IMG/VR virus record: IMGVR_UViG_3300030012_001842
Location: 1-41,204 of that record
Reading direction: 5' to 3' (one strand)
Length of the DNA: 41,204 nt
Source of the DNA: a virus
Below, piece after piece: positions 1 through 41,204 of the stretch. The notes beneath the pieces were generated by a model. That model saw only the letters and a list, made by a program, of their open reading frames with translations, searched no databases and was not told where the DNA came from. Position numbers and translations under genes: made by a program. Numbering within the stretch: the first letter of the stretch is position 1; every line of letters begins with the position of its first letter.

Positions 1-1
1 A

Positions 2-52
2 GATTTATCAGGCGAGCTTGCTTGCGCTGGTGGTAACTGTGAAGTTGTTTAA
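2..52 (+). CDS. C-terminal end of a gene entering from the left; possibly class I ribonucleotide reductase alpha subunit
   Basis: Only the last 16 residues are present, DLSGELACAGGNCEVV, followed by TAA. The tail has two cysteines separated by four residues and lies three residues from the end. This is the spacing of the redox-active C-terminal pair of E. coli NrdA (CESGACKI), which re-reduces the active site of class I ribonucleotide reductase. The gene is on the plus strand with the Hc1-like gene and opposite to the virion genes, as expected for a nucleotide-metabolism module. The identification rests on one short tail and is tentative; another protein with a Cys-pair terminus is possible. 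Confidence 0.45.
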   Translation, partial: DLSGELACAGGNCEVV

Positions 53-71
53 TTAAATAAAATTTTATATT

Positions 72-254
72 ATGAATTTAGAAGAATTATTAGATACAAT
101 GCAAGATGAAATGCACAGTGCTCATGAAAACATAGAAAAGTTTATGGCTGGAAATAAATCAGCTGGAACTAGAGTTAGAAAGAGCATGCAGTTTATTAAA
201 GCTAAAGCCCAAGATATAAGGGTGCAAGTTCAAGATATGAAAAACAATTCTTAA
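72..254 (+). CDS. Hc1/histone H1-like DNA-binding protein
   Basis: This 60-residue protein has an acidic helical N-terminal half (MNLEELLDTMQDEMHSAHEN), then a basic stretch with the signature GNKSAGTRVRKSMQFIKAKA and a helical tail. The pattern [GN]NKxAGTRxRKxxxxxKxxAQxIRxxVQxxK is what I know from the Hc1 (histone H1-like) family of small nucleoid proteins that is ubiquitous in Bacteroidota. The family is thought to bind and compact DNA; the role in the phage (host nucleoid takeover, genome protection, transcription switching) is inference. It starts 19 bases after the preceding stop codon and ends just before a strong terminator, so it is the last gene of the rightward unit. Confidence 0.8.
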   Translation: MNLEELLDTMQDEMHSAHENIEKFMAGNKSAGTRVRKSMQFIKAKAQDIRVQVQDMKNNS

Positions 255-260
255 ATAATA

Positions 261-280
261 AAAGGGGCTTCGGCCCCTTT
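261..280. terminator. Bidirectional intrinsic terminator between convergent units
   Basis: A perfect 8-bp stem (AAAGGGGC / GCCCCTTT) closes a TTCG tetraloop. On the plus strand it is followed by TTTTATTTT. On the minus strand it is followed by TTATTATT after the AAA/TTT of the stem. It sits between the last rightward gene (ends 254) and the last leftward gene (ends 282), so it can stop both converging transcripts. Confidence 0.9.
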
Positions 281-281
281 T

Positions 282-350
282 TTATTTTACTATTTTAAAT
301 ATTACATAACCTACTATAACAGCGGTCATACACACTGGACACGGGCACAT
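282..350 (-). CDS. 22-residue Cys-rich membrane microprotein
   Basis: Starting at the ATG complementary to 348-350, this frame encodes 22 residues: MCPCPVC, then a hydrophobic stretch TAVIVGYVIF, then KIVK. The N-terminus has a CxCxxC cluster that could bind metal or be acylated, and the rest fits a single short membrane helix with a basic end. No family is recognised. Support for it being real: the preceding gene ends TAG, two bases (TT) follow, then ATG, which matches the junction used throughout this unit, and the stop lies right beside the terminator. Its job is unknown; a small holin-like or envelope-active peptide is one possibility. Its shortness is the main reason for doubt. Confidence 0.55.
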   Translation of the reverse strand: MCPCPVCMTAVIVGYVIFKIVK

Positions 351-352
351 AA

Positions 353-670
353 CTAACAGTTCCATCTTCTTCTAGCTGCTTTACCTCTTTCACTTTTCCA
401 ACTTCGTGATCTAGCGCAGAACGATTTTCTACGCTTTGCTTTTTTACTGTCTGGTTTTAATTCAGATGGTGGTGTAGTAACAGCAGTCTGCAAATTACTA
501 CCTGGGTTTTTACGCTTATATTCATTAACACCTTTTTGAGTCATACCTCCACCAGCAGCGGCGCCAGTACCCGTTGGCCTTGCTTTATTAAAATTTTTAC
601 CAGGACCTATAGTACGTCTTGGTTCTGCTGATTTTGTAAACGGCGTAAAGCCTTTCATTTTAAAAGCCAT
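353..670 (-). CDS. Tagged basic protein with an FCARxxxW...RRWNC tail (MAFKMKGF family)
   Basis: A 105-residue, strongly basic protein. The start at 670 is chosen over the ATG at 700 because it gives the N-terminus MAFKMKGFTPF shared with four other genes here and lies one base after the previous stop; GGAG precedes it. A Gly/Ala-rich linker is followed by QKGVNEYKRKNPGSNLQTAV and then KKAKRRKSFCARSRSW and a final RRRWNC. I recall this arrangement, often longer as RRKSFCARMxGMK...RKWNC, in small lysine-rich proteins of marine phages and large DNA viruses; the biochemical function is not known to me. The FCAR-to-RRWNC distance looks shorter than in the form I remember. Confidence 0.85.
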   Translation of the reverse strand: MAFKMKGFTPFTKSAEPRRTIGPGKNFNKARPTGTGAAAGGGMTQKGVNEYKRKNPGSNLQTAVTTPPSELKPDSKKAKRRKSFCARSRSWKSERGKAARRRWNC

Positions 671-671
671 A

Positions 672-1046
672 TTATTCTCCACATTTTTTTGAAGGATCAT
701 CTACTCTTCTCCAGTCTTCTTTTTCAAACCAGTCTCTTAATGTTGCTCCAGGTTTACGAGCACCGCTAACGTTTGTTTTAGATGATCTTTTATATTTACC
801 AGCTGCGCCAGCTGATTTTTTAGAACTTACTAATTGTTGTTTTTTACTAGCGCTTAAGCTACGTATTTTATCTGCTGGTAAACAAGTTTTAGTTGTACCA
901 CCACCTTTTTGTTTTTTCATTGGCGAAGACTTACGGCAACTACCTTTAGAGCCTTTAGCTGTACCAGGTACACGCTCGTAACCCTTCCAACACTTCATTG
1001 GAGACTTACCTTCAAATGCCACAAAGCCATTCATTTTAAACGCCAT
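672..1046 (-). CDS. Tagged basic protein with CWKGYERVPGT and DPSKKCGE motifs
   Basis: 124 residues, Lys/Ser-rich. The tag is slightly different (MAFKMNGF), followed by two SPMK motifs, the segment CWKGYERVPGTAKGSKGSC, and a C-terminal half containing KTCLPADKIRSLSASKKQQL, SAGAAGKYKRSS, ARKPGATLRDWFEKEDWRRV and the ending DDPSKKCGE. I recall this C-terminal half as a widespread unit in proteins of marine phages and some giant viruses, without an assigned function. The conserved cysteines and the 'DWF.KEDWRRV' block suggest a small folded domain. The start overlaps the upstream stop by one base (TAATG), consistent with translational coupling. Confidence 0.85.
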   Translation of the reverse strand: MAFKMNGFVAFEGKSPMKCWKGYERVPGTAKGSKGSCRKSSPMKKQKGGGTTKTCLPADKIRSLSASKKQQLVSSKKSAGAAGKYKRSSKTNVSGARKPGATLRDWFEKEDWRRVDDPSKKCGE

Positions 1047-1588
1047 TATACTTTATTTTTTATGTGTTGATACATTGCTTCACCTAACTTTTCACCCATC
1101 ATGCTATCTGATTTATAATGAGCTTTAGCTATTCTTCTACTATCAGATATGTTCTTACCAGCTTTAATAAATTGTTTAGCTGCTTTAGGAAATTTATCTG
1201 CTAGCACTTTACCTATTAATATACCTTGAGTTGAGTGACCACTAGGATATGAAGGAGTTTTCATAGAACTCATTTCGTAATCAACCATGTCAATACCTAA
1301 TTTTTTAGCTATAACTTTTGGTCTAGGTCTATTAAAATGTTTTTTTAATCTACTAACAACCGGAGCAGATTTTTTAATTAAATCTCCAACTAATTTAGGA
1401 TCGTAGTTAGTTATGTTATTTTTAGCAGCTATGTCAGCAAAAGTTTTTTCAATATTGTCATACTTTTGAACAGAAGTTTTGTTCATAGGTATAGTATTAA
1501 GTTGCTTTACCTCCTGCATTGTATTAAAAGAATTATCAGAAGGTGGTTTCATATTTTTAAACTTATCTATATTAAAACCTTTAAACAT
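1046..1588 (-). CDS. PAP2-superfamily phosphatase with a short FKGF tag
   Basis: 180 residues. All three motifs of the PAP2/acid phosphatase superfamily are visible: K82-x6-R89-P90 (KKHFNRPRP), P115-S-G-H118 (YPSGHSTQG), and S150-R151-x5-H157-x3-D161 (SRRIAKAHYKSD). In this family the two histidines form and resolve a phospho-enzyme intermediate; substrates include lipid phosphates, nucleotides and undecaprenyl pyrophosphate. There is no run of membrane helices and no signal peptide, so it resembles soluble class A acid phosphatases more than integral lipid phosphatases. The N-terminus MFKGFNIDKF resembles the MAFKMKGF tag of its neighbours. It overlaps the upstream gene by eight bases. The substrate cannot be read from sequence. 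Confidence 0.85.
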   Translation of the reverse strand: MFKGFNIDKFKNMKPPSDNSFNTMQEVKQLNTIPMNKTSVQKYDNIEKTFADIAAKNNITNYDPKLVGDLIKKSAPVVSRLKKHFNRPRPKVIAKKLGIDMVDYEMSSMKTPSYPSGHSTQGILIGKVLADKFPKAAKQFIKAGKNISDSRRIAKAHYKSDSMMGEKLGEAMYQHIKNKV

Positions 1589-2126
1589 TTTTATTTTGTT
1601 TTTTTAAAGTAATCTTAGCAGACTTAGCTAATCTAGCCTGTTCCATTTTACCCATTACTTTAGCTCTTTGTTCTAATACAGTTAATATTTGTACTTTTCT
1701 AGCATAAGGTTTATTTATGTTCATTACTTTAGCTATTGTTTTTCTAGCATCAGCTACTGTTGCAAATTTAATACCAACTGTATCTTTAGGATTTTCGTCT
1801 GTGTATAATCTTCTACCGCTACCTTTAGGCTTTTTACCAGTTCCAACTAACGGATCTTTTCGTTTTAACGGTGAGTCTTTTTTCTTACCTATACGTTTTC
1901 TAACTATATTCATTACAGTTTTCATTTTGCTAGCATAAGCAGGTTTTTTGCCTCTATTAAAAACGTATTGTTGATTTAAGCTACCGATTATTTTTTGAAG
2001 ATTACCGCCTCTTGTTTTAATTAACCAAGAAGCTAATGCTGGTGGTGATAAATCTCTAAATTTACCTTTAGCATCAGGGGCATCTGAGTCATGCCACGTA
2101 ATAGACTTAGAAGTTTTTTTAGCCAT
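1581..2126 (-). CDS. Basic hypothetical protein with a GRRLYTDENPKDTV motif
   Basis: 181 residues. The N-terminal part (about 8-75) reads ITWHDSDAPDAKGKFRDLS...ALASWLIKTRGGNLQKIIGSLNQQYVFNRGKKPAYASKM, a small helical domain I have the impression of having seen in marine viral and environmental proteins. A linker with DSPLKRKDP carries the same SP(L/M)K motif found in the tagged neighbours. The C-terminal part starts with GSGRRLYTDENPKDTVGIKF and continues as a basic helical region (DARKTIAKVMNINKPYARKVQIL...EQRAKVMGK). The latter is also familiar as a stand-alone block in lysine-rich phage proteins. No catalytic motif is seen. It starts MAKKTSK rather than with the tag, and follows the previous stop by three bases. 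Confidence 0.75.
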   Translation of the reverse strand: MAKKTSKSITWHDSDAPDAKGKFRDLSPPALASWLIKTRGGNLQKIIGSLNQQYVFNRGKKPAYASKMKTVMNIVRKRIGKKKDSPLKRKDPLVGTGKKPKGSGRRLYTDENPKDTVGIKFATVADARKTIAKVMNINKPYARKVQILTVLEQRAKVMGKMEQARLAKSAKITLKKQNKNV

Positions 2127-2129
2127 AGC

Positions 2130-2321
2130 TTAACACTTACCAGCCTTTTGAGATTTAACAGCAAATCCACTAGCATAAGCGCTAGGCCAAACTTTATACC
2201 TACGTTTAGCATAAGCTTTGCAGCTAGCGCTAATTTTATTAAATGGACTAGACATTTGCTCCATGCGTCTTCTACCGCATCCAGTTTTAGGTATTGGATT
2301 ATTTTTTTGTACGTATGCCAT
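2130..2321 (-). CDS. Small basic Cys protein with a VWPSAYASG motif
   Basis: 63 residues from the ATG at 2321 (MAYVQKNNPIPKTGCGRRRM). The in-frame ATG at 2426 would overlap the upstream gene by about 100 bases and adds a Leu/Lys stretch that looks like antisense filler, so the shorter form is chosen; it follows the upstream stop by four bases. An SSPFNK motif sits in the middle. The C-terminal half, CKAYAKRRYKVWPSAYASGF, has a 'YxVWPSAYASG' core followed by a terminal cysteine. I recall this core in many small basic proteins of marine phages and large viruses. Function unknown. Confidence 0.75.
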   Translation of the reverse strand: MAYVQKNNPIPKTGCGRRRMEQMSSPFNKISASCKAYAKRRYKVWPSAYASGFAVKSQKAGKC

Positions 2322-2325
2322 AATT

Positions 2326-2742
2326 TTATCCTTTATCTGGATCTGTTTCATCAAAGCCTTCAAAGCCAGTTGACCCACCTTTTTTAATTGTAACTTTTTT
2401 AGTTTTTCTATTATAAACATAATCAAGACTCCCGTCAGACATTTGATCTATTTTAGCTCTAATATCTCTATCATCTTTACCTTTTTCAATACCAGCTATA
2501 ATCATTTTTTTAATTTTAGCTTGAGTTGCAGGTGGATCCATCTTTTTCATTGGAGACTTTTTCATTTTTTTAGGAGAGTCAATTACCCCTCTGCCCATAA
2601 GCACGTCTGCTTGAGTAATCTTACCGTCTTTATTTAAATCAGGAAACTTTTTTTGCATAGCTGATTTTTTTGCCATTTTCATAGCCGCTTTACTCATGCC
2701 TGTTCCTTTACCTGGGTCAAAACCCTTCATTTTAAATGCCAT
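2326..2742 (-). CDS. Tagged basic protein with one EF-hand-like loop
   Basis: 138 residues, starting MAFKMKGFDPGKGTGMSKAA. Residues around 34-45 read DLNKDGKITQAD, which matches a 12-residue calcium-binding EF-hand/dockerin-type loop (D1, N3, D5, G6, I8, D12), followed by VLMGRGVI. A linker with KKSPMKKMDPP and a helical C-terminal half follow, ending with acidic DETDPDKG. Calcium binding is inferred from the loop only. The gene starts two bases after the upstream stop in the context TAATTATG. It shares with the genes at 3484 and 4925 the extended tag MAFKMKGF[DN]PGxGTGM. Confidence 0.85.
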   Translation of the reverse strand: MAFKMKGFDPGKGTGMSKAAMKMAKKSAMQKKFPDLNKDGKITQADVLMGRGVIDSPKKMKKSPMKKMDPPATQAKIKKMIIAGIEKGKDDRDIRAKIDQMSDGSLDYVYNRKTKKVTIKKGGSTGFEGFDETDPDKG

Positions 2743-2744
2743 AA

Positions 2745-3140
2745 TTATTGAAATTTGTTAAGTGTTATAGTATCAACTGCATGTTGTACTGTTTTTTTAT
2801 CTGCTTCTAATTTAAACATTACATTAGGGTTGAAGCGAGCCTTCTCAATACCGTTATCGAATATAATAACTGTTGGTACAGCTGTAATATTATAATCTGT
2901 TTGTATGTCCATAGATGACATAATATCCACACGATATACATTACATCCTTTTAATTTATTTAATTCATTAAACTGATTCATTTTGTTCCAGTCAGCCCAA
3001 AATTCTATAGCTACAACGTCTTTAGCTATTTTATTTTTAAAATTACTATTATCAGCGAATTCTTGAGCACTACATGTACCTATAGAAAATACAAGAAACA
3101 TTACAAATACATAAATAAAGTTAGATATATCTAATGTCAT
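2745..3140 (-). CDS. Exported thioredoxin-fold protein lacking the CxxC active site
   Basis: 131 residues. The N-terminus has a hydrophobic signal-like segment (FIYVFVMFLVFSIGTC) ending in SAQ before E27, a typical flavobacterial cleavage context. The mature part follows the thioredoxin order: VVAIEFWADWNKMN (48-55, where WCGPC normally stands), a VDI strand, YNITAVPTVIIFDNG with the cis-proline at P89, and a C-terminal helix. The redox cysteines are replaced by N-K-M-N, so it cannot act as a classical dithiol oxidoreductase; one cysteine (C66) remains elsewhere. A binding or chaperone role in the periplasm is inferred. It overlaps the upstream gene by four bases (ATGA). Confidence 0.75.
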   Translation of the reverse strand: MTLDISNFIYVFVMFLVFSIGTCSAQEFADNSNFKNKIAKDVVAIEFWADWNKMNQFNELNKLKGCNVYRVDIMSSMDIQTDYNITAVPTVIIFDNGIEKARFNPNVMFKLEADKKTVQHAVDTITLNKFQ

Positions 3141-3481
3141 TTTCTTAATAGTTTTATTTCCTCTTTCATTTCATCTACCTCCTTTATTACTGCGTTAATT
3201 TGATTACGAGCCATTTGATCTTTCATGTTAAATTCCATACGAGTTGGTGGCCACGTATTAGTAGCAGCTGGGTCACCCATGTCTATTGTATATGTACCAG
3301 TGCCTGGTTTAGGTAACTCTAATGCCTTTTCTACTTTACCTTCTAGTTCTGAAAATTTAGAATTAATACTAGCCATTAAACCAAAGTAAGCAGATATAAT
3401 AGTAGCAACAGCTACTACTATACTGATTAATGTTTTAACACTAATTTGAAATTTGCTTTCTTCTGAAAGTTCTTTTGCCAT
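3137..3481 (-). CDS. Single-pass membrane protein with coiled coils (lysis or envelope candidate)
   Basis: 114 residues. A short charged N-terminus is followed by one membrane helix at about 14-36 (SVKTLISIVVAVATIISAYF). A coiled-coil-like segment (SKFSELEGKVEKALEL), a Pro/Gly-containing middle and a terminal charged helix (INAVIKEVDEMKEEIKLLRK) follow. The lysines before the helix are compatible with N-in, C-out topology, which would place most of the protein in the periplasm. Such a layout is seen in inner-membrane spanin subunits and some holin-associated proteins, but no family is recognised. It lies in TAATTATG context and overlaps the downstream thioredoxin-like gene by four bases. Confidence 0.7.
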   Translation of the reverse strand: MAKELSEESKFQISVKTLISIVVAVATIISAYFGLMASINSKFSELEGKVEKALELPKPGTGTYTIDMGDPAATNTWPPTRMEFNMKDQMARNQINAVIKEVDEMKEEIKLLRK

Positions 3482-3483
3482 AA

Positions 3484-4224
3484 TTATACTATCTTAGTAT
3501 TTCTTTTCTTTTCTTTTTCTCTAGCTCTAGAAACGTATACATCATCTGTAAGCTTCCTACCAGTTTTTCTATAACCAATACCTGATTTTCTTTTAACTTT
3601 TTCCTCTACAACACCAGTTTTAGGATTAAATACAGCTTTCCTTTTTGCAGTGTCATCAACTATTTTTCCTTTTTTATCTTTACCAGTAAATTTAAATTTA
3701 ACATTTCTTGTATCGCCAAAGTTTCCTTCAAATCCAGATTCCTGTGCTTTATTTTGACCTTTAACAGAAAGCATTTTTATAGTTCGTTTACCAGTTAATA
3801 TATTTTTTTTAGCAACGTTTTTCTTTTTTGTTTTACCTGGCTCAATTGAAACTTTTAATCTTTTTACTGCTTTACCGTCTTTATATTTACCAAACTCTGA
3901 AAGACCAAGATTTTTTTTCTTGTGTTTTCCAGTTCTTGATATTTTAATTTTTTTACTACCTACATTTCTTGTTCCATAAAACTGCGTAGCTGCAGCTGAT
4001 CCAGATGCTCTTTGCTCATCAGTTATTGCTTTTGGATCAGATGTAAAATCTGCATCCATCTCACCTCTGTTTTTTGGTCTATCAATTTTTTTAATTTTTT
4101 TACTTTGTTTTTCTACTTTAATATCTTTTGTGTGTGGTGGATCTATTTCTTTTTTTAATGCAGACATTTTTTTAGCCATACCAGTGCCAACACCAGGGTT
4201 AAACCCTTTCATTTTAAAAGCCAT
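3484..4224 (-). CDS. Tagged, highly basic protein, 246 aa
   Basis: The start MAFKMKGFNPGVGTGMAKKM shares the extended tag with the genes at 2326 and 4925. The rest is dominated by Lys/Arg-rich segments with scattered Gly and Thr (for example KKIKISRTGKHKKKN, VKFKFTGKDKKGK, KRKSGIGYRKTGRK). The alternation of basic and beta-prone residues could form short strands or be disordered when free. A 'GFEGNFGDTRNV' segment recalls GFEGFDETDP in the gene at 2326. No known domain is recognised. The composition suggests nucleic acid or acidic-surface binding, but that is inference. TAATTATG junction on the 5' side. Confidence 0.8.
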   Translation of the reverse strand: MAFKMKGFNPGVGTGMAKKMSALKKEIDPPHTKDIKVEKQSKKIKKIDRPKNRGEMDADFTSDPKAITDEQRASGSAAATQFYGTRNVGSKKIKISRTGKHKKKNLGLSEFGKYKDGKAVKRLKVSIEPGKTKKKNVAKKNILTGKRTIKMLSVKGQNKAQESGFEGNFGDTRNVKFKFTGKDKKGKIVDDTAKRKAVFNPKTGVVEEKVKRKSGIGYRKTGRKLTDDVYVSRAREKEKKRNTKIV

Positions 4225-4226
4225 AA

Positions 4227-4922
4227 TTATCTTATTTTAAGTTTTAATTTTCCATTTTGAATATACAAACCTTTAGGTTCTCTAATAGCCTGCCCATTAA
4301 TATTATAGATTACACTATTTTCACTAGATTTATTTATAAGTTCATCAATATTAGTATTACAAGGTAATCCAGTTGCGCAATCAATGTATTCTGTAATGTA
4401 TTCTATAAACTCTACATATTCTATTTCTACAATAGTATCATAAACAAATACTTCTACATATTCAATAACGTCAACAAATAAAGTATCTAATATATCTTCA
4501 TATACAGTTACTGTATCAGTAATATAAATATATTCAGGTACAAATACTTCTACTTCTACTGTATCAACTATAATTTCATATACATACTCTGTATTTATTA
4601 TAGTATCATATATTGTTTCATACTCTGTTACATAAACCGTATCACAGTCTGGTGGAGGTGGAGCACATTGTTCTATAGGTGTAGGCTCAGCGTTAGCCTC
4701 ATCGCTACCATCTACACAGTCTTCCCAGCCGTCATTTAAATAAAACAAATCTGGGCCATTAGGTACACAACCGTTAGGTGAATATTGCGTCCAGTTTGCT
4801 GGATCATCTCCACAATAAAAACCGTTTTGTTCTGCACATTCAATACACAATTGTTGAAAGTCAAGTTGCGCACTAGCAAGCGAGCTAATAAACGCAAATA
4901 AAATTATAATATATTTCTTCAT
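4227..4922 (-). CDS. Exported stalk protein with LDLa-like segment and T9SS-type C-terminal domain
   Basis: 231 residues. Residues 1-18 are a clear signal peptide (KKYIIILFAFISSLASAQ). Residues 26-93 are Cys-rich and include WEDCVDGSDEA, the signature end of an LDL-receptor class A repeat; the cysteine pattern is not a full match. Residues 94-181 form a low-complexity stalk of D-T-[IV]-Y/E-Y-[IV] units rich in Y, V, I, E, D and T. Residues about 203-231 (NSVIYNINGQAIREPKGLYIQ then NGKLKLKIR) match the type A C-terminal sorting domain of T9SS cargo, with the usual YNxxGQ, PKGLYI and NGK elements. I infer Sec export and T9SS-dependent surface display or secretion from the infected flavobacterial cell. 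Confidence 0.8.
   Translation of the reverse strand: MKKYIIILFAFISSLASAQLDFQQLCIECAEQNGFYCGDDPANWTQYSPNGCVPNGPDLFYLNDGWEDCVDGSDEANAEPTPIEQCAPPPPDCDTVYVTEYETIYDTIINTEYVYEIIVDTVEVEVFVPEYIYITDTVTVYEDILDTLFVDVIEYVEVFVYDTIVEIEYVEFIEYITEYIDCATGLPCNTNIDELINKSSENSVIYNINGQAIREPKGLYIQNGKLKLKIR
4380..4643 (-). repeat. Degenerate tandem stalk repeat within the exported protein
   Basis: Residues 94-181 of the gene at 4227-4922 repeat short units such as DTVYVTEYE, DTIINTEYVYE and YDTIVEIEYVE with irregular spacing. The strict alternation of hydrophobic and acidic or polar residues predicts extended beta structure. The DNA copies differ, so this is a protein-level repeat rather than a recent expansion. 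Confidence 0.7.
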
Positions 4923-4924
4923 AG

Positions 4925-5551
4925 TTATTTTTTTAATGGTTTTGTGTCTCTTTTTCTAACTCTAGATTCTCGCTGTTCTCTTAAAAACTTACGATCTTCT
5001 TTTGTGTAACGGTATTTTTTACCTTTTAATTCTCTCTTTTTTTCTTTTAATCCAGCTATAGCAGATTTTAGATTTGTTTGAGCTCTTTTGTTACCTATTT
5101 TTTTTAGTCTTTCTATTCTAAGATCTTTAATGCTTGATTTAACTTCTTTTAATCTTCTTTTGTTTTGGCTTTTTTCTTCTTTAGCATCAGCCCCTTGTGT
5201 ATCATAACCTCTTTTGTTACCTTTCATTTTATTAGGAGAGTTAAACTTACTCATATCAATATGACTTTTGTTTTTAGTAAATAACTCACCATCACCTCTT
5301 TCTACAACTGTATTTCGTAGTTTTAACATACGTTTTTCAAGTTGCTTTATTCTTTTTAAATCTTTATCTTGTTTAGCTTCGTTATACTCATTATCGTAAA
5401 TACCTAATATTTCTCCTTCTATTCTATCGCTATCTGTTTTCTTTACTTTCTTACCGTCAATTTTTTTATTTGTTCTTAGTTTAAAAGAACTTTGAGCCTT
5501 GTCCATGCCCGTGCCTTTACCAGGATTAAATCCTTTCATTTTAAATGCCAT
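4925..5551 (-). CDS. Tagged basic coiled-coil protein, 208 aa
   Basis: Starts MAFKMKGFNPGKGTGMDKAQ. After the tag comes a charged region with predicted helices (EILGIYDNEYNEAKQDKD, KRIKQLEKRMLKLRNTV), then FNSPNKMKGNKRG, and a long Lys/Arg-rich helix-forming C-terminal half (RRLKEVKSSIKDLRIERLKK, KSAIAGLKEKKRELKGKK). The regular spacing of Leu/Ile suggests coiled coils. No known family. It sits between two exported proteins (outer-membrane barrel upstream, stalk protein downstream), three bases after the previous stop. Confidence 0.8.
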   Translation of the reverse strand: MAFKMKGFNPGKGTGMDKAQSSFKLRTNKKIDGKKVKKTDSDRIEGEILGIYDNEYNEAKQDKDLKRIKQLEKRMLKLRNTVVERGDGELFTKNKSHIDMSKFNSPNKMKGNKRGYDTQGADAKEEKSQNKRRLKEVKSSIKDLRIERLKKIGNKRAQTNLKSAIAGLKEKKRELKGKKYRYTKEDRKFLREQRESRVRKRDTKPLKK

Positions 5552-5554
5552 ATC

Positions 5555-6598
5555 TTAAAATATTAAATAGTTAAAACCAAATTTTACTTCGTATATTTCT
5601 TTACCCCAATATCTCATGTGTATACCTTCTACAAATAAACCTAAGCTTTTAGTTATCTTAGTTCCAAATATAATGCCAGCGTCCCACTCTGCCATACTGT
5701 CTTTATATTCATATGAGTAATCATCTAACCCATAATGATATGGTAAAAAATTATACCATGTGTGTAGCCAAAATTTAGGCGTGTACTTATAGTAAGCAAC
5801 TCCTAATACTGCACTAAGTTCTTTTTGTAAACCTAATTTCTCAAGTTCACGTTCATTATATCTTGCAACCGCGTTACCGAAGTAGTGGTTGAAGAACTCA
5901 TCATTAGAGGTAGCTACCAATACTGAGTCTCCACCACTAACATCGTACCAGTTTTGGTCTATATAAAAGCCTTGATTCCAAGGTTGAGGCACGTAACCAA
6001 AGTCTTCTGCTAAATCTTGAAATGTACTTTCGCCTGGTACCCAAAAATCTTCTATAGGATTTACTCCATATACTGGGTGTATTCTAAATACAGTTCCAAT
6101 AGTAAAATCCCAATTACCTTTATTAAATCTTATTCTATAATCTAATGATGAATATCTTAAATTTACCCTTTCATTATCTGTATACTGCGCTTTAGCAACG
6201 AACCAATCACCGAGGTAACGTAGCCAAAAATTTTGCTCAGTAAACTTTTCACTACGATTACGTATAAAAGAATAATTAAACAAATACTCCCAGCCATTAG
6301 CATTACCAATAGTAACATTGTCTGCAGTATTTCTTTCGGTTCCAGTATACCATGTTTGTCTTTTCGTCTCATAATCAAATCTAGCTATTTTACGTAACCC
6401 TAACGTTAAATTGTAATCGTACGCATTAATTTCAGTTATATCTTCATAACCTTTATTTACAGCTCTATAATCTTCTCTTTCAACAAACGATGTATTCATT
6501 GACATCGATGTGTAAAAAGTAGAATATTTAAAGAAGTCTTTTATCTGTGCTGTACTTATAGTACTAACTAACAGAAATAATATTAATAAATGTTTCAT
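5555..6598 (-). CDS. Putative outer-membrane beta-barrel protein
   Basis: 347 residues with a signal peptide (KHLLILFLLVSTISTAQ). The mature part consists of alternating amphipathic strands rich in Tyr, Trp and Phe (NLTLGLRKIARFDYETKRQTW, FWLRYLGDWFVAKAQYTD, LRYSSLDYRIRF, WDFTIGTVFRI) separated by polar loops. It ends with a strand finishing in phenylalanine (VKFGFNYLIF), the classical barrel-assembly signature. Phage-encoded outer-membrane proteins are uncommon; receptor masking, superinfection exclusion or a permeability change at lysis are possible. Capture from a flavobacterial host is plausible but cannot be shown here. The gene lies between the putative endolysin and a tagged protein. 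Confidence 0.75.
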   Translation of the reverse strand: MKHLLILFLLVSTISTAQIKDFFKYSTFYTSMSMNTSFVEREDYRAVNKGYEDITEINAYDYNLTLGLRKIARFDYETKRQTWYTGTERNTADNVTIGNANGWEYLFNYSFIRNRSEKFTEQNFWLRYLGDWFVAKAQYTDNERVNLRYSSLDYRIRFNKGNWDFTIGTVFRIHPVYGVNPIEDFWVPGESTFQDLAEDFGYVPQPWNQGFYIDQNWYDVSGGDSVLVATSNDEFFNHYFGNAVARYNERELEKLGLQKELSAVLGVAYYKYTPKFWLHTWYNFLPYHYGLDDYSYEYKDSMAEWDAGIIFGTKITKSLGLFVEGIHMRYWGKEIYEVKFGFNYLIF

Positions 6599-6599
6599 T

Positions 6600-7208
6600 T
6601 TATAAATCTAAATCTTTACTATCTAATAATGTATAAGTAAAGCTATTGCTCCACTTATCTCTAGCAACTCTACATATATCCATAAACTCATGCCAATCAT
6701 CATTAGCTGCTATTACTTGACATCCAGCTGACCACTTGTCTACTTGTTTAGATTTTTTACCACCCCATTTAGTAGCTCGATGTATATTAATTCCAAATAA
6801 ACCCGTTTGTGTATTATCGTCACTCAAGTCAAACTTGTCATCTTTATTAGCATCACGGTATACTGTAACAGGACGACATTGCCCTAACGCTTCGTATCTA
6901 CCTTGATGTAATCTAATTTTATGAGAACCGGGATATTGCCCTTCTTTCAAGACGGCCACACCTTCCTTTCTCATTATATTCTCCACCCAATACCTACCGG
7001 GATCAGTTGTACAATCATAACAATAAAATTCCCATTGATCATCACATTTAAATGATAATGTAATTTTATCGTCAAACTTATTTGTTACTTCGTTACCTGT
7101 GTCTGAGTTTCTTACACCAACTATGTTAATATTATAGTCACCTGTTTCAAACCATTTGTAACCTTTTTGCTTTACAGCTTTTTCTATTATGTCTTTTGTT
7201 AAATTCAT
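6600..7208 (-). CDS. Putative endolysin with an L,D-transpeptidase (YkuD)-like catalytic motif
   Basis: 202 residues, no signal peptide. Near residues 138-166 the sequence reads GLFGINIHRATKWGG...VDKWSAGCQVIA, with H143, S160 and C163 in the order H-x(16)-S-x-G-C. This resembles the HxxxS-x-GC active site of YkuD-type L,D-transpeptidases and related cysteine amidase or peptidase lysins. Upstream, TTDPGRYWVEN and LKEGQYPGSHKIRLHQGRYEAL resemble the beta framework of the same family. The probable job is cleavage of peptidoglycan cross-links or stem peptides at lysis. Three Cys in the N-terminal half (C54, C63, C66) are unexplained. Alternative: a virion-associated wall hydrolase. Confidence 0.65.
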   Translation of the reverse strand: MNLTKDIIEKAVKQKGYKWFETGDYNINIVGVRNSDTGNEVTNKFDDKITLSFKCDDQWEFYCYDCTTDPGRYWVENIMRKEGVAVLKEGQYPGSHKIRLHQGRYEALGQCRPVTVYRDANKDDKFDLSDDNTQTGLFGINIHRATKWGGKKSKQVDKWSAGCQVIAANDDWHEFMDICRVARDKWSNSFTYTLLDSKDLDL

Positions 7209-7217
7209 TATTTATTA

Positions 7218-7514
7218 TTATTTAATTACTATATCACAACTAGAAGATCCAGTTGTTTTTAATCTTAAACTAAACACAGTGTTATCAAATGATATATTAT
7301 CAGTTAAAACTAAAGACGTTTTAGCTGGTATATCTATTTTGTTATACAAAACGTAGGTTGTTGAGCCATCAAATAAGTTTAATGATGTTGTCTGTGTAGC
7401 GGAATCATGAGTATTAGATATAAGTATTTTACTAATACCACCACTTCTACCACTATTTTTTTGTATTAATACAACGTTGTCTTGATCTCCTGAAAAACTT
7501 TTATATATTGCCAT
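7218..7514 (-). CDS. Small beta-rich virion-associated protein
   Basis: 98 residues with no signal peptide or membrane segment. The sequence alternates strand-like segments (NVVLIQKNS, ISKILISNTHDS, TSLNLFDGSTTYVLYN, TSLVLTDNISFDNTVFSLRL, SCDIVIK), which suggests a compact beta-sandwich such as a decoration or fibre-accessory protein. Its neighbours, a coiled-coil/beta protein and the tail fibre, support a structural role. The start overlaps nothing upstream except a one-base TAATG junction. No family is recognised. Confidence 0.65.
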   Translation of the reverse strand: MAIYKSFSGDQDNVVLIQKNSGRSGGISKILISNTHDSATQTTSLNLFDGSTTYVLYNKIDIPAKTSLVLTDNISFDNTVFSLRLKTTGSSSCDIVIK

Positions 7515-7888
7515 TATATTAAATTTAATGTTGTTCTTTTAGTTGTTACCTTACTATTAGAAGGATCAGTGTATACTACAGTCATTACTATACTGTGAGT
7601 TGTTTTACCTTTTACTGTAGTAAAAACCATATCACCGAATGATACTACTGTATTAGCGCCAGTTGCTATAGGTGTTTTAGCTTTATTAACGGCTATCTCT
7701 GTTCTAAGATAATCTAGCTCTTCTTGTAATAATCCTATTTGATAAACTAAAGCTGTTAAAGCAGGTTCTTTAGAAGGTATATCACATATTTTAGAAAGAT
7801 AACCATTATCAAACTCATCTTTTAAAGCGTCTTTATCTGAGCCTGTTTTGCTGTGTATTGTTGTATATTTTTTATTTGATAATGCCAT
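7514..7888 (-). CDS. Small coiled-coil and beta protein next to the tail fibre
   Basis: 124 residues. Residues about 43-68 (LTALVYQIGLLQEELDYLRTEI) have a heptad pattern suitable for a trimeric or dimeric coiled coil. The C-terminal half (TVVSFGDMVFTTVKGKTTHS, IVMTVVYTDPS, TTKRTTLNLI) is beta-rich. This two-part design is common in fibre accessory or needle-like proteins. The stop overlaps the next start by one base. No family is recognised, so the role is inferred from composition and position. Confidence 0.65.
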   Translation of the reverse strand: MALSNKKYTTIHSKTGSDKDALKDEFDNGYLSKICDIPSKEPALTALVYQIGLLQEELDYLRTEIAVNKAKTPIATGANTVVSFGDMVFTTVKGKTTHSIVMTVVYTDPSNSKVTTKRTTLNLI

Positions 7889-7892
7889 AATA

Positions 7893-9782
7893 TTAAGTTG
7901 TTAAATCAAACACTAATTCTATTGTTATATTTTGACCGCCATCTGGATCATCAGTTGGGTCTATTCTAACAGCCATTGTATCACCTTTAGAATAAGCGTT
8001 TGATACAGAGGTAAAATCAAATTCTATTGCATCTGCGGCATCTACAACTTGAGTTACGGTGCCTAACTCTGTTGTTACTAGTGCTCCTGAAGCTCCTTTA
8101 AATAATGTTAGTTTTGTAGAACCCATATCCGTTTCAGTTCTTAACATCATTTTTTTTACAAAACCATCATAAGGCCAAGTGAAGTTTACATACTCTGGAG
8201 AAAACGTCGCTGTGTTTTGTTCGCTAATACTGCCATTTAAAGGTATATATCTTGAAAATGGAAAATTCAAAAAGAATCCAGCATTTAAAAAATGATGATG
8301 TACATTTTTTGTTTGTATTTCGTTACCTTCTATTGTCACGGTACCAGCAGCAGATCTAGCTATTGTAGTATCTGATGCGTGGCCTAATTCTATATTATTT
8401 GTAGTTGTAACAACTCCACTACCACTTATAGAAAATTTTTCAGTAGGAGCATTAACATTGCTATCACTACCACCTCCACCTGCGTCGCCCCAAAATTTAA
8501 AACTACCACTAGCATTATTACCTGTACTAGCGCCTGCCACGATAATTACGTCACCTCCTTGCTTGTCAGTACCATTAGCATGTGCACCCTCAATATATGC
8601 TGCCGCTTGGTCTGTAGCGCCAGACGCGGCATTAAATTTAATCATGCTAGGTATAGCAGTTGTAAATACAGAAAACCCATCTAAAAGAATATTAGATCCA
8701 ACAGCGTTAGTTATAGCAGAAGGGTGACCTGAACTATAAGTACCTCCTAAAGAAACTTTACCACCATTGATCACATCGCTAACAGTTAATTTATTTAAAC
8801 TATAATTTAAAGTAGATTCTGATGTCACTGTTCCATCACCATCATCTGTTATTAAAGCATTTGCGGTACCGCCTAAAAAACCAGTCATGGTAGTTATGTT
8901 TGGCTGTGTTGCCTGTGTTGTAGCTGTATCAGGAGCTAACCCAGTTATAGTAGCGACAGTACCAGCTTGCCCTGTTGTATTTTGATTTAAAGTTGGTATG
9001 TTAGTACTATGTATAGTGCCAGCGCTAGCGCTAGCCCAATCTACATGCTCAGCTGCTACAAAGTTTGCTAACGAATCGTGATCAATAGTGCCTTGAGTTG
9101 CAACTTGTATTACTCCACTATTATTTGCAAAAGCGGTACTACCCATAGTTAATGTGCCGGCTATTGTTGTTGTTGAAGCCGCTCCGGCTCCTATTGTTAC
9201 GTCTACTTCACCATCAGCATTTGTATCGCCTTCTATTTTTAAGCCTTCTGTTAAAGTTCCATCAAATTCAGCAACTTGAAAAGATAATCTACCAGCTTCT
9301 TGGCCAGCTGTAGCATCTGAAATTTCACTATCAATTACACTATAAATTTGTTGGTTACCTGCTTCGTCATCGCCTTTAAAAGCAATAGTACCTAGTGTGT
9401 CGTCGTCAGCCCCATCTGCTGATTTTACAAACTCAATGCCAGGTCCAGCGGCTCCAGTATCAGTATTAGTTAAAGTAAAGAAAGGCATGGTACCGGCACT
9501 CGTTGAAGAAATATCTAGTATACTAAAACCACCGATTGTATTGTATGTAAATGTAGCTTCAGCGTTTAAATCTGTACCTCCTAAAGAAGTTACAATTCTA
9601 TTATCTGCAGCATTTGCTATAGTAAGCTCACCTGCTTCAGTGTCAGCTTTTACTATTTTGTTATTTGCGTCTAGGCCAAGGTTACCTCCACTAGCTATTG
9701 TGCCAGTGGAGATATCTTCTAAGTATACGTCGTTACGAAACCTAGCTATAAAATCAAATATATGTTGACCTATAAACTTCAT
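7893..9782 (-). CDS. Putative tail fibre protein
   Basis: 629 residues. The N-terminus MKFIGQHIFDFIARFRNDVY is familiar as the opening of fibre-like proteins of uncultivated marine phages. A long Thr/Ala/Gly/Asp-rich shaft of short strands and turns follows (ITGLAPDTATTQATQPNIT, FLGGTANALITDDGDGTVTS). The C-terminal part, after KNVHHHFLNAGFFLNFPFSR, is a probable beta jelly-roll tip (YIPLNGSISEQNTATFSPEY to IELVFDLTT). The N-terminal piece presumably attaches to the virion and the tip contacts the host. No chaperone or peptidase domain is visible. It starts two bases after the stop of a 59-codon gene. Confidence 0.75.
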   Translation of the reverse strand: MKFIGQHIFDFIARFRNDVYLEDISTGTIASGGNLGLDANNKIVKADTEAGELTIANAADNRIVTSLGGTDLNAEATFTYNTIGGFSILDISSTSAGTMPFFTLTNTDTGAAGPGIEFVKSADGADDDTLGTIAFKGDDEAGNQQIYSVIDSEISDATAGQEAGRLSFQVAEFDGTLTEGLKIEGDTNADGEVDVTIGAGAASTTTIAGTLTMGSTAFANNSGVIQVATQGTIDHDSLANFVAAEHVDWASASAGTIHSTNIPTLNQNTTGQAGTVATITGLAPDTATTQATQPNITTMTGFLGGTANALITDDGDGTVTSESTLNYSLNKLTVSDVINGGKVSLGGTYSSGHPSAITNAVGSNILLDGFSVFTTAIPSMIKFNAASGATDQAAAYIEGAHANGTDKQGGDVIIVAGASTGNNASGSFKFWGDAGGGGSDSNVNAPTEKFSISGSGVVTTTNNIELGHASDTTIARSAAGTVTIEGNEIQTKNVHHHFLNAGFFLNFPFSRYIPLNGSISEQNTATFSPEYVNFTWPYDGFVKKMMLRTETDMGSTKLTLFKGASGALVTTELGTVTQVVDAADAIEFDFTSVSNAYSKGDTMAVRIDPTDDPDGGQNITIELVFDLTT

Positions 9783-9784
9783 TA

Positions 9785-9964
9785 TTATATTTCAAAACCA
9801 AAGTTTAAAATCATAAATCTAAATCTAGGACACGTGCCTTTATTATCACACTTTGCACAAGGGCAAAACATAATTTCAAACATAGTCCACGTTCCTAGTC
9901 TAAATGTTAATTCATAAATTTCTTTTTTATTACCTGCTCTCCAGGAATTTATCCAATTTACCAT
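9785..9964 (-). CDS. Small Cys4 protein, 59 aa
   Basis: An open frame from the ATG at 9964 to the TAA at 9785 encodes 59 residues starting MVNWINSWRAGNKKEI. Four cysteines, C34-x-C36-x2-C39-x5-C45 in FCPCAKCDNKGTCP, could form a zinc knuckle. A beta-like tail ends in GFEI. The stop is two bases from the start of the fibre gene (TAATAATG), which matches the spacing used elsewhere, and the frame fills the otherwise empty gap between the fibre gene and the giant gene. No family is recognised. A promoter-like TATAGT lies 17 bases upstream of the ATG. Confidence 0.65.
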   Translation of the reverse strand: MVNWINSWRAGNKKEIYELTFRLGTWTMFEIMFCPCAKCDNKGTCPRFRFMILNFGFEI

Positions 9965-9980
9965 ATTTTTAATTTTTGAT

Positions 9981-9999
9981 TACTATAGTATTATTACAT
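9981..9999 (-). promoter_or_regulatory. Weak third copy of the candidate phage promoter motif
   Basis: On the minus strand this reads ATGTAATAATACTATAGTA, in the gap after the giant gene. It resembles the motif ATGTAACTATATA before the genes starting at 22668 and 32773, with an insertion, and its TATAGT ends 17 bases from the ATG at 9964. The match is partial. Confidence 0.3.
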
Positions 10000-10001
10000 G
10001 T

Positions 10002-13000
10002 TTATTGGTGAGCATAACATTTTTTATTCTCGTTCTCTGTCTTGTTCTTACATCTTTGGCCATTAGATTTAGTTGCTGTACATCTGTATTCTTTTTTACC
10101 GTCACCATCAGTATCGCTACCTTCTTTAAATTCCCTATGATAAACACACAAGAATTTTTTCTTTTTAGTATCACCTCTCATATTACATCTTTGACCATTA
10201 GATCTAATACCAGAACATCTTAATGTTTTTATACCTTCATCTTTCTTTCTCTTTTCTTCTTTTTTCTTTTCCTCTTGTTTGATTTTTTCTTTTTCTATTT
10301 TCTTTTGTTTCTTTTCTTCCTCTTTCTTTTCTTTCTTTTCTATTTTAACTTCTTCTTTTGCTTCTTCTACTTCTTCATCTTTTATACCGATATCCCATTT
10401 GTTCCAACCTGCTATTAAAGCCGCTCGTTGCCATAGCTCATGTTGTCCCGTTATAGCTTCTTCTAAGTTATTAGCTTTGTTTAATAATCTATTTAGTGGG
10501 ATATTTGTTAAACCTTCTATAACTCCAGTTGCTGCTTGCAATTTAGGATTTTCTAATCTAAATTTTAATTTATCACTAATATCTCTACCATACTCTTTAG
10601 AGCTGTAAGCGTTTGCTACTTTTCTAACTTTACTACCTATTGGTGGAGACAAATTAATAGCCTCACGTGCTATATTCCATTTAGCCTCTCTACCAAAACC
10701 TTTACCTTCTTGAGCTAATTCAGATTCTTTTTGCCACGCTAGAGCTGTGTTTTTTAAAGCAGATATTAAGGCACCATGTATTCCAAGTCCTCGTAAAAAT
10801 GAGTCTAACGCTCCATTTAAAGCTCTTGTAGTTTTTTCTTCAATTAAAGGTTCGTCGTCGCTACCACCAAATACTAAAAATGCTAAAGCTGATTGTAAGC
10901 TAGCAAATACTACGTTTTGTACAGCACCGTAATATATTATTTTAGATATATTAGTTTTAGTATCACCTCTACGATTAACTAAATCAGATAGTGCCTTTTT
11001 AGTTAATCTACCATATTGCATTGTTACGTTTTGAAAAGCTAATACTAATCTACCTAATACACTAGCTTGCTGTTTAGAAACTAAATCTTCTCTTGATGAC
11101 TGCTGTGTTTCTTCTGCTATTTCTTGAAAGTCTAACATTGCTTGATCGTTAGCTTGTTTAGCAGACATACCTTCTTTAATATATTTATTATATCTGTTTC
11201 TATAAAAACTAGCACCACCAAAAGCAATAGCTGTACTATCTGCTATTTGTGTAGGTAAAAATCCTTTTTCTAATAAAAAGTTAAGTACAGCTTCATATGA
11301 ATTACCATTTTCTTTAAATGACTTAGTTAATTCAGAAGCAGAAACATCTGTTTGTAAACCTCTTCTTCTTTGTTTTAATTGATCAGAATTAAATAACATT
11401 ACAAAGTCTTTCCAAAACTGTGGTTGATTAGCAAATGCAGCAGTTGCTTTAAATATATTATTATCACTAAAGTTTACAAAGTTTACAGCTGACAAAGTTT
11501 GAAGTAGCGCAGATCTAGTGTTAAAGAACATAATAGAACCAACAGCTCCGTTAATCCAGTTAACCATCATATTTACTTCTCTGTCTTTACTTACAACTCT
11601 ATTACCACCGTTTTCCATACGGTATAATATATTATTCAACGCTTCTATAAATCTTGTTCCATATACAGCTTCTATTTTATTTAAATTTTCTTGACTAAAT
11701 ATTACATCTTTATTTTCTATCCACTCTGATAAAAATTCTTGCCTACCAACTTTATTAACGACTCTTATTAGATCGCCACCAATACTACTAACAGACCAGT
11801 TTTGCCCAGGCGCTATATAACCATCTTTTCTTTTCGTTATAGTAGACAACGTATTTGCAAAAGTCATTAAGTCTTTATTGTTTTTTACGTGATTAACTAA
11901 AGTTGTTTTTAAGCTTTCAGATATACCAGGTATATCAAAACCATGCTTATCCCATAAATAAACTCTAATAGCAGAATCATTAGTAAAGTTTGTTCCAGGT
12001 ACTTTATTGTTTATAGACTTAGAAACTTCGGGCATCGCCTTCTTTAAATTAAGATAATCGTTGCTCATGTTTTGTTTATATGTGTTCCAAGCTCTAATAC
12101 CTTTAGCGAAAGGTTTTAGCAACGCTTCTTCCATAAACTTCATGTCTTTATTACCTTGCTTACCTTTACCTAAAAAGTAATACAATAAACCTTTAAAATC
12201 TTCAGCTGATGGTGGTATATATATAGAAAATCTACCTATATCTTTACCAAGCTTTTTAGCCTCAGCTTCAGAAAATATTTTATCAGCAGCAATACCTTTT
12301 TTACGTTCAATCATTTCATTAAAACTAGTATTCATTGCTTTACTAAATTTTACTTTAGCTTGAACCACATCTGATTTAACATCTAGTTGATTTAAAACAT
12401 CTCTAACGGCTTCAACGTTTTGTAAAGCATCATCGGCAAAATACATATCATTGTAACCTTCAGCAAACTTTTGTATAAACCACTCAGCTTTAGCCTCAGC
12501 TGTACTATTACCTAAACCTGTAATATTTCTTAATGGTATATCTAAACCTTGTGATTTTAAAAACTGTTGTATAGGGCCAGCTGAAGCAGCAGGTCTAGCA
12601 GTTAAAACAAATATATCTTTCGCCCCAAACTTCTTAGATCTTTCTTTTGCTTTATCTAATAACGGGCCTGGCGTACCATCAACAACATCGTTGAACTCTG
12701 AAAAGTCAAATGTTCCTCCTTGTTCTAATATTTCAGCTCCTTGCTCTGCAAACTCAGCGGCGTCTAATCTACGTTTTTCATAACTAGAAACAAAGTCATC
12801 CATTTGTTTTACTAAATTATCTGGCATAGGGCTTTGCTGTGTTAAGTTATCAGTGTTAACTTCCATGAACCTATTACCAAACATGTCTTTAAATGAAGAT
12901 TTATTGTTTTGTACCGCTTCATGATTACGTCTAACTATAACATCAAGCAACGATCTTTCTTTTCTAGCTCTATTACGCTCTAAGGCCACATCTAATGAAG

Positions 13001-16000
13001 TATCTACGAATAACATACTAACATCATACCCTTTGCCAATAAATTCATCTACGAGCTTCTGCATTGTTTTTACAGAACCTCCAGTACCATCGACAACAAC
13101 TCCATTAGCGTTACCTTGATACTTCATCATTTTATTTCTAGCTATTTTTCTAGCTTGAGCTCCTAACTTACCTAAAGTACTTCTTTGTTCTTTTGTTAAG
13201 TCTCTCATATCTGCAGGTAAACCTGAGTTTTTCTTTAACCACTCTAACGATATATCTGAGTTCACTATTTTAAAACCCATACCTTCTAAACCTAATTTAC
13301 TAATTACGTTACCCTTACCACTACCGGCACCACCAGCTAAAAACACAACCTTACGTTTTGGTTTAGGCGTGCCTTCGGGGTTAGGTATTGTAGCTCTAAC
13401 TCCAGATTTAGTAAAACCTAAAGTATCATCAAAATCAAAAACAGATAATCCTTGTGTCTCTCCAGTTTTGCTAAATAAAACTTGGTTATCAAACGCATCA
13501 TTTAAATTTTGTTTTGATTGTGTTTCAATAGCTGGTTTAGATAATCTAAAGCTACCGTCAGCATTAATATTAAAATCTTCTGCTAAAGTTGTTCCAGTTT
13601 GTAAGTTAATAAAATTATTAGGATTCATACCACCTTCAATAGCCGCTACATATTGATTAAAATATCTTTCCCACCAGTTGTTTTCAAAAACGTTCCACGG
13701 AGCCTCAACAAACTTACCATTAACCTTCCGCACGGCCATAAGGTTATTTAATTTAGTTGCAATTAACTTGTCATCGTCAGTTTTTTTCATAGCAATTAAT
13801 TTGTAATTTTTCTTAACTGCTTCTAAAAATTCAGCAAACTGTTTAGGGCTTTTTATATTACCAGCCGCGTGCATTAATAATCTATAAGATGTAGCATTTT
13901 GTAAAGCGTGCTCAAATAAATAATCGCCTTTGTGAGATATATCAAAATACTCAAGTGCGGCCCCTATTCTATGTGGATGACTCCCTTCGCTTTGAGAGCC
14001 TTTTAACCAATGTAATAATGGCGATACTAAAGTAATATCATCTTGCACCATTTTATGTATTGCTACCCACATTTTAGTAAAATTATCTACGTTTCTTTTG
14101 TTTAGTCTAGATATTTCTTGCCTAGATATCTTTTTGCCTTTAGCTAATAAATTTCTTAAAGATTCAGTACTATATTTATTTCTAGCAAATCGCTCGTCTT
14201 TCCCAAACTTAATTTTTTTATCTAGTTGAGCTTTAGCGTATTTTCTAGTTTGATGACCTAAATTATTATTTCTACCAGATATAGTTGAAGATGTTATAGC
14301 TACATTTTTAGTTATAAACCCAGGGCCTATCATGGTATCAAAGTTTTTTATTATAGTAACCATGTCCTTGACAAAACGATCTACGTTGTCCATGGTTATT
14401 TTAGGATGTTTTTGTCCTAAGTTTTCAGCTGTTAAAACATCTCCATTATCTTTACTAAACATCACATCTAACTGACCTGGAACTATAGCAGAACCTGGTC
14501 TACTAATACCTATATTAGCTGCTTGTAAGTCTTGTATTTCTCTAGCGGCTTGATTAAAAGCAAACACAGAAGTTTGAACAACTGTTCCTTTTAATATTGG
14601 GTCAAATTTTCTAGTATGCTCTGTTAAAGAAAAATCAGGGTTAATACCAAACTCAGCCTTGATTTGATCGTCAGTCATGTTATCTACATTAAGAACTTGG
14701 CCTTTTATATTAGGTACTCTTATTCCAGGATTAGCATATAATCCTTTTAATATAGCTCTATTTATACCAAGAGATTTTTTAGATACATTGTTATATTGCA
14801 AAGCTGGAAATATTGATTTAACAAAATCTTTAACGCCAACCTCTTGCATACGTTCAGATATTTTTCTTCTAATACCATTTGAGTCATTGACCGTAAGCGT
14901 TTGTGCAGCTGCTAATATAGATCTAGGATCTACAGAGTATTCATTGGCCGCTACAGCTTTTAAAACAGAATACGCCACACCGTTTGGTTTAACTTGATTT
15001 TTTGTTTGTGATCCAGTAAAAGGCTCTTGAGACATTATATCTTTTTTAACATCTTCATATAATTTACCTTCAACGTCATAGTTAGTTTTGTTTACGGTTT
15101 TGGCTATAATATCATTTGTCTTTTGCTTAAAATTAACTTGGTCTCTAACAAATTTTAATTTAGGCGCTGTTTCTGGCACTCCTTTGTTAAAATTTATTTG
15201 TTGTTGTAATATAGGTTGGTTTTCAAAATCTTCAAGTCTTTTATCCTTAACATCAGCTATTGGTCTATCTATTAAGCCTTCAGAAGTTTGCATTTGCAAA
15301 CCTACTGTACCTGGTCCACCTTCTTGTTCAGCTTTGTCTATTGCTTCGTTTTTTATTTGATTATATCTAACTTTAAGTAATGGGCTAGCATATTTTACAA
15401 AGTCAGGGTTTATACCTGGATCCCAAGTATTTGCTAACGTAGCTAATTCTGTAGCAAAGCCACTAACAAAATGTTTTCTTTTTACTTTTTTCTTTTCTTC
15501 TAATGTTAAACCTGACTTAACTTTATCTGCCACGTTAGCTCTTTGAACAACAAGATTTAAATTATTTTTAATTAACTCTTTTTTTAAGTCTTGATTTTCA
15601 GGTAAATTCCAAACTTGCTTTATTGTTATACTTGGATCTGCTTGTCTATATGTTTGAAATAAATCATTTAATGTATTATAAATATCAGCGTTTACATCAG
15701 GGTCACTTTCTTTAGCTAGATCTTCTATTGCTTTAGAGAAGTTAACAGATACACCTTCTTCTTTAGCTTTTTCTTTTATTAAATCAACATAAACTTTTAT
15801 CAAGTTATTACTAACACCTTTACTCTTTAAAGCTTTCTTAATTTTTCTTACTTCACCTCTAACATGTTTACTTTCTTGTTGCTCTAAGTTTTCTACAATT
15901 TGTGCTATTTCTCCACCAACTACTATACCTTGATCTATTTTGTTTATTAAGTTATCTGAAAATTTACCTTCTTTTATACTAGTATTAAATTCTTTAATAA

Positions 16001-19000
16001 AGTTTAAAACTTGTTTACCGTTAGTTAGTTCTAAATTAGCACCAAATGAAGAAGCTATATTTTGAAACACGTTACCCACTCTATCCATCATCGATTCATT
16101 ATACTGAAGAGAACCTGTTGCTAAAGCATCTAAAAACAAAGTCATTGATTCTTCCATACGTATAGCATAAGAAGAGCTATTATAAGCTTCTAATCTTTTT
16201 CTAAAACCGCTATCTAAAACAGTTTTAGGGTCTATTTTTTTTAAGTGTTCAAAGAACGTGTGTCCTAATGCTAATTTTAATTTAGGATTTTTCTTAGTAA
16301 TATGATTTAAATAAAAGTGAAAGAACTCATGACTAGCAACGTTAGCACCACCTGTGGTAACAGCTAGGTCTTCGTTTATAATTATTTCATAACCATTTTT
16401 AGTTGGTAAAAACATACCATGAGCCGTAGTAGATTCTTGTATATAGTTTTCTATATTAACAAGCTTTCCATTAACGTCTATAGTTGTAACTACTTTACCC
16501 GTGCTTATTTGTACTAGTTGTCCTTTTCTATTTCTTTTAAATCCTAATTTTTTTAACCAAATTTTTTCAACTTGTTTTGAGTTAGAAGCTTCTGTTATTT
16601 TTAGGCCTTTAAACTCTGGTGTGTTTTCTACTATGTTTTTAACTTCTTTTAAAGTTTTTTTGTACAATTTTTTGTTTTTATAAAACACAGAATTAGGATT
16701 TTTTAATAACTCTAATTTTATAGGAGCTAATATATTATTTTTTAATCTATTTAATTGATTTATTTTTCTTCTACCTTTAGCGGTTATTTTTTCACTACTT
16801 ATTTTTTGTATCTCAGCATCTATTTCTTTTATTTTATCAGCCTGTTCTTTTGTAGCAATGCTTAATAATTCTGTTTGTACAGCTTTTTGTTCAATAAATC
16901 TTTGTTTTAAATTAGGTGTTTTTACTAGATCTTGATCTAAATTATTTTTATTAAGTAGTTTTCTAGCAGCTTCTAATGCAGTAAAGTCATTATTAACATA
17001 TATGTCTGTATTTTTAGTAATATCTCCATTTTTAATAGACTCTCTAATAGCTTTTAACCAAGATTTTTTATCTTTAAAACTTTTATACTTAAATTCATAT
17101 TTTGATTTTTTAGAAGGACCGCTAAAAACAGAGCCGCCAACAGACATTACGTTAAAACCAATACCCATAGCACCAACAGTCATAAGAGTTTGTCCAAGTA
17201 AATCATAGTTTAATCCTTCAAGCTTTCCATCATCACTCCATTTTAAAAAGCTGTATGGATTGCCAAGAATACCATCATTAAATCCAGCTGCAAATAACTC
17301 TTCTACAAATTCAACAGGTGTGTTCTGCCAAGCTACAAGACGTTTTACTTCGTCCATATTAAGCCCAGTTACAGAAAACTTAGTATCTTTCCATCTTTGA
17401 AGACCTTTAAGGCCTTTACGTGTATTACTAGCCCATTGTAAATATTTATAAGCAACAAAGTTTGGCACAAATTTTTCTTTAAATTTACTAGAGTTAACTA
17501 ACTTGCCAAGTTGAGTATCAGGCCCAATCATTTTATTTTTTAATGAACTAGTCCAATCTTTACCTCTATTTAAAAATTTACCACCACCAAACATTAACAA
17601 TCTACCAACAACAGCTTCTGTTATAAGTTCGCTCCAAGTTGTACCGTACGATTTAGCTAAAAGCTTTAATGTTGAGTCATGTATCGTTTCAAATGCCCCA
17701 CCCTCTCCTGTTCCAAATATTTTTAATTCACCAACTTCGTTAAAGGCAGCAGAAAACTCAGGTGTTGCAAGATCTTGAAATGTTTGATTCATTCTACCAC
17801 CAACAAATCCTAAAGCACTAGTTGTAATTGTAGAATAACCTATTAAATCACCCATTACATCTAATCCAAATGTTAGATTTTTTAAAGGTTTTTTTGTTAC
17901 TTTATCAATTATAACTCCTTTTCTAATAGCTAAATTAGACATGTTTTTAGTAAAAGATGTTTTTATTACTTTGTTTATAATAGCTTTTTGCGGAGCTGAA
18001 GCAGCGCTAAGCATTGCAAATTCTGCTAACCAGCTAAGAGAGTGTTTAAGGGCTGCACCACCTTTTTTACTATGGCTGTAGTAATTTTCTTGCAAGCCTT
18101 GCAACTGTCTATCATAAGATGCCATAGCAACAGTATAGGTTTCTAAAGCTGTTAATTTTTCCCCTGAAGCTTGTTTTTTTATAAGGTTTTTTATTTCTCT
18201 ACCATCTGATGCTAGTATATGGCCCATGAATATAGGTGTAGACTTCCACCAATCACCGTCAACAAGTCCTTCTAAAAATTGTCTAGCACCTGATTTGCTG
18301 TCGTTAAAATCTTCTAAGGTTGCATCTTGTATACTTTCATTATATCTAAGTGACTGCTCTATACCGTCTTTAACTTCTTCGTTTAATATTCTACCTATTT
18401 CACCTATTAGCCAATCTTGAGTTAACGTTATTTTCTTAGGATTTCTACCGTTAGATAGCTTGCCCGAATCGTATATATTATTTTGTATAGTTATTGATTT
18501 TCCTTTTTGTAATTTTTTAACAATTTCTTCTCCTCTAGGATGTGACTCTTTTATTTGCTCAAATAATTCATTTTTTATTTCAATTATATTTTTATCTGTA
18601 TTTAAAAGAGATGGACTAAAAGTGTAATGCTTAGTGTTTGTTCCTTCTTTTCTAGAAGTCATAGTGTCTCTATAGAAAAATTCTCCTTTATTAGAGTTCC
18701 AATACCATGAGTGCTTAGCATTTAAAACGCCGGTTTCTTTATTAAAAGTTCCCATGGCGTCTATAGTTTGTATTTTATTTGTTTGTATTAATTCAAATGT
18801 ATTTTTAAATTTATCTGAAATTAGTGTAGCTATATTAAGCGCGTCTGCCTGTAAATATAAAAGCGAGTCTTCATCTTTTATATCAAGGCGTTCTACTTCT
18901 CTATCACGCATTTTACTGTGAAAAAAAGCAGCAAATTCTGTCTTAGCATCGATAGCATCTGGGCCGCCATCATCATAACCTAATTCTTTTGAAAGATTAT

Positions 19001-20684
19001 TCCACAAGGCATTTAAATCACCTATTTTTTCATAATAAGTTTTTGTGTTCCAATTACCGTTATTAACAAAATAATTCAAATAACTATTTAATCTATCTTC
19101 ACCAAATATAGAATAATTATTTGTATAAGTTTTTGAAAACTTTTCCATGTCATCTTTAGAAGCTTCAACTATTAATGGCTCTAATTTTTCTTCTCTAAAT
19201 TTTAAATATATAGGATTTTGCCACAACATTTCATTTCTAAAATTGCTAACTTCTTTTTGTAAATCGTCGTTAAAATATTTAGCTTCTAGTTCGTCAAATT
19301 TATCTTTAAGATTGTTATTTAATTCATCAACATCTTCTTTTTTAAAACAGTCTGTAGCAAAAATTCTTTGTGATTGACCAGATTTTAATCCAGCTCTATA
19401 TTGTGATATTGATGGCACGCCTCTGTCACAAGATCCATTTGGAAACTTTTTTGCAAAATCTTCTTCTAATTTTTTTCTTACTTCTTGATATTCTGTATCT
19501 AATTTTTCTGACTTACGTCTAATACTAGGGCCAAACTCTTTATCTATAGCATCTTGAATTGTTTTAGTAACTAACGATCCAGAAAAACCTTCAACCTTAT
19601 CATCAAAAAAGTCTTCTTCTAACTGATCTATTTGAGGCTTTATAGTAGACTTATATTCTGCTTGCTCGGTATACCAAGGCCAAAAAGCATTATTAAATTT
19701 TTCCGATTCGTATTCACTAATAACCGCTAACACATTAGAGTCACCATCTATTTTAAAAGGATTTAAGTTTTTTAAAGTAGTGTCTTTATAACTATCAGGA
19801 GAAAAAATATCATCAGTGTTAATGTTGTCTTCAAAGTTTATCATTTTAGAAGGGCTAACATCTTCACCTTCGCCTTCTATTGGCTCTCCAATCTCAATAG
19901 CAGGCTCGTATATTTTACCAGCAATTGATGTGCCTTCTGTTTCTTCAGCAACATACCAATTAGGATTTTTTTCTAGTAAGCCTTCATATAAAAATTTAAG
20001 CTTTTCATATTCTTGTATTCTACCTTCTTCTTTCCACTGTTTTTTGGTTTTACCTTGTATAGTTATTATACCGTACTCACCCCAGTCTATTAGTTTATTT
20101 TCTTTTTTACGAAACGGATCAAACCAACCTTCACCCCAACTGTAACCAAGTGAAGAGTTTCTGTTTTTAATTTCTTTAGGATCAATAAGTTGGTCAAGTA
20201 ATTCTTTATCAGATAAGCCATCTGGGTTTAATTCTTTCATTAAACTTTCCATGCTAAGTGTATTAGCTGCTGGCGTTAGATCATCATCATCACTTTTCTT
20301 ATCATCTGTTTTTTCTACTTCTACAGTTTGCTCAGGATCAAAATCAAAGTTACTTTCACCGTAGTCAAAATAACCACCTGCATCGGCTGTTACAATGCCA
20401 TCGTTACTTGAGTCTGGTAATACCAAAGAAGTATCTACCAATGATGATTCCGTATCTATTGTTGTTGTTTTGATTGGTTGGGACAGACTTGTCCCTTTGG
20501 GCTTTCCCAGGCTAGGCTCTTCTTGCTTTGTGTTATCGATTTTAAAATCTAAACTATCAGTATCAATGACCTCTCTTGGAAAGTTGTTTTGATATTTTTT
20601 TAAAAATTTATTTTTATTTTCTGGACGAACGTATGCCACTTCTGGTTTGCCGTCTAGCATTATTTCAAATTTTAAATTTTTCAT
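10002..20684 (-). CDS. Giant polyvalent protein: metallopeptidase, split HAD phosphatase with inserted P-loop kinase, tandem zinc fingers
   Basis: 3560 residues. Order of parts: an acidic N-terminus; long helical regions; hydrophobic segments near 970 and 1190; a metallopeptidase-like HEFFH at 1452-1456; a HAD motif I, DFDDTL, at 2417; a P-loop kinase with GGAGSGKG at 2451 and zeta-toxin-like features (IVNSDISLEWLKKN, VVVDGTGG, MLFVDTSLDVALERNRAR); HAD motif II, LTARP, at 2694 and a late motif, FADDALQNVEAV, at 2749; hydrophobic stretches near 3080 and 3290; a charged E/K coiled coil at about 3432-3486; and two C-terminal C-x9-C-x(10-12)-C-x2-H fingers (C3490 to H3516, C3535 to H3559). Giant proteins carrying such domains are known in phages as polyvalent proteins and are often injected with DNA. 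Its place beside putative internal virion proteins supports that role. Confidence 0.8.
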   Translation of the reverse strand: MKNLKFEIMLDGKPEVAYVRPENKNKFLKKYQNNFPREVIDTDSLDFKIDNTKQEEPSLGKPKGTSLSQPIKTTTIDTESSLVDTSLVLPDSSNDGIVTADAGGYFDYGESNFDFDPEQTVEVEKTDDKKSDDDDLTPAANTLSMESLMKELNPDGLSDKELLDQLIDPKEIKNRNSSLGYSWGEGWFDPFRKKENKLIDWGEYGIITIQGKTKKQWKEEGRIQEYEKLKFLYEGLLEKNPNWYVAEETEGTSIAGKIYEPAIEIGEPIEGEGEDVSPSKMINFEDNINTDDIFSPDSYKDTTLKNLNPFKIDGDSNVLAVISEYESEKFNNAFWPWYTEQAEYKSTIKPQIDQLEEDFFDDKVEGFSGSLVTKTIQDAIDKEFGPSIRRKSEKLDTEYQEVRKKLEEDFAKKFPNGSCDRGVPSISQYRAGLKSGQSQRIFATDCFKKEDVDELNNNLKDKFDELEAKYFNDDLQKEVSNFRNEMLWQNPIYLKFREEKLEPLIVEASKDDMEKFSKTYTNNYSIFGEDRLNSYLNYFVNNGNWNTKTYYEKIGDLNALWNNLSKELGYDDGGPDAIDAKTEFAAFFHSKMRDREVERLDIKDEDSLLYLQADALNIATLISDKFKNTFELIQTNKIQTIDAMGTFNKETGVLNAKHSWYWNSNKGEFFYRDTMTSRKEGTNTKHYTFSPSLLNTDKNIIEIKNELFEQIKESHPRGEEIVKKLQKGKSITIQNNIYDSGKLSNGRNPKKITLTQDWLIGEIGRILNEEVKDGIEQSLRYNESIQDATLEDFNDSKSGARQFLEGLVDGDWWKSTPIFMGHILASDGREIKNLIKKQASGEKLTALETYTVAMASYDRQLQGLQENYYSHSKKGGAALKHSLSWLAEFAMLSAASAPQKAIINKVIKTSFTKNMSNLAIRKGVIIDKVTKKPLKNLTFGLDVMGDLIGYSTITTSALGFVGGRMNQTFQDLATPEFSAAFNEVGELKIFGTGEGGAFETIHDSTLKLLAKSYGTTWSELITEAVVGRLLMFGGGKFLNRGKDWTSSLKNKMIGPDTQLGKLVNSSKFKEKFVPNFVAYKYLQWASNTRKGLKGLQRWKDTKFSVTGLNMDEVKRLVAWQNTPVEFVEELFAAGFNDGILGNPYSFLKWSDDGKLEGLNYDLLGQTLMTVGAMGIGFNVMSVGGSVFSGPSKKSKYEFKYKSFKDKKSWLKAIRESIKNGDITKNTDIYVNNDFTALEAARKLLNKNNLDQDLVKTPNLKQRFIEQKAVQTELLSIATKEQADKIKEIDAEIQKISSEKITAKGRRKINQLNRLKNNILAPIKLELLKNPNSVFYKNKKLYKKTLKEVKNIVENTPEFKGLKITEASNSKQVEKIWLKKLGFKRNRKGQLVQISTGKVVTTIDVNGKLVNIENYIQESTTAHGMFLPTKNGYEIIINEDLAVTTGGANVASHEFFHFYLNHITKKNPKLKLALGHTFFEHLKKIDPKTVLDSGFRKRLEAYNSSSYAIRMEESMTLFLDALATGSLQYNESMMDRVGNVFQNIASSFGANLELTNGKQVLNFIKEFNTSIKEGKFSDNLINKIDQGIVVGGEIAQIVENLEQQESKHVRGEVRKIKKALKSKGVSNNLIKVYVDLIKEKAKEEGVSVNFSKAIEDLAKESDPDVNADIYNTLNDLFQTYRQADPSITIKQVWNLPENQDLKKELIKNNLNLVVQRANVADKVKSGLTLEEKKKVKRKHFVSGFATELATLANTWDPGINPDFVKYASPLLKVRYNQIKNEAIDKAEQEGGPGTVGLQMQTSEGLIDRPIADVKDKRLEDFENQPILQQQINFNKGVPETAPKLKFVRDQVNFKQKTNDIIAKTVNKTNYDVEGKLYEDVKKDIMSQEPFTGSQTKNQVKPNGVAYSVLKAVAANEYSVDPRSILAAAQTLTVNDSNGIRRKISERMQEVGVKDFVKSIFPALQYNNVSKKSLGINRAILKGLYANPGIRVPNIKGQVLNVDNMTDDQIKAEFGINPDFSLTEHTRKFDPILKGTVVQTSVFAFNQAAREIQDLQAANIGISRPGSAIVPGQLDVMFSKDNGDVLTAENLGQKHPKITMDNVDRFVKDMVTIIKNFDTMIGPGFITKNVAITSSTISGRNNNLGHQTRKYAKAQLDKKIKFGKDERFARNKYSTESLRNLLAKGKKISRQEISRLNKRNVDNFTKMWVAIHKMVQDDITLVSPLLHWLKGSQSEGSHPHRIGAALEYFDISHKGDYLFEHALQNATSYRLLMHAAGNIKSPKQFAEFLEAVKKNYKLIAMKKTDDDKLIATKLNNLMAVRKVNGKFVEAPWNVFENNWWERYFNQYVAAIEGGMNPNNFINLQTGTTLAEDFNINADGSFRLSKPAIETQSKQNLNDAFDNQVLFSKTGETQGLSVFDFDDTLGFTKSGVRATIPNPEGTPKPKRKVVFLAGGAGSGKGNVISKLGLEGMGFKIVNSDISLEWLKKNSGLPADMRDLTKEQRSTLGKLGAQARKIARNKMMKYQGNANGVVVDGTGGSVKTMQKLVDEFIGKGYDVSMLFVDTSLDVALERNRARKERSLLDVIVRRNHEAVQNNKSSFKDMFGNRFMEVNTDNLTQQSPMPDNLVKQMDDFVSSYEKRRLDAAEFAEQGAEILEQGGTFDFSEFNDVVDGTPGPLLDKAKERSKKFGAKDIFVLTARPAASAGPIQQFLKSQGLDIPLRNITGLGNSTAEAKAEWFIQKFAEGYNDMYFADDALQNVEAVRDVLNQLDVKSDVVQAKVKFSKAMNTSFNEMIERKKGIAADKIFSEAEAKKLGKDIGRFSIYIPPSAEDFKGLLYYFLGKGKQGNKDMKFMEEALLKPFAKGIRAWNTYKQNMSNDYLNLKKAMPEVSKSINNKVPGTNFTNDSAIRVYLWDKHGFDIPGISESLKTTLVNHVKNNKDLMTFANTLSTITKRKDGYIAPGQNWSVSSIGGDLIRVVNKVGRQEFLSEWIENKDVIFSQENLNKIEAVYGTRFIEALNNILYRMENGGNRVVSKDREVNMMVNWINGAVGSIMFFNTRSALLQTLSAVNFVNFSDNNIFKATAAFANQPQFWKDFVMLFNSDQLKQRRRGLQTDVSASELTKSFKENGNSYEAVLNFLLEKGFLPTQIADSTAIAFGGASFYRNRYNKYIKEGMSAKQANDQAMLDFQEIAEETQQSSREDLVSKQQASVLGRLVLAFQNVTMQYGRLTKKALSDLVNRRGDTKTNISKIIYYGAVQNVVFASLQSALAFLVFGGSDDEPLIEEKTTRALNGALDSFLRGLGIHGALISALKNTALAWQKESELAQEGKGFGREAKWNIAREAINLSPPIGSKVRKVANAYSSKEYGRDISDKLKFRLENPKLQAATGVIEGLTNIPLNRLLNKANNLEEAITGQHELWQRAALIAGWNKWDIGIKDEEVEEAKEEVKIEKKEKKEEEKKQKKIEKEKIKQEEKKKEEKRKKDEGIKTLRCSGIRSNGQRCNMRGDTKKKKFLCVYHREFKEGSDTDGDGKKEYRCTATKSNGQRCKNKTENENKKCYAHQ

Positions 20685-20719
20685 AAACTGTTTCGTTAGT
20701 TACCCGTTAATAAATTGTT

Positions 20720-21547
20720 TTACGCAAATTCGTATGGATCGTATCCAGCTTCTTCTTGGTTTTGTAAATTTGGTTTAGTTCTATTTTGTTCTGCAAACTT
20801 AGTAAAATACTCAGCTACATAATCTATAGTTTGCTCTTTGTTTTTTAATAATTCTTCAAATATAGCTACAGCATCTTCAAATGATATCTTTTCATCTTTT
20901 AGCTCTTTGTCAAAATCTTTATATGAAGACATCATTGTAGATTCAATAAAGTCATCTCTAAAGTTTCTTCCACCAAATATCTCATCATTTATTAAAGAAT
21001 CTAAGTTACCTTTAACAATAATGTTGTTTCTTATATTTCTAAACATGCCGTCTCTGTTAAAATCACCACTTTTGTTAACATCACTTATTAACATGTTTAT
21101 TGCTTTTTGAGAATCTTCGTCTATTTTTTTAGAATTAACAAAATCCTCTAGCTCGTGTAAATACATGTCAACATTGCCTGGGCCATAAGGATTTGGCATA
21201 TTAAAAACAGGTTGGTCATTTTTTAATTCGTAATCCATATTTCCTGTTGCAAAATCTAATAAAGCAGAGCCAAATCTTTTAGAAAATTTACGAGCAGGAT
21301 TTTTACCAAATACTTGTTCGTCTGCTAAACTATCTAGTATATTTAATTTAGTTTCTTCAATTTCAGTAACAGTAGCTGACGTGCCATATAAACCTTGCAC
21401 CATATTACTTCTTACGTTAGCGTCAGTTTCGTTAGCGTAACGATCTCTGCCAGCATAAATAGCTTCTTCTAATCTTTTTTTTACTATAGAAGGTAAGTCT
21501 TTTCTATTAAGCTCTATGTTTACTATTTTTTTAAAATCTTCTTGCAT
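20720..21547 (-). CDS. Hypothetical protein of the internal virion module, 275 aa
   Basis: Almost entirely helical and charged, with no signal peptide or membrane helix. Segments such as IVKKRLEEAIYAGRDRYANE, FSKRFGSALLDFATGNMDYE and FEDAVAIFEELLKNKEQTID suggest a long alpha-helical protein; a DFNRDG turn is the only loop-like motif. The C-terminus is Asn/Gln/Pro-rich and acidic. It lies between the Gln-rich putative internal protein and the giant protein, 35 bases from the latter and three bases after the former, so an internal virion or ejection role is likely from context. No family is recognised. Confidence 0.65.
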   Translation of the reverse strand: MQEDFKKIVNIELNRKDLPSIVKKRLEEAIYAGRDRYANETDANVRSNMVQGLYGTSATVTEIEETKLNILDSLADEQVFGKNPARKFSKRFGSALLDFATGNMDYELKNDQPVFNMPNPYGPGNVDMYLHELEDFVNSKKIDEDSQKAINMLISDVNKSGDFNRDGMFRNIRNNIIVKGNLDSLINDEIFGGRNFRDDFIESTMMSSYKDFDKELKDEKISFEDAVAIFEELLKNKEQTIDYVAEYFTKFAEQNRTKPNLQNQEEAGYDPYEFA

Positions 21548-21550
21548 AAT

Positions 21551-22189
21551 TTAGCTTGTCATTTCTTTTATTCCAGCACCTAATAATTGACCACCGGCTT
21601 GCTGCATGCCTTGCGATACCATTTGATTACCCGCTTGTTCGGCTCCAATTCCAGCTTGTGCAAACATGTTTACTCTTTGTTGATCCATAGCCATTATTTG
21701 ACCGTATTTTTGCATTTCCATTTGTTGAGACTGTCTTTCTCCTTGCGCTTGTAGTTGTTGTATTTGAGCAGCTTGTTGTTGCCTTGCCATTTGATTTTGC
21801 CTTTCTTGTTGCCCTATACTAGCAGCTGATCTTTGTGAAGCTAATTGACCTTGTTTAGCAAGAGACTGGGCTAACGCCGCTATACCGCTACCACCGGCAG
21901 CGCCTCTAAGACTTTGCATTATATTAGCTTGACTTTGTTGAAAAGACTGTCTTTCAAATTCAGCTTGACGCTGATCAACAGTTAAGTCTTCCATAGTATT
22001 TTCTAAATCCATAAATGGATTACTAGTATCTAAACTTTCATATATAGCTCTTTGTCTATCAAGTTTTTGCTGAGCTTTTTTTTCTTTACGCTTCATTCTT
22101 TTTCTCATCTTTCTTTGAGCTATACCTCCATAAATTGACCCTCCAGCCAATAATGAGCCACCTACTATTCCTAATACTATTCCTGACAT
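21551..22189 (-). CDS. Gln-rich putative internal virion (DNA ejection) protein
   Basis: 212 residues. A hydrophobic Gly-rich N-terminus (IVLGIVGGSLLAGGSIYGGI) could insert in a membrane and is followed by a basic helix (RKMRKRMKRKEKKAQQKLDR). An Ala/Gly/Ser segment (LRGAAGGSGIAALAQSLAKQ) and a Gln-rich coiled coil (about 120-165) lead to a Gly/Gln-rich tail. This layout, hydrophobic N-terminus plus Gln/Ala-rich helices, is typical of T7 gp14-like and P22-type ejection proteins, and the gene order next to a giant protein fits. The first 13 bases overlap the 3' end of the cupin gene. The family assignment is by composition and position only. Confidence 0.65.
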   Translation of the reverse strand: MSGIVLGIVGGSLLAGGSIYGGIAQRKMRKRMKRKEKKAQQKLDRQRAIYESLDTSNPFMDLENTMEDLTVDQRQAEFERQSFQQSQANIMQSLRGAAGGSGIAALAQSLAKQGQLASQRSAASIGQQERQNQMARQQQAAQIQQLQAQGERQSQQMEMQKYGQIMAMDQQRVNMFAQAGIGAEQAGNQMVSQGMQQAGGQLLGAGIKEMTS

Positions 22190-22668
22190 AAGTTTTCTTT
22201 TTTAATATATTCTTCCATGTTAATAGAGTATAAAGATTTTTCAATATCTTCCATGTCTCTAGTGTTTGTTGGATTTTTGTGTACGTTTATAAAAATTGAA
22301 TCTTTTAAAGATAATATTAATCTTTTTGCTCCTTTTAAAGATTTTTCATAACATGGAGCAATGTGTTCTACTTGTTCACCTTCAGTTGTTACAAGTATTC
22401 TTCCTTTTAACAAAAACCAAAAATGCTCAGTGTGATGTATTGCGCTAATAACAGCACAATCTTTTGGCATGTACATTTTTCGCATGTATAGTTGGTCTGC
22501 AAAATCATTTTCAATTCTAAAGCCCTCATCTATATAAGTAACTAATTTTTTACCATCACCATGAACAAAGTCTAAATGATTATTTTGTATAAGTAATTCT
22601 TGCGCCTCTTCTAAACGAGAAACAAAATTACTTACTTTATTATTAGATTTAATTAAATTTTTTGACAT
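22177..22668 (-). CDS. Cupin-fold protein in the virion gene cluster
   Basis: 163 residues. A helical N-terminus precedes a small beta-barrel region. MYMPKDCAVISAIHHTEHFWFLLKGR (78-90) has the H-x3-H and following 'xxKGR' typical of cupin motif 1, and SIFINVHKNP (H130) fits motif 2. Cupins usually bind one metal through such histidines and can be enzymes or sugar-binding proteins; which applies here cannot be read. It is preceded by a candidate promoter motif and overlaps the Gln-rich internal virion gene by 13 bases, so the products are probably made together. Confidence 0.65.
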   Translation of the reverse strand: MSKNLIKSNNKVSNFVSRLEEAQELLIQNNHLDFVHGDGKKLVTYIDEGFRIENDFADQLYMRKMYMPKDCAVISAIHHTEHFWFLLKGRILVTTEGEQVEHIAPCYEKSLKGAKRLILSLKDSIFINVHKNPTNTRDMEDIEKSLYSINMEEYIKKENLCQE

Positions 22669-22685
22669 ATAGCTACTTTTACTAC

Positions 22686-22701
22686 TACTATATAGTTACA
22701 T
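22686..22701 (-). promoter_or_regulatory. Candidate phage promoter motif before the cupin gene
   Basis: The minus strand reads ATGTAACTATATAGTA, ending about 17 bases from the ATG at 22668. The first 13 bases are identical to a site at the same distance from the ATG at 32773. TATAGT could act as a -10 element; no clear -33 or -35 element is seen. It lies in one of the few gaps of more than 40 bases in the leftward unit. Confidence 0.5.
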
Positions 22702-22711
22702 TTTTTAACAA

Positions 22712-23140
22712 CTATTTACTACTTTCTGCTATTTCGCAAGATATAGCATACAGCTCTGCTTTTTCAGTAGAGTCATTTATAAATTTAGTTTTGCCAAAAT
22801 AACCTTTTATATCACCTATATTTACTTCATTATCTTTTGCAAATAAAATAAAATCAGTTGTAGTAGGTGGTGTTGTATCTGCTGATATATTACATATTAC
22901 ATAAACACCACCATCACCAAATGTTATTTCATCAACTGTTCCTATTGTTGTCATGGCTTGCTGCTCTGTAATATCAGGAGCGTTAAATATGTCTGTTGGA
23001 TTAGAACTAGTAGTAATAATAGGTAAATTAGGACTAAAATTAAGTAAGCTTTGCCCAGATACGTAAAAAACAGTATCACCAACTTGTAACGAAGCCGGGG
23101 CAGATGTTTGTTCTTCAAAAAATAATTCTATTAATGGCAT
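22712..23140 (-). CDS. Small beta-rich virion protein, 142 aa
   Basis: No signal peptide or membrane helix. The N-terminal part (LQVGDTVFYVSGQSLLNFSP) has an SH3-like strand pattern, then VDEITFGDGGVYVICNISAD continues with strands. The C-terminus (IGDIKGYFGKTKFINDSTE then KAELYAISCEIAESSK) is, to my memory, a recurrent ending in structural proteins of uncultivated marine phages. It lies between the 601-aa virion protein and the cupin gene. A tail-accessory role is inferred from position. Confidence 0.65.
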   Translation of the reverse strand: MPLIELFFEEQTSAPASLQVGDTVFYVSGQSLLNFSPNLPIITTSSNPTDIFNAPDITEQQAMTTIGTVDEITFGDGGVYVICNISADTTPPTTTDFILFAKDNEVNIGDIKGYFGKTKFINDSTEKAELYAISCEIAESSK

Positions 23141-23149
23141 ATTTTAATT

Positions 23150-24955
23150 TTAAGCTGTTGTTATTATTTGATCTAAGTCTAAGTTCATTGTTACATCTTC
23201 AGTTCCCCATTTAATTATATTTACATCTGCGGTTAAAGTGCATGTTCCAGGTGTTGACGTTGGCAGCCCTGCCATTCTTATATTTGTTATTTCTATTTGA
23301 GTACCCCCATTAGTAGCAGACACTGAATTAGTCCACATTGAAGCACTAGCGTCAGTACTAGACCAAGTTGGTATACCTTCAGTAGTGCCTACAGCTGCTA
23401 TTCTTTTTCCACCATCTGATGTTATTGAGTAACTTATTTTAAAATAAGAAGAAGTCGTGCCTTCAGGATAAATTTCTCTATCTCTTATTTCGTACGCAAA
23501 CGCGTTAGCTTTTCCAGTTTTAGTAAATACAGTAGTGGGTCCGGTATAACCACCATCTGTTTCAGAAACCGTTAATCTTAAAACAGGATCCATGTGCTGC
23601 TCAATAGTAAAATGAGGCTCTTCACTTGGTATGTTTCTACCGAATACAGTTTCATTTAAAGGAAATAAATTTATAAAATACTTTTGATCTCTAGTAAAAG
23701 TAGCAACAGCATCGTCAGCGGCTGTTACAGACTGAGATAACACAGCTTCTGTTGAGCTATTTAAAGCTGTTACTGTAACAGTATCACCTGTAGATATAGT
23801 GTCCATTTTTAACCTGTCACCAACTCTAACATTAGTTAAAGCATCAAAAGTTGCAGTAGCACCACTTAAACCACCACCCATGTTAATTGCAGTTGTTAAT
23901 ACTGTAGAATTATATGGTGGAAAATATTGTCTATACTCACAGTAAGTATCGCCGCCTTCAAATTTTTTATTAATAGCATCTATTTCACCGTACACAGGAT
24001 TTAAAACTTTAGTTGTTGGAAAGTATGTAGAATCTACTAATCTTTGTTCAATTATAGATTTTTTATCAACGTCATCTGTTACAGTAAAATTAAACTCACT
24101 GCCTGGTGTTCCAAATATTTTTATTAATCTATTTTCTCCCGCGGGGCTTATTTGCGGAGGGCCAAAATCTACTCTTGTTATTTTTTTAACTACTTGAGGT
24201 ATAGTTCCTTTATCTATAATTAATTTAACTTTATTTCCAGAGTTTGTAGATAAGTCAACTTTACTTTTAAAAACTAAATCAAAAGAATAAGCAGTTCTTC
24301 TATTGCTACTATCTCTTGTTATTGTTTTAGTTAATAACGTTAATTGACCTTGCTGAATACCAAAATATTTAAGATATGGTGTAGAGTTAAAGAAAAAACC
24401 TGAGCCTGCTGTTAAAGTTATAGTAGCAATAGATTTAGATTTATTAGGAGTAGCTTCTCCACTAAAATTAATTGTTGCTAAAGCAGATGCTACAGATTGA
24501 TTTACAGTAGTGCCTCCATTTCCAGTAAAATTTGTTGTGATATCAGAATCAACGTCAAACTCTAAATCAAAGTTAGTAAAAACATCTATTCCACCACCAT
24601 CAAACTCTGGATCATAAAACGTAGCCGTTCCGTCTATATCTACAATTATAGTAAAATCATCGTTTGGAACAACAAAGTCTGACGCAAGATTAACCGTAGC
24701 TGTTACTGTATTAGCTGGTGTGTTTGGTATTCCAGTGTCAGTAAAACTAACAGAGGCAACTGAAGACGGCAAGGCATCACCAATAGAAAAGTCTGAAGCT
24801 TGAACTACATAATTGCCATTAGGAATAATTGTTAAAGTACCAGATGATATCATATTACCATCTACTACGCTATCTCCCGACGTTTCTATAAATTGAAAAA
24901 CAAAATTGCCATCAGCGTTGATAGCATTTCCAGCTACTGTATAATTATTTGCCAT
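23150..24955 (-). CDS. Beta-rich virion protein, probably tail-associated, 601 aa
   Basis: The sequence is Thr/Ser/Val/Gly-rich with many predicted strands (AVAGN-like turns, ASDFVVPNDDFTIIVDIDGTA, TVNQSVASALATINFSGEA). It suggests several Ig-like or jelly-roll domains. One segment, about 350-430, contains YCEYRQYFPPYNSTVLTT and a VGDRLKMDTISTGDTVTVTA strand block. No enzymatic motif is visible. It follows the 2057-aa tail protein by 11 bases and precedes a small beta protein, so it is likely part of the tail or a fibre attachment. No family is recognised. Confidence 0.7.
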   Translation of the reverse strand: MANNYTVAGNAINADGNFVFQFIETSGDSVVDGNMISSGTLTIIPNGNYVVQASDFSIGDALPSSVASVSFTDTGIPNTPANTVTATVNLASDFVVPNDDFTIIVDIDGTATFYDPEFDGGGIDVFTNFDLEFDVDSDITTNFTGNGGTTVNQSVASALATINFSGEATPNKSKSIATITLTAGSGFFFNSTPYLKYFGIQQGQLTLLTKTITRDSSNRRTAYSFDLVFKSKVDLSTNSGNKVKLIIDKGTIPQVVKKITRVDFGPPQISPAGENRLIKIFGTPGSEFNFTVTDDVDKKSIIEQRLVDSTYFPTTKVLNPVYGEIDAINKKFEGGDTYCEYRQYFPPYNSTVLTTAINMGGGLSGATATFDALTNVRVGDRLKMDTISTGDTVTVTALNSSTEAVLSQSVTAADDAVATFTRDQKYFINLFPLNETVFGRNIPSEEPHFTIEQHMDPVLRLTVSETDGGYTGPTTVFTKTGKANAFAYEIRDREIYPEGTTSSYFKISYSITSDGGKRIAAVGTTEGIPTWSSTDASASMWTNSVSATNGGTQIEITNIRMAGLPTSTPGTCTLTADVNIIKWGTEDVTMNLDLDQIITTA

Positions 24956-24966
24956 ATTTTTATTTA

Positions 24967-27900
24967 TTAAGGGGTGTCACCTTTATCTTTAATTTCTCCC
25001 GTTACATCACCATAACCACCAAAAGGAGTGTTAGTACCATTAGGAAATCCTATGCCTTGAACAGAAAACTCTGAAGCGTCTACATTACTTAAATTAGTAG
25101 TTATTCCTTTTATATAATTAAACCACTTTCCTTCTTTTTCTATAAACTCTGGCACTTTACCTTCTTGTAAATCTGTTATAAAAGAATCTACATACCAACC
25201 GTTTTTATTAAATAAATTGTAATCCATGCCATCAGCATAATTTTGAATAACTTTTGACTGAGTACCTTCGTAGTTTATTGCCTTAAAAGATTTTATCGAA
25301 CTAGGATTATCATTAAATATCATTTCTAATTCAGAGTTATATTGAGTTCCATAAAAGTTATTTCTAGGAACAATGTCACCATTTAAATCAAAATCTCTAT
25401 AATGTTCATATACTTTATTTTCTTTTGCTGTTAAATATTTACCAGAAACACTTACTGCTGTGTCAGGAATAAATGATTTAAAGCTAACCCAGCCTTTTCC
25501 AGCTTCATTAAAAGAAACTGTTATAGGTTGTTCACCTGTAGAAAATTGATATGATGTAAGAACATTTAATGTTGCATTATATTCTCCGTTTACAATATCA
25601 AAACTACCTATTATAGTATCACATATTTTAAGTTTTTCTCTAAAATAACTTTTCATGCCTACATTAGATATAGGTGTTAACCCGTCCATTGATAATCTTA
25701 AAACAGCACCTCTTTGTTTATCAGTAAAGTACATACGATAATTATCTACTGCTAGCGACTCTGGGTTTTTAGATATTCCGTAATCACCAGCAAACGGTGT
25801 CGCATCACCTAAAACTCTATTTGTAGCAACGAGTTGAGAGTTGCCATCAGCATTAAAGACAGCGTCTTTATTTGAAAGAACCTTTAAAACTTTATCTTCT
25901 GTAAATGAAACTAAATTATTATCTAAAGTTTTTAACGCTTGTATTGAACCATAAGCTGGATTTAAGTTTTTAGTTATCTTTTCAGCCATATTAAATTCAT
26001 TCAAGTTATTTACACTTGATATAGAATTATATAAACCAGAATGAATTAAACCACTACTTATTGTTTCTTCTCCGTATTCTAAAAATCTAGAAGATACTCT
26101 ACATCCATTATCTATTTGTGGCGCGTTAAAATCATCTCTTATTCTATCTGACTCTACACCATTACCAAAAGAGTAACAATTAAACCATGATAATTTTACA
26201 GGATAATTATAAACTTCTTCATCTAGTTGATAATAACCTGTTGTGCTTATAAAATTAACATTGTTAATAAATACTGTAGGCCCAACAGGCACAACTTGTC
26301 TATTTAAAGTTAATAAAGTAAAAGGAGTGTTTTGACCAAAAAACTCGCCAGCACCTACGACAAAAACCCCATCAGGTAATATATTACTACCAGATCCTCC
26401 AGTAACTTGCCACCTAGAATTAAATACAAGGCCACCTTGTGTTACTGTTGAAGCATTAGTAAATGCCTCAAAGTTAGTTGCCTGATTTACAAGCATATAC
26501 TGTCTATTAAGCGGAGCAGGAAAATAAAAAAGCCCAACATTATCAACATTTAAATATCTTTCTGAAGGAGCAGTAGCGCCAGACGATAATATTCGCATGT
26601 GATCTTTAATTTTATTAAAAACAGTTAGGCCATCTCTTCTTTTTAAAGCAACTATATCATTTATTCCTAAACCAATGCCCCTATAAATATTAGTAATATC
26701 AAAATCCGCAATAGCTCTTAAAAGTTGATCACTGCCATCATAGAAGTGTTTAATTTCTATAGTTGAATTATTATATACTCTACCAATATAAGGTCTTCCA
26801 AATAAAATACCTTGTTCTGTACTTGAGTTAATTGTTGAGTTAACTATCCTTTTATCTAATTGAACCCTTGTAGATCTTCTTGGTGAAACTGAGGGCAAAC
26901 AAAATAAGCTATTATTTTCTAAAGAATCTAACCTCATAGGTATAGCGGCGCTAGCTTCGTAATAAATATCTAAACCTTCTTCACTTTTTGGTTCAGTCTC
27001 CCAACAAGCTCTATCTGTAGTAATAGTAATATCTTCGCTGTCTTCATCTTCTATTCTATTAAGCGTTTCTATGACAAACGATCCTAAACCATTATGTGGC
27101 ACGTCACCACGTGGATCCCATTGATTAATATCTACTCCTGTACCTGGTATACCAGCACCTGACTGCGGGTCTACTCTTTGAAACTTAACAACTATTGATT
27201 CTCTATGCGTATATTCATGTCCATCTTCTTCGGGTTCACCTGTTATGTTACGAGATTGAATTGTTATTTCAGCGCTATTAATATTGTATTGAGTGTTAAT
27301 TCCTCCTCCAGAATCAGGACTCCAAGAATCTTGATATGTAAAAACAACAGGTATTACTCTATATAAATTTTGACCAGGATCGCCTCTAAATCTAAAATAT
27401 TGACCTTCTGTTTGCATTCTTGATTTAAAAACAGATTGCGCACCAGCTGCAAATGAAGCTCTAGTTGTACCGGCATTATTAATAACAGATAAAATAAGAT
27501 AATTATATTGACCTGGTGAGGCATCAGCCCCGTGTATTAATCCACTATTAGAATTAAATCTTGCTTGAGGTGGAAAAAATACAGTTTGTTCACTTGAGTA
27601 ATATTGCGGTTCACCACCACCAGGTTGAAACTGTACTCCATATACAGCTTCTGATAAAAGACAAATTAATCTATCATCATAGTCATCTCCGCCATCAGGA
27701 CCATTACCAAAAAAATAACGCCAATCAAAAGTATTACCACCAGTAGGCCCAACCCCACCGCCGCCTGCAATTTGGTCGCCACTCCAACTATCGCCATCGT
27801 GTATCTCTCTAGCAGCTTGTAAGCCATCTAAAAATATATCAGCTTCTCTTAAAGAGTTATTATCCCACCAATTAAGAAATTCTTTCATTTCAGTATTAGT

Positions 27901-30900
27901 TCCAAACGGAAATCCATAACCGCCTGCTACACCATCTACATTTCCTATATTACCTAGAGTGCTAGGATCACCAATACCAAAAGTATCACCTACATTTGGG
28001 TCAGTAGCATAACTATTCCAAGATGACGCTGAAAAATTACCAACATTTGAAGCATTATCATTAGCTGGGTTATTTTTTCTATTTGTTATATAACAAACTC
28101 TAACAGCTCCACTTAACGCATATTCGTTATAAACACCTGTTAAAACTCTAGTTTCTACAATAGGATCTTTTTCTATTTTAACAAAAAATCTTCCATCAAA
28201 TTGAGCTTTATTTTCAACAACGTAATCAGCTAACTCAACTTCGTACTTAATAAAATACTGGCTGTCTGGATCATCTACATTAGCAACATTATTAAAAAGA
28301 TCTAGACCGACATCACCACCAAGACTTTCTGTAAAATATAAATAGGCATCAACTTCTTCTCTTTTAAATTTAGACTTAAGAACAATACCCATTTTCGTAC
28401 CTGAAAAAGTTCCATCATCACTTACCTGTCCTCCACGCAAAATTCTTGATATAGTTTTCCATGGAGACTTGTATTCTGCAACTGGAATAGTGTTGTTGTT
28501 TATATTAGCAGGCGCAACTCCAAAATACTTAGCTGTAACTCTAGCTTTTGGTATTCCTTTAAAATCCTGCATAGAAACGCTAACGTCAAAAAAGTGAGCT
28601 TGACCTGTTTCTAAAACATTATCATTATATAATTTTAAAGGATTTGCATTTGAAACATCACCTTCATCACCTGAGTAAACACCATTGTAAGTAAGGCTCA
28701 TTTTATCCATTAACCTATAGTCAAGCTTAATATAATCAGGCGCTTCACTAGCTATTGCAAGTATTTTATATCTAGCCTCTTCTTCTACAGGTAATTGACT
28801 ACCATTTTCATTTTTTAATATTAAATATGTTTCTTCATCAACTTTGTTTCTATCAGCTGAATTAAAAGAAAGCCACACGTTACCATCTTTAGCTTCATAC
28901 CACCTATCCATTACTAAATTATAGTACTCGCTAGAAGTTTCTTTAACATAGTATTTAGCGTAACTCATCCATTCATGAGGTTCTTGTCCTATTTGGTCCC
29001 AGTTTTGTTCAACTTTAAATTTATTACTTTTGTGAGCAAATTTTTTACCAACACTAATATCGCCCGTAGTTACAGCATTGTCGTTATCTTGTCCAGTAGG
29101 AACACCACTAGAAATAACAGGCGTTTCCCTACCATGCTCATCACCATAAACTACTCCAAACTTATAACTTCTAGACGCTTTTACTGATTTTAAAGGTACA
29201 GGAAACTGTACATCATCTGATATTAATGTTTGTTTTAAACCAACTGGCGCATCAATATTATAACCCTGTGTGTAGTTTCCATAAACTAATCTATTAGCAG
29301 TAACTTCTTGCGCGACTGCATATCTAGGAACATTATCCCATCCTCTTAATATTTGATTTTCTTCAATAACTCTTTCTATTATCTCAGATGTTATTTCTAT
29401 AAACCCAGTGTTATTAGTGCTGTTATCTGTATAAAGTTCCCACTCAGTGTCTATTTCTCTTGTAATACTTTTAACTACATACACATTAGCATTATCTGTA
29501 GTTTTCCAAAGTATTTCTACGGTTTCAACATCATTTGGTCTAATTAAATCATCGGGTATAAATCCTGTAATTCTTAATACTCTTAAGTTATTAATCATTC
29601 CTTTATTAAAACCTTGACTAGGGGAATAAGTAAACGTTCCAGGTAAAAAAGCTAGTTCAGACCATGGAGAAAAAGCTGAGTATTCATTATCGTCGTATTT
29701 ATATCTATAAGCAAACCTACCAAATTTTGTTTCAAATAAAGGAGCGCTTTGTTCTAACGTTACAGTCCAAGAAGTATTTATATTAAGTAAATCATCATCA
29801 ACAAAAAGAATTTCTACTTCTACGCTGTTATTATTAATAGCTACTAATTTAACTCTTAAAACGGCTGGATTTCCTACAAATGTATTATCTGTAAAAATTA
29901 ATATATCGTTTAATTGAAGGTCTATTTGTCCTTCACCAGTACCTATTTCAGGAAATCCGTTTACTGTTTCAACTATAGTCTCTTCTGTTGATGCATCTTC
30001 AATTTGTACAGAATATTCACCTATAGGTATAGACCTAACAGTGCCTACAACTGGAGTAATTGGTACAGAATTTGGATCGATAAAATTATAATATTCAATT
30101 CCAAAACTAACCAAAGTTTCTCTGCCACTAACAGCCATTTCAAGAAAAGGAGGTGTTGTTGGTTTTTTCTTTATAACTGTTATGTTTTCTTTTTTAATAT
30201 CAGAGGTTGTTACATTTTCTAAATCTGTTACTTCAACTATATCTCTTGTTAGCGGATTTGTAACAAAAAGTTTTGTGTGTGTTCTACCGTTATTTGGTAC
30301 ACCATTAATATTAGTACCAGCTTTAGCTCTTGTTATATTTATTTTTTTAGGTTCATTTTCACCATCAGTAAACATTAATAAATTATCTAAAACATTTACT
30401 CCAGTTATTAGTTTATTATAATTAAACTCTAAAACTCTTTCTTTATGTATAAACTTCATTACACGGCAGCTGCCAGTTAAAGCTGTAGATTGTTGATTTG
30501 CTAAAGTTATTACATTACCGTTTATATTTATTATTTCAGATCCAGCTACACCGTTTTGATCAAAAATAAGATGAGTACCATTAAGTTCTTGAGCATATAC
30601 AATCATGCCTATTCTATAATTAGCACCATTGTCAACAGTAAATTGAGTATAATTAGCGCTAGCAGTTGGAGATCCAGCGTCTTCCCATTTTCCAGTTACA
30701 GCAAAAAAATCTACAAAAATTGGTACAGAAACGTCAGGAACTGTTTTTATTTCCATTATACTATCAACCCAAAAAACTTCACTAGAATCTTGTAACTCTA
30801 TTATAGTTTCAGGTGCTAAATTTTTTAATGAATTAATTGAACCATTTCTAAGTGGAGCAGCTGCAAAAAAATATGCCACGTCGTTTTTTTCATCTGCAAC

Positions 30901-31140
30901 ACTTGCTACCATTTTAGTTTTATTACCATCATAACCCGCTGTCATAAACGCAACTCTTTCCAAAGCTACATTACCTTCTATGTTTTGAATTACGCCAGCG
31001 TTACCTTCACCACTTGAATCAGAATCAGTAGTTCTAACTTGAACGTTTAAAGCTTCTCTATATTGGCCGTTAGGAACTAATCTCTCATCAAGATCTTTGT
31101 TCATTTTACCGGCTGTAAATGTGTGTTTAATTTCCGGCAT
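24967..31140 (-). CDS. Very large tail/virion structural protein, 2057 aa
   Basis: The N-terminus, HTFTAGKMNKDLDERLVPNG then YREALNVQV, is a block I associate with a large virion protein of marine podovirus-like phages ('GKMNKDLDERLVPNGEYR'); it also resembles the openings of tail-hub and DNA-stabilisation proteins that reuse one strand-turn unit. The rest is beta-rich with repeated Asn/Asp/Gly turns, includes a Gly-rich region near residues 1080-1200, and ends with a short acidic tail. It lies directly after two connector-like genes (TAATTATG junction), as expected for a nozzle, hub or stopper of the tail. No signal peptide, transmembrane helix or catalytic motif was recognised. Confidence 0.75.
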   Translation of the reverse strand: MPEIKHTFTAGKMNKDLDERLVPNGQYREALNVQVRTTDSDSSGEGNAGVIQNIEGNVALERVAFMTAGYDGNKTKMVASVADEKNDVAYFFAAAPLRNGSINSLKNLAPETIIELQDSSEVFWVDSIMEIKTVPDVSVPIFVDFFAVTGKWEDAGSPTASANYTQFTVDNGANYRIGMIVYAQELNGTHLIFDQNGVAGSEIININGNVITLANQQSTALTGSCRVMKFIHKERVLEFNYNKLITGVNVLDNLLMFTDGENEPKKINITRAKAGTNINGVPNNGRTHTKLFVTNPLTRDIVEVTDLENVTTSDIKKENITVIKKKPTTPPFLEMAVSGRETLVSFGIEYYNFIDPNSVPITPVVGTVRSIPIGEYSVQIEDASTEETIVETVNGFPEIGTGEGQIDLQLNDILIFTDNTFVGNPAVLRVKLVAINNNSVEVEILFVDDDLLNINTSWTVTLEQSAPLFETKFGRFAYRYKYDDNEYSAFSPWSELAFLPGTFTYSPSQGFNKGMINNLRVLRITGFIPDDLIRPNDVETVEILWKTTDNANVYVVKSITREIDTEWELYTDNSTNNTGFIEITSEIIERVIEENQILRGWDNVPRYAVAQEVTANRLVYGNYTQGYNIDAPVGLKQTLISDDVQFPVPLKSVKASRSYKFGVVYGDEHGRETPVISSGVPTGQDNDNAVTTGDISVGKKFAHKSNKFKVEQNWDQIGQEPHEWMSYAKYYVKETSSEYYNLVMDRWYEAKDGNVWLSFNSADRNKVDEETYLILKNENGSQLPVEEEARYKILAIASEAPDYIKLDYRLMDKMSLTYNGVYSGDEGDVSNANPLKLYNDNVLETGQAHFFDVSVSMQDFKGIPKARVTAKYFGVAPANINNNTIPVAEYKSPWKTISRILRGGQVSDDGTFSGTKMGIVLKSKFKREEVDAYLYFTESLGGDVGLDLFNNVANVDDPDSQYFIKYEVELADYVVENKAQFDGRFFVKIEKDPIVETRVLTGVYNEYALSGAVRVCYITNRKNNPANDNASNVGNFSASSWNSYATDPNVGDTFGIGDPSTLGNIGNVDGVAGGYGFPFGTNTEMKEFLNWWDNNSLREADIFLDGLQAAREIHDGDSWSGDQIAGGGGVGPTGGNTFDWRYFFGNGPDGGDDYDDRLICLLSEAVYGVQFQPGGGEPQYYSSEQTVFFPPQARFNSNSGLIHGADASPGQYNYLILSVINNAGTTRASFAAGAQSVFKSRMQTEGQYFRFRGDPGQNLYRVIPVVFTYQDSWSPDSGGGINTQYNINSAEITIQSRNITGEPEEDGHEYTHRESIVVKFQRVDPQSGAGIPGTGVDINQWDPRGDVPHNGLGSFVIETLNRIEDEDSEDITITTDRACWETEPKSEEGLDIYYEASAAIPMRLDSLENNSLFCLPSVSPRRSTRVQLDKRIVNSTINSSTEQGILFGRPYIGRVYNNSTIEIKHFYDGSDQLLRAIADFDITNIYRGIGLGINDIVALKRRDGLTVFNKIKDHMRILSSGATAPSERYLNVDNVGLFYFPAPLNRQYMLVNQATNFEAFTNASTVTQGGLVFNSRWQVTGGSGSNILPDGVFVVGAGEFFGQNTPFTLLTLNRQVVPVGPTVFINNVNFISTTGYYQLDEEVYNYPVKLSWFNCYSFGNGVESDRIRDDFNAPQIDNGCRVSSRFLEYGEETISSGLIHSGLYNSISSVNNLNEFNMAEKITKNLNPAYGSIQALKTLDNNLVSFTEDKVLKVLSNKDAVFNADGNSQLVATNRVLGDATPFAGDYGISKNPESLAVDNYRMYFTDKQRGAVLRLSMDGLTPISNVGMKSYFREKLKICDTIIGSFDIVNGEYNATLNVLTSYQFSTGEQPITVSFNEAGKGWVSFKSFIPDTAVSVSGKYLTAKENKVYEHYRDFDLNGDIVPRNNFYGTQYNSELEMIFNDNPSSIKSFKAINYEGTQSKVIQNYADGMDYNLFNKNGWYVDSFITDLQEGKVPEFIEKEGKWFNYIKGITTNLSNVDASEFSVQGIGFPNGTNTPFGGYGDVTGEIKDKGDTP

Positions 31141-31142
31141 AA

Positions 31143-32066
31143 TTATTTAATTTGTTTACCCATACCTTTTAGTACTTGTGTAAATTCTTCTATTTTAATA
31201 TTTGACAATCTAATTTTTGCTTTTCTAGTTTCAGCAAATCTTTCTTTTTTAAATCTTTGAACTATATACTCTGGTATATTAGATCTTGTAGATAATATAC
31301 CATACACTATATGTTTATAACAAGCTTCTTCACAAAATTTATGCACAACCATTTCAGCGTCAGTACCTAATCCATCACTAACATAATGTAAAGTTATTGT
31401 TTTACCAGCTAAGTCAGAACCAAACTTTATTAAGCCTCTTAATTGATCAATAAAAAAACTACCATTTATTTGAGAGTGCTCAGGCTCTAGTCCATATCTT
31501 CTACCTTCTGTTGATATTTCTATATCTGAAGAATAATTAATATCGTATAATTGATAATTTGCTGGAGTTTGACTTTGAAAACTAGTTGATGTATTACTTG
31601 GTACTTGTTCTATTAATGTGTCTGTACCTGTAGTAGGATCGTTATCAGAATCATCATTATCTGTATCTGTAAATTGATAAACACCGTCTACTTGAGTTAT
31701 AGCAAATGGATCAGATGTTTTTCTAGCTGGATATAAAGGTCTTTCTAAACCATCACTACCAACTCTAACTATTTTAATATAGTTAACATAATCTTGAGGT
31801 AGTATCATTGAAAGCGTATTAGGAACTTCTATTTCTTGAGATTTAAAAGATCTTAATACATCGTATGATAATTCTTGTATGGCGCGCATAGCATGAAACT
31901 GAACTTCAGTTCTATTAACTTTAGATATTATTTTACTTTCACCTACGTATGTTATCATAAATGCTTTTATTATATTATCTAAAGTAACAAACTGATAATC
32001 TCCGTAATTAGCAGAGTTACCAGATCCATAATAAGTTGCTTGGTTTGTTCCGTCTAGTAATCCCAT
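31143..32066 (-). CDS. Putative head-tail connector or head-completion protein
   Basis: 307 residues. The N-terminal half is helical (LDNIIKAFMITYVGESKIIS, EVQFHAMRAIQELSYDVLRS) and includes LPQDYVNYIKIVRVGSDGLE with a following beta region. A Thr/Asp-rich insert (TDTDNDDSDNDPTTGTDT) interrupts the middle. The C-terminal helices (VHKFCEEACYKHIVYGILST, YIVQRFKKERFAETRKAKIR) resemble the packed helices of adaptor proteins. The order portal, capsid, connectors, tail protein supports the assignment; sequence identity to a named family is not claimed. Confidence 0.65.
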   Translation of the reverse strand: MGLLDGTNQATYYGSGNSANYGDYQFVTLDNIIKAFMITYVGESKIISKVNRTEVQFHAMRAIQELSYDVLRSFKSQEIEVPNTLSMILPQDYVNYIKIVRVGSDGLERPLYPARKTSDPFAITQVDGVYQFTDTDNDDSDNDPTTGTDTLIEQVPSNTSTSFQSQTPANYQLYDINYSSDIEISTEGRRYGLEPEHSQINGSFFIDQLRGLIKFGSDLAGKTITLHYVSDGLGTDAEMVVHKFCEEACYKHIVYGILSTRSNIPEYIVQRFKKERFAETRKAKIRLSNIKIEEFTQVLKGMGKQIK

Positions 32067-32068
32067 AA

Positions 32069-32773
32069 TTAACTATTTTGTTGTTGTTTTGTTAACTGAA
32101 TATCAGCCATACCTGCTTGATAAACATCAGGCTGTTTTATTGTAACACCTGCTAGCATTAAAATTCTATTTACTAAATTTTCTTCTTCTGACGCGTGCAA
32201 TTCAAAATCTTGGGCATCACTAGCTGATCCATTATAAAGAGCTTTACCACTAACGACAACATACGTCCAGTTTGGAGTAGCTGGGCGTTTATAAAAACTA
32301 ACTTCAAAAGTAGTAGTAGTAGTTGGAGCTGGATGTATAGTTACAATATTATTATCTTCTCTTACAAAAACAGATCTAGTTGTGCTAGCCTTTAACAGAG
32401 GGTGTGATTGCGTATATGCTATTTCGTGCTTGTTTACTTGAGTTACTTCATTTCCGTTTAAAGTTATATTTATTAACTTATGCATGTTTATAGGTAAAGT
32501 TAAATTAGGTGTTTGAGAAGTTGATAATGTTACTTCTTCATCTACATAAAAAGGATGTAACTTTTCTTCTATCATTTCTAATTCATCAGAATAATCCATT
32601 TGATTTTTAGGTTTTCTATCAGACATTTTTATTCCATGAAAATAATTATTATATATTTCCATTTGAGCTTTGTCTGCAAATAAATTAAACTCTTGAGGTG
32701 TTATATAACCTCTTTGTTCTTTATTAGCTATAGCTAAAACTTTTTGATATACCCTGTTTATATTTGTTGCCAT
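32069..32773 (-). CDS. Putative head-tail adaptor protein, 234 aa
   Basis: The N-terminal helical part NINRVYQKVLAIANKEQRGY then ITPQEFNLFADKAQMEIYNN resembles the start of podovirus adaptor or tail tubular A-like proteins. The middle is beta-rich (LPINMHKLINITLNGNEVTQ, VFVREDNNIVTIHPAPT, FEVSFYKRPATPNWTYVV), and the C-terminus is a helix (EENLVNRILMLAGVTIKQPD) with a Gln-rich end. It begins a new stretch after a terminator and a candidate promoter, and is followed two bases later by a second connector gene. Confidence 0.65.
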   Translation of the reverse strand: MATNINRVYQKVLAIANKEQRGYITPQEFNLFADKAQMEIYNNYFHGIKMSDRKPKNQMDYSDELEMIEEKLHPFYVDEEVTLSTSQTPNLTLPINMHKLINITLNGNEVTQVNKHEIAYTQSHPLLKASTTRSVFVREDNNIVTIHPAPTTTTTFEVSFYKRPATPNWTYVVVSGKALYNGSASDAQDFELHASEEENLVNRILMLAGVTIKQPDVYQAGMADIQLTKQQQNS

Positions 32774-32785
32774 TACTGTTTATTT

Positions 32786-32804
32786 TACTATTATATAGTT
32801 ACAT
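32786..32804 (-). promoter_or_regulatory. Candidate phage promoter motif before the connector genes
   Basis: The minus strand reads ATGTAACTATATAATAGTA. It lies after the terminator at 32835-32861 and ends about 13 bases from the ATG at 32773. TATAAT within it is a plausible -10 hexamer 16 bases from the start codon, so a transcript would have a very short leader. The first 13 bases are shared with the site at 22686-22701. Confidence 0.5.
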
Positions 32805-32834
32805 AATAAAGCGGAAGGTTAGCCCCTAAATAAA

Positions 32835-32861
32835 AATAGCCACCCGTAATGAGTGGCTATT
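32835..32861 (-). terminator. Intrinsic terminator after the capsid-proximal gene
   Basis: A 9-bp perfect stem, AATAGCCAC / GTGGCTATT, closes a 9-base loop. In the leftward direction it is followed by TTTTATTTA. It lies 20 bases past the stop of the gene at 32882-33712 and upstream of the promoter-like motif for the connector genes. Confidence 0.85.
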
Positions 32862-32881
32862 AATATTAAGTAAAAAGATTA

Positions 32882-33712
32882 TTAATTAAATCTTTTTTCT
32901 ATTTGAGTATATATTTCCATACCTTCGTCAGTTTTAAACCAATGTGCTAAAGCTGTATATGGATGTTCATCAAAAGGAACTGTCATTAATTTTCTATCAG
33001 TTGATCCCCACATAAAGTATCGTTGATCACTTGATAATTTTAATATTCCTTCTTCAACAGCTTTAATACCAAAGTTTCTAAGTTGAACGTTATCATCAGT
33101 AGCTAATTCTAAAAATAAATCAGGATTTTTTCTAGCAAAAACTAACAAATCTCTTTTTATTTCTTTGGAACTCATTCTAGATACCTCTGAGCCTTTTTCT
33201 ACTCTTATAATAGCTTCGGCTAAATCAATTTCCATTTGCCTAGCCATTAATATAGCATCTGCTTCTAGTTCTAGTCTGTCAATTTGACTTTCAGCTACTT
33301 CAACTGGTTTATACTCATAAAATAATTTGTCTTTATGAGGGTGATATAAAGATAAAAATTTTTGTAAAGTAGATTTTTCTTTTTCAACAAATAAACTACC
33401 ACTTCTAAAAATAATATGTTCTAATCTTTGATCACCTTTCATTTCATCAACAAAACAAGTGTTTTGATTTTGACAATATTTTATTTCTCTTTCGTAGCCT
33501 TTTTCTTTATCAAACCAAAATAAATTAGAAGCTCTAACAGTGTATGATAATGGTTTTCTTCTTCCTTTCAAATAATAAATTCTATCTTTTACTTCCCAAG
33601 TATTTTTTGGTTTAGCTTTTATTTTAGGAGCTTCAACCTTAGGTTGTTCAACAACCACTGTTTCTTCAACTATAGGTTCTTCAACCTTAGTTGTTGTTTT
33701 TTTCTTTGCCAT
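32882..33712 (-). CDS. Capsid-proximal hypothetical protein, 276 aa
   Basis: The N-terminus is a Lys/Val/Glu/Pro-rich flexible stretch (KKKTTTKVEEPIVEETVVVE). A folded part follows with TWEVKDRIYYLKGRRKPLSY, FWFDKEKGYEREIKYCQNQN and DQRLEHIIFRSGSLFVEKEK, then FLSLYHPHKDKLFYEYKP and helical segments. I have the impression of similar proteins encoded next to the major capsid gene of crAss-like phages and relatives; this memory is not a search result. It is flanked by terminators on both sides, so it may be transcribed by read-through or from its own AT-rich upstream region (33713-33741). Confidence 0.65.
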   Translation of the reverse strand: MAKKKTTTKVEEPIVEETVVVEQPKVEAPKIKAKPKNTWEVKDRIYYLKGRRKPLSYTVRASNLFWFDKEKGYEREIKYCQNQNTCFVDEMKGDQRLEHIIFRSGSLFVEKEKSTLQKFLSLYHPHKDKLFYEYKPVEVAESQIDRLELEADAILMARQMEIDLAEAIIRVEKGSEVSRMSSKEIKRDLLVFARKNPDLFLELATDDNVQLRNFGIKAVEEGILKLSSDQRYFMWGSTDRKLMTVPFDEHPYTALAHWFKTDEGMEIYTQIEKRFN

Positions 33713-33741
33713 AATATAATATATAATATAATTAATAAAAA

Positions 33742-33770
33742 TATAAGGGCGATACGTGACCGCCCTTATA
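33742..33770 (-). terminator. Intrinsic terminator after the major capsid gene
   Basis: A 10-bp perfect stem, TATAAGGGCG / CGCCCTTATA, closes a 9-base loop. In the leftward direction it is followed by TTTTTATTAATTATATT. It lies 11 bases past the stop of the capsid gene and 29 bases before the next start codon. Confidence 0.85.
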
Positions 33771-33781
33771 AATAAATAGTC

Positions 33782-35263
33782 TTACTTCATTAACATAAAG
33801 TTGTTAGCACCTTGAGTAACTAAACATCTTTCAGATAAAAAGTGTAACTCCATTGCATCTAACGCTGATGTAGCAGCTCCAACTGAACCAGTGGTCCAAG
33901 TCTTCATTCTTCTATCATCAGTAGCAGAAGCTCTGTATCTAACGTGTAAGAAAGGTCTCTTCATGTTTTTACCCATAGTTTGGTCATAAACTGTAGAAAC
34001 ACCAGCTGGTATCATAACACCTCTAATAGCATTAGTTGCATTAGCAGCATTAATACCACCTCTTGTAGCTAGATCGTTTAAGTATCTAAAGTCAGATTTG
34101 TAGAAGTCATAAGAACCTCTTCGGAAACCTGAGAAGCCTAAATTTAACGCCATGTCTTCGTCGTTGTCAAATACTCCGTAAGAAGTACCTCCAGCTCCGT
34201 AAGAATTCATTGAAGCAAGCATGTCATCCATTGCTAAACTAGTAGCTCTGTTTACAAACATCATGTATTCTTCAATAGCACCTTGTTTGTCAAACTCAGC
34301 TAATATAGCATCGAACTCAGCTAAATCAGTAGCAGCGTTAACACCAGTAACACCAGTAGTAACATTACCTCTGTCTTCAATAGCATCAAATAAACCTTGA
34401 GTACCAACTGCATCATCATCATCTATACCTATTAATTCAGTATCAACTGTAGTCGCGTTACTTCCTCTAACGTGCTCTAGCATAGACATTTCTAAATAGT
34501 CATTAAATCTAGCTCTTGTGTCAGATTCTGCTTTTAAATACCAAAGGTAACCTGATTGCCCCATTTCAGTTGAAACTTCAACCCAACCGATTCTTGAAGC
34601 GTCTGATCCAGATACTTCGTAGTAATCTTTTAATATAATTGGTTTGTTAGTAAAACTTTTAAACTGAGGCTCATTAGCTCCTCTACCATCTGCAGTACCA
34701 GAGTTTCCATACTTTTGTCCTTTTGCAAACTCAGAACCATATACTAATATAGTAGTTCCACCGTCAACAGTAGCAGTAGCTAAATGCTGGTTGTTGTAAT
34801 CTCTAACAGTGATATCATCACCAGAAACAGATTTAACTAAACACTTAAATACACCATTTGCGTTAGCTACTAAAAGTGTATCATTTTCTCTAATACCATG
34901 TTGTGTTGTAGAAGCTCCAACAGATATAGCATCAGTTGTAGAAGCGTTACCGCTGTTACCATCTATATCAGTTTGTATTGTAATAACGTTTTGAGCGTCT
35001 ACCGCACCTTTGTAAGATAAATGTAATCTACCTTGTTCAGACCAGATGACTTGATCAGCCGTCATAGCCTCTTCAGCACCTACTTGAGAAAGAAAGCCTG
35101 ATATAGTTCTCGGTCCGAAAACTTCAGCTTCTTTTTCCATTAGGTCTGGTACATATTGTTGACCCCAACCAGCATTGGTTGATAAGTCTAGATAGTTTGT
35201 AGATAACGCTTGCTGCTGTGGAGCAGGTACGCTATTTAAACTATCGCCAGGATTAATTGCCAT
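33782..35263 (-). CDS. Major capsid protein (HK97-fold inferred)
   Basis: 493 residues. After a flexible N-terminus, QYVPDLMEKEAEVFGPRTIS and GFLSQVGAEEAMTADQVIWS resemble the N-arm/E-loop entry of major capsid proteins of crAss-like and marine podovirus-like phages. A Thr/Gly/Asp-rich insertion (ITIQTDIDGNSGNASTTDAI onward) may be the E-loop or an added surface domain. The C-terminal half has the helical and strand blocks of a P/A domain (FNDYLEMSMLEHVRGS, DAILAEFDKQGAIEEYMMFV) and ends with ELHFLSERCLVTQGANNFML. Position between the scaffold-like gene and connectors fits. It is followed by its own terminator, consistent with a high, separate transcript. Confidence 0.8.
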   Translation of the reverse strand: MAINPGDSLNSVPAPQQQALSTNYLDLSTNAGWGQQYVPDLMEKEAEVFGPRTISGFLSQVGAEEAMTADQVIWSEQGRLHLSYKGAVDAQNVITIQTDIDGNSGNASTTDAISVGASTTQHGIRENDTLLVANANGVFKCLVKSVSGDDITVRDYNNQHLATATVDGGTTILVYGSEFAKGQKYGNSGTADGRGANEPQFKSFTNKPIILKDYYEVSGSDASRIGWVEVSTEMGQSGYLWYLKAESDTRARFNDYLEMSMLEHVRGSNATTVDTELIGIDDDDAVGTQGLFDAIEDRGNVTTGVTGVNAATDLAEFDAILAEFDKQGAIEEYMMFVNRATSLAMDDMLASMNSYGAGGTSYGVFDNDEDMALNLGFSGFRRGSYDFYKSDFRYLNDLATRGGINAANATNAIRGVMIPAGVSTVYDQTMGKNMKRPFLHVRYRASATDDRRMKTWTTGSVGAATSALDAMELHFLSERCLVTQGANNFMLMK

Positions 35264-35281
35264 AATTTATAATTTTTAAAG

Positions 35282-36451
35282 TTAATTTTTCTTTCTAATT
35301 TTAAAAGACCTATTTTTAAGTTCAGAAGAAGATTGACCTAAAACCCTATATTTAACACCCCCAACATTAGTTTCGCCGTGCATTTTTCTAGGTTCTAAAT
35401 TAATATTTTTATCTTTAGCAACTTGACTTTTAATAGCATCTGCTTTACCTTGCTCGTAAAAGTGCTTAGCAATAGCATCTGGATTCATAGCTGTATATAA
35501 AGACTTATGATAACCCGCTGCATCATCAATAGTTACTTTATCATCACCAACAAACTTGTTAATGAAATTAGTAATATCGCTTTGGGTTGTTTTTACTTTA
35601 TCTACATCTTTAACATTAAACCTATATTTTTTATCTCCGACATTATATTCAAAACCTTTGAAATTTTGTCCAAAGAAACTATCGGTTTTATTTAAAAAAG
35701 TCCTTTTGCTTTTTTTAGTTAACTCCTCCTGTTTTTTAGAGTCTTCATTGTATTTGTTGTAGAAATTAATTGCTTCCTGTTGTTCAGGTGTCAATTTTGA
35801 CCCAGCTTTAATTTCTTCATAGTATTTAGACTTTTGCCTGTCTAAGTGGGCTCTAGCCTCGGCAACTTGCTCTTTGAGGGCTATTTTCTTTTTACGTATT
35901 TCTTTTGGATCTTCAGTATCTTCATCAAAACCGTAAGTGTCTTCTAATAAAAAGTTTCTTTCTTCTGCTGACAAATGAGATTTAGTTGTTCTGTAGTATT
36001 CATCTAAAACATCAGAGTCGTCTAATTTAGAAACATCTCTATTTAAATTTACGTAGTCTTGTATATCACCACCTGTTTCGTCCATAAAATCTACAAGCTT
36101 TTGTATATTTTCTGGTAATGGTTTTCCAGTAGCTACTGCTTCTTCAACTGCTTCTTCAACCGCTTCTTCAACTGCTTCTACAGTTTCTTCTACTTTTTCT
36201 TCTTCTGTAACTTCTTCCATTACTGGTTGCTCAGTTACTTCTTCTACAGTTTCCTTTTCTACGTTTTCTTTTTGTTCTTCAACAACTTCTTTTTGAGGAG
36301 GTGGGGCGTCTAAATCTATTTTAATAACATCTGGGTTATCAGCGCTATCAAATTTAGATTCATCTATAACATTTTCTATAACCTCTTCAATGGGTTGTTC
36401 GTTATTTTCTTCAGTTACCTCTTCGATAACTTCTTTGTTTTCTTCTGTCAT
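35282..36451 (-). CDS. Putative scaffold protein with acidic repeat N-terminus
   Basis: 389 residues. The first 105 or so are almost only Glu, Val, Asn, Gln and Pro, with tandem VEEA repeats. A helical middle (LDDSDVLDEYYRTTKSHLSA, ALKEQVAEARAHLDRQKSKY) and a more basic C-terminus (KNRSFKIRKKN) follow. Acidic helical proteins with a basic C-terminus located between portal and capsid genes are typical scaffolds, the basic end binding the capsid protein; this is inference. No protease motif is visible, and no separate protease gene is seen nearby in this window. Confidence 0.7.
   Translation of the reverse strand: MTEENKEVIEEVTEENNEQPIEEVIENVIDESKFDSADNPDVIKIDLDAPPPQKEVVEEQKENVEKETVEEVTEQPVMEEVTEEEKVEETVEAVEEAVEEAVEEAVATGKPLPENIQKLVDFMDETGGDIQDYVNLNRDVSKLDDSDVLDEYYRTTKSHLSAEERNFLLEDTYGFDEDTEDPKEIRKKKIALKEQVAEARAHLDRQKSKYYEEIKAGSKLTPEQQEAINFYNKYNEDSKKQEELTKKSKRTFLNKTDSFFGQNFKGFEYNVGDKKYRFNVKDVDKVKTTQSDITNFINKFVGDDKVTIDDAAGYHKSLYTAMNPDAIAKHFYEQGKADAIKSQVAKDKNINLEPRKMHGETNVGGVKYRVLGQSSSELKNRSFKIRKKN
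36135..36182 (-). repeat. 12-bp tandem repeat coding for VEEA units
   Basis: Four adjacent copies (plus strand ACTGCTTCTTCA, ACTGCTTCTTCA, ACCGCTTCTTCA, ACTGCTTCTACA) encode the repeated Glu-Ala-Val-Glu stretch of the scaffold-like protein. The near identity of the DNA copies suggests recent slippage in an acidic linker. Confidence 0.85.
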
Positions 36452-36477
36452 AATAAAATTTTATAAAATATTAAAAA

Positions 36478-38871
36478 TTAGAGACCGTATCTTTCCATAC
36501 CGGCGTCCCCACTAAGTATATCATTACCTGATGATTCAAATTTATTAACGGAATCACCCTGTTTTCTTTGATCTATCATTTCTTTTTGACGATCAGCTTG
36601 TATATTAACTCTTTGATCTTTTCTATCTTCTCTCATTTGTTCTGTCTTAGAGTTAGTTTGTTGTTTTGAGTTTTCTAGTTTAGTGTTTAATTCAAACTCA
36701 AATTGCATTAACTCTTTTTTAAGCTGAACTTCTTGTTGTAAGTATTGTATTTTTAACTGACTTCTAGTTTGTTCTAGTTGAGCCTCGGCTTGTGTTTTAG
36801 CTTGCTGCTTTTGCATTTCAGCCTGCGCTGCTGCTTGAGCCTGCTGTTGTTGAGCTTGAGATTGAGCTTGTATATTCTCTTGTTGCATTTGTTGATCTCT
36901 AAGCATTTTAGCCTTTCTTTTTACTTTTAATAATTGATTAGCAAGTTTAACATTTCTAACATTACGTAAGTCTATAGCGTCATCTAAATCAATTGTTTTT
37001 TGTGACAACGCTGCTTGAATATTATTTTCAAGTAATTGTTTTTCTTCTTCATCTGGCATTAACTCTATAAATATACCAAAATCATATAAATGCAAATTTT
37101 CCATTTCTTCCAACGTGGCAACGTTGTTCGCCCCAAGAGCTCTTATAAAAGCTTCTTTAGTTGGAGAGTATTCTAATATATCTGATATACGTAACGATAA
37201 ACACTCAGCAACTTCAGCTGTTATATAAAGCATTGATTGTAACACGTGTCTAGTTGCCGTGTTTGAATTTGCAGCTGCTAGTTTTTGTACACCAACTAAA
37301 GCGTCTCTATCCGGAGTGCTAGCGTCTCTAGCCTCATTTAACCCAGTTACATCTCTTATCATTTGCAAATAATAATTATATGTAGTAATTAAACTTTGTA
37401 ATTTATTACTATTAATACCATTATTTATTTGTTGTATCGGAACTTTGCCAGGATTTATATCTCCTTCAGACGTAAAACTTCTACCTATAACACTACCAGT
37501 TTGAAAGAACATGTTTAAAGCTTCCTGTGGATTATAGTTCGTTCCATTACCTAAATCTATTTCAGCTAAACCATCGGCATCCATATAAACACCATCTGGT
37601 ACCATACGTGCCATAACTTGTTGTAACTTTAAATGAGTTAACTGTATCATATCAGCAAAGCTAGTTATTCTACCTACCAAGCTTTCTATTCTGCCTTCAT
37701 ATATTCTCGGCGCTGTTATTTGATAATTCATTTTAACATTACTAAAATCAGAATCAGAACGCATCATATTAGGACACATTCGCCACTTTAAAACTTTATC
37801 AGCCCCTATAATATAAACGCCTTCATACAAAACTTCAACAACTCTTTCTAGTTTACTAAAGTCACCATCCATGTTTTCAACAGGTGGATTAAATGAATCG
37901 TCTTTTTGTATAACTTTTTCTCCACCGGCTGCTGTAGATTTTAATTTGTAAACATCGTTCATATACGTTTTATAATTAAAGTATAAAACATTAACTTTGT
38001 TTTTATCTCTATTAGCAACATAGTCTAATGGATAAGCATATTTATCTACTAAATCTTTTATTTCTTTTTCTGATAATTCTGGAAACTCTTTTACTAGTTC
38101 ATTTATTGGTAGCTCTTTTACTTCACCGATATAGTATACGTCTTCAAAATATGGAGACTCAGTGTGAGAATATACTAAATCAGCGGGATCAACGTATTCT
38201 ACTTTAGCGCCATTGCTAAAATCAAAAGTTGTTTTTGTAGCACCTATACCTAACACAGTTAAATCATACAAACACCTTTTTCTTATTAAATCATAATCGC
38301 TACCTTCTAATAAAACGTTTATAGCTTGTTCTTCGGCTAGTTCTACAGCTTGTTTGTAATTTAGCTGCATGTGCAAAGCTAATTCTTCTTTTGTATCAGG
38401 TAGCGTATCAGGATCGTTTTCATAAAGATCAATATCAAACAATTGCTTAGCTGCATCATTGTACTCTCTTGATCGCATATCTTTTAACACAGACTCCATA
38501 TATTCTGTTCTTTTGCTAACGCCATACTGATCTTGAGAAAAACAATTTATTTCGTAGTTTCTTTGAGCCATGCCATTAACTACAATATCAACAAACTTAG
38601 GTATAATAGGTACCGGCTTCCAGTCTAAATTTAAATAAGACAAATCACCATTTATAGATAATTCATTTTTATATTTTTGTATAGGTTGTTCTCCCCTTGC
38701 GTATAATCTTAATGTGTGAAAATTAGTTTTGTGACTATTATATTTAGATGTAGTTCCAGAGAACCATTCATGCCTTATAGCTCTTGCTACTTTTAAACCA
38801 TATTCTTCACTTAGTTTTTCTAAATCACTAACTGCTTGCGATGGAAAATGTATAGAATGTTCTTGTCTCAT
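36478..38871 (-). CDS. Portal protein
   Basis: 797 residues. The N-terminal half has the portal pattern YARGEQPIQKYKNELSINGD, LNLDWKPVPIIPKFVDIVVN, a YDLTVLGIGATKTTFDFSNG strand block, and VEYVDPADLVYSHTESPYFE. The middle includes ITAPRIYEGRIESLVGRITS and helical segments such as LKLQQVMARMVPDGVYMDAD, then a wing-like region. The C-terminus is a long Gln/Glu/Lys-rich coiled coil (about 660-750) that ends with DILSGDAGMERYGL. The gene overlaps the terminase stop by four bases (ATGA), a tight TerL-portal coupling. A ring at the vertex that gates DNA is the expected function. Confidence 0.85.
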   Translation of the reverse strand: MRQEHSIHFPSQAVSDLEKLSEEYGLKVARAIRHEWFSGTTSKYNSHKTNFHTLRLYARGEQPIQKYKNELSINGDLSYLNLDWKPVPIIPKFVDIVVNGMAQRNYEINCFSQDQYGVSKRTEYMESVLKDMRSREYNDAAKQLFDIDLYENDPDTLPDTKEELALHMQLNYKQAVELAEEQAINVLLEGSDYDLIRKRCLYDLTVLGIGATKTTFDFSNGAKVEYVDPADLVYSHTESPYFEDVYYIGEVKELPINELVKEFPELSEKEIKDLVDKYAYPLDYVANRDKNKVNVLYFNYKTYMNDVYKLKSTAAGGEKVIQKDDSFNPPVENMDGDFSKLERVVEVLYEGVYIIGADKVLKWRMCPNMMRSDSDFSNVKMNYQITAPRIYEGRIESLVGRITSFADMIQLTHLKLQQVMARMVPDGVYMDADGLAEIDLGNGTNYNPQEALNMFFQTGSVIGRSFTSEGDINPGKVPIQQINNGINSNKLQSLITTYNYYLQMIRDVTGLNEARDASTPDRDALVGVQKLAAANSNTATRHVLQSMLYITAEVAECLSLRISDILEYSPTKEAFIRALGANNVATLEEMENLHLYDFGIFIELMPDEEEKQLLENNIQAALSQKTIDLDDAIDLRNVRNVKLANQLLKVKRKAKMLRDQQMQQENIQAQSQAQQQQAQAAAQAEMQKQQAKTQAEAQLEQTRSQLKIQYLQQEVQLKKELMQFEFELNTKLENSKQQTNSKTEQMREDRKDQRVNIQADRQKEMIDQRKQGDSVNKFESSGNDILSGDAGMERYGL

Positions 38872-41105
38872 ATTTTATTCTTAATTATCTGTGATGAAAA
38901 TCCTTTATTATTATATTTTGATATATGTATATTTAATGGTGTTTTTTGTTTGTTTGGATTTGGTCTGTACAAATGTCTATTACAAGCCATTATTGCTAAA
39001 CCAGAACTTATAGCAGCATCGTGCTTAGTTCTTTTATTTATATCAAACTTAGACCAATCGCTTAAAGTTTCATTAAAATACATAGTGCCATAAGTACCGT
39101 CTTGTAATAAACCAACGTGGTCATTTATATACATTTCAATAGCGGCTGCATGAGCTTGTTTTATATCTTCACTAGAGTTTGGTATGCCACCTACTTCTTT
39201 TTCTGCAACCGATAGTTTGTTCCAAACTTTATCTGGCCTGTTCATGCTAAAACCTCTATACCCTCTTCTTCTTAAATAATATAATAATCTTGGTTTGTTG
39301 TTTTCTGCAAGTAAAGGCATACCGTAAAAAACTAATGCCATTAAAACATCCTCAAAAAATATTTCAGCTGTTTGTGGTCTTGCTATATATTCAAGGAAAA
39401 AAGTATTTGCTGGAGCATCTTCCATTGAAAACTTTGTTAATCCATGCAGCGCACCTTTTGAACCTCGTTTATCTACCGTTCCAGATATATCATACGAGTC
39501 ACAGCCAAATGCTCCCATATGCTCGTTGCCTGGATATCTTACGCCATTTTTAATAATAACGTTGTTTTGTAATTTTCCACCTGGCACCCAACTTATATTA
39601 AACCTACCATTAGGATCTGGGTTAAAAGTAACTAAAGTATCTTTTTTACCGTTTAACCATTGAAAATTACCAACAGTTGTTACTGATGAGTTTCTATTAC
39701 CTTCGTTATAATCTATTTGCTCGTATATTTTTATAAGATTAAATAAACTATTTTTTGTTTCATCTCTAAACGCGTGCTCTTCAGTTCTAGGAAACTGGCG
39801 ATAAAATTCATTTAAAGCATCTTGATCATCTTTTAAACCTTCAGCTTCGTTGTCCCAGTGATCAATTACACCGCAATCTATTTCTACTCCTTGCGGATCA
39901 GTTGCAGGGTTTTTAGGTGTATTAAAAACAGGTTGACCGTATTCATCAATAAACCCTTCGTAGTTCCATTCCATAGGAATAAAAAGAGAATATAAGCCAG
40001 ATTTAGTTTGTCCATTACGATTACGTTTTGTTACATCAGAGTTATTATATAAATCTTTAAAATTGTCACCACCTTTATCAAGCGAGTTACTAGTACTACC
40101 CATCATGCATTTGCCAACTATTCTACTACCTAACCTTAAACAAGTTTTTGTAACTCTCCAGTTATTTCTTATATTATCAGGTCTTTCCCATTTACCACTT
40201 TCATCGTGAACTAACAAATTTAATTTTTCACCATCATAACTATTATCACCCGTGTTCTTCCAGTCTATCGTTGTGTCTAGTCCTTCAACGTCATCCATTT
40301 CCTCACGCTCACGTATTTTTCTACGAGTAAACTTCTTAGCTGGAACTCTATAAGCAAGTTCGGACTTTGGTCGGTCCATACCATCTTGTATCGGTTTAAA
40401 GAAAAATGGATAGTTGAGACTTATTGGCACAACTTTATCTGTAAACATTTTCTTTGCATCAGCCCCAGTTTTAGATAATATACCAAATCTACTATCACTA
40501 GCAAGTGTTGCTAAGTTAACTGTTTCAGCTGAGCTCATAAATGAAAAGCCAGAACGTCTATTTTTTAAATAACACATTCCGTAACTTCTTTTATCTGCTT
40601 TACAAGCTTCCCAGAATATAAAAAATAATCTATTTGCTTCTCTATAATCTGGAGCACCTACGTCTATTTTACTCCATTGTAGGTACATATAATGTGTACC
40701 TGTTATGTAGGTTGGTTTACCGTTATTCATAAACCAAAAACCTTCTTCTCTTCTTTTAAACTCTTCGTCTATATATTCATAATGATCTTGTTTAAAATCA
40801 TCTGGATAATCTTGCCAGTCAAATACAGTTTTAATTTTTTTAAAAGCAGGGTTGGCAGGAAATTGTTTCCACTTTTGTTCTGTTTTATCTTTGCTGCAGC
40901 TATATATTTCTTTTGGTTGTTTAGGTAAAGCTATTTGCAGACCTTGTATTTCTATAACATCACTAATCATTCCAGTTCTTGATATAACAACTACATCGTT
41001 TTCTTTGTTATATCCGTATTCCCACTTTTTGCCTTTGTTTAATCTTTTAATAGTATTTAACCTTATTGGTTCTACTATTTTATATAAACTTTGCTCGTAT
41101 TTCAT
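38868..41105 (-). CDS. Terminase large subunit
   Basis: 745 residues. The ATPase part shows a deviant Walker A, KNRRSGFS (181-188), and Walker B LNLLVHDE (295-302), with the motif III-like MMGSTSN near 335-341. FPRTEEHAFR (438-447) is the familiar block at the end of the ATPase domain. The nuclease part begins near 530 with FGCDSYDISG, D536 and D539 being candidate metal ligands, and later aspartates (for example KHDAAISSGLAIMA near 715) may complete the site. The N-terminus of about 100 residues is longer than in many terminases. It translocates DNA into the prohead through the portal encoded next. The stop overlaps the portal start (ATGA). Confidence 0.9.
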   Translation of the reverse strand: MKYEQSLYKIVEPIRLNTIKRLNKGKKWEYGYNKENDVVVISRTGMISDVIEIQGLQIALPKQPKEIYSCSKDKTEQKWKQFPANPAFKKIKTVFDWQDYPDDFKQDHYEYIDEEFKRREEGFWFMNNGKPTYITGTHYMYLQWSKIDVGAPDYREANRLFFIFWEACKADKRSYGMCYLKNRRSGFSFMSSAETVNLATLASDSRFGILSKTGADAKKMFTDKVVPISLNYPFFFKPIQDGMDRPKSELAYRVPAKKFTRRKIREREEMDDVEGLDTTIDWKNTGDNSYDGEKLNLLVHDESGKWERPDNIRNNWRVTKTCLRLGSRIVGKCMMGSTSNSLDKGGDNFKDLYNNSDVTKRNRNGQTKSGLYSLFIPMEWNYEGFIDEYGQPVFNTPKNPATDPQGVEIDCGVIDHWDNEAEGLKDDQDALNEFYRQFPRTEEHAFRDETKNSLFNLIKIYEQIDYNEGNRNSSVTTVGNFQWLNGKKDTLVTFNPDPNGRFNISWVPGGKLQNNVIIKNGVRYPGNEHMGAFGCDSYDISGTVDKRGSKGALHGLTKFSMEDAPANTFFLEYIARPQTAEIFFEDVLMALVFYGMPLLAENNKPRLLYYLRRRGYRGFSMNRPDKVWNKLSVAEKEVGGIPNSSEDIKQAHAAAIEMYINDHVGLLQDGTYGTMYFNETLSDWSKFDINKRTKHDAAISSGLAIMACNRHLYRPNPNKQKTPLNIHISKYNNKGFSSQIIKNKI

Positions 41106-41204
41106 TTTGATCTACCTTCTGCAAAACCTTTAAACTTAACTTCTTTCTTTTCTTCAACTTTACCTTCAAGCATGTTCTCTTCTTCGTTTATGCGGTTTAG
41201 TATT
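41102..41204 (-). CDS. C-terminal end of the gene preceding the terminase
   Basis: Only 33 residues before the stop are in the window: ILNRINEEENMLEGKVEEKK then EVKFKGFAEGRSK. The TGA stop overlaps the terminase ATG (ATGA). The fragment is charged and helical and could be the end of a terminase small subunit, judged from position only. Its final KFKGFAEG recalls the FKMKGF/FKGF of the tag family, but four residues are too few to conclude. Confidence 0.6.
   Translation of the reverse strand, partial: ILNRINEEENMLEGKVEEKKEVKFKGFAEGRSK

Follow-up and report, generated by a model that had tools for sequence, protein, structure and literature searches.

The peptide MAFKMKGFxxF is a real, separable, and exchangeable N-terminal module on unrelated protein bodies, confined to one lineage of uncultured marine podovirus-like phages. 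The best explanation of its function, and one we consider probable on comparative grounds, is that it would act as a procapsid-loading tag similar to the capsid targeting sequence (CTS) of phage T4. By the window we mean the whole 41,204-nucleotide stretch of IMG/VR virus record IMGVR_UViG_3300030012_001842 (positions 1 to 41,204); its relevant features are listed in Table 1.

A conserved N-terminal peptide precedes unrelated proteins

A preliminary description of the window had reported that the genes starting at 670, 1046, 2742, 4224, and 5551 begin with MAFKMKGF or MAFKMNGF, and that three of them have the extended form MAFKMKGF[DN]PGxGTGM. These readings were borne out, with MAFKMNGF at 1046, MAFKMKGF at the other four, and the extended form at 2742, 4224, and 5551, as was the claim that the bodies differ: past the tag, the five window carriers were unrelated, the best cross-hit having an E-value of 4.9. 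The PAP2 gene at 1588 had been counted as a sixth carrier because of an MFKGF start, but the orthologues have MFKDF, MFKKF, MFKNF, or MFKEF at this site, and we dropped it from the set. Of the EF-hand-like loop assigned to one carrier, what survived was a sub-threshold Dockerin_1 match (E = 0.002).

Table 1. Features of the window discussed in the text
Feature	Position	Strand	Evidence or remark
Tag carrier MAFKMKGFTPFTK with DUF6321 (FCAR/RRWNC) body, 105 aa	353..670	-	DUF6321 E = 8.5e-13; tag codons 647-670
Tag carrier MAFKMNGF with CWKGY and DPSKKCGE modules, 124 aa	672..1046	-	body without a match to a known family; tag codons 1023-1046
PAP2-superfamily protein, not a tag carrier	1046..1588	-	PAP2 E = 1.8e-7
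Second starter peptide MAYVQKNNPIPKTGCGRRR with WPSAYASG body, 63 aa	2130..2321	-	sub-threshold DUF5872 match
Tag carrier MAFKMKGFDPGKGTGM with weak dockerin/EF-hand-like loop, 138 aa	2326..2742	-	tag codons 2719-2742
Tag carrier MAFKMKGFNPGVGTGM with lysine-rich body, no known family, 246 aa	3484..4224	-	tag codons 4201-4224
Tag carrier MAFKMKGFNPGKGTGM with lysine-rich body, no known family, 208 aa	4925..5551	-	tag codons 5528-5551
Putative major capsid protein (MCP), lineage marker	33782..35263	-	phrog_13704, head and packaging, E = 2.3e-96
Putative scaffolding protein, gene flanked by portal and MCP genes	35282..36451	-	predicted long helices with disordered ends, the N-terminal end acidic
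Scaffold C-terminal end FKIRKKN, similar to tag core FKMK	35285..35305	-	sequence
Portal protein	36478..38871	-	phrog_6547 E = 9.7e-153
Terminase large subunit	38868..41105	-	phrog_6681 E = 3.9e-174

The 222 carrier bodies fell into 150 BLAST families, so the full-length homology expected of simple paralogs, which the preliminary description had named as the observation that would speak against a shared signal, was not found. An alignment of 146 body-family representatives revealed MAFKMKGFxxF as the sole region of agreement, with almost nothing beyond it. Information content was high up to about residue 11 and then fell, and the aromatic positions F3, F8, and F11 were conserved; since the contigs were retrieved by the exact tag, residues 1 to 8 are partly fixed by the search, while residues 9 to 11 and the variants are free. 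The residues preceding FKMKG were variable in number and identity (MA, MG, MP, MDYKP, MKKSG), showing that the peptide need not directly follow the start. Searches of the carriers in Pfam, PADLOC, and PHROGs returned almost no names: DUF6321 was the only family reaching a Pfam E-value below 1e-4, in 1 of the 146 body representatives, and there was one weak PHROGs match, to phrog_36695, "virion structural protein" (6.5e-5). A search of a limited literature collection found no account of the peptide.

The synonymous codon variation seen in the window recurred on a larger scale, with 48 distinct 24-mers in 123 proteins starting MAFKMKGF, which indicates that the peptide and not the DNA is conserved. 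This number bears on the alternative that a DNA or RNA element at the gene start, such as a translation leader or a recombination site, encodes the peptide by chance. Such an element would be in keeping with the preference for GCA at codon 2 (68%, compared with 24% for late genes) and for GGG at codon 7 (28% compared with 6%) and with the A-rich sequence upstream, but it does not agree with 48 different versions or with the changing residues ahead of FKMKG, and the MCP, portal, and scaffold genes are late genes that do without it. We rejected this alternative as very improbable.

The tag can be exchanged for another starter

A second, interchangeable starter peptide, MAYVQKNNPIPKTGCGRRR, had been overlooked in the preliminary description of the window. 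Its pattern in the clade is MA[YF]xQxxNPF[KT]. A MAY[IVM]QKNNP start was found in 53 IMG/VR contigs, and 34 of 35 tested contigs with the second starter encode the same putative MCP as the tag-bearing ones.

Within the clade, the DUF6321 and DPSKKCGE bodies are found behind the tag, behind the second starter, and also untagged. The clearest case is the window protein of gene 670, which is 94.5% identical after the starter to a protein of another contig (L018:5039) and also has upstream sequence in common with it, while the starters differ, being MAFKMKGFTPFTK in the window and MAYIQSNNPFKK in L018. Likewise, the CWKGY/DPSKKCGE body of window gene 1046 recurs behind MAYIQKSNPFKK in contig L573. 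A near-identical body with two starters means that the N-terminus is an interchangeable module. DUF6321 is also present in unrelated phages (cyanophages and pelagiphages). The preliminary description had held that finding the same domains without the tag in related phages would count against it; such untagged domains do exist, both in unrelated phages and inside the clade, but they reveal modularity rather than refute the tag.

The starter exchange also helps to judge whether the carriers are remnants of paralogy, i.e., fast-diverging copies of one ancestral gene in which the start segment alone was kept and has no address role. Lysine-rich disordered bodies diverge quickly and some of the bodies do group in families, as this idea would predict. 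Nevertheless, distinct bodies stand behind one tag (DUF6321, HExxH, CGE/CWKGY), one body stands behind two starters at 94.5% identity, and the strong conservation of just about 12 residues would itself need selection. We regard paralogy as improbable, and the common address signal proposed in the preliminary description, here seen to be separable as well, as well supported by the 146 body families, the starter swap, the restriction to one lineage, and the location on the late strand.

The tag marks a single phage lineage

The preliminary description had suggested a search for the tag among phages. The exact tag pattern was present in at least 119 IMG/VR contigs. BLAST with the tag against phage isolates (50,697 phage records), which is insensitive with queries so short, returned no carrier. 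In a collection of 84,980 bacterial and archaeal genomes (one per species), the exact pattern occurred 0 times, and on this ground a host-encoded or widespread bacterial motif was rejected.

The putative MCP of the window was encoded in all 50 tag-bearing contigs of at least 32 kb (52-81% identity) and its terminase in 49 of the 50. The presence of this MCP throughout shows that the tag marks one phage lineage. No PDB chain matched the putative MCP in sequence, and its AlphaFold2 model was uninformative (mean pLDDT 45). When contigs were picked by the MCP alone, FKMKG was present in 4 of 4 records of at least 43 kb. Of 22 shorter records, which rarely extend to the flanks where the tags lie, 2 had it. 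Two sister groups (39 records) gave 3 FKMKG hits; all three came from a single other family, whose proteins begin MSSFKMKGVV, and were not accepted as tags. The tag was absent from the isolates Panino and elemo and from MW202828, an environmental genome; the capsid proteins of these relatives are 37-47% identical. A search of these genomes for shared starters of a similar kind found none in Panino or MW202828 and two weak pairs in elemo 6-9C.

The capsid protein was found in a single bacterial-genome record, a contig of phage-like character from a Sphingobacteriales MAG; this contig has the scaffold end FKFKIKKRK and one MPFKMKSP start. This record suggests that the lineage probably infects Bacteroidota.

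HExxH proteins across the wider MCP family start with FK[ML]K or FKMSG, and in 21 records the exact M[AG]FK[ML] start occurred at most once per record. The tag may have originated in the HExxH protein and then spread within the lineage.

Carriers are late, basic proteins encoded near the head genes

All 56 carriers in 16 genomes (a set that includes two with terminal repeats) were on the MCP strand, compared with 54.7% of the other genes. Carriers are thus late, structural-strand genes. They cluster upstream of terL, near the GroEL/GroES-like genes, and past the structural cassette. The exact arrangement portal, three carriers, scaffold was found in eight distinct contigs, L101 and G044 being counted as one. 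Between 1 and 7 pattern-matched carriers were present per genome, and the bodies differed among related phages.

The carriers had a median length of 128 aa and a median pI of 9.94, versus 6.12 for other late proteins shorter than 330 aa (P about 5e-15), and a lysine content of 17.7%. The preliminary description had remarked on recurring SP[MLFN]K motifs, and SPx[KR] was enriched in the carriers, with 22 seen versus 5.9 expected from shuffles, compared with 62 versus 58.5 in other late proteins. SPKK-type motifs of histones bind AT-rich minor grooves. Together with the high pI and lysine content, this enrichment would favor the alternative that the carriers bind or condense DNA late and that the tag and the SPxK motif are part of DNA binding instead of an address. 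The motif, however, lies mostly at residues 10 to 15, adjoining the tag; moreover, conservation is far stronger in the tag than in the basic bodies, and F3, F8, and F11 are unlike a contact with DNA by charge only. For these reasons we consider this alternative unlikely.

A somewhat stronger, though still unlikely, alternative is that the tag docks the carriers on a phage protein outside the virion, such as the phage-encoded pair of GroEL/GroES-like proteins or a complex that serves lysis or late takeover of the host. Many carriers adjoin the conserved 521-aa (GroEL-like) and 85-aa (GroES-like) genes, and clade-specific late proteins (families 7, 8, 16, 19, 21, and 33) would be available as partners. 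On the other hand, the GroEL/GroES-like genes are also present in tag-less relatives; the late strand, the high lysine content, and the portal-scaffold insertion indicate the head; and docking of this kind leaves the resemblance of the tag to the scaffold end, described below, unaccounted for. Loading into the virion is the best among the roles that the preliminary description had offered, and we infer it here.

The tag core resembles the C-terminal end of the putative scaffold

The product of the gene between portal and MCP is a putative scaffold, as judged from its position and from predicted disorder and helices. In its AlphaFold2 model (mean pLDDT 62), long helices are flanked by disordered ends, of which the N-terminal one is acidic. 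No family or homologue was found in PHROG, Pfam, or PDB. The motif FKΦ[KR] occurred within the last 16 residues of 14 of 1,199 non-tag proteins, and all 14 were the putative scaffold; about 1.9 such C-terminal occurrences were expected over all proteins. Among 84 conserved family termini, the scaffold end ranked first in likeness to FKMK, a likeness that rests on four residues and was evaluated after the scaffold end had been seen. The second starter, MAYVQKNNPF, is unlike the scaffold end.

An F[KR]Φ[KR] scaffold end was present in 62 of 64 clade members versus 0 of 58 and 0 of 38 in two sister groups. The sister scaffolds mostly have L where the clade has F, and the sister clades do not show multi-carrier tagging. 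The two deepest clade members examined have the scaffold ends LKIK and LRIK even though their tags are of the FKMKG type; the L-to-F change therefore tracks the tags imperfectly. This change may be one event, the clade being a single lineage.

Proposed function of the tag

We hypothesize that the tag recruits to the procapsid late proteins that are small and rich in lysine and whose set varies, and that the tagged proteins would be packaged alongside the DNA and then released in the next host. The carriers would thus probably be located inside the head, by analogy with T4. The C-terminal scaffold tails of P22 (gp8) and herpesviruses bind coat protein. More tentatively, the tag might, through its resemblance to the F-K-Φ-K end of the scaffold, bind the site used by that end, which would probably be on the coat protein. 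A more general scheme, modular cargo loading, is possible, if slightly more doubtful: arbitrary small proteins would enter the virion via at least two interchangeable starters, at least one of them imitating the coat-binding end of the scaffold, and the phage would sample a large pool of injected effectors from families almost wholly unknown.

If the loading reading holds, the tag would be a natural label for packing cargo, of a kind so far undescribed. Any gene starting with MAFKMKGF or MAYVQKNNPF would then be a candidate injected effector even without a database match, and the T4 capsid-targeting principle would extend to a different lineage with apparently different chemistry. It would also offer a short encapsulation tag for phage-particle engineering, and it makes the clear prediction that the tag resembles the scaffold tail.

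Comparison with known systems

In T4, about 10 N-terminal residues, the CTS of IPI, IPII, IPIII, and Alt, suffice for entry into the prohead core (PMC9026906; PMC3012670). The T4 internal proteins are divergent, basic, lysine-rich, and poorly conserved, and the short N-terminal peptide is their main common feature (PMC9026906; PMC3012670). The tag is similar in that one phage group has a short N-terminal peptide in common on proteins that diverge elsewhere, the carriers are basic and lysine-rich (median pI 9.94, 17.7% lysine), and the carrier set varies between related phages.

It differs from the T4 CTS in that its sequence is unrelated by inspection and no Glu consensus (the L/I-x-E cleavage site) is present in the tag or in the next 20 positions. 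The S78 prohead protease was found in 0 of 15 genomes with the controls working, and the S77 (gp21-type) protease in 0 of 15 with a model that left the control genomes unmatched as well. The suggestion in the preliminary description of a cleaved propeptide is thus unsupported, as the tag consensus has no T4-type site and the S78 protease was not found; this second result also leaves a T4-type release step unexplained. Given that the consensus lacks the cleavage site, that the S78 protease was not found, and that no control worked in the S77 search, we do not class the tag as a T4 CTS. In addition, the tag phages are podovirus-like and have a second interchangeable starter, and packaging, known for T4, is here proposed.

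With the P22 and herpesvirus scaffolds, the putative scaffold shares a conserved short basic/hydrophobic tail, which the tag core resembles, although no homologue of it was detected in PDB, Pfam, or PHROGs. In P22, cargo is loaded by fusion to the scaffold, whereas in the tag phages the motif would sit at the N-terminus of native cargo. The carriers are also unlike a simple paralogous gene family, as they have no full-length homology (150 BLAST families among 222 bodies).

Virions of crAss001 hold phage proteins in head and tail, namely gp45, gp46, and RNA-polymerase subunits (PMC10172136). The tag phages resemble crassviruses in being podovirus-like and, probably, in infecting Bacteroidota, and they would likewise store phage proteins in the virion. 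In contrast to crassvirus cargo, which consists of few, large, and conserved proteins, the tag carriers are many, small, basic, and variable, and have a starter in common.

Interchangeable starter peptides and shared body modules

The tag is not the only peptide shared by different bodies: MAY[IV]QKNNPFxVTSCGRRR begins several body types within the same phage lineage, and this second starter is interchangeable with MAFKMKGF. Within the tag, the seventh codon (glycine) was GGG in 28% of 123 carriers, compared with 6% in other late genes. CWKGY and DPSKKCGE, body modules of a carrier in the window, lie on the C-terminal side of the PAP2 product of contig G009; therefore, PAP2 too can bear these modules.

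Features discussed in this section (window coordinates unless a contig is named)
Feature	Position	Strand
Carrier of the second starter, MAY[IV]QKNNPFxVTSCGRRR	2130-2321	-
Exported thioredoxin-like protein	2745-3140	-
Protein with signal peptide, cysteine-rich part and C-terminus VIYNINGQAIREPKGLYIQNGKLKLKIR	4227-4922	-
Signal-peptide protein	5555-6598	-
PAP2 gene, 288-aa product	G009:4173	+
Small HExxH protein, start FK[ML]K/FKLG	L009:4233-4559, and family 33	

Tag-like starts and exported or signal-peptide proteins

In the sister-group contigs L356, L357, and L358, proteins of one other family, which resembles DUF3127, start with MSSFKMKGVV or MSAFKMKGVV; the resemblance to the tag is probably due to chance. 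The HExxH protein, which also has a tag-like start, is kept among the late genes throughout the wider capsid family, and in a comparison with Pfam no family reached the cut-off.

The thioredoxin-like protein, which lacks the usual CxxC, was found in 15 of the 16 clade genomes and the 5555-6598 protein in 14, while neither was found in the three tag-less relatives compared. Judged by eye, the 5555-6598 product looks like an outer-membrane beta-barrel, and the C-terminus of the 4227-4922 protein resembles the sorting domains used for type 9 secretion in Bacteroidota.
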